Shown: piece by piece, positions 1 through 64,000 of the stretch
Layout: each line of letters begins with the position of its first letter
Position numbering within the stretch: the stretch's first letter is position 1
Notes under the pieces: model-generated
Database searches by the model: none
What the model was told of the DNA's origin: nothing
Seen by the model: only the letters and a program-made list of their open reading frames with translations
Position numbers and translations under genes: made by a program
Origin: Arthrobacter sp. Hiyo8
GTDB taxonomy: Bacteria; Actinomycetota; Actinomycetes; Actinomycetales; Micrococcaceae
Length of the DNA stretch: 64,000 nt
Assembly: GCA_001549895.1 (NCBI GenBank)
Contig: AP014719.1
Location: forward strand, 1,550,001 to 1,614,000
Direction of reading: 5' to 3'

Positions 1-2
1 TG

Positions 3-50
3 TACCGGGCCGATTCCTACAGCTTTGAAATGACACTCGTACAGCGCTAA
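3..50 (+). CDS. C-terminal end of an upstream gene, possibly a GntR-family regulator
   Basis: Fifteen codons ending in TAA are open from the left edge and read YRADSYSFEMTLVQR. This resembles the last strand of UTRA effector-binding domains of GntR/HutC regulators, which often end in a tyrosine/phenylalanine-rich strand before a final arginine. It lies 17 bases before iolB in the same direction, so it could encode the local regulator of the inositol genes. The fragment is too short to be sure of the family. Confidence 0.4.
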   Translation, partial: YRADSYSFEMTLVQR

Positions 51-67
51 CGCAAGGACACAACTTC

Positions 68-959
68 ATGGCCAACTGGGTCTATCCACTGGGAACCGCC
101 AACGACGGCGATTGGGACATCTCGCTCGGAACCTCCGATTCCGCGTTGACTGTGGACGGGTGGGCCCACACCGGGCTCAAGGTGGCCACGCTCGCCGCGG
201 GCGCCGCCGTCGAACTCCCCGCCGCAGCTGAGGAGCGGATCATTGTGCCGCTCAACGGCGCCTTCACGGTGACGGTCGACGACGTCGAGTATCCCCTCGC
301 GGGGCGGGCGTCGGTTTTCCATGGCCCCAGCGATGTCCTGTATTCCGGCACGAACGCCGCGGTCACCATCAGTTCGCCCGACGGCGGCCGCGTCGCCGTC
401 GCGACTGCCCCCGCCAAGGCGTCGTACCCACCAGGCTCGTGACCGCGGCGGAAACCCCCGTGGAGCTGCGCGGAGCAGGCAACTGCTCCCGCCAGGTCCA
501 CAACTTCGGCACTCCCGCCGCCCTTGAGGCCGACCGTTTCATCGTCTGCGAAGTGCTCACGCCCGCAGGCAACTGGTCCTCCTATCCTCCGCACAAGCAT
601 GACGAGGAAAAGGACGGCGAAACGGAGCTTGAGGAAATCTACTACTTCGAGACCCGCGTGGCTCAAGGCTCGGGTGCACCCGCCGACGCCGATGCAATCG
701 GCTATCAGCGTGTCTACGCCTCAGATGAACGGCCGATCGATGTGGCCGCGGAGGTTCGCACGGGCGACGTCGTCCTTGTTCCCTACGGGTGGCACGGCCC
801 CGCCATGGCCGCTCCCGGCTACGACTTGTACTACCTGAACGTCATGGCCGGCCCGGACCTGTGCGGGAATGGCTCATCAGCGACGACCCCCACCACGGGT
901 GGGTGCGGCAGAGCTGGGACGGACAGGACATCGACCCCCGCCTGCCGTTCGGCGCCTAA
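68..959 (+). CDS. iolB: 5-deoxy-glucuronate isomerase IolB (two frameshifts)
   Basis: Converts 5-deoxy-glucuronate, made by IolD, to 2-deoxy-5-keto-gluconate in cytosolic myo-inositol catabolism. The start follows an AAGGA at 54-58. The protein begins MANWVYPLGT and carries the KduI/IolB cupin metal-site region PPHKHDEE, then EIYYFE and the late histidine in VPYGWHGP. The frame breaks near 437 and near 862; restoring one base at each gives about 297 residues ending WDGQDIDPRLPFGA, the usual length and C-terminus of IolB. It is the only rightward gene at this end of the iol locus and may be co-transcribed with the partial upstream gene. The identification is firm; the breaks are probably sequencing errors. 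Confidence 0.93.
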
Positions 960-980
960 GGAGCCGCACACCCAATCCCC

Positions 981-1146
981 ACCGCCACCCTCGCCTCGCA
1001 AGGCCCGCCGGCTCCCAACCTTCGCAAGCTCAGGCTGGGCCCTCGCCGGCGGGGCCCCACGGCCAGGGAACCCTGGCGGCGTGGGCCCAAGCAGTTGTTG
1101 TCGTTCTGGGCCGTCAAAACGACAACAACTGCGAGCTAGTTGGGAC
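981..1146. repeat. Dispersed intergenic repeat, full copy with perfect hairpin
   Basis: This lies between the convergent ends of iolB and iolG. A GC-rich module (981-1090) contains TTCGCAAGCTCAGG and CCCACGGCCAGGGAACCCTG. It is followed by a hairpin whose 15-base arms at 1091-1105 and 1118-1132 are perfect complements (GCAGTTGTTGTCGTT). The same two modules recur near 51.0-51.18 kb, and single modules near 18.0 and 54.4 kb. The hairpin could act as a bidirectional terminator here. No gene is seen in it. Confidence 0.85.
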
Positions 1147-1156
1147 CTGTAATCGC

Positions 1157-2197
1157 CTAACTCGCCTTCGCCCCCACTAGCGCCACTCTGACGGGAACTC
1201 CGCTTGCCAGCGACTCCTGCGCGGCATCCGCCACACGGGAAGCTGCGACGGCGTCCTCGGGGGTGCACGGGTTTTCCCGTTGGCCCAGGACCAGTTCAAC
1301 GAAGGCCGCCATTTCCGAGCGGTAGGCCTGGTCGAAGCGTTCGGCGAAGGTCTTGTGGGGTTCTCCGGACGGGAAGGCGATCCCGGCCTCGGCTGATTCC
1401 ATGGCTGTCTTGTCGTCCAAGCCAACCATGACGGAACGCTTGGAGCCTTGGATTTCGAGGCGAACGTCATGCCCTGCACCGTTGTAGCGGGTTGCCGAGA
1501 CTGTGCCGACCGTCCCGTCGTCGAAGGTGATCAGAGCTAAGGCGGTGTCCACATCGCCCACTTCTCCGATGGCGGGATCGCCGTTGTTGGAACCCTTGGC
1601 ATAGACCTCTACGATCTCGCGGCCGGTCAGCCAGCGCAGGATGTCGAAGTCGTGGACCGAGCAATCGCGGAACAACCCGCCGGACGTTGCCAGGAACTCC
1701 ACGGGCGGCGGTGCCATGTCGCAGGTCACGGCGCGCAGTGAGTGGATCCAGCCGAGCTCCCCCGCTTGGTACGCACGCCTGGCTTCAAGGTAGCCGGCAT
1801 CGAAGCGACGCTGGTGGCCGATCTGCACCACGCCATCGTTGGCACGGATATGTTCCAGGACAGGCAGCGAATCGGCCACATTCATGGCTACAGGCTTCTC
1901 GCAGAACACCGGGATACCGGCGTCCACCCCAGCTCGGATTAGTTCCGGGTGCGTACCCGTGCCGGTTGCGATCACCAGCCCATCCACGCCGGAGGCGATC
2001 AACGCCTCCACCGAGGGCAGGAACTCGGCGCCGAGACCAGCTGCGACTCGACGGGCATGGTCTTCAGCCACGTCCGTGAGCCGCAACTCCACGTTGATGC
2101 CTTGTCCATTCAATTCCCCGTTGAGGGCCGCGATGTTGCTGGCATGCATGACGCCGATCCGCCCTACTCCAACCAGCCCGAGAACGACGTCCTTCAT
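1157..2197 (-). CDS. iolG: Inositol 2-dehydrogenase (Gfo/Idh/MocA family)
   Basis: NAD-dependent oxidation of an inositol to the corresponding inosose, the first step of inositol catabolism. The intact 346-residue protein has an N-terminal Rossmann motif GVGRIG (residues 10-15), the family EKP motif (100-102) with the catalytic lysine, and the substrate-domain signature GGLFRDCSVHDFD around 173-185, as in IolG enzymes. It is the last gene of a leftward run starting at 9389, and its ATG overlaps the stop of the isomerase gene upstream by four bases. It is one of six paralogous dehydrogenases in the locus, so the exact substrate (myo-, scyllo- or D-chiro-inositol) cannot be fixed from sequence. 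Confidence 0.85.
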   Translation of the reverse strand: MKDVVLGLVGVGRIGVMHASNIAALNGELNGQGINVELRLTDVAEDHARRVAAGLGAEFLPSVEALIASGVDGLVIATGTGTHPELIRAGVDAGIPVFCEKPVAMNVADSLPVLEHIRANDGVVQIGHQRRFDAGYLEARRAYQAGELGWIHSLRAVTCDMAPPPVEFLATSGGLFRDCSVHDFDILRWLTGREIVEVYAKGSNNGDPAIGEVGDVDTALALITFDDGTVGTVSATRYNGAGHDVRLEIQGSKRSVMVGLDDKTAMESAEAGIAFPSGEPHKTFAERFDQAYRSEMAAFVELVLGQRENPCTPEDAVAASRVADAAQESLASGVPVRVALVGAKAS

Positions 2198-3011
2198 AGT
2201 GCTACCTCCGTTGAAAAAGCTGAGCTGTTGCGGGATTCCGCGGCCTCAACCGTGAACGCCCGCCGGAATGCCTCGAGCGCCTCCATGTCGTCTCCGCTGG
2301 CCCAGGCCTCCATGCCGACGGTGCCTTCGTAGCCCGCGGCGACGAGCGCCCGAGCCACAGCCAGGTAATTGATTTCGCCGGTGCCGGGTTCACAGCGGCC
2401 GGGGACGTCCGCCACCTGGATCTCGCCGATGTGCGGCAAGGCGGTACGCACCAGTTCAATGAGGTTCCCCTCCCCCAATTGAGCGTGGTACAGGTCCAGC
2501 ATCATCTTCACGTTGGGATGTCCGGCCGCCTCCACGAGCGCCAAAGTGTCCTTGGCCCGTGCGAGCGGAATTCCGGGTGGTCCAGCACGGTGTTGAGGTT
2601 TTCGAGGCAAAACGTCAGTCCGTGCTTTTCCCCGAGCGCGCCAAGGCGTTCAAGGGTCCGGGCACCCGTGATCCACATACTGCCGTTGGCCCGGTAGGCG
2701 GGACGGGCTGCTTTGCCGTCGATCAGCTCCGCCGAGTGCACCACCATGCGGCCGACGCCGAGTTCCAAGGCGGTCGGAATCAGCGTCTCGGCCGTCCTCA
2801 CCACGTCATCGGCGGTGTCGGCGTCAACCAGGCTCCCGGAGGTGTACCCGGTCATGGAGGAAAAGACCGCGCCGCTCGCCTTAAGCGCCGCAATGTCCTT
2901 GTTCCTCGAGTCCCAGAGTTCGACGTCGAATCCTGCCTCATGGATCCGACGTACCCGCTCGGCGAACGGCAGTTCCGTGAAGACCATTTCGGCGCAGACA
3001 GCCAGCCGCAT
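2194..3011 (-). CDS. Hydroxypyruvate isomerase-like TIM-barrel protein (one frameshift)
   Basis: Sugar phosphate isomerase/epimerase (xylose-isomerase-like TIM barrel), reconstructed length about 272 residues. It begins MRLAVCAEMVFTELPFAERV and has LENLNTVLDHPG and, later, MLDLYHAQ and IQVADVPGRCEPGTGEINY, which are hallmarks of the Hyi hydroxypyruvate isomerase family. The frame is lost near 2570 in a C run; one added base restores it. It overlaps the genes on both sides by 1-4 bases, so it is translated with two Gfo/Idh/MocA dehydrogenases. In this setting it may isomerise a keto-inositol or sugar intermediate instead of hydroxypyruvate; the substrate is not visible in the sequence. Confidence 0.8.
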
Positions 3012-4114
3012 CAGACACCGGCCTTGCTGTTGCTCGAAACTGCAGGTACCGCCACCGGTCCGCCTTGCTGGACCGATTCGATGCAGGCCAGCGCCACCGC
3101 GAGGGCGCGCCGCGCATCCGCGGCTCCCGGGGTGAGGGTGAAAGCGCCCGACGGCGGTTGCGTGCCATCGCGGCGCGCGCGGACTGCCGCCGCGAAGTCC
3201 ACGAGCTCAGCGGTGTAGGCTTCGCGGAACAGTTCCACGTTGAGCCTCGGAGTCTCAGCGGAAAGGCCCTCTGCCGTGTACCTCAGGGCAGCCGTTTCAG
3301 TGGGCCGTCCGGCCTGCACCATGCCCTTGGAGCCGAAGACTTCGCCCCTGACGTCATAGCCGTACAGCGCACTGAAGTTGGCTTCCGCCACCGCCAGGGC
3401 GCCATTGCTGTAGCGGATGGTGACCACGGCGGTGTCCAGGAATCCCTGGTCACGAAGGCTCGGCTCAACCAGTGCGTCCGCGACGGCGTAGACCTCCACC
3501 GGTTCGGCGCCTTCGTTGAACCAGTTCAGAGTGTCGAAATCGTGGATGAGGGTTTCCAGGAAAATCGTCCAGGCCGGAATCCTGGCTGCATGTCCGATGC
3601 TCCCGGTACCCGGATCCCTTGTCAACGAGCGCAAGAGCTGCGGCTCCCCTACAATTCCTTCGGCCAGGTCCTTCTTCGCGGCTTGGAAGTCGGTGGCGTA
3701 ACGGCGATTGAAGCCGATCTGGAAATGTACCCCGGCGGTTTCGACGGCGAGGAGGGCGGCGTCGAGCTCTTCGAGGCTCTGCGCGGCAGGCTTCTCGCAA
3801 AATACGTGCTTGCCGGCGGCCGCGGCCTGGGCGATCAGGGAAGCGTGAAAACGCGCGGGACTGGCGATGATGACGGCATCGATGTCAGGATCGGCCAGGA
3901 TGTCCGCGGCGTCGGGGGTGACCTTCGCCGTACCAAGCTGGGAAGCCACGGACGCGGCGGAGTCCACGTTGGGATCGGCGACGGCGGCCAGGACCGCACC
4001 CGGAACCCTGCGAGCTATGCTTTCGCCGTGAAACGCTCCCATCCAGCCGGACCCTATGAGTCCAAGCCGCACAGGCGTGGGGAGACTGGAGGAGTGCTGT
4101 TCGATGTAGGCCAT
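3011..4114 (-). CDS. Gfo/Idh/MocA family oxidoreductase
   Basis: Intact 367-residue NAD(P)-dependent dehydrogenase. The Rossmann loop GSGWMG lies near residue 22, CEKPAAQ near 109, and the catalytic-region LIHDFDTLNWF near 188, as in inositol and glucose-6-phosphate-type dehydrogenases. The stop shares one base with the start of the Hyi-like gene (TGATG), showing tight translational coupling in the leftward operon. It probably oxidises an inositol isomer or a derived sugar. Divergence from the neighbouring paralogues argues for a distinct substrate rather than recent duplication. Confidence 0.8.
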   Translation of the reverse strand: MAYIEQHSSSLPTPVRLGLIGSGWMGAFHGESIARRVPGAVLAAVADPNVDSAASVASQLGTAKVTPDAADILADPDIDAVIIASPARFHASLIAQAAAAGKHVFCEKPAAQSLEELDAALLAVETAGVHFQIGFNRRYATDFQAAKKDLAEGIVGEPQLLRSLTRDPGTGSIGHAARIPAWTIFLETLIHDFDTLNWFNEGAEPVEVYAVADALVEPSLRDQGFLDTAVVTIRYSNGALAVAEANFSALYGYDVRGEVFGSKGMVQAGRPTETAALRYTAEGLSAETPRLNVELFREAYTAELVDFAAAVRARRDGTQPPSGAFTLTPGAADARRALAVALACIESVQQGGPVAVPAVSSNSKAGV

Positions 4115-4149
4115 GGGCCCGTCCTTTCGATAGTCAGTACAACAATTGC

Positions 4150-5189
4150 TCAGGCGGCATTGCCTTCGCCCTGGAATTCAATGCCCACTTGGCGGCAGAT
4201 TTCATCGGCAACATCCATCGTCCGGATGGAGGAGGCCAGGGGCCGTTGTTGGGTTTCCGTCTCACCCGCGGCGACGGCGCGGGCCACCGCTGCGGCTTCG
4301 AAGTGCAAGCCTTCCACATGCCCGCCCACAGCCTCGTTGTGGCGAAGCCGCGTGCCGTCCGGGAAACGGAGCTCGAAACCGCCGGGCATATTGAAGGGGC
4401 CGTCGATGGTCAATGTGGCCTCGGAGCCAACGATCGTCGCCGCGGTGGGGGTGAAATTATGCAAGTGCGTATTCATCACGGCCTGGCCCCGCCCGTGAAT
4501 TGCATGATGGCGGAGAGTTGGCCGTTGACACCCGATTCGTGGGGCTCGCCGAAAGCGCTCAAGCGTTCCGGGGCGCCGAGTACTTCGGTGATGAGGGCCA
4601 GAGGGTAGGTGCCGAGGTCCAGCAATGGCCCGCCAGCCAGAGCGGGATCGAAGATGCGGTGGCCTCGTTCAAAGTGCTCACCGTATTCCGCCAGGACCGT
4701 CGTTACGGTACCCAGCGTCCCGGCGTCGAGCACTTGCCGGATCACGTCGAACTTCGGAAGGAAGAAGCTCCACATAGCCTCGGCGGCGAAAACGCCGGCT
4801 GCCTTGGCCCGCGCGGCGATATCCCGTGCCTGCGCGGCATTCAGGCCGATCGGTTTCTCGACCAGGACGTGTTTGCCGGCGTCGATGGCCATCAAAGCAG
4901 CCGCATGGTGGAAGTTGTGCGGCGTGCACACATACACAATGTCTATGTCCGGAGCCGCTGCCAGCTCTTCGTAGCTTCCATAGGCGGCGGGCACACCGAA
5001 AGCATCCGCGAACGCCTTGGAGCGGTTCAAGGAGCGGGAGCCGACGGCGGCGATCACTTGCGTTGAGTGGGCCTGCACCGATTCCATGAAGCGTTCGGCA
5101 ATCCACCCCGGACCCATGATCCCCCAGCGCAACGCCGGAGCGTCGCGCGAATCCGGCACCCTTGATACTGGCAGACCGGATGAAACCAT
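4150..5189 (-). CDS. Gfo/Idh/MocA oxidoreductase, dihydrodiol-dehydrogenase-like (one frameshift)
   Basis: About 346 residues after repair of a break near 4487 in a G/C run. The N-terminal Rossmann segment is GPGWIAERF, followed by VEKPIGLN and MWSFFLPKFD, then GGPLLDLGTYPLAL. This last motif replaces the HDFD signature of IolG and is typical of the trans-1,2-dihydrobenzene-1,2-diol dehydrogenase / glucose-fructose oxidoreductase-like branch. It shares one base with the stop of the upstream dehydrogenase gene and lies 35 bases from the next. It is likely an accessory dehydrogenase in the same polyol pathway; the substrate is unknown. Confidence 0.75.
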
Positions 5190-6183
5190 CAGTAGATCAC
5201 CTTTGTGTAGGCTCCGTCGCTGTGGAGCGAGCGGATCATCGCTTGTGCGAGCTGCGACGCGCGCAGGCCATCCTCACCCGTGGCGAGCGGCGCCGGCTCT
5301 CCCTTTTCGAGGGCGGAGATCCAGGCCTGAAGTTGCAGGCGGTACGCGTCGGCGAAACGTGGACGCCAGTCTGCGGGGATTTCGGAGCTGCGCTTCCCTT
5401 CCTGCCGGACATCGAGGGCGGCCGGTTCCGGGAGCGCGGCAGTGCCGAACTCCGAAACAACCTCGCACCGGGTGGTGTAACCGTACTGGGCGTTGAGGAA
5501 GAGTTCGAGCGTTGCCAGGGTGCCGTCGGCTGCGCGTAGGAGCATGAAGGCCGGGTCCCGCAGGTCACCCGTGCTGTACCGGGAGCTCCGCCCCGCTTGC
5601 CAGGACACCTCAGTGATGGGCGAATCCAACAGCCAGGGGATGATGTCCAGCTCGTGGATGGCCGAGTTGGTGATGGCGGACTCCGAGCTCGCGCCCGGTC
5701 CCGCGGATACGGTCCGGCTGGTGCAGTGGACCTGCAAAGGCTCGCCTTGCGTGCGTGCCCGGGTGGCTTCGCGCAAGGCGACATAGCCGGGATCGAAGCG
5801 CCTCATGAAGCCCATCGACAGCAGCCGCGCACCCGTTGCGGCCAAGAGGTCGGCTTCGGCCTCCACCACTTCGCGGCTTTCCAGGAGCGTGGGAGCCAAC
5901 GGCTTTTCGCACAATACCGGGTCATCGCTTCGAAGCATTCCAGCACCAGTCCCGCATGGGTGGAGTCATGGGAAGCGACCACGACGGCGTCAACGTCGCT
6001 GGAGTTGATCAGCTCGGAGGGGTCGGTGGTGATGCGTGCGGATGGCGGCGCCGCAGCTGCCGCACGTCCGGCGTCGAGGTCTGCCACGAAGGTGACTTCG
6101 GCCCCGCTGATGGTGGTGGAGAGGTTCCTGATGTGGTCTGCGCCCATGACACCGGCGCCAATAACGCCAACCCGGATCGGCAT
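5189..6183 (-). CDS. Inositol 2-dehydrogenase-like Gfo/Idh/MocA protein (one frameshift)
   Basis: Reconstructed length 331 residues. The chosen ATG gives MPIRVGVIGAGVMGADH, placing the Rossmann glycines at the expected position; upstream in-frame codons add only non-homologous sequence. LCEKPLAP and SAIHELDIIPWLL follow. The frame is broken near 5930, just before the EKP motif. It closely resembles the 16003-17014 gene in the GADH-type N-terminus and HE(L/F)D motif, so both belong to the IolG clade common in actinobacteria. It lies downstream of the ABC importer genes in a leftward operon. Confidence 0.8.
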
Positions 6184-6291
6184 GCTGTCTTCCCGTCTAC
6201 TACTTCGTGCACATTCCCGCAGTGGCATGGCGAGCGGGGCCCGTCCGGTTTCCGGCGGACCCCGTCTCCGTCCGCGCTGTCTCCCCGCGCG

Positions 6292-7244
6292 CTAAGCGTG
6301 CCGCGGGCTGCTTTCCCTTGAATTGTCAGCTGCGCCCGCGACGTCGGTCACTTCGGATACCCCGGCGACTTCGGCTTGGACTTCCTTGAGGGCTTGGGTG
6401 TGTCCGCCGAGTTGTTCGAGTTCGTGGGCGAGTTCGGCCAGTTCCGCGCCGCCGGCCATCTGGGCGGTGAGTTCGTCCAGGGTGATGTCCTTCTTGTCGT
6501 AGTAGCCGATGGACTTCCCGCGCTTGAGCAGCAGGAACCGGTCCCCGACCGGGAAGGCGTGGTGCGGGTTGTGCGTGATGAAAATGACGCCCAGGCCCGG
6601 TCGCGGGCCTGCAGGATGTAGCGGAGCACGACGCCGGACTGCTTCACGCCCAGCGCGGCGGTGGGTTCGTCCAGGATCAGCACCTTCGCCCCGAAGTACA
6701 CGGCCCTCGCGATCGCCACGCACTGGCGTTCACCGCCGGAGAGCTGGCCGATGGGCTGTTCCACATCGCGCAGGTCGATGCCCATCTGGGCCAGTTCCTT
6801 GAGCGTGATGTCCTTCATTTTCTGGACATCCATGGACTTGAACGGGCCCCAGCCGGTGGTCAGTTCCGAGCCGAGGAAGAAGTTCCGCCAGATCGGCATC
6901 AACGGCACCACGGCCAGGTCCTGGTAGACCGTGGCGATGCCGGCGTCCAGGGCGTCGCGGGGGGAGTTGAACTTCCGCTCCTCCCCCATGATCTTCAGCA
7001 CCCCGGCGTCGTGCTGGTGCAGGCCGGCGATGATCTTGATCAGCGTGGACTTGCCCGCGCCGTTGTCCCCCAGCACGCAGGTGACCCGGCCGTTGTCCAC
7101 GGCCATGGTCACGTCCCGCAGGGCGATGATGTTCCCGTAGTGCTTGCCCACCGCGTCCAGGGAGAGCAGGTGCACGGGGGTGTGGGTCAGCGGGTCCTTC
7201 TCATCCTTGAGCAGGGTCTGCTGGTCGATCTGTTTGGCATTCAT
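6292..7244 (-). CDS. Sugar/inositol ABC importer, ATP-binding protein (one frameshift)
   Basis: Energises uptake through the adjacent permease. The roughly 317-residue protein has one nucleotide-binding domain: Walker [10 protein letters not shown] (near residue 60), signature LSGGERQ, Walker [12 protein letters not shown] and a switch histidine in [11 protein letters not shown] single domain, unlike the double-domain RbsA/MglA, matches the FrcA-type branch of carbohydrate importers. The break near 6596 falls between Walker B and the switch region in a G run. Only 15 bases separate it from the permease gene. Inositol as substrate is inferred from context. Confidence 0.88.
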
Positions 7245-7259
7245 TCTCTTGCGCCCCTT

Positions 7260-8326
7260 CTACTTGAGCTCTGCGCGGCGTTTGACGATGAGGTTCACGA
7301 TGGTGGCCAGCAGCAGCATCAGGCCCAGGAAGAACTTGAACCAGTCCGGGTTCCACTGGGCGTACACGATGCCTTTGTTCGCCATCCCGAAGATGAACGC
7401 ACCGATCGCCCCGCCCACCGCGGAACCGTAGCCGCCGGTGAGCAGGCAGCCGCCGATCACCGCGGCAATGATGTACAGGAACTCGTTGCCCACGCCCTCA
7501 CCGGACTGCACCGCGTCGAACGCGAAGAGGTTGTGCATGCCCAGGACCCAGCCGCAGAACCCGACCGCCATGAACAAGCCGATCTTCGTCTTCGTCACCG
7601 GGACACCCACGGCGCGGGCAGCGTTCGCGTCACCGCCGGCGGCGAAGATCCAGTTGCCCACCTTCGTGCGCAGCAGCACCCAGGACGCGATCGCGACCAG
7701 GATGATCCAGATGAAAATCGTGATCTTCACATCCACGCCGCCGATGCTGACCGAAGACGCGAAGACAGCCCGGGCCGACGCGAAACCATCCATGGAGCCG
7801 ATTGACGGCGAAGACACGCTGCCTCCGATGGCACGTGTCAGGGCGAGGTTGAGGCCCGTGAGCATGAGGAACGTCGCGAGCGTCACGATGAAGGACGGCA
7901 GCTTCGTCTTGACCAGAATGTAGCCATTAACGAATCCGATCCCGAGGGAGACCACGAGCGCGAGGGTCACCCCGACCCAGACGTTCATTGAGAAATACCA
8001 GCTGAACATCGACGCAGTAAGCGCCGACGAGATCACGGCCACACCGGCGGAAAGGTCGAACTCGCCACCGATCATCAGCAGCGACACCCCACCGCCATGA
8101 TCCCGATCGTCGAAGAACCATACAACACAGTCGCAAACGCATTCGGCTGCAGGAAGGTGCTGGAGACGAGGGAGAAGAAGATGAAGAGGACCACCGCTCC
8201 TACGAGGGCGCCCACTTCGGGGCGACCCAAGAGCTTTTGGAAGGGGCTGCGCCGCCCCATCCTCTCATCGCCACGTGGCCCCGGGGCTGAAGCCGGCGCC
8301 GGCGGCAGGGTAGTTGTGCTTGCCAT
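7260..8326 (-). CDS. Sugar/inositol ABC importer, permease (one frameshift)
   Basis: Integral membrane subunit of the ribose/xylose/fructose (BPD_transp_2) family, about 355 residues. The ATG at 8326 sits after an AAGGAG and gives a proline-rich cytoplasmic leader MASTTTLPPAPASAPGPRG, then about ten hydrophobic segments. The family hallmark GGEFDLSAGV follows the break near 8090, where one G is missing from a G run. Further family features are AVGVPVTKTK and the C-terminal FFLGLMLLLA. It lies between the binding-protein and ATPase genes in the expected order. Confidence 0.88.
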
Positions 8327-8390
8327 GGGAATAACTCCTTGTTGGTCAGGCCGCGCGGCGGTCACCCGCCGCGCGGCCAGGTTCCTGGAT

Positions 8391-9389
8391 CTAGCGGAGG
8401 CCCTGCTGGGCAAACTTGAGGACGTCCTGTGCGTTGGACTTGTCAACGATGGCAGGCCCGGTGAGCACCGGCTGGCCACCGCCGATCTTGAAGCCGCCGC
8501 GCTTGTTCTGCCAGATTGCGTCTACGGACATGTAGCCCTGGAGCCACGGCTGCTGGTCCACTGTGAAGAGAACCTTGCCGTCCACGATGTCCTGGGCCAG
8601 TTCGGCATTGAGGTCGAAGCTGGCAACCTTGGCCGAGCTGCCGGCGTCCGTGACGGACTTGAGCAGGGTGATCGTGATGGGGGCGCCGAGGCCGATAATG
8701 ACGTCAGCGTCCTTCGTCGCCTGGAGCTTCGCAGTCGCGGTCGACTGGACAGAAGTCATGTCCTGGCCGTTGACGTACAGGATCTCCGTTCCAGGGACCT
8801 TTTGCTTGACACCGGCGCACCGTGCCTCGAGGCCGACGTGACCCTGGGCTTGAATAACGCAGACCGGGTGCTTGAAGCCCTGGGCAGCGAGCTGGGTTCC
8901 AACCGCCGCACCAGCGAGCGTCTCGTTCGAGCCAAAGTGGGTGAACGCTCCGAGCTTCGCGGAAACGTCTTCGCCGGCATTGAGGCTCACCACGGGAATG
9001 CCTGCATCCTCGGCCTTCTTGAGGACGTCCTTAAGGGCATCCGGGGTTGCGAGTGTGACTGCGATGCCATCGACCTTCTGGTCGATAGCCTGCTGGACCA
9101 GCTGGGCTTGGCGGCCGGCTTCGGGGTCGTTCAGGTACTGAAGGTCGACGTTGTCCTTCGCGGCCGCTTCCTCAGCGCCCTTGCGGACGATGTCCCAGAA
9201 GGTGTCACCCGACGGTGCGTGGGTGATGAGTGCTACCTTGATGCGCGGAGTGCTTACGGCCTGACCGCCGCCGGCGGCAGCGTTGCCAGTGTCAGCCGGC
9301 TTCCCGCCCGTACTGGAACAAGCGCTAAGAGCCATCATCGGAACGACGGCCGCAACGAGTGCCGCCTTCCGCCAGGAAAACTTCTTCAC
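8391..9389 (-). CDS. Sugar/inositol ABC importer, substrate-binding lipoprotein
   Basis: Intact 332-residue periplasmic-binding protein of type 1 (ribose/xylose-binding fold). A lysine-rich signal segment MKKFSWRKAALVAAVV is followed by a lipobox LSAC (Cys near 24) and a low-complexity linker, so it is anchored outside the membrane. The mature domain has IKVALITHAPSGDTFWDIV and AIDQKVDGIAVTLATP, typical of this class. It is the first gene of the importer-dehydrogenase operon, with the shared operator-like motif about 100 bases upstream. The ligand is probably an inositol, inferred only from the neighbours. Confidence 0.9.
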   Translation of the reverse strand: MKKFSWRKAALVAAVVPMMALSACSSTGGKPADTGNAAAGGGQAVSTPRIKVALITHAPSGDTFWDIVRKGAEEAAAKDNVDLQYLNDPEAGRQAQLVQQAIDQKVDGIAVTLATPDALKDVLKKAEDAGIPVVSLNAGEDVSAKLGAFTHFGSNETLAGAAVGTQLAAQGFKHPVCVIQAQGHVGLEARCAGVKQKVPGTEILYVNGQDMTSVQSTATAKLQATKDADVIIGLGAPITITLLKSVTDAGSSAKVASFDLNAELAQDIVDGKVLFTVDQQPWLQGYMSVDAIWQNKRGGFKIGGGQPVLTGPAIVDKSNAQDVLKFAQQGLR

Positions 9390-9478
9390 GATTTATCTCC
9401 TTTGATTGGGGTTGTGGCCCTGCCACTCTGCAGGAGCTCAAAGCCCTCTACACAGATCATGGTGACTCGCCTCACAGA

Positions 9479-9500
9479 TGTCAATACTTTGTCCTGACAT
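9479..9500 (-). promoter_or_regulatory. Operator-like motif upstream of the importer operon
   Basis: TTTGTCCTGACAT (9488-9500) contains the palindrome TGTC-CT-GACA, and TGTCA at 9479-9483 pairs with TGACA at 9495-9499. Near-identical copies lie upstream of iolC (23674-23686) and the tautomerase gene (24177-24189). The shared position before leftward inositol-locus genes suggests a binding site for one regulator, perhaps the GntR-like protein at the window edge. Confidence 0.55.
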
Positions 9501-9549
9501 TAGGATGTTTTTACGTGAGATGGTCGCGGTGATCACCGTCAGATCCGGA

Positions 9550-10559
9550 TTAAGGTGCGGGGCGCGCTGTTGTCGAGCGGACAACCAGGACGGGATCAAT
9601 CAGGGTGCGCTCGGGCTTGATAGCGGGGTCTTCGATCCTGGCGAGCAGCCTGTGCGCAACATCAACCCCGACAAGGTCGCTTCGGTTGTCGACGGAAGTG
9701 ATGTCCAAGTACCTCGACTTTGCCAGCGGGAATTGTCGTAGCCGATCACAGAAATGTCGTTGGGCACGCGAAGGCCCCTGGCCTTGAGGACGGCGAAGGC
9801 GCCCACGGCCATGGTGTCATTGGCCGCGAAGATCGCCGTCGCGTCCGGGTAGTGGTCCAGCAGCCAGGAAGCCGCGGCGTAGCCATCTTCCTCCGAAGTG
9901 CCTTTGGACTCGGCAATCAGGAGTTCGACGCCGGCGGCCTGGATCTGCCGCCGGAAACCGGCACGCCGATGGGTTGACGCGCCGTCGGACCCTGAGAGAT
10001 GGCCGATGCGGGTGTGGCCCAGCTCCAGCAAGTGGCTCGCGGCCAGGCCGCCTCCGCCGTCGTCGTCGTTGGTAATGAGGTCGGCGCCGTTCGGCACCCC
10101 CATGCGCCATCCGGCAACCACCGTGGGTACCCATGTCCGCGCCAGCATAGGCTCGCTCGGTTCCGCCGCGATCACCAGCGCATCAATGTGCATGGCGAGG
10201 AGGCCGTCCGTGGCTTCTTTGATGCGGTGTTCGCCGGGCCGGGAGTCGGCCAGCATGACGTGGTATCCGAGATCGGAGAGGACGGATTCCATGCCCCTCA
10301 GCAGGTCCACGAACCAGAGGTTCCGGTAGTCGTCGATCACCAGGCCGATGCTCTTGGTCCGATTGCTCGCCAGGGTTGTCGCGGCCCGGCTGGGCCGGTA
10401 GCCCAACTCCGATATTGCGGCCTGGACGGCTTCGCGGCGCTTGTCGCTGACCCTCGCCGGCGCTTGGAGGACCAAGGACACCAACGACGGCGAGACGCCG
10501 GCTAGCTTGGCAACGTCGTAGATGGTGGGGCGGCGGGTTTTTGGACTGCTGGCACTCAT
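9550..10559 (-). CDS. LacI-family transcriptional regulator (one frameshift)
   Basis: DNA-binding repressor, 336 residues after repair. The ATG at 10559 places the helix-turn-helix at residues 12-32 (TIYDVAKLAGVSPSLVSLVL), followed by the hinge and a sugar-binding type-1 periplasmic-like domain with IGLVIDDYRNLWF and AIFAANDTMAVGA. A missing C near 9728 throws the frame after SVIGYDNS; the restored frame continues PLAKSRYLDITSVDN to a TAA at 9550. An upstream in-frame TTG at 10601 is less likely. It is divergent from the 10715 dehydrogenase, whose promoter region holds a LacI-type palindrome, so it probably controls that operon and perhaps itself. Confidence 0.88.
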
Positions 10560-10605
10560 GGTTCGGGAACCTTTCTCCTTTGCTGTCAAGGGTATTCGCA
10601 AGACA

Positions 10606-10665
10606 TTGACAGGACATACTCACATGATTACGCTGTAAGTCCAGTGCTAAATTGTAGCGCTCCAA
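10606..10665 (+). promoter_or_regulatory. Promoter with LacI-type operator for the 10715 operon
   Basis: TTGACA (10606-10611), a 17-base spacer and TACGCT (10629-10634) form a plausible sigma-70 promoter. TTGTAGCGCTCCAA (10652-10665) is a near-perfect palindrome with the AGCGCT centre common in LacI-family operators, just downstream of the expected start site. The stretch TTGACAGGACAT also matches, in reverse complement, ATGTCCTGTCAA at 23659-23670 upstream of iolC, so a second regulator may act here. Confidence 0.65.
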
Positions 10666-10714
10666 AATGCCCCGGTGTGCTCGACACCCAGGCTGAATTT
10701 CGAAGGAGAAATCA

Positions 10715-11890
10715 ATGGCTGAGAGCCTAGGGGTCGCCGTCATCGGCGCAGGAATGGCGGGCAAGGCACACGCGGCGGCCTACCGCACAGCGTCTGCCCT
10801 TTATAGCCCGTGCTTCCGCCGGTGCGCCTCGTGTCGATCGGGGACGTGAACCCGGAGTTCGGGTCCCTCGCTGCCCGGCGTTTCGGCTACGAACGCAATG
10901 ACACCTCATGGCAGGCGATCGCGGAAGCGGACGATATCGACGTCGTGAGTGTCGTCATCGCGAATTCCCTTCACCGCGAGGTGGTCGAGGGACTCCTGGC
11001 CGCAGGGAAGCACGTCCTCTGCGAGAAGCCGCTGAGCGACTCGATCGAGGACGCCCGGGCCATGGCGGACGCAGCCCGCAACGCTTCCAGCATCGCGCGC
11101 ATCGGCTTCACGTTCCGCCGCACACCGGGCATCGCCTACATCCGCGACTTGATCCGCACCGGCGTCCTCGGCAAGGTGCTGCACTTCAGCGGCCGCTACT
11201 GGACCGACTACGGCTTCAGCCCTTCCGCTCCCATGAGCTGGCGCTACAAGGGGGTCCCGGCTCCGGTGCGCTGGCCGACGTCGGAAGCCACCTGGCCTAT
11301 GTCTCCGAGTTCCTGTGCGGCGACATCACGTCCATCAGCGGCGGTCGCCTGAGCACCGTCATCGACAAGCGCCCTGTGCCCCTTGGCGCCGTCATGGGCC
11401 ACGACCACGCCGCTGTCAGCGACACCTTCGAGGCCGTAGAGAACGACGACTACGCTGCTTTCAACGCAGCATTCGAGAACGGCGCGGGCAGCTTCGAAGT
11501 GTCCCGCGTTGCAGCCGGCCACGCCAACAGCCTCAACTTCGAAGTGTTCTGCGAAAACGGTGCGGCGAAGTTCGACCAGCGCCGCCCCTCCGAAATCCAG
11601 CTCTTCCTCAACGATGGCTCCGGCAACGAGAACGGCTACCGCCAGGTCATCCTCGGCCCGGGCCACCCCTACATCGCCGGCGGCCTCGCCATGGACGCCC
11701 CCGAAGTGGGCTTCGGGCAGAACGACGCCTTCGGTTACCAGGCCGGGCGTTCCTCGAGGAGGTCGCCGGACTTCCGGAATCCGAGTCACTCCCCCGCTGC
11801 GCCACGTTCGACGAAGGCGTCCGCAACATGGAACTGCTCGGCGCCGTCACCGCATCCGCACTCAACAACGGAAAGACCATCACGCTATGA
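10715..11890 (+). CDS. Gfo/Idh/MocA family oxidoreductase (three frameshifts)
   Basis: About 392 residues in the restored frame. The ATG follows GAAGGAG and gives MAESLGVAVIGAGMAGKAH with the Rossmann loop near residue 11; HVLCEKPLSDS lies near 100 and DVGSHLAYVSEFL near 188. Breaks near 10808, 11254 and 11752 each need one added base. The GSH-type motif and long C-terminal domain place it in a branch different from IolG. The gene ends in an ATGA overlap with the following isomerase, forming a two-gene operon facing away from the LacI regulator. It probably oxidises a sugar or inositol derivative. Confidence 0.8.
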
Positions 11891-12906
11891 AACTCGGCGT
11901 CTACAACGCAATCCTGCACGACAGGCCGCTTCCCGAGGCCTTGAAGGTCATCGCGGACCTGGGTCTGACGGGCATCGAGATCAACACCGGCGGCTTCCTC
12001 CCCGCGGTCCACGTCCCCACCTTCGACGACATTCTTGTCTCGGATGCCGCCCGCGACGACTACCTCGCGATCTTCGAGGGGACCGGCGTCGCGATCGCAG
12101 GACTGAACTGCAACGGCAACCCCTTGCACCCCAAGCGCGAGATCGGTGAAAAGCATGCCGAGGACATCCGCCGCTCCATCCGGCTTGCAGAGCGCCTCGG
12201 CCAGAACCGGGTAGTGACCATGTCCGGTCTGCCCGGGGGCGAGCCGGGAGCCACCACGGTCAACTGGGTCGTCAACGCCTGGAACTCGGCGGCCCTGGAC
12301 GTGCTGGACTACCAGTGGGACATCGCGGCGAAGTTCTGGCGCGAGACAGACCGCCTGGCCGCTGGGCATGGCGTCAAGGTAGCCCTCGAACTGCACCCGC
12401 AGAACATCGTGTTCAACTCCGCAGATGTCCACAAGCTCATCGAACTCACGGGCGCCACCCACGTCGGCGTCGAACTGGATGCCTCGCACCTGTTCTGGCA
12501 GCAGATGGATCCGGTAGCCGTGGTCCGCGAACTCGGACCCCTGGTCTTCCAGGCAGCCGCGAAAGACGTGCGCATCAACACCGCGAACGCAGCCCTCTAC
12601 GGGGTGCTCGACAACAGCTTCCGCCGGCTCTCCCCGGAGGAAAGCCGCACCAACCTCGGCGGCGACGAATGGGCCAACGAGTGGCCCAAGAACTCCGCGT
12701 GGGACTTCGTTGCCCTCGGCCGCGGGCACGACACCGCCTACTGGACCGAGTTCCTGCGTGCCCTCTATGAAGTGGACCCGAACATGCTGGTCAACATCGA
12801 GCACGAAGACACTTCCCTCGGCCGGATCGAAGGACTCGAAGTGGCAGCCAAGGTCCTGCGGGATGCCGACGCAGCGCTGGAAGCGTCGCTGAAGGTGACG
12901 GCGTAG
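11887..12906 (+). CDS. Sugar phosphate isomerase/epimerase (TIM barrel)
   Basis: Intact 339-residue xylose-isomerase-like TIM-barrel protein beginning MKLGVYNAILHDRPLPEAL. It contains LGLTGIEINTGGF, VALELHPQNIVFN with a metal-ligand glutamate and histidine, GVELDASHLFWQQ, and the late glutamate in NIEHEDTSL, all typical of divalent-metal epimerases of this family. Its ATG overlaps the stop of the dehydrogenase gene, and a hairpin terminator follows. Such dehydrogenase-epimerase pairs are common in polyol catabolism; here it may epimerise a keto-inositol. The exact reaction is not visible. Confidence 0.82.
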   Translation: MKLGVYNAILHDRPLPEALKVIADLGLTGIEINTGGFLPAVHVPTFDDILVSDAARDDYLAIFEGTGVAIAGLNCNGNPLHPKREIGEKHAEDIRRSIRLAERLGQNRVVTMSGLPGGEPGATTVNWVVNAWNSAALDVLDYQWDIAAKFWRETDRLAAGHGVKVALELHPQNIVFNSADVHKLIELTGATHVGVELDASHLFWQQMDPVAVVRELGPLVFQAAAKDVRINTANAALYGVLDNSFRRLSPEESRTNLGGDEWANEWPKNSAWDFVALGRGHDTAYWTEFLRALYEVDPNMLVNIEHEDTSLGRIEGLEVAAKVLRDADAALEASLKVTA

Positions 12907-12942
12907 GGGGTTCCTCGCTAGCCGGTTCACCGAACCATAGAG

Positions 12943-12976
12943 GAGGGCCTCATCCGAGATGGGGCCCTCTTGTGTT
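12943..12976 (+). terminator. Rho-independent terminator of the 10715-12906 operon
   Basis: Arms GAGGGCC (12943-12949) and GGCCCTC (12963-12969) enclose a 13-base loop and are followed by TTGTGTT. It lies 37 bases after the isomerase stop. Confidence 0.65.
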
Positions 12977-13073
12977 GGCCTGCAGGGCTCTCTATTCCCA
13001 CCCTTGTTACACTGGATGATGAATCCATAAAATAGTCAAGCAAAGACTCGTGGTGTGGGCCAGGAAGGCAATC

Positions 13074-13449
13074 ATGGAAGAGTTCGCGGATTTCCGGCAC
13101 CGCTATACGAGGTGAAGGCCAATCTGTTCAAGGGGCTGGCCCACCCGGTCAGGATCCGGGTATTGGAGCTGCTGTCGGCCGCGCCCGAAGTGTCAGTGAC
13201 TGAGCTTCTGGCCGCAACGGGCCTGGAGGCTTCGCACCTGTCCCAGCATCTGTCAGTGCTGCGCCGATATCACCTGGTCAAGGGAGAACGACGGGCACTG
13301 CAGATGTTCTACACCTCGCTTACCCGCAGGTTGCGGAACTCCTCTCCGTGGCCAGACTGCTGCTCAACGACATTCTGCACACCACCCGGGCGCAGCTTGA
13401 GTCCTCAGAGGCGGCTGCATCCGCGTCAGCCGCAGCCAGCACCCGGTGA
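13074..13449 (+). CDS. ArsR-family winged-helix regulator (two frameshifts)
   Basis: About 125 residues after restoring bases near 13094 and 13325. The core reads PLYEVKANLFKGLAHPVRIR, then VTELLAATGLEASHLSQHLSVLRRYHLV, a standard ArsR helix-turn-helix, and a C-terminal helix AELLSVARLLLNDIL. No cysteine pair typical of arsenic or zinc sensors is visible. Its stop overlaps the GTG of the SulP gene (GTGA), so the two are co-translated and the regulator likely controls the transporter. ArsR-SulP pairs occur in other actinobacteria; the signal sensed is unknown. Confidence 0.82.
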
Positions 13450-15099
13450 AGGCCCTGGTGGCGGTCCGGGCTTTGCTTCCCGGGCGGCAGGATTACACGC
13501 TGTTGCCGCGTACCTGGAAAGGAGACTTGGTTGCCGGGGTCACGGTCGGCATTGTCGCACTGCCGCTGGCACTGGCATTCGGTGTCAGCTCCGGCGCGGG
13601 TGCGGCCAGCGGATTGATCACCGCGGTGATCGCCGGCGTGATCGCGGCCGTCTTCGGTGGTTCCAACATCCAGGTCTCCGGACCCACCGGAGCCATGGTC
13701 GTGGTCCTGGGCCCCGTGATCGCGGCCACGGGCTCGGTGCCCTGGCGGCGGTCTCGGTCCTTGCCGGGGTGATAGTGGTGGCCGCGGGGCTACTCAAACT
13801 CGGGCGGGTCGTGACGCTCCTGCCCTGGCCGGTGATCGAGGGCTTCACCGTCGGAATCGCGGTGATCATCTTCCTGCAGCAGGTCCCTGCCGCGTTCGGC
13901 ACCAAGCCGGGCCCCAGCAGCAACGCCGTCATCTCTGCCGCCCAGGCCATCGGCACCGTGTCCCCTGCCTCGGTTCTTGCCCCGACTGCCCTGGTGGCTC
14001 TGGTGGCGGTGATCATGATTGCGTCACCGCGGATCCACCCCCGGATCCCGGGCTCGCTCATCGCGATCATCATTGCCACTGTGGCCGCGCAGTTCCTCGA
14101 CCTGCCTGTGACCCGGATCGGTGCGCTGCCAGATTCCCTGCCGGCGCCGATGATCCCCTCCCTGGACCTGGCGACGATCACCGCGCTGGCTGGGTCCGCG
14201 GCTACGATCGCGGCCCTGGCCGCGATCGAGTCACTGCTCTCGGCACGGGTCGGGGCGTCGATCTCCGATACCGGCCCCTATGACGCGGACCGTGAGCTCC
14301 TGGGCCAGGGCCTCGCGTCCGTCGCGTCCGGATTCTTCGGCGGCATGCCGGCCACTGGTGCCATCGCCCGCACAGCGGTCAACATTCGTTCCGGGGCAGG
14401 ACACGCCTTGCCGCCATTACCCATGCGCTGGTCCTGCTTGCCGTGGTGTACCTGGCCACCGGCCCGGTTTCCCGCATCCCCTTGCTGCCTTGGCCGGGTC
14501 CTGATGGTCACCGCGACACGCATGGTCTCCCTCAAGACGCTGCGCAGCGTGATCGGATCAACCCGCGCCGACACGGTCGTGTTCTTCGTCACCGCACTGA
14601 TCACCGTTTCCTTCGACCTGATCGAGGCCGTGGAGATCGGGATCGCCGTCGCTGCATTCTTCGCCTTGCGTGCCTTGGTCCGGTCCAGCGGTGTGCACCG
14701 GGAAGAAATCCCCGGCCCGGTCCACGAAGGGGACGAGCACATCGCCGTGTTCCGGCTCGACGGGGCACTATTCTTCGCCGCTGCCGAGCGCGTCCTGGAG
14801 CGGGTCAGCGCCATCCGGAACGTCGACGTCGTGATCATCCGCATGTCGCAGTTGCAGATCCTGGACGCAACCGGTGCCAGAACCATCACAGACATCGTCC
14901 AGGCCCTGGAACGCCGCGGAATCACCGTGCTGATCAAAGGGATCCAGGAGCGCCACGTTCGGCTCGTCACCCAGGTGGGGGTCCTGGACTCCCTTCGCCA
15001 CCACAAACACCTCTTCACCGAACTGGGCCCAGCCGTCGAACACGCCCGAAGCCACGTCGCCCGCGCCGCCAGCGCACGCAACCCCGGCAAGACCCGTAA
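13446..15099 (+). CDS. SulP-family anion transporter with STAS domain (five frameshifts)
   Basis: Inner-membrane transporter of the SulP (SLC26-like) family, for sulfate, bicarbonate or a dicarboxylate, about 552 residues. The hydrophobic core starts DLVAGVTVGIVALPLALAFG and includes GGSNIQVSGPTGAMVVVLGP, both SulP hallmarks. About ten further membrane segments follow, then a cytoplasmic STAS domain with VVIIRMSQLQILDATGARTI. Breaks lie near 13737, 14398, 14487, 14503 and 15095; the last is proposed because it lets the protein stop at 15099 instead of running into the opposite gene. The true substrate cannot be told from sequence. It sits between iol operons without an obvious metabolic link. 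Confidence 0.85.
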
Positions 15100-15121
15100 A
15101 CCGGTCCAGCCGCGGCCGCCC

Positions 15122-15994
15122 TTATTGGACCTTCGCGATGTATTTGCCCATGGTTTCCAGCTGGTAGCGGGACACCTCGTTGGCGTTGTCGTCCTCGGCG
15201 AAGACGCTGGACACCATGACCGTGTTGTCCTTGTCCAGGAAGCCGATTTCCTTGAGTCCGCCGAAGAACTCGTCCCAGTTGACGTCGCCGTCGCCGATCT
15301 TGAGGTGCTGGTGGACGCGCACGGCGTTTCCCGGCGGGTTGGTGATGTAGCGCAGCCCGTGGGAGGCGTGGTGGTCCATGGTGTCGGACACGTGGACCAA
15401 GCGCAGCTTGTCCCCCGCGGCCCGCATGATGTCGAGCGGCTTGTTGCCCATGTGGAACGTGTGGGAGGCAACGTAGACCATACCGATGTTGGGCGAATTC
15501 ACGCCACGGATGACACGCAGCGCGGCGAGTCCGTCCTCCACGAAGTCGTCCGGGTGCGGGTCGATGAGGACGTCCAGGCCTTCGCGCTCGATGATCGGCA
15601 GCAGCTCTTCCATGGAACGGTAGAAGGCCCTTTCGGACTCCTCCGCCTTTTCCGGGCGGCCGCTGAATTCGGTATTCATCGTCTGCACGCCAAGATCGAC
15701 CGTGATCTGGATGGCGCGCTTCCAGTAACGGACAGCGGCCTCGCGGGCGTCTTCGTCCGGTCCGGACCAGCGCAGCACCGGGAGCACCGAGGCGATCTCG
15801 ACGTCGGCGTCCTTGCAGGCTTTCTTCAGCTGGCCGACCAATTCGTCGTCGGCCTTCGGGTGGTTGAAGAACGGGATGAAGTCCGCGTGCGGGGTCAGCT
15901 GGAGGTATTTATACCCGAGATCGGCGGCAAGCCGCGGAAACTCCAGCAGCCCGTGGCTGTGGTGGAACGGGGTGGGATCGAGGGCAATCTTCAT
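15122..15994 (-). CDS. iolH: Inositol catabolism TIM-barrel protein IolH
   Basis: Intact, 290 residues. The ATG at 15994 has AGGAG five bases upstream; a GTG six bases earlier would overlap that site. The sequence MKIALDPTPFHHSHGLLEFP, with LQLTPHADFIPFFNHP and HASHGLRYITNPPGNAVRVH, is diagnostic of IolH, a xylose-isomerase-like TIM-barrel protein found in iol operons and thought to interconvert inososes. It is the last gene of the leftward iolC-to-iolH operon, eight bases after the dehydrogenase gene, and converges with SulP. Confidence 0.9.
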   Translation of the reverse strand: MKIALDPTPFHHSHGLLEFPRLAADLGYKYLQLTPHADFIPFFNHPKADDELVGQLKKACKDADVEIASVLPVLRWSGPDEDAREAAVRYWKRAIQITVDLGVQTMNTEFSGRPEKAEESERAFYRSMEELLPIIEREGLDVLIDPHPDDFVEDGLAALRVIRGVNSPNIGMVYVASHTFHMGNKPLDIMRAAGDKLRLVHVSDTMDHHASHGLRYITNPPGNAVRVHQHLKIGDGDVNWDEFFGGLKEIGFLDKDNTVMVSSVFAEDDNANEVSRYQLETMGKYIAKVQ

Positions 15995-16002
15995 GGCCAC
16001 TC

Positions 16003-17014
16003 CTACTTGTACAGCTCGGGCTTGGTATTGAGTTGAACCGAGACCTTCTCGCCCGACTTCTGGGCCTCAACGCCGGCTTCGCAGCAAGCAGCGGTGGCGT
16101 AGCCGTCCCAGGCGGTGGGGCCGCCGATCTCGCCGCGGCGGGCGGCGTCCACCCAAGCCTGGACCTCGACGTCGTACGCGGCACCGAAGCGCTCTTCGAA
16201 GCCGGGCGTGACCTTGCCGCCCAGCGGCCCGCGCTGCGGACGTAAGGACCGCCGTCGCCACCGATGCTCACGATGCCGTCCTCGAAGGAGGCCTGGGTGG
16301 CCACTTCGTAGCCGAACTTCGCGTTCACATAGATTTCGACGTCGGCCAGGACGCCGGACTCGGTCTCGATCAGGACGTGCTGGGGATCGTGCTGGCCGTT
16401 CGGGCGTTGCGCGTCGCCTTGCCCAGGCGGACCTGCACGGAGGTGATTTCCTCACCGGTGAAGAAGCGGATGGCATCGAATTCGTGGACCACGGAGTCGT
16501 TGATGAGCATCTCGTTGGTGAAGCCCTGAGGAGTGTCCGGGTTGCGGTGCTGGTGGTGGAGCATGAGCAGCTCGCCGAGTTCTCGGTCGCGGATCACGGA
16601 ACCCAAGGCGGCGTATTCGGCGTCGAAGCGGCGCATGAAGCCCACCTGGATGCGCTTGTGGCCGGTTGCCGTTTCGGCCTGGACAACCTTCCACGCGCTC
16701 TCGGCATCCGGGGTGAGCGGCTTCTCGCAGAGGATCGGGAAGTCCTTCTCCAGTGCCTTGTACAGGATTTCCTCGTGCAGGAAACCGGGCGTCGCGATCA
16801 GCACGGCGTTGACGTCGCCGTTGTTGAGGGCCTCATCGGCGCTGGCGAGGGCGACGGCGCCGTCGATCCCTGCGATGGCGGCCTGCGCACGGGCGAGGTC
16901 GACGTCGACGACGGCGGCCACCTCGGCGCCGTGGATGCGGGTGCTGAGCCGCTTGATGTGGTCGGCGCCCATGCGGCCTGCGCCGATGACGGCCACGCGG
17001 AGAATGTCAGTCAT
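16003..17014 (-). CDS. iolG: myo-Inositol 2-dehydrogenase IolG (two frameshifts)
   Basis: About 337 residues. The ATG at 17014 gives MTDILRVAVIGAGRMGADH; upstream in-frame codons are non-homologous. ILCEKPLTPD and VHEFDAIRFFTGEEI follow, then NAKFGYEVATQASFEDG, characteristic of the actinobacterial IolG clade. Breaks near 16408 and 16225 each lack one base. Its place between iolE and iolH in the core operon makes it the best candidate for the main myo-inositol dehydrogenase, oxidising myo-inositol to 2-keto-myo-inositol with NAD. Confidence 0.9.
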
Positions 17015-17052
17015 TGTTTCTGTCCTTGGTTGTTTGTGCTTGAGAGGCAGCG

Positions 17053-17962
17053 TTAGTTGACAGTCGTGCGGGAGCCGCACGAGAGCAGGTAGTTTCGGGT
17101 GCGCTTGGCGATGGGCATCGGGACGTCGAAGGCCACGGGGTACATGTCCTGTTCCACAATGCCAAAGATCGGGCGGTTAAGTCCTTCAACGGCTTCGATG
17201 ACGGCGCGAAGATCCGGCAGGCCGTTCGGCGGTTCGGTCATGACGCCGGCCAGGTTGGCTGCCGCCCAGGTCATGTTTTCCTCATTGACCTTCTTCAGGA
17301 CATCCGGGTTGATCTGCTTCAGGTGCAAGTAGCCGATACGGTCCGGGTAGTTCTTGATCAGTTCCAGGCTAGAGGCTCCGCAGTATTCCGCGTGCCGGTG
17401 TCCAGGCACAGGTTCAGGTATTGGGGATCGGTCTCGGCAAGCAGGTGCTCGATATCCGACTGGGCGCCGACGTGGGAATCTGCGTGGGAGTGGAATTGCT
17501 GCTTGAGGCCGAAGTCTTCCAGCAACACCTTGCCCATGCGGTTGTGGCCGGCGAACAGATCGTTCCACTGATCCTGGGACAGCTCCCCGCTCTCCACGGC
17601 CTCTCCGGTGACGTCGTCGCGCCACATAGCCGGAATGACCACGATGTGTTCGCCGCCCATGGCTGCAGTCAGCTCAGCCACCTTGCGTGCCGGCTCCCAG
17701 GCTTCCTCGTACTGTGCGGCACCGCGATGGAAGGCCGTGAAGACCGTTCCCGCCGTGACCTTGAGGTCACGCTGCTTGAGCTCCTCGGCGAGGCGGGCAG
17801 GGTCGTTCGGCAAGTATCCGTAGGGGCCCAGCTCGATCCACTTGTAGCCGGACTCAGCCACTTCGTCCAGGAAGCGTTCCCACGGGTCTGCTTGGGGTCA
17901 TCCGCGAACCAGACGCCCCAGGAGTCCGGGGCCGTGCCGATGATGAGTTTGTTCTCTGTCAT
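17053..17962 (-). CDS. iolE: 2-keto-myo-inositol dehydratase IolE (two frameshifts)
   Basis: Removes water from 2-keto-myo-inositol to give the cyclohexane-dione intermediate used by IolD. The restored 303-residue protein starts MTENKLIIGTAPDSWGVWFA and continues SGYKWIELGPYGYLP, GEHIVVIPAMWRDD, QQFHSHADSHVG and GYLHLKQINP, the conserved IolE TIM-barrel segments with metal-binding His and Glu residues. Breaks lie near 17890 and 17393. It is downstream of iolA, separated by a hairpin repeat that could lower expression relative to iolA and iolD. Confidence 0.92.
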
Positions 17963-18003
17963 TGCTCAATCCTTAACGTTGATTGCTCCCCACCGGGGGC
18001 CGC

Positions 18004-18071
18004 AGCCCAACTAGCTCGCATTTGTTGTCGTTATGAGGGCCCAAAACGACATCTACAGCGAGTCAGTTGGG
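18004..18071. repeat. Hairpin module of the dispersed repeat between iolA and iolE
   Basis: Two 27-base arms starting CCCAACT and ending in GTCGTT pair at 21 of 27 positions around a loop rich in G and C. The sequence TTTGTTGTCGTT...AACGACA matches the hairpin modules near 1.1 and 51.1 kb. It lies inside the leftward iol operon, so it may be an attenuator or an mRNA-stability element. Confidence 0.7.
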
Positions 18072-18094
18072 TGGGAGAGGTCAGCGGGTGGCGA

Positions 18095-19603
18095 CTAGTT
18101 GGAGGGGAAGTTGTAGGAGGCGCCGGAGGCGTGGGTGGGTTCGGGCCAGCGGGAGGTGATGACCTTGCCGCGGGTGTAGAAGGAGACGCCTTCGGGTCCG
18201 TAGATGTGCTTGTCGCCGAAGAGCGAGGCTTTCCAGCCGCCGAAGGAGTGGTAGGCCACGGGTACCGGCAGGGGCACGTTGATGCCGACCATGCCCACGG
18301 TGACGGAGCGCTGGAACTTGCGGGCGTTCGCGCCAGAGGAGGTGAAGATCGCGGTGCCGTTGCCGTAGGGGTTGGAGTTGATCAGCTTGATGCCTTCATC
18401 GAGGTCCTCGACGCGGACGACGACGAGGACGGGTCCGAAGATTTCCTCCGTGTATGCGGTCATTTCGGCCGTGACGTGGTCGATCACGGTGGGGCCGACC
18501 CAGAAGCCTTCTTCATGGCCGGGACCACCAAATCGCGGCCGTCCACGACCATCGCCGCGCCCGCGGCTTCGGCTTCGGTGACGATCCGCACGATGCGTTC
18601 CTTGGAAGCCGGGGTGATGACCGGGCCCATTTCGGCGTCGGGCTCGGTGCCGTTCTTGACCTTCACGGCCAGCGCGCGTTCTTCGACCTTCTTGACCAGC
18701 AGCTCCGCGGCGTCCCCGACGGCGACGGCGACGGAGATGGCCATGCAGCGTTCCCCGGCGGACCCGAACGCGGCGGCGGCCAGGTGGTCGGCGGCGTTGT
18801 CGAGGTCGGCGTCGGGCATGATGATTGCGTGGTTCTTCGCACCGCCCAGGGCCTGGACTCGCTTGCCGTGCTTGGTGGCGGTTTCGTGGACGTACTGGGC
18901 GATCGGGGTGGAGCCGACGAAGGAGATGCCGTCCACGTCCGGGTGGGTCAGCAGCCCGTCGACGGTTTCCTTGTCCCCGTGCAGGACCTGGAACACACCG
19001 TCGGGCAGCCCGGCCTGCTTCCACAGCTTCGCCAGCAGCATCGAGGCGGACGGGTCGCGTTCGGAGGGCTTGAGGATGAAGGCGTTGCCGGTGGCGATCG
19101 CCATCGGCGCCATCCAGAGCGGGACCATGACGGGGAAGTTGAACGGGGTGATGCCGGCGACGACGCCGAGGGGCTCGCGGAAGGAGAACACGTCGATGCC
19201 GGTGGAGACCTGGTCCGAGTAGTCGCCCTTGAGCAGGGTCGGGATACCGCAGGCGAACTCGATCACTTCGAGGCCCGGCCGATCTCGCCCTTCGCGTCGG
19301 AGATGACCTTGCCGTGCTCGGCCGTGACCAGGGCCGCGAGTTCGTCCACGTGGGCAGCGACGAGTTCGCGGAACGTGAACAGCACCGCGGTGCGCTTGGC
19401 CAGGGAGAAATCGCCCCACTTCTCGGCCGCGGCCTTGGCTGCCGCGACGGTGGCGTCCAGGTCCGCCCGGTTCGCGAGCCGCAGCTGGGCGGTCACGGCC
19501 CGGTGGCCGGGTTGTAGACCGGCTGGCTGCGGTCGCCGGCGCCGGCGGTTTCTACACCGTTGATGAAATGCTTGATGGTGGTCAGGGTGGTCGTCGTCGA
19601 CAT
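18095..19603 (-). CDS. iolA: Methylmalonate/malonate-semialdehyde dehydrogenase (three frameshifts)
   Basis: CoA-acylating aldehyde dehydrogenase that turns malonate semialdehyde from inositol into acetyl-CoA and CO2 (also called mmsA). About 503 residues: [20 protein letters not shown], then [15 protein letters not shown], the nucleotide-site region [20 protein letters not shown] and the catalytic cysteine in [14 protein letters not shown], ending [12 protein letters not shown]. Breaks near 19499, 19275 and 18525 remove single bases. Its start lies 44 bases after iolD's stop in the same operon. The family length and motifs fit well. Confidence 0.92.
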
Positions 19604-19647
19604 GTGCGGACTTCCTTGTCTGGTGCTTGAAGAGAGCTTGAGGGGGT

Positions 19648-21591
19648 CTAGCCGAGCAGCTTGCGCTGGCGGTTCTTGTGGTCTGTGTACGTCTGGTAGG
19701 CCTGCTGGGTGGATTCGAGTTCGGAGACCTGCGAAACGGGAACGTCCCACCAGGATTCGGAGCTCGGCGCGTCCAGCAAGGGATCGGATTCGACGTGGAT
19801 CACGATCGGTCCGGTGTCTTCCGGTGCCGCTTTCGCGTCGCGGATGGCTTGTTCCAGTTCGGCGATGACCTTCTCCCCCGGTTCGATCCGGATGACTTTC
19901 GCGCCGAGGGACTCGGCGTTGAGGGCCAGGTCGATGGGCAGGTTCTCGCCGGCGTCGAAGGAGTGTTGTTCCTTGTCCAGGACGCGGTACTGGGTGCCGA
20001 AGCGCTGCGAGCCCAGCGACTCGGAAAGCGAGCCGATCGAGGCGTAGCCGTGGTTCTGGATAAGGACCACGATCAGTTTGATGCGTTCGGCGACGGCGGT
20101 GACCAGTTCGGTGTGCATCATCAGGTAGGAGCCGTCCCCCACCATGACCACGACGTCGCGATCCTTGCCGCCTGCAGCGGCCTCGGCCAGGGCCGCGCGC
20201 TTGACGCCCAAGCCGCCGGGGATCTCGTAACCCATGCACGAGTAGGCATATTCGACGTGGTAGCCGAACGGATCCCGGACACGCCACATCTTGTGCAGGT
20301 CGCCCGGCAGGGAGCCGGCGGCGCAGATGACGACGTCCTGCTCATCCATGGCCCGGTTGGTGGCGCCGATGATCTCGTTCTGGGCCGGCAGCGGGGTGTG
20401 CCGGGTATCGAAGGCTTCATCCACGATGCGGTCCCAGCGCTTCTTCTCGGCCGCGATCGTTTGCTCGAGGTCCGCGCCGACACGGTAGCCGCCGAGGGCT
20501 GCGTTGAGCTTGACGAGGGCCTTGCGGGCATCGGCGACGATCGGCAGTACGGTGCCGTGCTTGTACGCGTCGATCGCGGCCACGTTGATGTTGACGAACT
20601 TCACGTCGGGGTTCTGGAAAGCAGTGCGCGACGCCGTCGTGAAGTCCTCGTAACGGGTACCGATTCCGATGATCAAGTCAGCTTCGGCCGCGATGGCGTT
20701 CGCCGCCGTCGTGCCCGTGGAGCCGATGGCTCCGAGCGAGAACTTGTGGTCCCAGGGCAGGACGCCGACGCCGGCCTGGGTGTTGCCCACCGGGATTCCG
20801 GTCAGTTCGGCGAACGTGGCGAGTTCCTCGTTCGCGAAGGCGTACAGGACGCCGCCGCCGGCAATGATCAAAGGGCGCTTCGCGGCACGGATGGCCTCGG
20901 CGGCGCGGCGGATGTCGTCGTCGTCGGCCTCGGGGCGGCGGATCCGCCACTCACGCTCGGCGAGGAATTCCTCCGGGACATCCAAGGCTTCGGCCTGGAC
21001 GTCCTGCGGCAGCGAAATGGTGACCGCGCCGGTCTCGGCCGGGTCCGTCAGGACGCGCAGGCCGTGGTGGAAGGCCGAGAACAACTGCTCGGGCCGGGAC
21101 ACCCGGTCGAAGAACTTGGACAGCGGACGGAAGGCGTCGTTGACCGTGATGTCGTAGGCGTACGGCAGCTCGAGCTGCTGCAGCACCGGGTCCGCGGCCC
21201 GGGTGGCGAAGGTGTCGGACGGCAGAAGCAGGACAGGCAGCCGGTTGGTGGTGGCCAGCGCCGCGCCGGTCAAAAGGTTCGAGGAACCCGGGCCGATCGA
21301 GGTGCTGATCGCGAACGTCTGGCGGCGGCGGGTGTGCCGGGCGTAGCCGACAGCCTGGTGCGCCTGGGCCTGCTCGTTGCGGCCCTGGTAATACGGCATG
21401 ATGCTCGGATCGAGCTGCTGGTACTGCTTGAGGGCCTGCCCCACACCGGCGACGTTGCCGTGTCCGAAGATCCCGAAGGTGCCCGGGATCAGGCGTTCCC
21501 GGTACTCGCTCCCGCCGACGGTGTCCACCGTGTACTGCTTGGACAGGAACTCGACAACCGCCTGGGCGACCGTCATTCTGCGCGTTGACAT
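19648..21591 (-). CDS. iolD: 3D-(3,5/4)-trihydroxycyclohexane-1,2-dione hydrolase IolD
   Basis: Thiamine-diphosphate enzyme that opens the ring of the dione made by IolE, yielding 5-deoxy-glucuronate. Intact at 647 residues, the usual size. The ATG at 21591 gives MSTRRMTVAQAVVEFLSKQY; longer in-frame extensions are not homologous. It has the three-domain acetolactate-synthase fold: an N-terminal domain with ISTSIGPGSSNLLTGAA, a central domain with GAIGSTGTTAANA, and the cofactor motif MVGDGSYLMMHTE followed by LIQNHGYASIG. It is five bases from the preceding aldolase gene. Confidence 0.96.
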   Translation of the reverse strand: MSTRRMTVAQAVVEFLSKQYTVDTVGGSEYRERLIPGTFGIFGHGNVAGVGQALKQYQQLDPSIMPYYQGRNEQAQAHQAVGYARHTRRRQTFAISTSIGPGSSNLLTGAALATTNRLPVLLLPSDTFATRAADPVLQQLELPYAYDITVNDAFRPLSKFFDRVSRPEQLFSAFHHGLRVLTDPAETGAVTISLPQDVQAEALDVPEEFLAEREWRIRRPEADDDDIRRAAEAIRAAKRPLIIAGGGVLYAFANEELATFAELTGIPVGNTQAGVGVLPWDHKFSLGAIGSTGTTAANAIAAEADLIIGIGTRYEDFTTASRTAFQNPDVKFVNINVAAIDAYKHGTVLPIVADARKALVKLNAALGGYRVGADLEQTIAAEKKRWDRIVDEAFDTRHTPLPAQNEIIGATNRAMDEQDVVICAAGSLPGDLHKMWRVRDPFGYHVEYAYSCMGYEIPGGLGVKRAALAEAAAGGKDRDVVVMVGDGSYLMMHTELVTAVAERIKLIVVLIQNHGYASIGSLSESLGSQRFGTQYRVLDKEQHSFDAGENLPIDLALNAESLGAKVIRIEPGEKVIAELEQAIRDAKAAPEDTGPIVIHVESDPLLDAPSSESWWDVPVSQVSELESTQQAYQTYTDHKNRQRKLLG

Positions 21592-21596
21592 TACTC

Positions 21597-22525
21597 TTAC
21601 TCCGATACTTTCGCAGGTGTCTTCAGCAGCTCTGGCGTCTTCAAGAGCGAGGCGGCGGTGGCAACGGCCCCGGCCACGTCCCCGTCGGCCGGATACAAAA
21701 GGGTCCGTCCCACAGTCAATCCCTGGACTCCCGGCAGGGCAAGGGCGGCCTGCCAGCTGGCGAAGACCTCGTCCTGGCCCGCATCCGGGTCCCCACCCAA
21801 CAGGACCGTGGGCAGCGTGGTGGCCGCCATGACCCGTTCCATCTCCGCCACGACCGGGAGCTTCATCCACGTGTACGCGCTCGTGGAACCCAGGCCCTGC
21901 GCAATCGCGACCGACTTGATCACGGCATCCGGCGAAAGGTCGTTGCGGACACTGCCGTTCGCCTCCCGGACAGACAGGAACGGCTCCACCATGGCGATCA
22001 GCTTGCGCGCGGCGAGGGAGTCCACCGCCTTGGCCGTGGCTTCCAGGATGTTGGCGGTGTCCGGATCCCCGAGGCAGATCCGGGTCAGCATCTTCCCGCC
22101 ATCGGCGCCGAGGGCGTCCAGGGCCGCTGCGGTATGGCCCGTGAAACGGTCGTCGATCTCGTTGACCAGCCCGGCGAGGCCGCCTCGGTTCATCGAGCCG
22201 AAGACGAGCTTGCCCTCAAGTGCCCCGAGCAGAAGCAGGTCATCCATGATGTCCGGCGACGCCAGGACACCGTCGACGGCGGGATTCGCCAAAGCGACCT
22301 GCAGCCGGTCCAAAAGATCCCGGCGATCCGCCATGGCCACCGGATCCGAGCCGACGCTCAGCGCGCCGCGGCCGGGTGGTCGGCCGCGACGATGAAGTTC
22401 TGGGTCCCGTACTTCAGCCCCGGGTGGCGGCGACGTGCGGCGGCGGCGCGGGCAACGGCGTCGGGATCTTCAAGCCGGATCGCACTCAGGTGCTCGTAAC
22501 GGCGGGGGTCGTCATTGAAGCTCAA
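21597..22525 (-). CDS. Cgl0158-family aldolase-like barrel protein (one frameshift)
   Basis: About 309 residues of the (beta/alpha)8 barrel family named after C. glutamicum Cgl0158, found in actinobacterial iol clusters. The TTG at 22525 overlaps the iolC stop (TTGA) and has GAAGGAG upstream. Landmarks are LKYGTQNFIVAADHPGRGAL, then LASPDIMDDLLLL, VFGSMNRGG and the phosphate-site-like GLTVGRTLLYP. The break near 22368 follows the early DHP motif. No iolJ is present, so by position this is the likely aldolase cleaving 2-deoxy-5-keto-gluconate 6-phosphate; that role is inferred. Confidence 0.8.
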
Positions 22526-23546
22526 CGTGTTGCTCCTTCGGAAACTGCTGCGTGGGAAGCTGCTGCGTCGGTGCCCGCGGGCGTCAGGCGGCCGCGTTCG
22601 GCGAGCAACGAGGTGACCTCCTCCGGCGTCGGCATCGCGTCCGCGCACGAGAGGCGGGAGGCGACAATCGCGCCGGCGGCGTTCGCGTAGTCCAGGACCT
22701 GGGCCAAAGGCCAGCCGGACAACAATCCGTGGCAGAAAGCACCGCCGAACGAGTCGCCCGCACCCAGGCCGTTGACGGTCTCCACCGGAACCGGCGCGGA
22801 TACCACGCGTTCCGTACGGGTCTTGGCCATGACGCCTTCGGGGCCGAGCTTGACGACCGCGATCTCGACGCCGGCCGCGAGGAGGCGATCAGCCTGCTCG
22901 TCCGGGTTCCTTCACCTACGGCGACAGCGCATTCCTTGTCATTGCCGATGGCCACCGTGACGTGCGGCAGGATCTTGGCGACCTCGGCCCGGGCCTCGTC
23001 CTCGGAAGCCCAGAACATCGGCCGGTAGTCCAGGTCCAGGATGGTGTATTGGCCCTCTTTGAGTCCGGTGCGGGGGCGCGCTTCGTGGGCCGCGAGGTGG
23101 GCCGAGCGGCTCGGTTCCTGGCAGAGACCGGTCACGGTGGACCAGAAGATGCCGGCGTCCTTGATGGCCTCCAGGTCCAGTTCCTCGGCCTTGATCTGCA
23201 GGTCCGGCGCGGTGGGGAACCGTCCGTAGAAGTAGAGCGGGAAATCATGCGGAGGCTGGATCGCGCAGAACGTGGCCGGGGTCTGAAGGCCCGGCACCGG
23301 GGTGACGAATCCGTCGTCGACCTTGAACTTGCGCAGTTCGCGGTGCAGGTAAATGCCGAAAGGGTCATCACCGGTGCGTGTAATCACGCCGGAGCGGCGG
23401 CCGTGGCGGGCGGCGGCAACAGCCACGTTGGAGGGCGAGCCGCCAAGATACTTGCCGAAGGACTGCACGTCCTCCAGTCCCACACCGATGTCGTTCGGGT
23501 AGATATCAACGCTGATGCGCCCGATGGTGAGCAGTTCGTGGGTCAC
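22522..23546 (-). CDS. iolC: 5-dehydro-2-deoxygluconokinase IolC (one frameshift)
   Basis: PfkB-family kinase that phosphorylates 2-deoxy-5-keto-gluconate using ATP. About 341 residues from a GTG at 23546: THELLTIGRISVDIYPNDIG, the substrate-site KYLGGSPSNVAVAAARHG, and the ATP-site/anion-hole motif NGLGAGDSFGGAFCHGLL near the C-terminus. The frame is lost near 22905. It is the first gene of the leftward operon iolC-aldolase-iolD-iolA-iolE-iolG-iolH, with two operator-like elements 110-140 bases upstream. Confidence 0.93.
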
Positions 23547-23658
23547 GGTGATCGCGGACCTTTCTGTAGTGAACTCTTCTTGCGGGACGGTGAGAGCTCC
23601 AGTGCTTTTGCCGGCCCGCAGTGAGCGGGGCCACAACCACTACTTTGCACCAGAATTC

Positions 23659-23686
23659 ATGTCCTGTCAAAGGTTTGTACTGACAT
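23659..23686 (-). promoter_or_regulatory. Paired operator-like motifs upstream of iolC
   Basis: ATGTCCTGTCAA (23659-23670), which on the minus strand reads TTGACAGGACAT and supplies a TTGACA -35-like hexamer, is followed by TTTGTACTGACAT (23674-23686). The first matches the 10606 promoter region and the second matches the copies near 9.5 and 24.2 kb. This suggests common control of the iol transcription units. Confidence 0.55.
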
Positions 23687-23755
23687 ATTTACAACGAAAC
23701 GTAATGGCCTAAATTACGCGGTGATGTGGGCTTGAGTCCGCTCCAAAACGCTGAG

Positions 23756-24159
23756 TTACCGCGCGGGAACGGCAAGTTCGCCGGTGACATACTGGGCCCT
23801 GCCGAAGCCAAAGGACCAGTCATCGGCAGTGTTTTCGACGTACCCCAGGAAGACATCCTCCCCAGGGACGCCGATCTCGCCGAGCTGGGCGGCGATGGCA
23901 GCGAACAAGGACTGCTTGGCTTCGCGACTTCGACCGCCCTGGGTGAAGATCTGGATCATGACCACGCCGGAACTTCGCTCGAAACCCAGGCCGGCATCCT
24001 GGGCAACAATCTGGCCCTGGAGATGCTCGGTGATGATGTGGAAGTAGTCGCGCTCGGGGATGCCATACTCGGCGAGGATGGCGTCGTGGATTCGCTTACT
24101 GAGTTCACCGAGCTGCTCCGGCGTACGGCCTTCGTTGACGTCAATGCGGACGAGGGCAT
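23756..24159 (-). CDS. Tautomerase-superfamily protein (one frameshift)
   Basis: About 134 residues after restoring a C near 24153, giving MPLVRIDVNEGRTPEQLGEL, with the catalytic N-terminal proline (Pro after Met removal) and the strand pattern of 4-oxalocrotonate tautomerase/MIF-like proteins. Further landmarks are HIITEHLQGQ and VVMIQIFTQGGRSREAK. Start by GAAGGAG. It is a separate unit next to iolC, with a perfect inverted repeat at its promoter. It may tautomerise keto intermediates of inositol breakdown, such as enol forms made by IolE; this role is speculation from context. Confidence 0.78.
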
Positions 24160-24168
24160 CTGCTCTCC

Positions 24169-24206
24169 TTCGATAGTTTGTCCTGACATACTAACAAACT
24201 ATCGAA
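24169..24206 (-). promoter_or_regulatory. Perfect 13-bp inverted repeat at the tautomerase promoter
   Basis: TTCGATAGTTTGT (24169-24181) and ACAAACTATCGAA (24194-24206) are exact reverse complements separated by 12 bases. The shared motif TTTGTCCTGACAT (24177-24189) lies across the left arm and spacer. The element starts ten bases upstream of the tautomerase ATG, so a bound protein would block transcription or initiation. Confidence 0.7.
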
Positions 24207-24278
24207 TCGCGCCACAAGCTCTAGCGACAATGACGCCCCTCCCCACCGACCCGCCCGGACCCAACGGTTAAACAACGA

Positions 24279-24317
24279 CGGCGCCCGTCACCTTCACGTG
24301 GAAGGTGACGGGCGCCG
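24279..24317 (-). terminator. Rho-independent terminator after sucD
   Basis: Arms GGCGCCCGTCACCTTC (24280-24295) and GAAGGTGACGGGCGCC (24301-24316) are perfect complements around a five-base loop, extended by one more pair. On the minus strand GTCGTTGTTTAA follows. It lies about 40 bases after the sucD stop. Confidence 0.88.
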
Positions 24318-24355
24318 CCGTACTTCAATCGCGCGGAAACCCTGCGCGGGTTGTG

Positions 24356-25257
<902 letters not shown>

Positions 25258-25270
25258 AGTCTTGCGTCCC

Positions 25271-26438
25271 TTACTTCGCTGCGTTGGCGAGCTCGGCGGC
25301 CTTGTCGGCGCCCTCGTCCATGGTGGCTGCCAGGGTAACCAGCGGGTGGTTGGCCTCGGCCAGGATGCGGCGGCCCTCTTCGACATTGTTGCCATCGAGG
25401 CGGACAACCAGCGGCTTGTTGGCGTTGGAGCCAAGCTCGGCCAGTGCACCGACGATGCCCTTTGCCACAGCGTCGCACGCGGTGATGCCACCGAAGACGT
25501 TCACGAATACGCTCTTGACCTGCTCGTCACCAAGGATGACGTCCAGGCCAGCGGCCATGACCTCAGCGGAAGCTCCACCGCCGATGTCCAGGAAGTTGGC
25601 CGGCTTGACGTTGCCGTGGTTCTCGCCTGCGTAAGCGACGACGTCGAGGGTGGACATCACAAGACCGGCGCCGTTGCCGATGATGCCGACCGAGCCGTCA
25701 AGCTTCACGTAGTTGAGGTCCTGAGCCTTGGCCTTGGCCTCGAGCGGGTCGGCTGCGTCCTTGTCCTCAAGTTCACCGTGGTGAACGTGGCGGAAGCCGG
25801 CGTTCTCGTCGAGCGAGACCTTGCCGTCAAGGGCAACGATGTCGCCAGCGCCGGTCTTGACCAAGGGGTTCACCTCGACAAGGGTTGCATCTTCCTTCTT
25901 GAAGACGTCCCAGAGCTTCAGGATGACGGAAGCAACCTTGCCACGCAGTTCTTCGGAGAAACCGGCAGCGGCGACGATTTCGTCGGCCTTGGCCTGGTCG
26001 ATACCGACGGCGGGATCGATGGCGACCTTGGCGAGGGCCTCGGGCGCTCAACAGCAAGCTGCTCGATTTCCATGCCGCCTTCAACCGAGCACATGGCCAG
26101 GTAGTTGCGGTTGGCCCGGTCCAGCAGGACGGAGAAGTAGTATTCCTCAGCAATGTCGGCGCCCTGGCGATCATGACCTTGTTGACGGTGTGGCCCTTGA
26201 TGTCCATGCCAAGGATGTTGGTGGCGTGTTCAAGCGCTTCGTCAGCGGACTTTGCGACCTTGACACCGCCGGCCTTGCCACGGCCACCGACCTTTACCTG
26301 CGCCTTGACGACGGTTACGCCGCCGATGCTCTCGGCAGCAGCCTTTGCTTCTTCAGGAGTGTGCGCCACGATGCCGGCGAGCACGGGTACACCGTGCGCT
26401 TCGAACATATCGCGCGCCTGATATTCAAACAGGTCCAC
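25271..26438 (-). CDS. sucC: Succinyl-CoA synthetase beta subunit (two frameshifts)
   Basis: Nucleotide-binding ATP-grasp subunit of the TCA-cycle enzyme, 389 residues after adding bases near 26162 and 26046. It begins [20 protein letters not shown] from a GTG preceded by AAGGA, then [28 protein letters not shown] and [18 protein letters not shown], all conserved in SucC. It heads the sucCD operon and faces away from nothing annotated; about 250 bases of non-coding DNA lie upstream and presumably hold its promoter. Confidence 0.96.
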
Positions 26439-26686
26439 GGTTTAGTGTCCTTCTACGTCGAAGTAGTTTCTGTACAGCCGGAAACCACGGTGACCGCGAA
26501 AACCGGCTGCGGATAGGTGCGCATCGAACGGCTGCCAAGCAGCCGGTCACATTGCGCAAGTTCCTCTCGAACTTTAGCCCCCGGGGAGGCCAGCCGGTTC
26601 TACAGTACCTGTTAAGTGAGTAAGCACACACTTCTATCGACCGTAGAAAAACCCTATATGACGCGGTTTTCCGGCTTCAAGAGCCG

Positions 26687-29214
26687 CTACGAATCCAGTT
26701 TGGTCAGCGGCGCGTAACGCAAGAGCAGCCGCTTCTCGCCGACGTCGAACTTCACCTTCGCCACGGTCTTGTCCCCGGCGCCTTCGACGCCGATCACGGT
26801 GCCGTTGCCGAAGCTCGTGTGGTTCACTTTGTCCCCCACGACGACGGCGACCACTTCCTTTTGCGGCTGGACACGATTGCGTACGACGGCGGCCGGCACG
26901 TCCGCGTTGAAGCCCGCCGTATCGCTGGCTGCGGCCCGCGCGAGGTTCCAGCACCCCAGAAGGAGCCCCCGTAACGCCCGGAACCGATGGGGCGTTCCCC
27001 CAGCCGCTCACTTGGCGGGAGGTGCCCTCGCGCTTCCACTCCACGAGACCGGTAGGGATCTCCTCGAGGAACTGGCTGGCAGGGTTGTATTGGCTCTGGC
27101 CCCACATGCTGCGAACTTCCGAGCGGGTCACGTAAAGGCGTTTCCGTGCACGGGTGAGGCCCACATAGGCCAAGCGACGCTCTTCCGCCAGTTCCTTGGG
27201 ATCGGTTGCGGACCGCTGATGCGGGAAAAGTCCGTGTTCCATACCGGTCAGGAAGACAACGGGGAATTCCAAGCCCTTGGCCGTGTGGAGCGTCATGAGC
27301 GTGACGACGCCCATCCGCTTGGCCTCTGCGACGGCGGCGGCTGCGTCCTCGGAGGATCCTTCGGGAGCGTCCGGGATCTGGTCGGCGTCGGCTACGAGGG
27401 AGACTTGCTCCAGGAATTCACCCAGTGAGCCTTCGGGGTTGTCGCGCTCGTATTCCCGCACCACCGCCACGAGTTCGGCGAGGTTTTCCACGCGGGATTC
27501 GTCCTGCGGATCGGTGCTGGCGCGGAGCCGGCAAGGTACCCGGTCTGTTCCAGTACTGCTTCCAAAGCTGCCGCAGCCCCGGAACCCGAAGCCACTTCGG
27601 CCAGGTCATCCAGGAGTTTCACAAAGCCTAGGACCGCATTCACGGAGCGGGTGGCCATGCCGGGAGCCTGGTCCGCCTTGCGCGCCGCAGTCATGAACGA
27701 CGTGCGTTCGCGCTCGGCGAGCGCCGCGACGGCGCCTTCGGCACGATCACCGATTCCCCGCTTGGGTTCGTTGAGGACGCGACGCAAATTGACGTCGTCG
27801 TCCGGGTTCACCAGGACGCGAAGGTACGCGAGGGCGTCCTTGATTTCCTTGCGCTCGTAGAAGCGGGTGCCGCCCACCACTTTGTACGGCAGTCCGACGC
27901 GGACCAGGACGTCTTCAATGGAGCGGGACTGGGCGTTGGTGCGGTAGAAAATGGCGACGTCGCCGGGACGCAGGCCTTCCTCGTCCTGGAGCCGGTCAAT
28001 CTCCTTGGCGATGAACTGGGCTTCGTCGTGCTCGTTCTCGCCTACGTAGCCGATGATCTTCTCGCCGTCGCCCTCGGCCGTCCAGAGTTTCTTGTCCGGG
28101 CGGTTGGGGTTGCGCGAAATAACGGAGTTCGCCGCGCTCAGGATGTTCTGGGTGGAGCGGTAGTTCTGCTCCAACTTGATGGTGCGGGCTTCCGGGTAGT
28201 CCTTCTCGAATTCGACGATGTTGCGGATGTCCGCACCGCGGAACGCGTAGATGGATTGGTCGGAGTCGCCGACGACGGTCAGCTCGCTCGCCTGGGGACC
28301 CTCACCGACGATTTCGCGGACCAATGCGTACTGTGCGTGGTTGGTGTCCTGGTATTCGTCCACGAGGACGTGGCGGAATCGACGGCGGTAGGACTCCGCG
28401 AGCGCGGGGAAGGCCCGGAACATGTAGACGGTCTGCGCAATGAGGTCGTCGAAGTCCATGGCGTTGGCCTGGCGTAAGCGCTGGGTATAGCCCTTGAAGA
28501 CCTCGGCCACGGCTTGTTCGAAGGGTTCGTTGTAGTTGGCGCTCGAGGCGAACGCATCGTCGTCGATGAGCTCGTTCTTGAGGGCCGAGATCTTGTGCTG
28601 GATCGCTTTGGGCGCGAACTTTTTGGGATCGAGGTCCAGGTTCTTCGCTACGAGCGTGATGAGCCGCAAGGAGTCTGCGGAATCGTAGATGGAGAAGTTG
28701 GAGTTCAGCCCCACGTTGGTAGCTTCACGGCGCAGGATACGCACGCAGGAGGAGTGGAACGTCGAGATCCACATGGACTTGGCACGGGCACCCACCAGGG
28801 CTTCGATGCGTTCCCGCATTTCCGCGGCCGCCTTGTTGGTGAAGGTGATAGCCAGGATCTCGCCGTGATGGGCCCGCCTGGTGGCGATCAGGTACGCAAT
28901 GCGGTTCGACAGCACGCGGGTTTTGCCCGAACCGGCCCCGGCCACGATCAGCAAAGGGCTGCCGGCATGTTTGACGGCTTCCTCCTGCTGGGGGTTCAAC
29001 CCTTCGAGCAACGCCTCCGCAGACGGCAGGCCCGAGTGGCCGCCGTCTTGCCCACCGCCGGGCGTGCCGGCCCAGGACGCACCCCACCGGGCGCACTACC
29101 ACCGGGCGCAGCGCCGCTTCCGGCGCGTGAAAGCATGGCCGGAGCGGCCTTGGTGGCAGCTCGGCTTGCCGCTTTGAAGGGGCCATCAGCGTACGGGTCA
29201 AACAACATATCCAT
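26687..29214 (-). CDS. pcrA: ATP-dependent DNA helicase UvrD/PcrA (four frameshifts)
   Basis: Superfamily 1A 3'-5' helicase for repair and replication restart, about 843 residues. An N-terminal actinobacterial extension (MDMLFDPYADGPFKAASRAA) precedes LNPQQEEAVKHAGSPLLIVA and the Walker A VAGAGSGKTRV. Motif II is VDEYQDTNHAQY, motif III VVGDSDQSIYAFRGA, and later ones LEQNYRSTQNIL and VTLMTLHTAKGLEFPVVFL. The C-terminus is a Tudor-like SH3 segment, VNHTSFGNGTVIGVEGAGDK, ending at Leu-Asp-Ser. Breaks lie near 29030, 27525, 27000 and 26940. The last two fall in the poorly conserved linker before the Tudor domain. Confidence 0.94.
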
Positions 29215-29346
29215 GGTGTTTACCAGTCTAGGCGGTGGCCCTGACACTGATGGACCCGCATGCCCTTCCCCGGGCTGCGTCAAAAAAGTGTTCGGTCGGA
29301 AAATACCGCGGCTCCGAAGTGCCCTCCCAATGATGCTTCTTAGGAG

Positions 29347-29602
29347 CTACAAGTTCGCTGGCTCGCCGGCTTCCTCTGGAAAGGGTGAATTCAGGTTGCC
29401 GCTACGCAGTCCGGCCTTGAGGTGGACCACCGGAATTCCCTGGTAGAACGCCGCCAGCCCCGCGGCATGCTGCCCGGTCACTGCTACTGGCGCCTTGTAA
29501 CGGCCGGTTGCACGCAAGGCCTGGACCAGCGGCGCCATCTTGATGGCCTCCGGACGGGTCCCGTAAACGAGCAGGACAGTGCGGTTGCCAAGGGAGGCGC
29601 AT
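29347..29602 (-). pseudogene. wecB-like remnant with large internal deletion
   Basis: Fragment of a non-hydrolysing UDP-N-acetylglucosamine 2-epimerase. The N-terminal piece [20 protein letters not shown] is the start of the family's first Rossmann-like domain. After VAVTGQH the sequence jumps to [20 protein letters not shown] and [11 protein letters not shown], skipping roughly 60-70 residues, and then stops at TAG with the rest of the enzyme absent. The possible ATG at 29602 is two bases after the phosphatase stop, so the original gene was probably the second of an operon. The first codons are also out of frame. It cannot encode an active enzyme. Confidence 0.75.
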
Positions 29603-29604
29603 CC

Positions 29605-30446
29605 TCAAGCGAATTGCGGCACCGAGGTGAGCGCCGCACGCAACTCCCGGACCGCCGTCGGGCCCCCGCGAGGAACCAGTCCAGGCCGTTGACGCGCACG
29701 ACGTCGGTGTCCCCGCCGGCCGCGCGGACGATCGCCTTGCCGGGGAGCCAGTCCCACTCGGGGCAGCTGTGTTGGAACCAGCAGCCCAGTTCGCCGTCGG
29801 CCACCCGGCCGAGATCGCAAGAGCCGGAACCGAACATGCGCAATGAAGCTGCCGACACCGCTGCAGCATGCCAGGGCATGGCGGCTCGGGGATCGGCGAG
29901 CCACGTGGGGTGGATGTAGGTCGCGGCACCGAGTTCACTTAGGGCAGCACCCGACGGTCCCGGAATCCGTTCGTCGTTGAGGGTCGCGGGATGCCCTTCG
30001 CCGCCGGTCCAAAGCTTGTCGAGCTCCGGTTGATAGATGGCCCCGAGAATGACGTCGGCATCCGAGGCGGTCCCGGGTGATGCCGTGCCCTCGCGTTTCA
30101 AGGCGATCGCGGAGCACCAATAGGTGGAGCCGTGCAGGAAATTGTAGGTACCGTCCACGGGATCGATCACCCAGGTGCGGCCGCTTCTTCCAGCCACCGA
30201 GCTTCCTTCTTCACCCAGGATGCCGTCGTCGGGGCGGCAACGGCGCAGTTGCTCAAGGACGTAGGCCTCGGCCGCATGGTCCGCGGCGGTCACCACGTCC
30301 GAAACCGAGGTCTTCCGTTCGCCTTGCAGGCCGCCCATCCGCATCAGCAGGGCAAGCTGCCCGGCTTCCCGGACCAGGGCGGCAGCGAGTTCGTAGTCGT
30401 CGAGCGATGGATCAAGTTCTGTGGCGGAGTGCCTGCCAGTGGTCAT
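29605..30446 (-). CDS. Inositol-monophosphatase-family phosphatase (one frameshift)
   Basis: Mg-dependent phosphatase, 280 residues when one base near 29665 is restored (ending VRELRAALTSVPQFA). The metal-site motifs are complete: GILGEEGSS (Glu), WVIDPVDGTYNFLHG (two Asp), and CPEWDWLPGKAIV (Asp near the C-terminus). Actinobacterial members can be inositol-1-phosphatases, histidinol-phosphatases (HisN) or fructose-1,6-bisphosphatases; the sequence alone does not separate these. It is upstream of the wecB remnant and divergent from a membrane-protein gene. Confidence 0.87.
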
Positions 30447-30470
30447 GGGTCCAGCTTATGTGGCGGGATA

Positions 30471-31105
30471 ATGAATGACATGGCCAAGACCCCAGCCCAA
30501 CGCATCAAGAAGCACGGCGCCAATGCCGCTCTCCCCAGCACCACTTGCCGTCGGTGATCAATCCCACCACCCAGCGGTCGCCCGAGAAGGCCCAGAACAA
30601 CGGCCGCCTCATAGTGATTGCCGGGGTCGTGGCCAGCCTTTTCCTGTTTTGGTATGTGCACCTGCTGACCCTGAACCAGATGACCCAGTTGTCCGGCGGC
30701 ATGGCCATGCCCGATTCCCTCATCGGCGGGTTCTCCACCGATTACGTCCACCAATTGCATGGCGCCATGACGGACGACGCCCGCGGACAGCTCAGCTACA
30801 TCCACAAGACCGCCGGAACCCTGTTTCCGCTGATCTTCGGTTTCACCTGGCTTCTGCTCATCGGCACCAATGTGGCCGGAAAGGCACTGCGCTGGACGCT
30901 GTGGGCTGCTCCCCTGCTGTTCGCCGTGGTCCGTTTGTGGAGCAACGTGGCGGTGGACGCCGCGCTGGGATCGGCAACGCCCGACGCCGGCCAGGTGGCT
31001 TTGGCTTCCACGCTCACCGTTGTGGGCTGGGTACTGTTCCTGCTGAGCCTTGCGGCCGGCGGTGCGGCTGTGTTTGTGGGGCGGCGGCGTTCGAAGAGCG
31101 CCTAG
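30471..31105 (+). CDS. Four-helix integral membrane protein of unknown function (one frameshift)
   Basis: About 211 residues starting MNDMAKTPAQRIKKHGAN, a basic cytoplasmic leader, with one base lost near 30544. Four hydrophobic helices are visible: LIVIAGVVASLFLFWYVHLL, LFPLIFGFTWLLLIGTNVAG, LRWTLWAAPLLFAVVRLW and LTVVGWVLFLLSLAAGGAAV, and the tail is basic (GRRRSKSA). A 45-residue polar loop between helices 1 and 2 probably lies outside. I do not recognise the family. It ends by overlapping the convergent TPR gene by four bases. Confidence 0.7.
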
Positions 31106-32189
31106 CAGAAGCGCCGAACGCAGCCAACGCCCGCACGCGCTACCCTGGCCCAGAATCGGGCTTCCGAATCAGGCCCCGGCTCAAGCATCTCCCGGGCTTG
31201 GAGGGCACGCTGGTGGGCGCCGGCTTTCTCGAAGCGATCGGCCGCTTCGACCAGGCTTTCTTTCGCCGCCTGCTTGTTCCCGGTACCGGCTTGGGCCCGC
31301 GCCATCAAGAGGAATACCTCGCCTGCCATCTGCGCGGGCAGTTGGTCAGCGCTGCGACTGATTTCGTTCAGCAGCTCAAGCGCCGCCCCGGCGTCTCCTG
31401 CCAGGTAGTTCCAATGCGCGCGGTTGAGGCGAAGCAGGAGAATTTCCTCTTCGCTGCCGCCGACGACATCCGTGGCAAGCTCCGCCCGTTCAATGCACCG
31501 AAGGGTGGCCGCATCGGCCACTTCAGCGGCCAGCCTCATCGCGGCCGAGGCTTTGTTGAACTTGGCCAGACATCAAGGTTCCGCGAAGGGGAAAAGGTTT
31601 CCGCGGCAAGCTCATGGTAGTGGAGGCCTTCAGCTACCTTGTCGCAGAGGAACGCCACATTCCCGATGACCCAGTACGCCTTGCCGGCCAACTGGTCATC
31701 CATTTCATCAGAAATTCTCGCCGAGAGGGACAGGCACTCCTCCCACGCCTCCTCCAGTTTGCCGGACTCGCCAAACGCGGCGATCAGTGCCTGCCGCGCA
31801 TGGACGTCGATTTCCATGTCTGCGTCATCATCGACCAGTCCAACTGCCGACGCCGCAGCCGAGGTGGCCATCTCCAACAGCCCTTCACCCGAAGGGAGTT
31901 CGCCATCAAGATGAGTGCCCGGGCCGGTGCTGGGGTGAGGCGACAGCCAACGATGCCTCGGAAAGGGATCTCGCCAGCGCAGTGCTGGCAGCGAAATCAC
32001 CTGCGTCGAGAAGATTCTCCGCTTGGAGGAAAGTCATGTTCCACCATCCGGCGGAATCGCCCTCATCGAGGGCAATATCGGCGGCCGAGCGCGCACCATC
32101 GGCAGCCTTGGCGAAGTCATGGCTGGCCGGTGACCCCTCGCTTGCAGTTCCGCAGCGGCGTACGACGGCGCAACCTTCTTTTCTCCCAT
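31102..32189 (-). CDS. TPR-like repeat protein, possible peptide-binding regulator (four frameshifts)
   Basis: About 363 residues after restoring bases near 32130, 31920, 31872 and 31566. The ATG at 32189 has GGAG just upstream (MGEKKVAPSYAAAEL). The protein is nearly all helical, with repeated alanine-rich pairs such as WWNMTFLQAENLLDAGDFAA, LEEAWEECLSLSARI, KAYWVIGNVAFLCDK, LLRLNRAHWNYLAGDAGAAL and EVFLLMARAQAGTGNKQAAK, a tetratricopeptide pattern. No helix-turn-helix or catalytic motif is visible. It is divergent from a secreted peptide gene with three short repeats, an arrangement reminiscent of Rap/Phr-type TPR receptor and peptide pairs of Firmicutes. That comparison is an inference. 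Confidence 0.7.
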
Positions 32190-32272
32190 GGCTCCATTAT
32201 GTCCCTGAGACACTCCGCCCATGATTCGGGCGAGCGTTTAGCATGTTTCTCCACCGTCCGGACGGACACTGA

Positions 32273-32300
32273 TGACACGGCGTGTCGTTACTCTTATAAT
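32273..32300 (+). promoter_or_regulatory. Promoter of the ATGWWPN-repeat peptide gene
   Basis: A consensus TATAAT at 32295-32300 is preceded at 16 bases by TGACAC (32273-32278). The expected start site is near 32307, giving a leader of about 55 bases with GGAG (32350-32353) before the ATG. This is one of the best -10 boxes in the window, which suggests substantial expression. Confidence 0.7.
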
Positions 32301-32360
32301 GAGCGTGCTTCACTTCGTTCACTCCAGTCGCATCAGTCACATATCATCAGGAGCTTTCGC

Positions 32361-32612
32361 ATGAAAAGAACTCTCGCCGCGCTCCTCGCGGCAGCAGCAA
32401 TCTTGCTCGCAGGAATTACCGGCTCGGCAGCTGTGTCCGCCAGCAGCCAGAGCCCGTCACAGGATTCGTCCATAGCCACGGGCTGGTGGCCGAACTTCGC
32501 ACAGAACTCGGCAGAGGCCACTGGCTGGTGGCCGAACTCCACCACTCAGGGTTCGCCTCAGGCGACTGGCTGGTGGCCGAACTCCGCCACCAACTCCACT
32601 CCCTCCAACTAG
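32361..32612 (+). CDS. Secreted repeat peptide with three ATGWWPN units
   Basis: 83-residue intact protein. MKRTLAALLAAAAILLAGIT forms a classical Sec signal peptide with an AxA-like cleavage site after residue 27 (AVSA). The mature part of about 56 residues is Ser/Asn/Gln-rich and contains three copies of ATGWWPN, at residues 39-45, 53-59 and 68-74, separated by 7-8 polar residues. It has no cysteines. The gene has its own promoter (TATAAT), ATCAGGAG before the ATG and a perfect terminator, so it is a monocistronic small-protein gene. It is divergent from the TPR gene. I do not recognise the family; a processed multi-copy signalling peptide, an antimicrobial or a surface-binding peptide are all possible. 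Confidence 0.85.
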   Translation: MKRTLAALLAAAAILLAGITGSAAVSASSQSPSQDSSIATGWWPNFAQNSAEATGWWPNSTTQGSPQATGWWPNSATNSTPSN

Positions 32613-32621
32613 CAATACCTG

Positions 32622-32652
32622 AAAGGCACCGGACCCAAGGTCCGGTGCCTTT
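32622..32652 (+). terminator. Rho-independent terminator of the repeat-peptide gene
   Basis: Fourteen-base perfect arms AAAGGCACCGGACC (32622-32635) and GGTCCGGTGCCTTT (32639-32652) with a three-base loop begin 10 bases after the stop codon. The symmetric A and T ends allow it also to stop transcripts of the convergent GGDEF-EAL gene. Confidence 0.9.
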
Positions 32653-32688
32653 CCGCTGCCCGTCTTCCGTTGCCGGGAGGAGGCATGC

Positions 32689-34208
32689 TCAGGTGCCTCG
32701 CAACAGTTCCGCGAATTTATCCGCCGCCATGGGCCGGCCAAAGTAATACCCTTGGCCACTGGCGCAGCCCAGGCGGGCAAGCTCAGCCGCCTGCTCCGCC
32801 GTTTCGATACCCTCGGCAACAGCCTGCATCCCGCAGGCGTGAATGAGCTGGAGAACAGCCGCCACAAAGGCCCGCTCCTTGTCGTCCGTGCCCAGCCCTT
32901 GGATGAGGGAGCGGTCAATCTTGACCACGTTGACGGGAAGGCTGCGCAGGTAGCTGATGGACGAATAGCCAGTCCCGAAGTCGTCGATTTCCAGCCGGAT
33001 ACCGAGTCGCCGGAGGCCGGTCAGAGAGTATTTGTCGATGTCGCTTCCGTTCACGGCCATTGACTCCGTGAGCTCGATGACCAGCTTGGATGCCTCCACT
33101 CCGGTTTCGGCGAGCACTTCCCGCACATGCTCGATCAATTCCAGGCTTTGCAATTCGGTGGTGGAAATATTGACCCGCATGCTGAAGTCTTCGTCCATGC
33201 CCGGACCGTCCTGCCACTCGCGCAATTGCTGCATCGCCCGCCGGAGAACCCAATAGCCAAGATCGATGATGATGCCGGTTTCCTCGGCCAACGGGATGAA
33301 TGCATCCGGCATCAACAATCCCCTATCGGGGTGGTTCCACCGCACCAGCGCTTCAGCGCCTTCAATCCGCCCCGAGGCCAACTCGACAACAGGCTGGAAA
33401 TGGAGGACCAGCTGATCTGTCCGGATGGCTTCACGCAGTTCCGAGATCATGAGTCCTTGGAGCCGGCGCGCGTACAACAAAGCCGGTTCGAAAACCCTGA
33501 CGCTGCTCCCCTGCTCGGCCTTTGCCGCATACATGGCCGTGTCGGCTTCCATGACGAGGTCGTCCACGGACTGCCCTGGTTCGGCGACCCGGAGCCCGAT
33601 GCTGGTTCCACAGATGATCCGGACTTCGCCGATGTCGATGCTCTCACCGACGGCCCGAAGGATCCGCTTGGCAACGCCACGCGCATGCGCCGCATTGGAT
33701 TTGGGCAGCATCACGGCAAATTCGTCCCCGCCGAGCCTCGCCACCATGTCAGTGTCGCGGACCGCTGCGAGCAAGCGCCTGGCGGTAACCTTCAAGACGG
33801 TATCCCCGGCGCCGTGCCCCAGAGTGTCGTTGATCCCTTGAATGAGTTCAAGTCCAAAACGAGCAACGCGGGCGGGAGCTCACCCCGCTCGGATTCGACG
33901 AGTTCATGGTTCAGCGCCCTTTCGAGTGCCGTGCGATTCGCCAACTGGGTCAGCGGATCAGTGAGCGCCATCCTTTCGAGTTCGATCTGGGCCTCGCGCA
34001 GCATGGCAGTCCGGCTTTCGACCCGCTCCTCGAGCTCCTGGTAAATGGCTTGAAGATCGTCGGCCATGAGGTTGATCCCAGTGATGACGGCAGCCACTTC
34101 GTCACGCGGGCCGGAGACCGGGATCCTCGTGCTGAGGTCTCCGTCCGCGATCCGGACCACCCCTTCAACGAGGGCAAGCAGCCGCGGGTCCTGGGGCTCA
34201 TGATTCAC
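32689..34208 (-). CDS. GGDEF-EAL cyclic-di-GMP protein (one frameshift)
   Basis: About 506 residues. An N-terminal HAMP-like/coiled segment (residues 10-70) leads to a GGDEF domain (LTDPLTQLANRTALERAL, and an intact RLGGDEFAVM) and an EAL domain with EGAEALVRWNHP, NISTTEL, ELTES, IDDFGTGYSS and EGIETAEQ. Both active-site signatures look complete, so it could make or degrade c-di-GMP. The break near 33815 lies before GGDEF. The GTG start overlaps the previous gene by 11 bases. No membrane segment is seen, so the sensor input may come from the coupled upstream protein. Confidence 0.9.
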
Positions 34209-34644
34209 GGTGGTGCTCTCTCAACCAGTCACGGGCTTCCGCCTCGGACGTGAAGAACCGTCCCGGAAGGGAGCCTGGCTTCGCGCGTAGGAGAAAGTGT
34301 GCAATCACCCGGTCCACCGGGCTCTCCCCCAAGAGGGCGCAGGCCGAAATAGCCACGGAATTCGTGTAGGTCAGGCGCGCGTCGTCGGTGACGGACAGTA
34401 CTCCGGTCACCCTGAGCAGAAGCGGGAGCCGCCGTCCGTCCGCAAACATACGAACAGCCGCCGCGGCCGCCTGGGCTTCGGGTGAGCGGACTACGCTGTT
34501 CGGTGGCAGGGTGACCTCGATAATGCCGTCCTCCGCCAAGTCAACGGTGATCTGATCGGCAGGGACCATCACGTCTTCAGGCGAAGCATCCAGGGCATCA
34601 TCGGGAATCCGCGAATCCCGGGCGGGGAGTGTCTGGGAGCTCAT
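34198..34644 (-). CDS. STAS/SEC14-like small protein of unknown function
   Basis: Intact 148-residue soluble protein. After a polar N-terminus (about 30 residues) comes QITVDLAEDGIIEVTLPPNS, then RLPLLLRVTGVLSVTDDARL, SVAISACALLGESPVDRVIA and FFTSEAEARDWLREHH. The alternation of strands and helices and the final helix resemble STAS/SpoIIAA-SEC14-like proteins. It overlaps the GGDEF-EAL gene by 11 bases, so the two are probably translated together and this may act as the input or partner of the c-di-GMP enzyme. The fold assignment is tentative. Confidence 0.65.
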   Translation of the reverse strand: MSSQTLPARDSRIPDDALDASPEDVMVPADQITVDLAEDGIIEVTLPPNSVVRSPEAQAAAAAVRMFADGRRLPLLLRVTGVLSVTDDARLTYTNSVAISACALLGESPVDRVIAHFLLRAKPGSLPGRFFTSEAEARDWLREHHRES

Positions 34645-34921
34645 CGCCGCGCCACCTGCCGCCGTCGGGCGATCGGCCCGCGAAGGTCCCGAAGGCCATT
34701 ACCCGAGGGGTGGGATGCTGCCTTTATGGGGGATGTATCGCCTGCGTGTCCCGGACGACGCAGAACAAGCTGATGAGTCATGGGTCCTATGTTCTGCCGT
34801 GTCGGTCAATCTAATCTGCGCCAAGACTGCATGGAACCCTCAGCCCGGCGCCATTCCGGTGAGTGCACTCATGATAATGCAAAGATTGCCCACCCGCTGA
34901 CATGAGGCTACCCGCGAAAAC

Positions 34922-35685
34922 TCATCGTTTCGCAAGCCGCGCCGCCGTTCGCCGTACTTCCCGGACCCGTTGCGCCACCACAAGTCCCGCGGCGGAAAAT
35001 CCGATCGTGACCGGATAGGCCATCAGTCGTTCCAGGGTTCCCGGTTCGGGGACATCCATCCGTGTCAGGCCGCCGACCACCAAGGCGCCCAGCGTCAACG
35101 TCCCGCACGCCAGGATGAACCAGCTCATCGCTGTATGCGGCAGCCAGAGCAGCCCGAGGAGCAACAGTGCGGATGCTCCACCGATAAAGAACATCAGGGC
35201 GCCCGCAAGATGGAAGGGTGAACCCAGGTCTTCCGGCACAAACCCAACAACCACAGTTCCCAGCCCGGAGACACCCGCCAGGAACCGGACCGCGACGGCG
35301 GTGGGCCGCGCTTTGCGGTAGGCGGCACCCTGCAGGATCCGCACGCCGGGACGGGCCGCAATGCACAGGAGCGCCGAACTCAGCAGGATCGCCCCGAAAA
35401 GCATGCCCAGGCCCTGCACTACGAAGGAGGCATTCATGAGCAGATGCAGGGGCGAACAGACGTCGCGGTGCTCGTAGACCCCGCACTTGAGCGCGCCAAG
35501 ATCACTGATGAACCCGGTCCGGCGGTCGTAAGGTTCGGGCCCCGCCAGGCTTCGATCACCGCCGATTCGGCCACGAAATACTGCACCACGCTCAACTGGG
35601 CCCAACCGCCGATGTTCGAGCGGATGGTGCCGAGCTCCGGGAGGTGGCCGCCGTGGGCGGCCACCACGGTTATTTGCTCTCTCAT
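34922..35685 (-). CDS. DUF998-like membrane protein (one frameshift)
   Basis: About 254 residues with one base lost near 35543. After MREQITVVAAHGGHLPELGT come six hydrophobic helices, including WAQLSVVQYFVAESAVIEAW, FVVQGLGMLFGAILLSSALL, FHLAGALMFFIGGASALLLL and MSWFILACGTLTLGALVVGG. The loop FISDLGALKCG with a short Cys-bearing segment and the helix order match DUF998 proteins. The C-terminus is basic and cytoplasmic. Function is unknown. The start is the first ATG compatible with helix 1; a later start cannot be excluded. Confidence 0.72.
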
Positions 35686-35853
35686 GCGGGCCAGCCTAAC
35701 GCCAGCACCCGCATGCGGTGCCGCGTGCGCCGCCGCCGGTGTTGCCGGGCAGCGCGTGTTGCCGGCGTCGGTGTTCGAGGGCCGCCCCGGCAGCTTGTAT
35801 GCTTGTATGCGTGCCCGGCGAGCGGCTCCCAGGAGCTTCCAGCACGCGCACAG

Positions 35854-35926
35854 GCCCTCGTAGCTCAGTGGATAGAGCACGGCTCTCCTAAAGCCGGTGT
35901 CGTTGGTTCGATTCCAATCGAGGGCA
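35854..35926 (+). tRNA. tRNA-Arg (CCU)
   Basis: A 73-base cloverleaf. Acceptor arms GCCCTCG and CGAGGGC pair perfectly with A as discriminator, the D arm is AGCTC-GTGGATAGA-GAGC-like, the anticodon stem CGGCT/AGCCG carries loop CTCCTAA with anticodon CCT, and the T arm is TTGGTTCGATTCCAA. It decodes the rare codon AGG. CCA is not encoded. No integrase or direct repeat is seen next to it. Confidence 0.95.
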
Positions 35927-35927
35927 C

Positions 35928-36381
35928 TTGAAAGACCAGCTGCGCGAATCGTCTCCGACGCAAGACCTGCGGGCTTACCTGCTGGGCAGCTGGACCGTGG
36001 AACGGTCTCTGTGGGACCGGGCGGGCGGCACCCGCGGTACCTTTGCCGGCGTCGTGCGCTATTCGGAAACCCCCGACGGCGGTCTCTTCCTTCGCGAAGA
36101 CGGCACCATGACCTGGCCCACCCACACCGGCCCGCCTTCCGCGAATACCTCCTGCGGCCTTCCGACTCCCCCGAAGCCATGGATGTCTACTTCCCTGATG
36201 GGAAACCGTTCCACCGCATGAGCTTCCGCGACCACGCCAACCAGGACACCCACTGGTGCGATCCCGATGACTACAAAGTCAATTACCTCTGGGGCGGCCG
36301 GATGCCTTCAGCTACGCCTGGGACGTGCACGGACCAGCCAAGGACTTGCTGCTCGAATCCCGGCTAAGGAGAGAGACATGA
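35928..36381 (+). CDS. DUF6314-like protein (two frameshifts)
   Basis: About 151 residues after repair near 36130 and 36302. The sequence LRAYLLGSWTVERSLWDRAG, GGLFLREDGTMTW, MDVYFPDGKPFHRMSF and WDVHGPAKDLLLESRLRRET matches the compact beta-rich DUF6314 family (calycin-like). The TTG start one base after the tRNA is the first usable codon but has only a weak ribosome site inside the tRNA 3' end, so the true start is uncertain. The stop overlaps the NUDIX ATG. Function is unknown. Confidence 0.68.
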
Positions 36382-36794
36382 CCAGCAACAGTCCAGCCAA
36401 GGACCTGATAGTAGTCAGCGCGGTCTGCGTCTACGACGACGCCGGACGGCTGCTGACCGTGCGCAAGCGCGGCACGGACAAGTTCATGCACCCCGGCGGC
36501 AAGCCCGAGCCAGGTGAAACCGCGGCGGAGACGGCATCCCGCGAGCTGGCCGAGGAAGTCGGAATCGAGATCGACCCGGCCGACCTTGAGGCCTTGGGGA
36601 GTTGGCTCGCCGTCGCCGCCAATGAGGCCGCGACTGACATCGAGGCCACCGTCTTCACCGCACCGGGCACGTGGGAAGCCCGCCCTTCGGCCGAGATCGC
36701 AGAGATCCGGTGGTTGGATCTCTCTGCTGAACTTCCGGACGATTTGGCTCCGCTCCTGACGGACCACGTCCTGCCCCTGCTCGCGAAAAAGTAG
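36378..36794 (+). CDS. NUDIX hydrolase
   Basis: Intact 138-residue protein. The Nudix box is complete: GGKPEPGETAAETASRELAE followed by EVGI, with the metal-binding glutamates in RELAEEVG. The leading strand VVSAVCVYDDAGRLLTVRKR resembles MutT-like enzymes acting on (d)NTPs or ADP-ribose. It is translationally coupled to the DUF6314 gene through ATGA, after GGAGAGAG. The specific substrate is unknown. Confidence 0.92.
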   Translation: MTSNSPAKDLIVVSAVCVYDDAGRLLTVRKRGTDKFMHPGGKPEPGETAAETASRELAEEVGIEIDPADLEALGSWLAVAANEAATDIEATVFTAPGTWEARPSAEIAEIRWLDLSAELPDDLAPLLTDHVLPLLAKK

Positions 36795-36941
36795 GCCTTC
36801 CCGCTCCCGGAAAAGCCATGCGTGTCGGGGCCTGAACTTCCCTGTTTTGCCATGAAAATCCGGTGAGAACTGGCTATAGTGATCGCACAGTTTGTTTTAA
36901 CTTGATACAGGCTGCATTGTCAGATCCAGCTGGGGGATCGC

Positions 36942-38948
36942 ATGCAATCTCTTGAACAGCGCCGACGCGTCCGGGGGGACGTCGGCGGAGAACGTCCGCA
37001 GTTCCGTGACACTCCTGTGGAGGTCAAGGCGTACTCGACGGCCGGAATGGCCGGCTGGGCGGCGCAACTGGGTTCTCCCGCGCCCGAAGCTCCCCGTTCC
37101 CGCAGAATGGCCAGGACCGGCGGGATAGCTGCGATAGCAGCGTTGTTGCTCTACCTGACGTGGCGGGTCGCATTCACCATGCCGCTTGGTGGCGGGGATC
37201 TTGTCATCGCGTGGACGCTGGTGACGTTTGAGGCCCTTCCCCTGATAGGGCTGGTCCTGAAATCCATCACTCTGTGGAACATCGACTGTTATGCGCCTGA
37301 GCCGGTTGCCGAAGCTCCCAATGGCATGAAGGTCGCCGTGCTGATCCCCACGTATAACGAGCCGGTCGAAGTCCTTGCGCCCACCATCGCCGCGGCCTGC
37401 GCGCTTCAACCGCGCCACGAAACGTGGGTATTGGATGATGGAAGCCGCCCGTGGGTTGCCGAGATGTGCGCATCCTTCGGTGCAAGAGTGGTCACCCGCG
37501 CCGAGCACGACCATGCCAAGGCGGGCAACATGAACCATGCATTGGATTTGATGGCTGCGGAGGAAGCAGCCGGAAAAGACCCAATAGACGTCATTGCCGT
37601 GCTCGACTGCGATCACGTGCCCCTCCCAACATTCCTGACGGCCACCTTGGGTTGGTTCGCCGACGAGGAAATCGCCCTCATCCAGGGGCCGCAGGCGTTC
37701 TACAACTCAGGAGCCTTCGACGACGACGGCATCTCCGGCGAACAGGGGTTGTTCTTCAACGTCCTGATGCCTTCGCGCAATGTTCCCGGTGCAGGACCTT
37801 TCTGGTGCGGTTCAACCTCGCTGCTCCGGATCAAGGCGCTTCGCGAGGTAGGTGGAGTAGCCACCGAGACCATCACCGAAGACATGCACACCACCCTCAA
37901 GCTCATCCGGCTCGGGTGGAAGACCGTGTACCACCACCAGACCCTGGCAGTTGGCCTGGCCCGGCAACGGCCGATCAATACCTGCTGCAGCGCAGACGCT
38001 GGGGCATGGGCGCGATGCAGATCCTGACCTACGAGCGCCTTTGGGCGGCCAAGAGCTGGATGACCTGGCGGAACTTCCACGAATACATCAACGGAACCTT
38101 ATGGTGGCTTGAGGGCATTGCCACCTTGATTGCCTTCATCATCCCCATGGCGGTCATGGTCTCCGGCGCGCAGACCTCCACCGCCGGGCCCGTTGAGTTC
38201 ACCCTTGCCTTCGCCGCCATGTTCTGGGTGCGTTTGTGGGCGCCAAGAGGCTCATGCGCCACCAGATCCACTGGCCGACGGCGTTCGCCCTGCGGATTTT
38301 CCGGGTTCCTGTCGGGATGGCCTGCCTTTGGTGGCTCGTTTCCCGGAAGTCCTTGGAGTTTCAAGTCACCCGAAAGGCGCCGCGGAACTTCGACTCCGCG
38401 GAAGGGCCCCGCGGATCCTCATTGTGCTGATTGTCATCGTGGGCGCGATTATTCTCTATGCGACGGCCGGAGTCCTCGGTTGGGTGCCCTGGCGGACGAG
38501 TCCTGGCTCCACGATTGCCGCCGGAGTCTGGCTGGTGCTGGCGGGGGTTGTCTTGGTGCTGGGGACGCTCCGGATCAGGGCCGCCGAATTCGCCACATCA
38601 CGCAGGAGCGCCCACAGGGTCACCGTCAAGGTACCTGTCACGGTTTCCGGGGTCCCGGGCCAACTGCTGGACATTTCCATGGGAGGCGCCGCAGTCCGGG
38701 TCGGGGCGGACGCGCTGCCGGAATCAGGCCGCGTACTCTTGGAACTCCCGGGAGACGCACGGATCCCCCTGGATATCGTCCGGGTGTGGTCTAGTTCGAA
38801 GGGAGAATACACTGCTTCGCTACGGGTTCGTGACCGCGACTGGGAGGCGTACCGCAGGCTCTCGCTCTGGCTGTTTCATACTCCCGATAACGCACTGCCC
38901 GGCTTTCCTCCCGGGGTCCCTGCCGTCGCAACCCGCGAGTCGGCATGA
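36942..38948 (+). CDS. Cellulose-synthase-like GT2 glycosyltransferase with PilZ domain (three frameshifts)
   Basis: Membrane processive beta-glycosyltransferase, about 669 residues. Two N-terminal helices precede the GT2 core: VAVLIPTYNEP, LDDGSRP (first Asp), VLDCDHVPLP (DxD), TITEDMHT (TED base) and, after the break near 37965, QRRRWGMG (QxxRW). Several helices follow, then a C-terminal PilZ domain with RRSAHR (RxxxR) and DISMGGAAV (DxSxxG), the c-di-GMP-binding residues. Other breaks lie near 38238 and 38372. The layout equals BcsA. Its stop overlaps the hybrid-kinase ATG (ATGA), tying polysaccharide synthesis to a c-di-GMP-generating two-component system. The polymer is not known. Confidence 0.88.
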
Positions 38949-41900
38949 ACGGCCACGCCTTGCGTAGGCCCGCCCTCGCCTGGACTGTTATCGTCACCGC
39001 TGCGGCGGTGGCCATCCTGGCGGCGATCCTCGGCGCAAACCAAGGGACGTCCGGGCCCAGTCAGCCGGTGACCTCGCCATCCTGGCAGCATCGCTGCTCG
39101 CCACAGCCAGTTGTGCATGGGCGGGGCGGCGCAAGGATGAAAGCGCCCGTGCGTGGCGGGTCATGGCCTAGCCACGCTGATCTGGACCACCGGACAAGCG
39201 ATCTGGACCTTCTACGGCTTGACGCTCGATCACGACTACCCCTACCCCTCCGTGGCCGACGCCGCTTTCGTCGGCTATTCGATCCCTGCCGCCATAGCCC
39301 TCTACTTGTTCCCTCGTCCCCGGGTCTCCTCGGTTGCTTTCCTGCGTGCACTCCTGGATTCGGCAGTGATTGCGTCCGCAGTGCTGTTCATGAGCTGGGC
39401 TACCGTCCTCGGCTCCATGTACAAGGCCGAAGGGCAGGAGACCCTCGTCCACCTCACCGGCCTCGCGTATCCGGTTGCCGACATTGCGATGGTCTCCATC
39501 GTCCTCATGCTCACCATGCGGAGGGCACCAGGGGAACGCCTCAGGTGGGTCTGCCTGGGTGGCGGACTCCTCGTCCTTGCGATCACTGACAGTACGTACG
39601 TGGACCTGACGTCCGAGGGCGTCACAGGTCTCACCGGAACTCCCCTGGCGGCAGGCTGGATCACGGCGTTCCTGCTGATAGCCCTCGCCCCGCTGGTCCC
39701 CTACGCCCCGCGTCCCCGGACGGAGCGGCGCCTCTACACCTTGGCCCTGGAACTGCTCCCCTACGTCCCTGTCCTGGGTGCCGTGATGGTGGCGCCCATC
39801 CGGGTCGGGCGTCCCGGGACCCCTTCCTCCAGGCCGTGGGGCTCACTGCCCTGGCCCTGGCCATCACCCGCCAGATTCTGATCATCCTCGAGAACATCAA
39901 CCTCACGCGGGATCTCGAATCCAAGGTTGCCGAGCGTACAGCGGAACTTGAAGGTCTCGGCGCGATCGTCAACTCCTCAGCGGATGCAATCGTGGGCAAG
40001 TCACTGGACGGTGTCATCACCAGCTGGAATCCCGGAGCCGAACGGATCTACGGATACAGCGCCGCCGAGGCAATCGGCAGGCATGTTTCCTTCATCATTC
40101 CGGACGAACTTCAGGAGGAGGAAGAAGAGCTCTTGGCGGGCATCCGGGCCGGCGGGGAAACCCACAGCTACGAAACAGCACGGGTCCGCATCGACGGCTC
40201 CATCGTTCCCGTTTCCCTGACGATGTCTCCGATCCGCGGCACCGGCGGCATCCGCGGAGTCGCCACGATCGCCCAGGACATCACCGAACGCAGGATCGCC
40301 CAGGCCGAGTTGGTGACCGCCCGGGAAGCCGCCGAGGAAGCCAGCCGCTTGAAGTCGGAGTTCCTCGCGACGATGAGCCATGAGATACGCACGCCGATGA
40401 ACGGAGTGATCGGGCTGACCGGATTGTTGCTGGACACCCCCTTGGAGGAAACCCAGCGCCAATATGCCGAAGGCGTCAAGGGCGCGGGCGAATCCCTGCT
40501 GTCCTTGATCAATGACATCCTGGACTTCTCGAAACTCGAAGCAGGCAAGGTCGATCTGGACCCTGCTCCCTTCAATCCACGCACCTTGGTGGAGGAACTC
40601 GCGGTCCTCCTTGCCGAGGCCGCACAGGCCAAAGGCCTGGAGCTGATTGCGTACTGCCGCCCGGAGGTTCCGGCGATGCTGGTGGGCGACGCCGGCCGCA
40701 TCAGGCAGATCCTGCTCAACCTGGCCTCGAACGCCGTGAAGTTCACTCCCTCAGGGGAAGTTGTCATCAGCGTGAAGCTCGTGAAGCAAGAATCCGCGAA
40801 CGTTCGTGTACGCTTCGAGGTCCGCGACACCGGGATCGGGATCGACGCGGCAGACCACCACAGGCTCTTTGAGTCGTTCTCGCAGGCCGATGCCTCCACT
40901 ACCCGGCGGTACGGCGGGACCGGCCTTGGACTGGCGATCTCACGGAGGCTTACAGAGGTAATGGGCGGCGAAATCGGGGTGGACAGTTCCTTGGGCAACG
41001 GGAGCACCTTCTGGGCCACCCTTCCCTTGGCAGTGAGCGAAGCTGCGGCAGCTCCGGCGTCGATCTCGCCCGACCAGCTCACGGGACTCCGGTCCTTGTG
41101 GTGGATGACAACTCGACCAACCGATTGGTGCTCGAGGGGCAATTGGCTGGCTGGCGGATGAAACCGGAAGCTGTCAGCGACGCCCAACAGGGCCTGGACC
41201 GCTGCCGCGAAGAGGCCGCCGCCGGACGTCCCTTCGACATTGCGGTGCTCGACATGTGCATGCCGGACATGAACGGCTTGGAGTTGGCACACCAGCTGAG
41301 CACCGACGTCGCGCTCGCATCCACCCGGATCATCATGCTGACGTCCACCATGAATGTGGACAAAGCCGAACTCGTGGCCGCCGGGGTCCAGGAATGGCTG
41401 ACCAAGCCGGTGCGCAGCTCCGAGTTCTACGACCGCCTCATGCGTCTTGTCGCGGCCCGCCCGCTCGCGGCTCCCGTGGTCCTTCCAGCCATCCCGGTGA
41501 CCATCAGCCAGCCTTCGCGCGGCCTGATTCTCGTCGTCGAGGACAACGAGGTCAACCAGCTCGTGGCCCGCAGCATGGTTGCGAAGCTCGGGTACGAGGC
41601 CGACGTCGTAGCTGATGGCAGCGAAGCAGTTGCCGCCACTGCGGCCACAGAGTATGCCGCGGTCCTGATGGACTGCCATATGCCCGTCATGGACGGATTC
41701 GAGGCCACCAAAGCCATCCGGGCACGGCACGATGGGCGCAGGCGGCTGCCGGTCATTGCGATGACGGCAGGCGCACTCGATGAGGATCGTGAGCGCTGCC
41801 TTGCGGCCGGCATGGACGATTATCTGACCAAACCGGTGGACGTGGACAAATTGGAGCGGGTTCTCTCGCGATGGATACCGGAAACATCGAAGGAAGGCGG

Positions 41901-42255
41901 CGGCACTGTCCTCGACCCCGCGAGGCTGGAAACGTTGCGTGACCTCGGTCCGGCAGACGGGCTCGGGTTGCTGCCCGCCGCCGCCCAGGCCTTCAGGCAA
42001 GACATCCAACCGAGCCTGGAGGCACTCCGCCACGCTTTGGACAACGGAAGCCGAGACACTTTCAGGCACGTTGCCCACAAGCTAAAAGGAGCCGCAGCCA
42101 ACATCGGGGCCGCGCGCGCGGCACGGATGTGCGAGGAATTGGAACGCAGCTCATCAAGCGGCGGGCCTGTCGATCCCGCGCTCCTGGCCGGCCTTGAGGC
42201 CGAACTGGGACTTGTTGACAAAGCGTTGGACCACGCCCTGTCGGTGGCCTCGTGA
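38945..42255 (+). CDS. Hybrid sensor histidine kinase with two receivers and Hpt (four frameshifts)
   Basis: About 1104 residues. An N-terminal block of about seven to nine membrane helices (residues 10-310) leads through a coiled segment to a PAS domain (GAIVNSSADAIVGKSLDGVI). Then come HisKA with FLATMSHEIRTPMNGV (phospho-His) and HATPase with NLASNAVKF, DTGIGI and GGTGLGLAIS. Two receiver domains follow (VLDMCMPDMNG; VEDNEVNQLV with LMDCHMPVMDG) and an Hpt helix bundle with FRHVAHKLKGAAANIG. Breaks are near 39072, 39167, 39815 and 41095. Signal likely passes from His through receiver and Hpt to the following response regulator, whose GTG overlaps its stop. Confidence 0.9.
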
Positions 42256-43183
42256 AGGTCCTGGTGGCGGACGACGATTTCGGTTCGCGTCTCGTGGCGA
42301 AGGCGGCAGTGGAGCAGTCCGGCCACGAATGCATCGTGGCCGCGGACGGCAACTCCGCTTGGGAGCTGTACAGGCAACATCGGCCGCAAGTTGTGGTGAC
42401 TGACCTGATGATGCCCGGGCTCAACGGACTGGAACTCTGCCGCGCCATTCGCAGCGCGGAAGAGGACTCCTACACCTACCTTGTCCTTGTCACCTCGAAA
42501 GATTCACGCGAGGACGTCGTCGCGGGCATGCAGGCCGGTGCTGACGACTACGTGGCCAAGCCGCTTGACCCGTTCGCCCTGCATACCCGGCTGCTCGTGG
42601 CTCAAAGGGTGACTTCGCTGCACACCGATCTTGCACGCTACCGTGCCGCGCTCGCGGAGCAAGCGCGCACCGATCCCCTGACGAAGCTCCACAACCGGCT
42701 GAAGCTCTCGGAGGACCTGGAACAGCTGCACCACAGATGCGCCCGTTACGGAACGGACTACAGCCTGGCGATCTGCGACGTGGACAACTTCAAGAGATAT
42801 AACGATCTTTATGGCCACCAGGCCGGAGATCTCGCATTGCAGTCGGTTGCGGCCTCCCTTGCCGCCCAAGGGCGCGAAAGCGACGGAATCTACCGCTTCG
42901 GCGGGGAGGAATTCCTCTTCCTGCTGCCGGCCAGACGGTATCCGGCGCAGAAGCCAGGCTCGCCCGCGCTCTGGAGGCCGTGCGGGAGCTGGGCATCGCG
43001 CACTCAGGTAACCCCTCGGGTACCCTGACCTTGAGCGCCGGTCTCTCGGCCTTTGTGCCCGGCCATCGCGTCAGCAGCGAGCGGCTCCTCAAAGAGGCCG
43101 ATATGGCGCTGTACGCGGCCAAGTCCGCCGGCAGGAACCGCGTGGAAGTGGCCCCGGAAGTCCGTCAACACACCAGGAGCTGA
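42252..43183 (+). CDS. Response regulator with GGDEF domain (one frameshift)
   Basis: PleD/WspR-like diguanylate cyclase, about 310 residues. The receiver has acidic residues VADDDF, the phospho-acceptor Asp51 in VVVTDLMMPG, and the conserved lysine in DDYVAKPLDP. The GGDEF domain starts RTDPLTKLHNRLKL and has an active FGGEEF signature; the break near 42937 lies after it. It starts with a GTG overlapping the kinase stop, so it is the direct output of that kinase. Its product c-di-GMP would be read by the PilZ domain of the GT2 enzyme in the same operon. Confidence 0.92.
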
Positions 43184-43198
43184 AGCCCGGCACCGCGC

Positions 43199-45112
43199 CT
43201 ACAGCTCCGGAACAGCTTCCTGTGCCACAGCCGTCGCCTCAGCGAACTGAGTGTTGTACAACTCTGCGTAGCGCCCGTCTGCGGCGAGGAGCTCTGCGTG
43301 CGTGCCGCGCTCAATGATCGATCCGTCCTCCACCACCAGGATCACGTCGGCGGCCCGGATGGTGGAGAGCCGGTGGGCGATCACGACGGCGGTGCGTCCC
43401 TCGAGTGCCTCGCCCAAGGCCGCCTGGACCGCGGCTTCGCTGGTGGAATCCAAGGCTGCCGTTGCTTCGTCGAGGATGACGACCCTGGGTTGGGCGATGA
43501 GGAGGCGTGCGATGGTGAGCCGCTGGCGTTCTCCTCCGGAAAGGCGGTAGCCGCGCTCCCCCACCACGGTCTCCAGGCCATCCGGCAAGGAACGGACCAT
43601 CGCTTCGAGCCTGGCGCGCCGGAGCACGTCCCACATTTCCTCGTCCGTCGCTCCCGGCCGGGCCAACCGCAAGTTGGAGGCGATGCTTTCATGGAAGAGG
43701 TGGCCGTCCTGCGTGACCATGCCCAGGGTCGCCCGGAGGGAATCGAACGTTGCGTCCCGGATATCCAGGCCGGTACCTCGCCCATGCCCGCCCAATCGCA
43801 CGGCGCCGGAGTCGACGTCGTACAGCCGGGACAGCAGCTGGGCCACGGTGGACTTGCCCGCGCCGGAGGACCCCACGAGCGCAACGGTCTGCCCGGGCTC
43901 CACGCGGAAGCTGATTCCGTGCAGGACCTCCTCGCCGCCGCGGGTATCAAGCGTCGCCACTTCCTCCAGCGAGGCAAGGGACACCTTGTCCGCGGACGGA
44001 TAGGCGAAGCGGACGTCGTCGAACTCCACCGCAACAGGGCCCGAAGGCACCGCGACGGCGTCGGGCTTCTCCTGGATGAGCGGCTTGAGGTCCAGGATCT
44101 CGAAGACCCGCTCGAAGCTGACCAGCGCGCTCATGACCTCAACGTGGGCACTGGACAGTGCGGTAAGCGGCGCATACAGGCGGGTAAGCAGCAGCGCCAG
44201 TACGACGACGTCGCCCGCGGCCAGTTGCCCGCTCAGCGCAAGCCAACCGCCCAGTCCGTAAACGAGTGCGAGGGCCAGGGCGGAAACGAGGGTCAGTGCG
44301 GTGATGAACGTGAACTGCAACATGGCGGTGCGGACGCCGATGTCACGCACACGGCCGGCGCGCAGGGCGAACTCGGCGGACTCTTCGTCCGGGCGGCCGA
44401 ACAGTTTGACGAGCGTGGCGCCGGGTGCGGAGAACCGCTCCGTCATTTGGGTTCCCATGGCCGCGTTGTGGGACGCGGCTTCACGACGGAGGTCGGCCAG
44501 CTTGGAGCCCATGCGGCGTGCGGGAATGAGGAAGATCGGCAGCAGCACCATCGCGAGGACGGTGACGAGCCAGGACGTGTTGAGCATGACAATGAGGGTC
44601 AGCGCCAAGGACACGACGTTGCTGACTACACCGGAGAGAGTGCCCGCGAACGCCGACTGGGCTCCGATGACGTCGTTGTTGAGCCGGCTGACGAGGGCTC
44701 CGGTACGGGTCCGGGTAAAGAAGGCGATGGGCATGCCCTGCACATGGTCGAACACCCGCGTCCGCAGGTCGACAATCACGCCTTCGCCGATCACGGAAGA
44801 CAGCCACCGGGTCAGTAGTCCCACTCCGGCGTCGGCGACGGCCACGGCAGCGATGAGCGCGGCCAGCCCGACCACGACGTCCACGCCCGCATGGGCGATG
44901 ATCGCGTTCACCACTTTGCCGGCCAGCACCGGGGTGGCCACGGCAAGGAACGCACCAGCGATGGAGGCCAGCACGAAGGCGATCAGCTTGTTGCGGTGCG
45001 GTTTCGCGAAAGCGAGCACGCGCCGGATGGTTTCCCGCGAGAACGGCTGGGAGCCGCTCTTGGCGCGGGTGATGTTGTAGAGCGAGCGCCAGGCGACGCC
45101 ATCCATGCTCAT
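43199..45112 (-). CDS. ABC exporter, fused membrane and ATPase domains
   Basis: Intact 637-residue half-transporter of the type IV (MsbA/MDR-like) class, likely a homodimer or drug/lipid exporter. Six helices (residues 40-320) include KLIAFVLASIAGAFLAVATP and the coupling region. The ATPase part has Walker A VGSSGAGKSTVAQLL, the LSGGERQRLTIARLL signature and VVILDEATAALDS, with the H-loop IAHRLST. The ATG overlaps the stop of the ABC-F gene (ATGA), so both are expressed together, suggesting a shared resistance or efflux role. It converges with the GGDEF response regulator 15 bases away. Confidence 0.92.
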   Translation of the reverse strand: MSMDGVAWRSLYNITRAKSGSQPFSRETIRRVLAFAKPHRNKLIAFVLASIAGAFLAVATPVLAGKVVNAIIAHAGVDVVVGLAALIAAVAVADAGVGLLTRWLSSVIGEGVIVDLRTRVFDHVQGMPIAFFTRTRTGALVSRLNNDVIGAQSAFAGTLSGVVSNVVSLALTLIVMLNTSWLVTVLAMVLLPIFLIPARRMGSKLADLRREAASHNAAMGTQMTERFSAPGATLVKLFGRPDEESAEFALRAGRVRDIGVRTAMLQFTFITALTLVSALALALVYGLGGWLALSGQLAAGDVVVLALLLTRLYAPLTALSSAHVEVMSALVSFERVFEILDLKPLIQEKPDAVAVPSGPVAVEFDDVRFAYPSADKVSLASLEEVATLDTRGGEEVLHGISFRVEPGQTVALVGSSGAGKSTVAQLLSRLYDVDSGAVRLGGHGRGTGLDIRDATFDSLRATLGMVTQDGHLFHESIASNLRLARPGATDEEMWDVLRRARLEAMVRSLPDGLETVVGERGYRLSGGERQRLTIARLLIAQPRVVILDEATAALDSTSEAAVQAALGEALEGRTAVVIAHRLSTIRAADVILVVEDGSIIERGTHAELLAADGRYAELYNTQFAEATAVAQEAVPEL

Positions 45113-46777
45113 GGCTTGTGATTCCCCATTCCGGAAGTGTGGTGCAGTTCGGTCACGGTGCCGTTGTCAAGGTGCCAGCGGGAATCGAGCCGGACGTTTT
45201 CGAGCAAGCGGCGTCGTGCGTGACCAGCAGGAGCGCGCCTTCGTAGCCGTCAAGCGCATCCTCGAGCTGTTCGATCGCCGGCAGGTCGAGGTGGTTGGTG
45301 GGTTCGTCCAGGACCAGCAGGTTGACGCCGCGGGCCTGCAGCAGCGCGAGCGCCGCGCGCGTGCGTTCGCCCGGGACAAGGAATCCACGGTCCGGGAGGT
45401 GTGGTCCGCCTTGAGGCCGAACTTGGCCAGCAGGGTACGCACATCCGCGGAGTTCCAGTCGACCAGGACAGATTCGACGGCGTCTGCCAGGGTGAGGTGC
45501 CCCGCCAGCAGTCCGCGGGCTTGGTCGATCTCGCCGATCGCCACGGATGCACCCATGGAGGCATCTCCGGCGTCGGGCTGTTGAATCCCGAGCAGCAGCC
45601 GCAGGAGGGTGGATTTTCCCGCGCCGTTGGGTCCCGTGATGCCAATGCGTTCGCCGGCGTTGAGCTGGAGGTTGACGGGTCCCAGCGTGAAGTCGCCCTG
45701 GTGTGCCACGACGTCGCGCAAGGTTGCGACGACGGAGCTGGAGCGCGGAGCCTGGCCGATGCTGAACTGCAGCTGCCATTCCTTGCGCGGCTCTTCCACC
45801 TCGTCGAGCCGGGCGATGCGGGATTCCATCTGCCGGACTTTCTGGGCCTGCTTTTCCGAAGACTCAACGCTCGCGGCCCTGCGGATTTTGTCGTTGTCCG
45901 GGCTCTTCTTCATGGCGTTGCGGACGCCCTGCGAGCTCCATTCGCGCTGCGTCCGGGCCCGGGACACAAGATCCGCCTTGGTGTTGGCGAATTCCTTGTA
46001 GCGTTCGCGGGCGTGCCGCTTTGCCACCGCCCGCTCTTCGAGGAAGGAATCGTAACCGCCTTCGTAGACGGCCACGCTGTTCTGGGCCAGGTCCAGTTCC
46101 AGCACCTTGGTGATGCAGCGCGCCAGGAACTCGCGGTCATGCGAGACCAGCACCGCGCCGCCTCGAAGGCCTTGGACGAATGATTCAAGCCGGGCCAGTC
46201 CGTCGAGGTCCAGGTCATTGGTGGGTTCGTCGAGGAGCACGACGTCGAAGCGGCTCAGCAGGAGGGCAGCCAAGGCAACGCGGGCGGCCTGGCCTCCGGA
46301 CAGGCCCGTCATAAGTGCATCGGGACCCGATTCGAGGCCAAGTTCCGCCAGCACCGCGGGGATCCGGTCTTCCAGGTCCGCGGCACCCGATGCCATCCAG
46401 CGGTCAAAAGCCAGGGAGTACGCGTCGTCGGCCTCCGCGGTTCCGGCTGCGAGCCCCTCGGCTCCGGCCTCCATCTCCTCAGTGGCCTGGGCACAACCAG
46501 TGCGGCGGGCAATGTAGGCGGCGACGGTTTCGCCTGGGGTGCGTTCGTGTTCCTGGGGCAGCCAGCCGACAAAGGCGTCGCCCGGAGCGAGGCTGACCGT
46601 GCCCTCCTGGGGACGGTCGGCTCCCGCGAGGATGCGCAGCAGGGTGGATTTCCCGGCGCCGTTGGCGCCGACGACACCCACGACGTCTCCTGGTGCGACG
46701 GTGAGGGAGAGCTTCGAGAACAAGGTGCGGTGACCGTGGCCGCCGGAGAGCTCTTTGGCGACAAGCGTTGCAGTCAT
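45109..46777 (-). CDS. ABC-F family ATPase (two frameshifts)
   Basis: Soluble twin-ATPase protein acting on ribosomes, about 556 residues. Domain 1 has [28 protein letters not shown] and VVLLDEPTNDLDL. A charged linker with EERAVAKRHARERYKEF (the P-site tRNA-interacting arm position) follows. Domain 2 has [30 protein letters not shown] and LLVLDEPTNHLDLP. Breaks near 45385 and 45215 are in the second domain. No membrane helices are present. It resembles actinobacterial ABC-F proteins, some of which protect ribosomes from antibiotics. Its leader holds hairpins and a possible short reading frame that could attenuate expression. Confidence 0.9.
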
Positions 46778-46789
46778 TGGTCTATCCTC

Positions 46790-46873
46790 TCACTGCTCCG
46801 CTCCTGAGCGGAAAGGCCGGCCACGCGAAAGGGCGGCCGTGCGTATACCCTGCCGTCCGAAAGACCGGGGCAT
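46790..46873 (-). CDS. Possible leader peptide upstream of the ABC-F gene
   Basis: A 27-codon frame reading MPRSFGRQGIRTAALSRGRP, then FRSGAEQ, ends 12 bases before the ABC-F ATG. It starts immediately after the large hairpin at 46878-46922. A small hairpin CCGCT-CAGG-AGCGG overlaps its end just before the ABC-F ribosome site. Such layouts are used for ribosome-mediated attenuation of resistance genes. No clear Shine-Dalgarno precedes it, so it may be chance. Confidence 0.3.
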   Translation of the reverse strand: MPRSFGRQGIRTAALSRGRPFRSGAEQ

Positions 46874-46877
46874 GGAA

Positions 46878-46922
46878 GAACCCGCTGGTCCGTACTTGGG
46901 GGGTGTGCGGACCAGCGGGTTC
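46878..46922. promoter_or_regulatory. Perfect 15-bp hairpin between ABC-F and the HTH gene
   Basis: GAACCCGCTGGTCCG (46878-46892) and CGGACCAGCGGGTTC (46908-46922) are exact complements around a 15-base loop containing a G6 run. It lies in the 224-base gap between divergent genes. On the minus strand it would sit in the ABC-F leader and could be an attenuator; without a U-tract it is not a clear terminator. Confidence 0.65.
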
Positions 46923-47001
46923 GAGAATCAAGCATAATTCAATGTGCCTGCATCGTAAAATCGACTTCGCAGACCTGAAACCGTCTAGCAGAAAGTGGTT
47001 C

Positions 47002-47725
47002 ATGTCCCTCCCCTCCAAGGCGTTCCAACGCTGGCTGCACGGGATCGCCCCGAACACCAGCACGGCCGATGTCTGCCGCTTTTCGGGAGTGAAACGCACC
47101 ACACTGGCCCAGCAATTGGTTCGCGGCAAGGTGGCCGAGAGTTCGCTCGTGAGCATCAGCCGGGCCTTCGACATGAATCCCTTCGATGCTTTGGCACAAT
47201 TCGAGGCCTACGCGGCGCTTCGCGGAACCCCGGTTCCCCCACTGATGCGGAACTCGTCAGCCAGGTGTCCACCATGGATCTGCTGCGTGCGGTCGTCGAG
47301 CGCTCCGATCCCGGCGAGGGCGTCCCGCCCCTGGTCCTGGCGGAGACCCGCACGGTAGTTCAGTCAGGAACTGGGTGGACGCGATCGACGACGGCGAACT
47401 GCGCCACCGGGTGAGCGGCTCCACCGGGATCGCACCGCAGAACTTCTCCGCGCACCTGACCGCCAACCGGCTGCCCCCGGAACTGGCCTTGGCAACGTCC
47501 CGGGCGGCCGGCGTCGGACCGGCCGGAGGCCTCGTGGCCAGCGGCCTCGTCACCGAGGCCGAGGCAGGATGGCCCCCCGGGGCGCGGCGGGACGCCCTGG
47601 ACAGGATGACGGACGGCGAACTGGCCCTGCTGGCCGGAGAGCGGCTGCAGGCCCTGGGCAAGGCCCTGCGCCGCCATGAGCACGAGCTCGACCACAGCAA
47701 CAGAATCTGGGAGAACCTGGGATGA
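47002..47725 (+). CDS. Double helix-turn-helix protein of unknown function (two frameshifts)
   Basis: About 241 residues after repair near 47228 and 47355. The N-terminal half has SKAFQRWLHGIAPNTSTADV and GVKRTTLAQQLVRGKVAESS, a helix-turn-helix of Cro/XRE style. A second similar unit, GIAPQNFSAHLTANRLPPEL, lies in the middle. A C-terminal helix with RMTDGELALLAGERLQALGK and a HEHELDHSN tail follows. I chose ATG 47002; an ATG at 46942 would add 20 residues. Its stop overlaps the ATG of the following membrane protein, so the two likely work together, perhaps as membrane-linked regulator and partner. I do not recognise the family. Confidence 0.65.
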
Positions 47726-48428
47726 CCACCATGTTGGCGTGGGCTACGCTCTCCATTTGCCTCATTTTGACCGCCATTCGCATCCCCAGCGCCGTTCGGG
47801 GCGAGAACCGCATGATGTTCGTCTTGTTCGCACTGATTTCCCTCGACATCCTTCTCAGCATCGAGGGTCCCTATGTGCTGATTGACGGGTGGCTGGGCAA
47901 CTTCAACCTCGGCAACCTGCTGCTCCGGTTCCTGCTCTACGGAACGTTCCTGCTCATGGGCATCAAGGTGGCCAGGGCCTTTGGCTCAGCTGGCGGAGAA
48001 CGCGCCATCCGCGGGCCGATCGGCTTGGCCGTTTTGGGAGCAACCGCGGTCCTCACGGCCTTCTTCTTCTTCTCGATGGACACCCGGGACTCCACGGTTG
48101 GCCTGAATGACCTTGACCCTGGGCCGGCCCTTGATCTGTATGCGGCCTTGGGCAGGTTCTACCCGGGCTACGTTGCCGTATGCCTTATCCCGGCATCTGG
48201 CGATCGGTCCGAGGTTCGGGTCCCGTTCTGCTCCGGGCCGCCCCAGCGACACTGCTCCTGGGCCTTGCCTTGCTAACGGTTTCACAGGTCTTTCCGCTCA
48301 TCCCGCCAACGAATACGTGGCTGCGGCCGCTCATCAATTACTCTGCCGCTTTGGCCACTGCACTTGGCCTGGGAGGCATCTGGCTGTCCAAAACCGTTGC
48401 CAGCCGGACTAGCCGCACGGTAATTTAA
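47722..48428 (+). CDS. Multi-helix membrane protein of unknown function (one frameshift)
   Basis: About 235 residues with roughly seven hydrophobic helices, including MLAWATLSICLILTAIRI, MMFVLFALISLDILLSI, LLLRFLLYGTFLLMGIKV, IGLAVLGATAVLTAFFFFS and LLLGLALLTVSQVFPLI. One base is missing near 48190. It is co-translated with the double-HTH gene. The regular helix spacing resembles regulator-linked integral membrane proteins, but no catalytic or transport motif is visible and the role is unknown. Confidence 0.68.
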
Positions 48429-48674
48429 AAACATACCGCTTAACCTCTTTCATAAATCCATTATATCGTGCCATAATTATGAATGTGTGAAGGCGACGCA
48501 GCCTGACCTTTGAATCAATGAACGGGTTTCCAAGGTTCGTGGCGCGTGCGGGAGCACTTTTGGGGGGATGAGTGGTGGCGGGCTGTTGGGGACCGCCCCC
48601 ACTCAGCCTTTTTAAGCGTCCTCCCGTGTACGCCGGACACCGCCCGAAGCACCCAGTCCGGTCCCGTGACTAAG
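48429..48674. other. AT-rich intergenic region before the amino acid importer
   Basis: The first 60 bases are much richer in A/T than the surroundings and hold the perfect palindrome CATAATTATG (48472-48481) and TTCATAA/TTATGAA arms around it. This is a plausible promoter or operator region for the importer operon. No gene is seen. Confidence 0.45.
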
Positions 48675-49502
48675 ATGGCTTTCATGAAGAGCCTGCCCAC
48701 CCGCCGCACAGCACTGTCCGCAACCCTGGCCGCCGTCGCGCTGGCACTGACCGCTTGCGGCGGTGGTTCCTCGCCGTCGTCGACGTCGGGTGGAGATACC
48801 TCGCTGTCCGCCATCAAGTCCAAGGGCGAGATCGTTATTGCCACGGAAGGCACCTACCGGCCGTTCAGCTTCCACGAGAACGGGGCCGGTCCGCTCACGG
48901 GCTTCGACGTCGAGATCGCCCAGGCCGTCGCTGCCAAGCTCGGAGTGAAGGCGACCTTCCAGGAAACCCAGTTCGATGGCATCTTCGCGGGTCTTGATTC
49001 CAAGCGCTTCGACATGATCGCCAACCAGATCTCCATCAACCCCGAACGCACGGCCAAGTACGATTTCTCGGCGCCGTACACGATCTCCAATGGCGTCGTC
49101 GTGACCAAGTCGGACAACAACTCCATCAACAGCTTCGCCGATCTCAAAGGCAAGACCACCGCGCAGTCGCTGACCAGCAACTTCTACAAGATGGCAGTTG
49201 ACGCAGGCGCCAACGTGCAGTCCGTCGAAGGCTGGGCGCAAGCCGCAACCCTGGTCCGCCAAGGCCGCGTCGACGCAACCGTCAACGACAAGCTGACCTA
49301 CCTCGACTACGCCAAGAGCACTCCGGACTCCGGCTTGAAGATCGCCGCGGAGACCACCGACAAGACGCAAAGCGCCATGGTCTTCCGCAAGGGATCCGCC
49401 GAACTCAAAGCCGCGGTCGACAAAGCGCTCACGGACCTTCAGGCCGATGGCACCCTCGCCAAGATCTCCCAGAAGTACTTCGGCGCAGACGTTACCAAGT
49501 AG
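48675..49502 (+). CDS. Polar amino acid ABC importer, substrate-binding lipoprotein
   Basis: Intact, 275 residues. A signal peptide (KSLPTRRTALSATLAAVALA) ends in a lipobox LTAC, giving a membrane-anchored extracellular protein of the SBP_bac_3 family. The mature domain has IVIATEGTYRPFSFHENGAG, GFDVEIAQAVAAKLGV and FDMIANQISINPERTAKYDF, typical of cystine/glutamine-type binding proteins. ATG 48675 is used; ATG 48684 is an equally possible start. Permease and ATPase genes follow directly. Confidence 0.9.
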   Translation: MAFMKSLPTRRTALSATLAAVALALTACGGGSSPSSTSGGDTSLSAIKSKGEIVIATEGTYRPFSFHENGAGPLTGFDVEIAQAVAAKLGVKATFQETQFDGIFAGLDSKRFDMIANQISINPERTAKYDFSAPYTISNGVVVTKSDNNSINSFADLKGKTTAQSLTSNFYKMAVDAGANVQSVEGWAQAATLVRQGRVDATVNDKLTYLDYAKSTPDSGLKIAAETTDKTQSAMVFRKGSAELKAAVDKALTDLQADGTLAKISQKYFGADVTK

Positions 49503-49517
49503 CCGGCGGCCAATCAG

Positions 49518-50183
49518 ATGACCTTCAACTGGGACCTCGTCTGGAGTTCCTTCGGGCCAATCGTCGGGGGCGCCGTCACAGGAACCATCCCCCTCACCCT
49601 GGCTTCGTTCGCCATTGGCCTGGCGTTGGCGCTGCTGGTCGCCCTCTTGCGCTTGAGCCCCAACAGGCTGCTCTCCGGCGTCGCACGCTTCTACGTCTCC
49701 GTGATCCGTGGGACTCCCCTGTTGGTGCAGTTGTTCGTGATCTTCTACGGTCTCCCGAGCATCGGCGTGAAGCTGGAGCCGTGGCCGAGCGCCATCATCG
49801 CGTTTTCGCTCAATGTGGGCGGCTACGCGGCCGAGGTCATCCGCGCCGCGATCCTGTCGGTGCCCAAGGGCCAGTGGGAGGCCGGGCACACCATCGGAAT
49901 GTCGCGTCCACAGACGCTCGTGCGGATCATCCTCCCGCAAGCGGCCAGGGTCTCGGTACCTCCACTGTCCAACACCTTCATTTCCCTCGTGAAGGACACC
50001 TCGCTGGCTTCGCTCATCCTGGTCACCGAGCTTTTCCGCAACGCCCAGCAGATCGCCGCATTCAGCCAGGAATTCATGATCCTGTACCTCGAGTCCGCCT
50101 TGGTTTACTGGGTCATTTGCCTCGTCCTCTCCACGGGCCAGTCCGCCCTGGAGCGCAGATTGGACCGTTATGTCGCCCACTGA
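49518..50183 (+). CDS. Polar amino acid ABC importer, permease
   Basis: Intact 221-residue HisM/GlnP-type permease with five or six helices, starting MTFNWDLVWSSFGPIVGGAV. The family segments are present: VSVIRGTPLLVQLFVIFYGL, the EAA loop EAGHTIGMSRPQTLVRIILP that contacts the ATPase, and NTFISLVKDTSLASLI. The stop overlaps the ATPase start by 14 bases. Together with the genes on both sides it forms a complete importer, probably for cystine, glutamine or a similar amino acid. Confidence 0.93.
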   Translation: MTFNWDLVWSSFGPIVGGAVTGTIPLTLASFAIGLALALLVALLRLSPNRLLSGVARFYVSVIRGTPLLVQLFVIFYGLPSIGVKLEPWPSAIIAFSLNVGGYAAEVIRAAILSVPKGQWEAGHTIGMSRPQTLVRIILPQAARVSVPPLSNTFISLVKDTSLASLILVTELFRNAQQIAAFSQEFMILYLESALVYWVICLVLSTGQSALERRLDRYVAH

Positions 50184-50992
50184 GCCCAGCAACGCCCCCA
50201 CGGGAACTCCGGGCCGGTGCTGTCTGCCCGGGACCTCGCCAAAGCCTTCGGCAGCAACAAGGTGCTGCGCGGAATCGACATCGACGTTAGGCGCGGGCAG
50301 GTGGTCGCGTTGATCGGCCGTCCGGTTCGGGAAAGACCACCGTCCTGCGCTCACTTAACGGCCTCGAAGTGCCCGACGCCGGAACGGTCACCTTCGGGAC
50401 GCCGACGCGGGGACGGTCCGGGGCTCCGGCGCAGGACTGACCCTCGATTTCGCGGGCAGCGTGGGCAAGCGGGAGATCGCCGCCTCCGGGATCGCAGTGC
50501 CATGGTGTTCCAGCACTACAACCTGTTCCCGCACATGACGGTGCTCAAGAACATCATCGAGGGACCGCTCCAGGTCCAGAAGCGTCCACGGGCGGAAGTG
50601 GTCGCGGAGGCCGAGCGGCTCCTGGCCCGGGTGGGCCTCGCGGACAAACGCGACGCTTACCCTTCGAGCTGTCAGGCGGCCAGCAACAACGGGTGGGAAT
50701 CGTGCGCGCCCTCGCCCTCAAGCCGCAGTTGCTGCTCTTTGACGAACCCACCTCGGCGTTGGACCCGGAACTGGTGGGCGAAGTGCTCGGTGTCATCAAG
50801 GAACTTGCCGACGAAGGCTGGACCATGGTGATCGTGACGCACGAGCTCGCCTTTGCCCGCCAGGTTGCCGACGAAGTCATCTTCATGGACGGCGGCGTAG
50901 TGGTGGAGCGCGGACCAGCAGCGGATGTCTTGCGCGAGCCGCGGGAGGAACGCACCAAGCAATTCGTCAAGCGCCTCCAGCACGACGTCTGA
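50170..50992 (+). CDS. Polar amino acid ABC importer, ATP-binding protein (five frameshifts)
   Basis: The most damaged gene of the window: single bases are missing near 50213, 50322, 50395, 50486 and 50664. The restored 275-residue protein has VLSARDLAKAFGSNKVLRGI, Walker A GPSGSGKTTV, the Q-loop MVFQHYNLFPHMTVLKN, the signature LSGGQQQRVGIVRAL, Walker B LLLFDEPTSALDPE and the switch VTHELAFARQV, matching GlnQ/TcyC-type ATPases. The ATG at 50170 overlaps the permease end. The very intact motifs argue against real decay. Confidence 0.88.
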
Positions 50993-51008
50993 CCCCCAAC
51001 TGATCCCC

Positions 51009-51176
51009 ACCACCACCCTCGCCTCGCAAGTCCCCACCGGCTCCCAGCCTTCGCAAGCTCAGGCAGGGACCCTCGCCGGTGTGGCCCCACGGCCAGGGAA
51101 CCCTGGGGCGTGGGCCCAGCATTTGTTGTCGTTTTGGGCCTCCAAAACGACATTAACTGGGAGTCAGTTGGGTGGG
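51009..51176. repeat. Dispersed intergenic repeat, second full copy
   Basis: Same order of modules as the 981-1146 copy. The GC-rich part has CTCGCCTCGCAAG, TTCGCAAGCTCAGG and CCCACGGCCAGGGAACCCTG. The hairpin TGTCGTTTTGG (51127-51137) / CCAAAACGACA (51142-51152) has a four-base loop, followed by GGGAGTCAGTTGGG. It lies between convergent genes (importer ATPase and alpha-mannosidase), as the first copy does, so a role as terminator is plausible. Confidence 0.85.
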
Positions 51177-51192
51177 CCGGGCACGCAACCGC

Positions 51193-54100
51193 CTAGCGGC
51201 TGAAACGCAAGGTCACCAGCTGGAACGGGCGCAGGGTCAGTTCGGCAGCTCCCACTCCGGGCTTCACTCCGGGAGCCTCAACGGGACGTTCCAACAGGTC
51301 CACGGATTGCACCATCCGGGATTCGAAGTTGGCTGTGATGAGGCCCGTGGAGCGTTCTCCCAGAGATTCGTAAAGCCGCACGATGACGTCTCCGGAGCCG
51401 TCCTCGGCAAGCTTGACGGCTTCGATGACCAGCGCTTGGTTGAACACCGTTAAAAGCGGCTCAACGGGGTTCGCCCCTGCCAGCAACCTCGGTTTGAGGT
51501 TGGTCCGATAGCCTTCTTCGACGGCCCCGCCGATGCTGGCGCCGGGCCGGATGCTCAGATCCAGGACGTGAACCCCAAGGTCGGCTTGGGGGTCCGGGAA
51601 CTTGGGCGCCCGCAGCAGTGACACACGCACATTGGTGGTGGTCCCGCCGTCGTCACGGATGGTCCGGGTGACGTCGTGCCCGTAACTTGAGGCATTGGAG
51701 ATTGCGACTCCGTAACCCGGCTCCGCCACGTGGATCCAGCGGTGGGCGCAGAATTCGAACTTGGCGGCTTCCCAGGACGTGTTCGTGTGCGTAGCCCGGA
51801 AGACATGCCCGAATTGGGTCTCCGAGGCGGAACGGTCCGCACGGACATCCAGCGGGAAACCGATCTTGAGCAGTTTCTCGTGTTCCTGCCAGTCCACCGT
51901 GGTGGAAATGCCGAGGGATTCCGCGCCCGCTTCGAGGGAAATGCGCTGCGTGATGGTGGAGGAGCCCACCGTCCGCTCCACCACGACGACGACGTCCCAG
52001 CCGCGCGTTCCAGCGTCACCGATCGCGCGTCGACCACCGGGACGACGTTCCGGCGATAGAACTCGTCGATGTCCCAGGCATCCCATTCGTTCGGCGTATC
52101 CCGGTGGAGTTCAAGGTGGTTGCCGAACGTCCCGGACGCAATGGCTTCCCGGCCCGTTGCGTAATCGGAGAGGGAGGTCAGCAATCCATTGGCGTCCAGC
52201 ACCGCCCGGATGATGCCGTTGTCCAAAACATAACCGCCGGCGCGCTCTGTGACACTGACTGGACTATCCGAGTGGACCGGTTCGGCAGCCGCGAGCGCCG
52301 GAACACCATTGCGCTCGTGCGGCGCGGCATTGAGCAGGAACGTGGTGTCTCCCTCGCCCAGAACGGCGGACGCGGCCCCGCAATGATGCCTTCGAGCTCC
52401 CGGGCGATCGCGGCATAGTTCCGCTCCGCATCCTGGTGGACCCACGCGATGGAACTGCCCGGCAGGATGTCGTGGAACTGCTGCAGGAGTACAAGCCGCC
52501 ACATCCGCTTGAGGTCCGCCGCGGGATAGGTGAACGAACCCGCAGTCCGTACTGCCGCCGTCGAGCACCAAAGCTCGGCCTCGCGCAGCAGGTGTTCCGA
52601 GCGGCGGTTGCCTTGTTTGGTATTGGCCTGGCTCGTGTACGTCCCCCTGTGCAGCTCAAGGTACATCTCCCCTACCCAGACTGGGAGGTTGTGGTACTCG
52701 GCCTCGGCCTGGGTGAAGAACTCCTTCGCGGTTCCCATGCGCACCTTCGGCGAGCCTTCGAGGTCCGCCGTCCGGTGGGCGGCGGCAACCATTTCGCGCG
52801 TGGGTCCGCCACCGCCGTCGCCGTAACCGAAGGGGACCAGCGAAATGGTGCCGCGGCCATGCTCCCGGTAGTTGCGCTGGGCATGGGCCAGTTCGCGGCC
52901 GTGGAGCTCGGAGTTGTAAGTGTCCACGGGCGGGAAGTGGGTGAAAAGCCGCGTGCCGTCGATGCCCTCCCAGTTGAAGGTGTGGTGCGGCATCTTGTTG
53001 ACTTGGTTCCAGGAGATCTTCTGGGTCAGGAACCACCGGGAACCAGCGGACTTGACGATCTGGGGGAGGGCCCCGGAATATCCGAAGGAGTCAGGCAGCC
53101 AGGCCTCCTGGCAGTCGATCCCGAACTCCTGCAGGAAGAAGCTCTTGCCCTCGACGAATTGGCGGGCCATTGCCTCGCCACCGGGCATATTGGTGTCGGA
53201 TTCCACCCACATGCCGCCAACCGGCACGAATTGCCCGGCCTTCACCTTCTCCCGGATCCGGATGAACAGCTCAGGATAGAACTCCTTCATCCATGCCAAT
53301 TGCTGCGCCGAGGAGCAGGAGAAGACGAAATCGGGGTTCTCATCCATGAGGGCCACAACGTTGGAGAACGTGCGGGCGCATTTGCGGATGGTTTCCCGGA
53401 CCGGCCATAGCCAGGCCGAGTCAATATGGGCGTGGCCAGTGGCCAGAAGTTCGTGGGCCGAGGCGTAAGCGGGCCGGCTCAAGACCTCGGCGAGGGCTTC
53501 CCTGCCGGCGGCTGCGGTACCGGCAACATCGTCCGGGTCCATGATGTCCAGCATGCGCTCGAAGGCGCGGAGGATCTCATGCCGCCGCGGCAGTTCGAAG
53601 GGCAGTTCGTGCATCAGCCCGCTAAGGGTCCAGATGTCCTGGTGGAGCTCCCAGACCACCTCGTTGAGTTCGGCGATGGCTATGCGTCCGAGCCGGTAGC
53701 GGGGCTCGTCTCCGGAGGTGGACTTGTCCCCCAGGGGGGTTGCCGCGAAGCTCCACCCCTGGCTGAGATCCGGATTGGCCGCGGCTTCCACGTAGAAGTC
53801 CACCGAGAGTCCGCCCCCAGAAGCTTTAACGGGACATGCTGGTTGCGCGGAGAGATGGCCTTGATGATGGTGCCGTCCGGGCGCCAGGCAATGCCCTCGC
53901 ACTGGAATCCGGGTGCGTCGATGCTGAACCCGAGATCGACGACGATCTCCACCGTGGTGCCATCGGCGACTCCCCACCCCTCCGGGACCTCGCCCCGAAG
54001 CCGCAGCCACTTGGTGCTCCAGGCCTTGCCCCACGCGGCACCGTGTTCCTGGGGCTCAAAGACCTGGCGGAGTGCTTCCGAGACCGGAACCGGCTCCCCC

Positions 54101-54216
54101 GGGGCATCCCAGCTGCTCAGTTCAAGAGGCAGCGCACGGCCATAGATGGCGGGAGCTATCCGCTCCCGGACAAAACGTTCGAGCCGCTTCTCAGTGATCC
54201 GGCGGTCGTCGTGCAA
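51193..54216 (-). CDS. GH38 alpha-mannosidase (three frameshifts)
   Basis: Cytosolic glycoside hydrolase of family 38, about 1008 residues. The TTG at 54216 has AAAGGGGA upstream and gives a start LHDDRRITEKRLERFVRERI typical of the family. The catalytic domain has LLATGHAHIDSAWLWPVRET (zinc-site His/Asp), WVESDTNMPGGEAMARQFVEG with the likely Asp nucleophile region, EAWLPDSFGYSGALPQIVK and QKISWNQVNKMPHHTF. The long beta-rich C-terminal half follows. Breaks lie near 53817, 52385 and 52012. It is a single gene facing repeats on both sides; the partner pathway is not evident. Confidence 0.9.
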
Positions 54217-54379
54217 TTGAAGTCCCCTTTGGCGGTGGGCTGGGTTGATTGCTTCCTTACCGTTATGAGCAGCCTAGTAGGCAGGTCACTGTCCGGAGGA
54301 ACCAGATTCCATTCGATGGATAAAATCTACGTCTTTCCCGAACAATAGCCAAGTGATTGGCGGCTATCCCTGCAGGTCC

Positions 54380-55308
54380 CTATTCCCCACCGGCTCCCAG
54401 CCTTCGCAAGCTCAGGCCGGGCCCTCGCCGGCGTGGGCCCCCACCGGTTCCCGCCGGAACTCCGACCCGGTCGCTGCCCGCGTAGACGTTCAAGCTGGTC
54501 CCCCGGCTGAAGCCCACCAGCGTCAGGCCGGTCTCCTGTGCGAGCTCCACTGCGAGGCTGGAGGGTGCGCTGACGGCGGCCAGGACCGGGATCCCTGCGA
54601 GCGCCGCCTTCTGGACCAGCTCGAAGGATGCCCTCCCGGAGACCTGAAGGACGGTGCCGCGCAGGGGCAGCATTCCTTCGCGCAGCGCCCAGCCCACCAC
54701 TTTGTCCACCGCATTGTGCCTCCCCACGTCTTCCCGCAGGCACAGCAGCTCGACAGCACCGTCGTCGTGGATCCGGAAGAGTCCGGCGGCGTGTACTCCC
54801 CGGTTTTGTCGAAGACCGCCTGTGCTTCACGGAGACGGTCAGGCAGCGCGGCCAGAACCTCCACCGGGACATTCAGGGGGTCGTCCGCGGGGCTGAAGTG
54901 TGAGGATTTACGCACTGCCTCGATGGAGTCGGTGCCGCAGATCCCGCACGAGCTGGAGGTGTAGACGTTGCGCCCGGTCTCCGGCAGGACGACGTCGGGA
55001 CGCAACTGGGCTTCCACCACGTTGAAGGTCTGAACGCCGTTCTCGTCCTCGCCGGCACAGAAGCGCAGGGAAATGAGCTGGGCCGGGTCCCAAATGACAC
55101 CCTCGGAGACCAGGAAGCCCGCCACGAGGTCGAAGTCGTCGCCAGGGGTCCGCATGGTCACCGAGAAGGACATGTGCCCCAAACGCACCTCGAGCGGTTC
55201 CTCGACGGCCAGGAAGTCCTCGCGGTAGCGGACCGGGTGCTCCAGGGCCTGGGCGGAGCCGTCCAGGACGAATTTGTGCACCTTGCGGCGCTGGGTCACC
55301 CGTCCCAT
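54380..55308 (-). CDS. fdhD: Formate dehydrogenase sulfurtransferase FdhD (one frameshift)
   Basis: Delivers sulfur to the molybdenum cofactor of formate dehydrogenases. About 309 residues with a base lost near 54800. The ATG at 55308 gives [20 protein letters not shown]. The CxxC motif lies in [16 protein letters not shown], and [18 protein letters not shown] and [17 protein letters not shown] follow. The last 25 or so codons run through the dispersed repeat to a stop at 54380, so the C-terminal tail is partly repeat-encoded or the true stop is earlier. It lies one base after the molybdoenzyme gene. Confidence 0.92.
54385..54446. repeat. GC-rich module of the dispersed repeat at the fdhD 3' end
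   Basis: CCCCACCGGCTCCCAG, CCTTCGCAAGCTCAGG and GGGCCCTCGCCGGCG match the first part of the full copies near 1.0 and 51.0 kb. The hairpin module is absent here. It overlaps the predicted end of fdhD, unlike the other copies, which lie between genes. Confidence 0.75.
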
Positions 55309-55309
55309 C

Positions 55310-57642
55310 TCAGCTACCCACCTTCCCGGCGGGTTCCGCATGCCCGGCGGCTTCCCCGTGTCTGACGAACCGCACCGTCATGGCCTTGTAGCCGGGGGTA
55401 TTGGATTCACGGGCAACGAGCTCCCGGTGGACCAGGGCGTTGGCCTCGGGGAAGTACGCGGCGGCGCAACCTTGGCCGTTGGGTAGGCAACCAGCCGGAA
55501 CTTGTCCGCCCGGCGCTCCGTTCCGCGGAAAGTGGAGATGACGTCCACCATGTCCCTGTCTTCGAAGCCGAGTTCGCCGAGATCGTCCTCGTGGACCAGG
55601 ATCACGCGGCGGCCTTCGGAAATGCCCTGTATCGGTCGTCGAGCCCGTAAAACGTGGTGTTGTACTGGTCATGGCTGCGGACTGTCTGCAGGATCAGGTG
55701 GCCGGCAGGGGCTTCGAGGTACTCCAGTGGGCTCACGGTGAATCGTGCCTTGCCGATGTCCGTGGCGAACGTGCGGGTGTCGCGTGGCGGGTTCGGCAGC
55801 ACGAAGCCGTTCTTGGTCCGCACCCGCGCGTTGAAGTCCTCGAAGCCGGGGATCACCCTGGAGATGTGGTCGCGAATGACGTCGTAGTCTTCGGCCATGG
55901 CCCGCCAATCAACGGGGTGGTTGTCCCCGAGGACCGCCTGCGCCATGCGTGCGACGATGACGGGTTCGCTAAGCAAATGCTCCGAGATCGGAGTCAACCG
56001 GCCCTGCGTGGAGTGGATGACGGACATGGAGTCTTCAACGGAGAGGATCTGCCGGCCGCCCGGGTGTTTGTCGTCGGTGTCCGTGCGGCCCAGGGTGGGC
56101 AGGATCAGGGAGGTCTTGCCGTGTACAACATGGGCGCGGTTGGGCTTGGTGGAGATGTGGACCGTCAGCCCGGCTTTCTTGAGCCCTTCCTCCAGTGCGA
56201 CGGTGTCCGAACCTGCCGCGGCGAAGTTGCCGCCCATGGAAACGAAGACGTCCACCTCGCCCTTCTCCAAGGCGTGCTGGGTTTCCACGGAGTCGTATCC
56301 GTGGACCCGCGGTGTGGTGAATCCAAACTCTTTGTCCAAGGCTGCCAGGAAGCCTTCGGACGGTTTCTCCCAGATGCCCATCGTGCGGTCGCCCTGTACG
56401 TTGGAGTGGCCGCGCACGGGGCAGGCGCCGGCACCGCGTTTGCCGAAGTTCCCCTGCAAGAGCAGCAGGTTGATGATTTCCCGCAAGGTGTCCACGGAGT
56501 GGGCTGCTGGGTGAGGCCCAGCGCCAGCAAATGATGGTGCCCTTTGAGGCGGCGAGCATGCCGGCCACCTTGGTGATTTCGATGCGGCTCAGGCCCGTGG
56601 CGCGTTCCGTCTCTGCCCAGTCCAGGGTAGCCCGGGCTTCGGCGTAGGCCTCGAAACCGTCGGTCTGCGCCTCGATGAAGGCGCGATCAACCACGGTTCC
56701 AGGCTTCCGCTTCTCCTCCTCCAACAGGAGATGGCCCAGCGCTTGGAACAAGGCAAGGTCGCCACCCACCTTGATCTGGAGGAATTCATCGGCGATGTCC
56801 GTGCCGCCGCCTACCACGCCGTTGAGCGACTGGGGGTCCTTGAAGTTCAGGAGCCCGGCTTCCGGCAATGGATTGACGGCTACGACCTTGCCGCCGTTGT
56901 TCTTGCAATCACGCAGGGCTGAGAGCATGCGCGGATGGTTCGTGCCGGGGTTCTGCCCCACAACGAACACCAACTGAGCTTCATGGATGTCTTCCAGGGA
57001 GACAGTGCCCTTGCCGATGCCGATGGTCGGGTTGAGGGCGCTTCCGGAAGACTCGTGGCACATGTTCGAACAATCGGGCAGGTTGTTCGTGCCCAGGCTG
57101 CGGGCGAACAGCTGGTACATGAAGGCTGTCTCGTTGGCCGTGCGCCCCGAGGTGTAAAAAACGCAACGGTCCGGCGTGGTGGCATTCACGTGCTCGCCGA
57201 TCAGGGCGAAAGCATCCGTCCAGCTGATCGGCGAATAGTGCGTCTCGCCAGGGCGGATGACGACAGGCTCGGCAATGCGGCCTTGGCTGCCGAGCCAGTA
57301 TTCGGTCTTGTCCCCAAGCTCGGCCAGGGAGTGCCGGGCCCAGAACTCCGCGTCGACCACGCGTGTGGTGCTCTCCTCGGCGATTGCCTTGGCCCCGTTT
57401 TCGCAGAACTCGGCGGGACTGCGTTTGCCCGTGATGGACTCCGGCCAGGCGCAGCCGGGACAATCGAAACCGTCCCGCTGGTTGACGCGGAGCATTGACT
57501 TGACGGTCCGGCTGACACCCGCTTGGGACCAGCCCCGTTCCAATGCCACGGTGACAGCTTTGACGCCCGCCGCGGAGCGCTTGGGTGGGTGGATCTGGAG
57601 GTCATCTTCATTGATGTCCTGCTCGGGAGCATGCCTGTTCAT
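55310..57642 (-). CDS. FdhF/YdeP-family molybdopterin oxidoreductase (four frameshifts)
   Basis: Molybdenum bis-MGD enzyme, about 778 residues. The N-terminus has FDCPGCAWPES instead of a classical ferredoxin-like four-cysteine site. The cofactor domain has YTSGRTANETAFMYQLFARS, NMCHESSG (at the position of the Mo-ligand Cys/Sec region of FdhF), VGQNPGTNHPRMLSALR and ACPVRGHSNVQGDRTMG. The C-terminal domain ends with ARESNTPGYKAMTVRFV. Breaks lie near 56525, 56505, 55618 and 55470. The following fdhD, moeA and mobA genes fit a formate-dehydrogenase-like role, but YdeP-type members may act on other substrates. Confidence 0.88.
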
Positions 57643-57704
57643 GTCCCCATCATTGCAAGGCCTGACTCTCTAATCCACCCGCGTCCATCCCGCACCTGAA
57701 ACTC

Positions 57705-59026
57705 TCAGCCCGTCAGGGCGCTCCAGTCCACCGGACCGGACGAAACCTTCCGTGCTGGCTTGGCAGGAGTCTTCTTGGCCTTGTCCTCCGGTGGCTTCGG
57801 CCGGGGAAGCGGCGGCCCCACGGCAATGGAAAAGCTGGCACTGCCTCTCCAAGTTGTACGCCGTGCGGCGGCACCACCATGATTCCGTCCGCACTGGCGA
57901 GGCCGCGCATCATCCCGGGCCCCGCGTGCTGGGCCGGCGACGCCAAGCCGTACACAAACCTGAAGGGAAACAAGCGCGTGCGCCCAGGATCGGCGTCGAG
58001 CATTGCACCGCAAGGAACCTCGCCCACCTCGGGCAGTGTTCCGTGACCCAGACCCGCGAGGAGCGGCGCGCCGATCGTGAAGAGGACCATCATGGCCGCG
58101 AGCGGATTGCCTGGGAGGCCCAGCACGAAGCGACCGTCCGGCAACTCGGCCAAAACGCCGGGATGTCCCGGACGCATCGCAATTCCATCAATCAGCAAGC
58201 GGCCACCCAGCTCCGCAATGGCCCGACGGAAGTGGTCCGTCCCCGAACGGCCGGTACCCCCGGTGGTGATGACGACGTCGGCGGGTGGCGCGTCCGGCGA
58301 CAGCTCACCTTCCTCAAGGCCGAGAGCCACTCGTCATAGGAGTCGCCCACCTTGATTTGCTCGCCGCGGGTCCCGCCAAGGAGCTCGACGACGGCGCCAA
58401 GCTGGGGACCGAAAGTATCCCTCACGCGCCCGGGGCCGGGACACCCGCGGTCACCACCTCGGCGCCGGTCAGCACCATTTTCACGAGGGGCTTGCCCAGG
58501 ACGTCCAGTTCATCACGTCCGGCCAGGGCGGCCAGGGCGAGATGGGCCGGGTTCAGGACGACGCCTGATTTGATCAGCAGCTCGCCCGCCGCGGCTTCCT
58601 CTCCCGCGTCGCGGATGTGTTGCCCGTTGCGCGGTTCGCCGGGCTTCGCGTTCCCGCCGAGCGCGAGCAGTGGTAAGCCGTCTTCGTCCGTGGTCAGGAC
58701 CCCGCTCTCCCTCCGCAGAACGGCCTTGGCCCCGGCGGGATCAGGCCACCCGTGGCGATCGGGCTGGCTTGGTGCGGTGCCAGCCGATGGCCGGGTTCGG
58801 CGAGGATCCATGGACCGCTGCCGTTGACTGCCCAGCCATCCATCGCCGAGGACGCGTAGTGCGGCAGGTCCTGCAAGGCGTGGACATCCGAGGCCAGGGT
58901 CCTGCCGATGGCGTCCTTCAGGGCAACGGCTGCGGCGGGAATGGGCGTGGCGCTATCGAAGGCAAGTTGCCGCGCCTCGGCCCACAAGTGGTCGGCATGC
59001 TGGACATGCCCGGGGGCTTCCGTCAT
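57705..59026 (-). CDS. moeA: Molybdopterin molybdenumtransferase MoeA (four frameshifts)
   Basis: Inserts molybdate into adenylylated molybdopterin. About 441 residues after repair near 58738, 58437, 58315 and 57830: IPAAAVALKDAIGRTLASDV, then LPHYASSAMDGWAVNG, GGNAKPGEPRNGQHIRDAG (domain II) and TTGGTGRSGTDHFRRAIAEL with GLPGNPLAAMMVLF in the MPT-binding domain, and a lysine/proline-rich tail PKPPEDKAKKTPAK. Its ATG overlaps the stop of the DUF6457 gene (ATGA). It completes the molybdenum-cofactor operon mobA-DUF6457-moeA. Confidence 0.93.
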
Positions 59027-59310
59027 CCGGCGTCGGTTCCGGGGTTCGTATAGTCCTTCGCGAGCGTGCGTGCAAGGCCCAGGGCTGCATCCATCGACGC
59101 TGCCTGGGTGGCTTGTCCCGAGCCCGCGGCAAGCCCGGCCGCAAAGCCCGCAATGAAGGTTGTCAAAGGAGCCGCCGGCCGGACCACCGAATGGGCTGCA
59201 ACGCCCGCCAGGGACAGGATCTCGTTGATGTCGATCTCGACGTCGTCCAACTCATACGCTTGCAGCAGGCTCCTGCACCATTCCTCGAGCGTTTCTTCCT
59301 GGCTCTTCAC
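59023..59310 (-). CDS. DUF6457 small protein
   Basis: 95 residues from a GTG at 59310: KSQEETLEEWCRSLLQAYEL, EIDINEILSLAGVAAHSVVR and PLTTFIAGFAAGLAAGSGQA. The all-helical pattern with the central DVEID-ILxLAGxxAH segment is the DUF6457 domain, which in actinobacteria is found fused to or beside MobA/FdhD-type molybdenum genes. It is coupled by overlap to moeA and 31 bases after mobA. Function is unknown; a chaperone or adaptor in cofactor assembly is a reasonable guess. Confidence 0.85.
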   Translation of the reverse strand: MKSQEETLEEWCRSLLQAYELDDVEIDINEILSLAGVAAHSVVRPAAPLTTFIAGFAAGLAAGSGQATQAASMDAALGLARTLAKDYTNPGTDAG

Positions 59311-59341
59311 GATCCGCCTCCACTGTCCGGTACAGCTGTTG

Positions 59342-59971
59342 TCACGGCAGGTCGCCGTCCACTCCAAGCGCCGCGGCGTCATCCCAGGTATCCACGTCAT
59401 CGGTGGACCCTGCGGGGACAGGCACGGCCAGCAGATCAAGCCTAGCAAGCAGGCGGAAAACCGCGGCGTTGACCAGGCCGCGTTCTTCTCCGGCAGCTTG
59501 CACTTCGCGCTGCAAAGCAGATACGCGGTAGATCCCGAGCAGCGGCTGCTTCCTACCGTCGCCGGATACGGACATGGCCCCGTCCGTGTCCTGGTGGCCT
59601 GCAACTTCCCGGAGCAGGACCGGAACCGCGGCGGAGGCCAGGGGCATATCGCAGGCCAGGACGAGAACCCAGGGCGCGTGCTTCGTGGACGGCTCCTCGC
59701 CGTCTTGCGTTTCGCCTCCGTGCCCCAGGGCGAGGAGTCCGGCGGCGATCGCGGCTGCGGGTCCGGCGAAGGGCGGCTCCTCCCGCGCGGTCAATGTGCC
59801 GTCCGGCAGAGTGCCGGGATCCGGGCCGACGACGACGACGCTTCCCGCACCGCGTGCGGCCGCCACGGCGCGCTCAAGGAGTGTGGCGCCGTCGTATCTC
59901 AACTGGGCTTTGGGCACGCCGCCGAGGCGGGAGGACTTGCCACCCGCCAATATCACCGCATCAAAGTCCAC
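59342..59971 (-). CDS. mobA: Molybdenum cofactor guanylyltransferase MobA
   Basis: Intact 209-residue NTP-transferase that converts Mo-MPT to the MGD form used by the downstream formate-dehydrogenase-like enzyme. The signature LAGGKSSRLGGVPKAQLRYD lies at residues 8-27, with WVLVLACDMPLASAA (metal-binding Asp) near 100 and PLLGIYRVSAL near 145. A C-terminal DDVDTWDDAAALG matches MobA ends. It is the first gene of the leftward molybdenum operon. Confidence 0.92.
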   Translation of the reverse strand: MDFDAVILAGGKSSRLGGVPKAQLRYDGATLLERAVAAARGAGSVVVVGPDPGTLPDGTLTAREEPPFAGPAAAIAAGLLALGHGGETQDGEEPSTKHAPWVLVLACDMPLASAAVPVLLREVAGHQDTDGAMSVSGDGRKQPLLGIYRVSALQREVQAAGEERGLVNAAVFRLLARLDLLAVPVPAGSTDDVDTWDDAAALGVDGDLP

Positions 59972-60008
59972 CCGCCCAGATTACCCGGGAAGCGGGCTCA
60001 ATTCCGGT

Positions 60009-60509
60009 TCAGGCCGCCGACTCGGGCAGGAGGAAGGGATCCCATGCGGGCGCAGGTTTCTCAAGCTCCTTGATTTGCCAGATAGTCCCGGTGGGCGCCG
60101 CCGGAGTGAACCTCAGTTTCCAGCCCATCTCGGCTGGGGTGTGGTCACTCTTGGCGTTGTTGCAGCGCAAGCACGCTGCCACCAGGTTTTCCCAGGAATC
60201 CGCGCCGCCCCTGGATTTGGGGTGGACGTGGTCAATGGTGTGCGCTGCTTTCCCGCAGTAGGCGCAACGGTGACCGTCGCGGCGCAAGACGCCGCGGCGT
60301 GTGACCGCCGTGATGGTGTTGTACCTTGGCCGGATGTAGCGATTGAGCAGAATCACGGAAGGACGTCCGAGAATCTCTTGTGGCCCGACGACAGGCTCGT
60401 CGCCTTCGGCCACTACGCTCGCTTTTCCGGTGAGCACAAGGACCAGCGCCCGGCGGAAGGTTACTACCGCCAGCGGTTCATATCCAGCATTCAGAACGAG
60501 TGTGCGCAT
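60009..60509 (-). CDS. HNH endonuclease domain protein
   Basis: Intact 166 residues. An N-terminal beta segment MRTLVLNAGYEPLAVVTFRR precedes the HNH/beta-beta-alpha-metal core: HRCAYCGKAAHTIDHVHPKS (zinc Cys pair, catalytic His) and SWENLVAACLRCNNAKSDHT (Asn, second Cys pair). This stand-alone HNH type is conserved in actinobacteria near cell-wall genes and is not obviously phage-derived. Its biological role is unclear. Confidence 0.9.
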   Translation of the reverse strand: MRTLVLNAGYEPLAVVTFRRALVLVLTGKASVVAEGDEPVVGPQEILGRPSVILLNRYIRPRYNTITAVTRRGVLRRDGHRCAYCGKAAHTIDHVHPKSRGGADSWENLVAACLRCNNAKSDHTPAEMGWKLRFTPAAPTGTIWQIKELEKPAPAWDPFLLPESAA

Positions 60510-60696
60510 GCACGTACCTCTTCACGGCCGCACCCGTCAGGGGCGCGAGGGCCGGCTGCCCTCTGCATGTACGGGCTGTGGATCGACAACCTAAGAGTAA
60601 ACACCAGAAGGCCAGATCAACGAATCCATGCGGGGTTCCAGCGCAGTGTCGGTCAAAGTTCATGTGCCGGACACGTAAGCGCACGCTCGTTAAAAC

Positions 60697-60731
60697 AGGA
60701 CATCCCCACCGGCGGACCAGCGGGGATGTTC
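60697..60731 (-). terminator. Rho-independent terminator after the NlpC/P60 gene
   Basis: Arms ACATCCCC (60700-60707) and GGGGATGT (60722-60729) with a GC-rich inner loop. On the minus strand the stem is followed by CCTGTTTTAACG. It lies 27 bases after the hydrolase stop. Confidence 0.75.
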
Positions 60732-60757
60732 CAGTGAAGCTATGTAACCGGGGCTAT

Positions 60758-61522
60758 TTAGCCACCAACGCGGATGAAGACCGGGCCGGAGCCGACATTG
60801 ACGCTGTAAAGGGCGGTGGTGCCACCGTTCCAGCCGCCGTGGACTGCCATGCCGTTGCCGACGTAAACAGCGATGTGGGCCATGCCCATGCCACCGTTCT
60901 GGTAGTAGACCAGGTCTCCCGGCTGCGCTTCAGCAGCGCTGACCGTACGGCCAAGGGAGAGGTAGTCTGCCGGCCAGCCGTGGAAGTTGATGCCAACAGC
61001 GGCCAGGGAGTTCGAGGCCAGGGCAGTGCAGTCCTGGGCAACGCCAAGCTGAGCGTAAGCTGCGGCAGCAATCGCTGCGCCCTTGCCGCTGGCAACCTTC
61101 GTGGCGGGCGAAACAGCAGCGGTCACAGAAAGCGTCGAGGAGCCGGTAGCGGCACCCGTGGCAGCCTGCGAAGCCGGAGCGGCTTCCTGGGTGGCAACCG
61201 GAGCTGCGACAACCGGAGCAGCTTCGGTGGAAACCACCGGGCGTTCGTACTTGATGGCGACGGAGGAGTCGGCCGAAATGCTGGCTTGGGCGATGGACTG
61301 GACTTCCAGGGCGGAGGTCGAAGTGGACTCGCGGGGAACGTTGGTTTCTGCAGCGTTGGCTGCGATACCGCTAGTGAGCACCAGACCGGAAGCAGCTGCG
61401 ATAACGGCTGCCTGACGGCCTACGCCACCGGCGTTGCTGCCGACAGTCTTAGCGATAACGGCAAGCGAGTTGGTCTTGGTGACCGCGGCACGGTGGCGCG
61501 CAACAGTAGAGCGTGAAGACAC
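60758..61522 (-). CDS. Secreted NlpC/P60 peptidoglycan hydrolase
   Basis: Intact 254-residue cell-wall endopeptidase of the C40 family. A long basic N-terminus precedes a signal helix (QAAVIAAASGLVLTSGIAAN, AxA site). A Ser/Ala/Thr/Val-rich linker of about 80 residues follows, then the catalytic domain with QDCTALASNSLAAVG (nucleophile Cys), MGMAHIAVYVGNGMAVHGGW (His) and a short C-terminus. The GTG at 61522 follows GGGAGAGG, which is also the 3' arm of the c-di-AMP riboswitch, so ligand binding can control expression. The shortened C40 core lacks the usual SG after the Cys-containing motif but is otherwise normal. Confidence 0.92.
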   Translation of the reverse strand: MSSRSTVARHRAAVTKTNSLAVIAKTVGSNAGGVGRQAAVIAAASGLVLTSGIAANAAETNVPRESTSTSALEVQSIAQASISADSSVAIKYERPVVSTEAAPVVAAPVATQEAAPASQAATGAATGSSTLSVTAAVSPATKVASGKGAAIAAAAYAQLGVAQDCTALASNSLAAVGINFHGWPADYLSLGRTVSAAEAQPGDLVYYQNGGMGMAHIAVYVGNGMAVHGGWNGGTTALYSVNVGSGPVFIRVGG

Positions 61523-61529
61523 GTTAAGA

Positions 61530-61672
61530 GGCCTCTCCCTATGCCCGCGAGGTAAGCTGTCGGATTCGGATGGGAGTCATCCGGCCACACTCCTCCCTCT
61601 CGGAAGTCGTGCGACTTAACCCCAAGGCCATCGGTGAAGATGACCAAAAGTGGGTCCCCCGCCTCTGCCAGA
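61530..61672 (-). ncRNA. ydaO-type c-di-AMP riboswitch upstream of the NlpC/P60 gene
   Basis: On the minus strand the conserved elements occur in order: GGGGGACCCA (61660-61651), CTTGGGGTTAAG (61626-61615) and CCGAATCCGACAGCTTACCT then CGCGGGC (61569-61543), closing with GGGAGAGG next to the start codon. This is the pattern of the ydaO/yuaA class, which binds c-di-AMP and usually switches genes off. The purine-rich closing strand doubles as the ribosome-binding site. Confidence 0.9.
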
Positions 61673-61839
61673 CGATGTTTTGCGAACGGAACCTCGGGCA
61701 GTGGCAGAGCTAGGCAATCCACCCGAGTGCATCAACTCTCTAAAAGTTGATGCGAGTTAGACGGTACATGAGTTTTGGCTGAATGTCACATTCAGGTCAC
61801 GGAGCGTGACAAGCATGCGAGAGACTTCCATCGGATTGG

Positions 61840-62656
61840 CTACAGCCAGCCCAGGGGTCAACGACGTCGCCGTTGACCATGACTTCAAAGTGGAGGTGGC
61901 AGCCCGTGGAGGCGCCCGTAGTGCCGCTCAATGCGATGACATCGCCTCGGCCAACCGTTTGGCCCACCTGGACGTTGAACGACGACAAATGGTTGTACGT
62001 GGTTTCCAAGCCGTTGCCATGGTCCACCACAATGCGGTTTCCGCCGCCATACGGATGCCAGCCGGCGAAGGTGACCTTGCCGGCCGCGGCAGCATGGACC
62101 TGGGTGCCGCACTGGGCCACGAAGTCCTGGCCGCGGTGGAACTCCCCAAACCGCCCGTGATGGGATTCACGCGGTAGCCGAAAGGCGAGGCCGTGGTCAG
62201 AGTGTCCAGGGGCGCCCCCAGGGTGCCCTTGGAGGACGAGGTCTTGATGGTGCCGACGGACTGTGCGCTCAAGAGCTGCTTGAGCTTGCTGTCCGGATCC
62301 GCCGTGGTTGACACTGCGGCACGGCTGAAGTCGATCGTGGCGCTTGCCGCGGCCGGAATCTCGGGCTGGGTGCCCACAGCCGAGGCGGCCTGGCTTGAAT
62401 CCGCCGTGGCCGTCATGGCGCCGGTGCCCGGCATGGCGACTGTCAGGATGAGGCCCGTCGTGGCGAGGGCCACTCCGGCCTTCTGTCCCGCTCCGCTCGC
62501 GGCGGCGAATTCGGCCATCTGCCGCAAAGGACCCTTGCGGCGGCGAAGTTCGCGATGGGGATCGCGCGGCCGCTCGTGCTCGACGGCGCTTGTGCTCCGC
62601 AGCTCAGCAGTAGGACCGGACGCGCGCCTGCGGCCCCTGGTGTTCTGCGTGGTCAA
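61840..62656 (-). CDS. Secreted M23 (LytM) peptidoglycan endopeptidase (two frameshifts)
   Basis: About 272 residues from a TTG at 62656 preceded by GAGAGGAAAACC, part of the riboswitch. A basic N-terminus and a membrane/signal helix (AGVALATTGLILTVAMPGTG) precede a linker. The zinc-peptidase domain then begins ASPFGYRVNPITG with FHRGQDFVAQCG (metal His and Asp) after the break near 62155. It continues AAAAGKVTFAGWHPYGGGNR, YNHLSSFNV and the HLHFEVMVNGDVVDP motif. A second missing base near 61855 hides the true end LGWL. Two stem-loops follow at 61779-61810. Confidence 0.88.
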
Positions 62657-62661
62657 GGTTT

Positions 62662-62845
62662 TCCTCTCTGGCAAGCCTGCGAAGTTAGCTGTCGGATTCG
62701 GGCCAGAGAGATCGTGGACCCGGTCCGCGCGAAGGGCACGAAACGCAAGGTACCCGGAGGGCCTTGCGTTGTTTGCACTTCCGCTACGGACTTCACCCCA
62801 AGGCCGTCTTTCGACAGCCGATGGTGGTTCCTCCGTTTCTGCCAG
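62662..62845 (-). ncRNA. ydaO-type c-di-AMP riboswitch upstream of the M23 gene
   Basis: Minus-strand elements in order: CTGGCAGAAACGGAGGAACC (62845-62826), CTTGGGGTGAAG (62802-62791) and CCCGAATCCGACAGCTAACT then TCGCAGGC (62702-62675), closing with GCCAGAGAGG. A variable GC-rich stem (GCAAGGCCCTCC/GGTACCTTGC) lies between. It matches the first riboswitch in this window in all core boxes and controls a second cell-wall hydrolase. The AGAGAGG closing strand lies at the TTG start. Confidence 0.92.
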
Positions 62846-62990
62846 TGAATGGACTAATCCACCTGATCCGCTGGCAGAACTCGGCTTCGGATCAGGTAAC
62901 GCTTTGGTATCGGCGCCAGTATTTAACTATAGGGGATTAAGCCCCACGGTAATAATTTCGTTATCTTTGCGGGCGACCCCGCCGGGCCGG

Positions 62991-63686
62991 CTAGGCGACC
63001 GTGACAAACACGTGCGAGGCAACCTCAGGCGGCAGCTCCAGCGCGCCCTCGATATTGGGCACGCGAACGGAGATGTACTCCCCCACGCGCTCCAGGGACA
63101 CCCTGGCGCCCGGGCGGATTCCGCCCTCGTCCAGCTGGACCAGAAGTTCCGGTTCCACCTGGATCGGTTCAGCCAGCCGGCTGACGGTGACCCGGTTTTC
63201 AGGTGAATATTCGTTCATCGCGTCAAGAAGGTTGACCACGCCATCCGTAAAGGCGTGGGACGCGGCTCCACCCAGCGCTTCGAGTCCGGGAATGGGGTTG
63301 CCATAGGGCGATTCCGTGGGGTGGTCCAGCAACTCATAGAGCCGCCGTTCCACGCGCTCACTCATGACATGCTCCCAACGGCACGCTTCATCGTGCACGT
63401 AGGCCCAGTCCAGTCCAATGACATCTGCCAGGAGCCGTTCGGCGAGCCTGTGCTTGCGCATGACCTCGGTGGCGCGTTTCCGGCCCGTTTCAGTCAGCTC
63501 AAGGTGCCGGTCGTTGGACACAATCACCAGGCCGTCGCGCTCCATCCGCCCGATCGTCTGGGAAACGGTGGGGCCGGAGTGCCGCAAGCGCTCGGCGATG
63601 CGGGCGCGAAGAGCCACGATGTTCTCTTCTTCAAGCTCCAAAATGGTCCGAAGATACATCTCAGTGGTATCGATCAGATCCGTCAT
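62991..63686 (-). CDS. DtxR/IdeR-family metal-dependent repressor
   Basis: Intact 231 residues. The winged-helix domain has [20 protein letters not shown] and [20 protein letters not shown] (recognition helix). The dimerisation/metal domain has [16 protein letters not shown] and [20 protein letters not shown], with the primary metal ligands Cys, Glu and His. A C-terminal SH3-like FeoA domain follows ([20 protein letters not shown]). It could be an iron (IdeR) or manganese regulator; sequence alone does not decide. It is divergent from serC with a 271-base gap. Confidence 0.94.
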
Positions 63687-63957
63687 CCAGCTCAGCTCCT
63701 CGAGCGCAGTATCTTGCGTATTTTCGCCAGCTCCAAGCTTAGCTTATTTGGAATTACTCCGGATAATTCCGGCGCTTGTCCACCGCCCGGTCCGCCGTCC
63801 TCTCCTGAGCCGGCCGAACAATGGTTTCCACGTGGCGGACTATGACACCTTCGGTTCTGCCCGTGACTGCGGCGTCAGGCAGAATTGGGGAGTCGAAGGG
63901 GCAGCTTGCCACCTGCCACGACCCATCTAGGCCGCTACTTCACCATTGGAGCATCCC

Positions 63958-64000
63958 GTGAGCGACAACAGCATCACCATCCCCGCCGATTTGCTGCCCA
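63958..64000 (+). CDS. serC: Phosphoserine aminotransferase, N-terminus only
   Basis: GTG start with GGAG six bases upstream, then SDNSITIPADLLP up to the window edge. This N-terminus is characteristic of actinobacterial SerC, the PLP enzyme making phosphoserine from phosphohydroxypyruvate and glutamate. Only 14 codons are present, so the name rests on similarity of the leader and its position divergent from a DtxR-family gene. Confidence 0.65.
   Translation, partial: MSDNSITIPADLLP

Follow-up and report, generated by a model that had tools for sequence, protein, structure and literature searches.

Two divergent genes in the window, the 64,000-nucleotide stretch of the Arthrobacter sp. Hiyo8 contig AP014719.1 that was analyzed, quite probably encode the precursor of a peptide pheromone and the cytoplasmic TPR protein that would be its receptor; in Actinobacteria, the two would act together as the RRNPP systems do in Firmicutes. 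Sequence comparison also makes it likely that the finding is larger than first described, and that the pair represents an actinobacterial RRNPP-like family of peptides and receptors. A wider reading, held with somewhat less confidence and still favored, is that of an Actinomycetota-wide peptide language in which Sec-type Trp-Pro precursors would be sensed by XRE-TPR receptors, forming the missing actinobacterial arm of RRNPP; in Arthrobacter and its relatives, one receptor branch would have lost its DNA-binding domain and been rewired to c-di-GMP, leaving two channels (GWWPN and GNWPDP) in each cell.

The propeptide gene (32361..32612, plus strand) encodes 83 amino acids that begin like a signal peptide and include three ATGWWPN units, on the same strand at 32475..32495, 32517..32537 and 32562..32582; the units begin at residues 39, 53 and 68, spaced by 14 and then 15 residues, and these coordinates confirm the preliminary description of an 83-residue open reading frame with three identical units at a spacing of 14–15. 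The Sec signal claimed for the protein stands as a putative signal, with a charged start and a hydrophobic core recognized by a simple rule only. The claimed TATAAT promoter and perfect terminator were both located, the former as a sigma-70-like consensus match (ATGACA-N17-TATAAT; 32272..32300, plus strand), the latter as a perfect 14-bp hairpin, likely a terminator, 3′ of the propeptide stop (32622..32652, plus strand); an AGGAG read from the sequence before the ATG (32349..32353, plus strand) is the likely ribosome-binding site. The precursor had zero Pfam matches at E-values up to 1; a protein database yielded four matches among 28 candidates, the best of them named only as a hypothetical protein. 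TRF reported a single 45-bp array of 2.7 copies in the gene. The three units share their amino acids and differ in their DNA, and the 43 units in 10 close orthologues of this precursor comprise three amino-acid forms and 23 DNA forms; this disparity points to selection on the peptide more than to a fresh DNA duplication. Chance or a DNA-level repeat as the origin of the units was rejected on the same counts.

A palindrome, GACACGGCGTGTC (32274..32286), spans the −35 element and the spacer of the propeptide promoter and is a candidate operator. Of 78 TPR-peptide intergenic regions, 10 contain it exactly and 14 when one mismatch is allowed, a tolerance at which none of 1560 shuffles matched; the full palindrome is confined to the nearest relatives. 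The whole genome holds one exact copy, at the window locus, and 21 one-mismatch matches, little more than the 12 in a reversed control. Another candidate operator, the inverted repeat GTGACTT-N5-AAGTCAC, was noticed just 3′ of the −10 element, in the 5′ leader of genes with two IGWWPN units, in several of the loci L014–L022 and their relatives.

The TPR receptor gene, of HTH-less type, occupies 31102..32222 on the minus strand, divergent from the precursor gene. The TPR-like protein previously noted on the opposite strand is thus present as TPR sequence, but its gene is broken into several frames in this assembly (minus-strand reading frames 32034–32222, 31536–32000 and 31102–31539). The profile matches at the locus cover profile positions 25–94, 106–215 and 215–348, in order, and intact HTH-less orthologues in relatives have about 340–360 amino acids. 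The neighboring HAMP-GGDEF-EAL gene (32689..34208, minus strand; Pfam), a conserved neighbor and the proposed target, is interrupted near position 33792 in the assembly; the DUF7793/SpoIIAA-like gene (34198..34644, minus strand; Pfam) is a conserved neighbor as well. SBP_bac_5 (Opp-type) genes are present in the same genome, and several of them, elsewhere in it, appear as adjacent fragments. Since TPR, GGDEF-EAL and SBP_bac_5 genes are all split, the breaks are read as assembly indels, and the frame breaks in the receptor gene look like assembly indel errors. A UvrD-like helicase gene in the window (26634–29011; assigned by sequence) is likewise split by frameshifts, and the contamination of the assembly is given as 6.47 percent.

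To survey the pairing from the receptor side, one genome of each species was searched with the TPR profile A2, which gave 239 stretches with relatives, and the best 80 of these 239 were kept. The 80 loci come from Arthrobacter, Pseudarthrobacter and Paenarthrobacter plus one presumed contaminant, and were picked without the peptide; as A2 was built from receptors beside peptides, they belong to that family by construction. A narrow first filter ([WYN]WP and an A-x-A rule) found a peptide in 66 of the 80 loci; under a wide filter that accepted any xxWP and dropped the A-x-A rule, a divergent small Sec-type xxWP reading frame lay within 700 bp in 78 of these best 80 of 239, compared with a background, measured under the same wide filter, of 92 matches in 1.91 million strand-bases of the remainder of the loci, or 0.034 per 700 bases. 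In one exception (L110) the peptide gene lies 1.6 kb from the TPR gene; in the other (L169) the peptide found goes with a second receptor, and none was found for the first. The contaminant (L178) is a contig whose record names Vibrio cholerae strain 35D but whose locus is Arthrobacter-type in content, and the record is presumably contaminated or mislabelled; it was counted in the 80-locus pairing, neighbor, receptor and tree sets and left out of the co-variation set.

From the peptide side, clustering of the neighbors of 41 peptide-chosen loci showed that in most of them the gene divergent from the peptide falls into a single TPR cluster, across unlike neighborhoods. TPR sequence was found within 1.5 kb in 32 of the 41 loci and was absent in nine; peptide homologues without a TPR neighbor, which the preliminary description had named as evidence against the pairing, thus do occur, in a minority. 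Four of these nine peptides (L062, L077, L078, L080) have an OmpR-type regulator on one side and a GAF-HisKA-HATPase kinase on the other; these GWWPN peptides may be orphan signals or belong to a second sensing route. A TPR neighbor by chance was rejected on the observed versus the expected pairing in the genus, class and phylum sets. The receptor-peptide link, which had originally been drawn from position, is now backed by the TPR-chosen and the peptide-chosen loci, by a paralogous HTH-TPR pair in the same genome, and by co-varying motif and receptor distances. The last of these was assessed in the 76 loci that have peptide, receptor and GGDEF-EAL gene. Motif distance correlated with receptor distance at r 0.46 and with GGDEF-EAL distance at 0.30, and receptor and GGDEF-EAL distances correlated with each other at 0.91; the partial correlations with motif distance were +0.47 for the receptor, a value reached in 0 of 2000 permutations that ignore phylogeny, and −0.31 for GGDEF-EAL. 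As phylogeny is ignored in the permutations, a co-variation of peptide motif and receptor beyond the GGDEF-EAL neighbor is no more than suggestive.

Six-frame searches uncovered many more members of the peptide family than the protein database did. A search of 395 family-level genomes returned, as its best 30 loci, precursors that all combine a signal-peptide-like start with one to six [WY]WP copies, and 28 of these 30 belong to the same genus; the peptide profile A1 matches 166 of 206 genus genomes at E 0.01, including a weak tail of matches that were not vetted singly. The precursors of the 78 TPR-chosen loci carry a single copy in 39 cases, two in 21, three in six, four in eight, five in three and six in one, and the xWPx cores are identical in 36 of the 39 multi-copy precursors. 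Paenarthrobacter aurescens TC1 (L164) has an intact pair, its precursor carrying two IGWWPN units. Trp-Pro is invariant in 76 of 76 loci under a filter that demanded Trp-Pro, and the residue before it is W in 66 loci, N in five, Y in three, D in one and S in one. Second-tier precursors (L062–L080) have 41–61 amino acids and end in IGWWPN, GWWPD or GWWPH, or one residue short.

The same genome contains a second pair, in which a precursor with four IGNWPDP units diverges by about 140 bp from a 428-amino-acid HTH-TPR protein with HTH_31, HTH_3 and TPR_12 above the Pfam cut-off, and a third peptide of 57 amino acids that ends in QIGWWPN and is without a TPR neighbor. An order-level search found two receptors in seven of eight same-genus genomes among the matches listed. 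The HTH-TPR receptors have about 400–470 amino acids, and where those of the genus were found with a peptide, the precursors carry two to four IGNWPDPM-like units. The promoter TTGACA-N19-TACAAT occurs in 14 of 14 HTH-TPR loci, with ATTTTACAAT over its −10 element in all 14 and as the inverted repeat ACATTTTACAATGT in seven; a genome scan with this promoter box and with GACACGGCGTGTC (one exact copy each) yielded no regulon that could be named. Among 141 distinct receptors, identical ones being counted once, a divergent WP precursor accompanies 87 of 90 receptors without HTH and 32 of 51 with HTH; at 19 of the latter 51 the precursor search found none. A quick tree of 117 receptors, for which the tool warns of long branches, places the HTH-less receptors as one clade inside the HTH-TPR forms, with the exception of L208. 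This receptor reads as HTH-less but has an HTH-like start in another frame, and one HTH loss is therefore counted, though the tree needs two label changes. On the quick tree, the HTH-less receptors would descend from HTH-TPR forms by a single HTH loss. Two receptor-peptide pairs stand in tandem in L176 and L180 (about 4121–7080), with VGNWPD-/SGNWPD-type and IDDWPH-type peptides, possibly a duplicated and diverging pair.

The two receptor types differ in their surroundings. Within 2.5 kb of the 80 TPR-chosen HTH-less receptors (the best 80 of 239) lie a HAMP-GGDEF-EAL gene in 75 loci, a DUF7793 gene in 65 and a GAF-histidine kinase gene in 34; near 12 HTH-TPR receptors of the genus each of the three counts is zero, where every one of the 12 loci offers under 3 kb of sequence to one side or to both. 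In L091, two bases separate the receptor stop from the GGDEF-EAL start, an operon-like arrangement. On the strength of this arrangement and of the conserved GGDEF-EAL neighbor, a Rap-like action on c-di-GMP signalling is proposed; the HAMP-GGDEF-EAL neighbor, and hence c-di-GMP, may tentatively be named as the most likely target of the HTH-less receptor, a proposal slightly more open to doubt than to belief.

Beyond the genus, 56 of the 345 genomes in a class-level set, representing 28 of its 126 genera, match the HTH-TPR profile A4 at 1e-15. Thirty HTH-anchored loci were kept, and 15 of them have a divergent Sec-type WP reading frame within 450 bp; after removal of three loci of the own genus the count is 12 of 27, versus 0.008 expected per locus, with no such frame within 450 bp at the other 15, among loci that are not independent in that L249–L251, L256 and L257 are close relatives. 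The peptides include forms with three GGSWPT (L235), two DIEWP (L238) or two DIGWP units (L241), LNWPKCC (L240) and PDWPVMCC (L249, a type that belongs to the Jiangellaceae by protein matches); the near variants GWNHPG (L248) and GIGNTCC (L252) at the same place were left uncounted. In a phylum-level sample, A4 matches 20 of 246 genomes; 16 of these matches lie outside the class, two at full length and 14 in the N-terminal part only. Seven of the 16 loci outside the class, where L286 and L287 are again close relatives, have a divergent WP frame of 28–35 amino acids within 450 bp, versus 0.014 expected per locus (for example, ...TANWPKH in L283, ...MANWPHVP in L284 and ...GAPWPPCC in L275), and nine have none within that distance. 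For the phylum-level scan the shortest reading frame was lowered from 30 to 28 amino acids; the class set gives 15 of 30 under either limit.

Several observations accompany these distant loci. Outside the class (L273–L287), divergent frames of 28–35 amino acids approach a minimal signal precursor: they stop only a few residues past the hydrophobic stretch, with WP or FP in the tail. In L247, L259, L258, L249–L252, L256 and L257, the short Sec-type peptide near an XRE-TPR gene has two cysteines at its C-terminus (VWCC, WPxMCC, GNTCC); some of these peptides are convergent, not divergent, and modification or metal binding is conceivable. On a Streptomyces plasmid (L272; NZ_CP108097.1, 199099–206064), a related HTH-TPR gene lies among genes for an acyl carrier protein, a thioesterase and a phosphopantetheinyl transferase; no peptide partner was found there, two nearby small reading frames being unconvincing. 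A mobile-element system was considered and rejected, as there was one phage record over 58 residues, one Streptomyces plasmid record and no confirmed viral contig.

In the proposed mechanism, the precursor would be exported by Sec, several short peptides that contain xGWWPN would be cut out of it by extracellular proteases and brought back into the cell by an Opp-type permease, and the re-imported peptides would bind the TPR groove of the receptor. The HTH-TPR paralogue would be a transcription factor switched by binding of the IGNWPDP peptide and probably acting on the shared promoter; the HTH-less receptor would respond to its peptide, as Rap proteins do, by a change in its contact with a protein target. 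If true, linear-peptide signalling would be common in Arthrobacter and recurrent across a phylum of soil and natural-product bacteria, with cell-cell communication there open to direct tests by synthetic peptides of 6–8 residues; one genome would hold two separate peptide codes, and the family would show how an HTH-TPR regulator becomes a partner that lacks the HTH and lies beside a c-di-GMP gene.

The peptide could also be a signal that is sensed elsewhere, by the neighboring GAF-histidine kinase or an unlinked protein, with the TPR protein only controlling precursor production. The kinase gene within 2.5 kb in 34 of the 80 loci would suit such a role, as would the four peptides lodged between regulator and kinase among the nine that lack a TPR neighbor; yet the kinase is missing within 2.5 kb from 46 of the 80 TPR-chosen and from all 12 HTH-TPR loci, and the partner common to unlike neighborhoods and to other families is the TPR protein, which makes sensing elsewhere unlikely.

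Short Trp-rich peptides can be membrane-active, and bacteriocins commonly have divergent regulator genes; the precursor might by this analogy be a secreted antimicrobial or toxin-like peptide, with the TPR protein as regulator or immunity factor. This is a still less probable account, given that x-W-P is all there is to the code, the rest of the tail being polar or variable, that the smallest forms keep a handful of residues past the hydrophobic start, and that the conserved neighbors examined include no transporter or immunity cluster. Finally, the repeats could belong to a surface peptide, wall-bound or structural, with the TPR gene as a conserved neighbor that has no functional link to it. 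Since the GGDEF-EAL and DUF7793 neighbors of the receptor are conserved in the genus too, part of the synteny may be plain inheritance; however, the pair is kept in unlike neighborhoods within the genus and persists in other families and classes despite divergence of the remaining sequence, and a structural peptide appears very improbable. The reading as a pheromone precursor with its own TPR receptor is preferred over all three.

Predicted structures of both receptor types are all-helical TPR superhelices that match TPR structures; TPR Pfam families score above the cut-off in the HTH-TPR protein and below it in the HTH-less receptors. In the PDB sequence list for the HTH-TPR receptor, the highest-placed natural protein is PlcR (E 8.6e-9), through the HTH only; it ranks tenth in Foldseek, and PlcR, NprR and Rap entries occur in the fold lists. 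As a caveat, the fold matches are to TPRs in general, and since LGN/Pins stands above the RRNPP entries in the fold searches, fold alone indicates a peptide-binding TPR and not RRNPP. The accessible text of a survey of 7,974 Firmicutes and 47,982 viral genomes applies five RRNPP criteria, namely a propeptide of 10–100 amino acids, Sec secretion (SignalP), a receptor of 250–500 amino acids, TPRs and adjacent genes (PMC10075063). Four of the five features are found here: propeptide size (mostly 28–110 amino acids, with a maximum of 121 in L107 and 83 in the window), receptor size (in intact orthologues, the copy in the window being split), TPRs and adjacency; Sec secretion is assigned by the simple rule only. 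As judged from their sequences, the TPR/WP-peptide pairs fit the published RRNPP signature. The same text places RRNPP receptors in Firmicutes and describes Actinomycetota as signalling typically by small molecules (PMC10075063), and the accessible part of another source names cyclic or modified peptides and butyrolactones for Actinobacteria (PMC4748050). No Trp-Pro peptide/TPR system of this kind is described in the accessible parts of PMC13220807 and PMC4748050; a literature search that covered titles and the starts of abstracts, with preprints and most subscription journals outside its coverage, returned no report of RRNPP-type pairs in Actinomycetota and no paper with the string GWWPN.

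Compared with PlcR-PapR and other HTH-TPR receptors of the RRNPP group in Bacillota, the HTH-TPR pairs share an XRE-type HTH followed by TPRs in a protein of 250–500 amino acids, and an adjoining small precursor of Sec type that would yield the pheromone from its C-terminal part; likeness in sequence to PlcR is seen through the HTH only. They differ in the Actinomycetota host, the x-W-P code, the divergent orientation and, in the genus, two to four copies per precursor. ComR-ComS of Streptococcus likewise has an HTH-TPR receptor, the ComR HTH is among the PDB sequence matches, and ComS is a Trp-containing pheromone, a likeness to the WP peptides. The double-Trp comparison with ComS made in the preliminary description was not borne out, however; only Trp-Pro is invariant, under the filter that required it, whereas the preceding residue may be W, N, Y, D or S, and a ComS-like WW box is therefore rejected as the code. 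The Rap subfamily lacks an HTH and holds its protein target in an N-terminal three-helix bundle. The HTH-less receptor has no HTH either; its model opens directly with paired helices (16–30 and 34–50) and aligns to RapI 14–375. Differences from Rap-Phr of Bacillus are the up to six copies per precursor, the HAMP-GGDEF-EAL neighbor, which is no known Rap target, and the higher fold scores of LGN/Pins than of Rap; tandem pheromones also occur in Phr precursors (PMC11343458). Judging from the quick tree, the actinobacterial branch seems to have lost its HTH independently of Rap.
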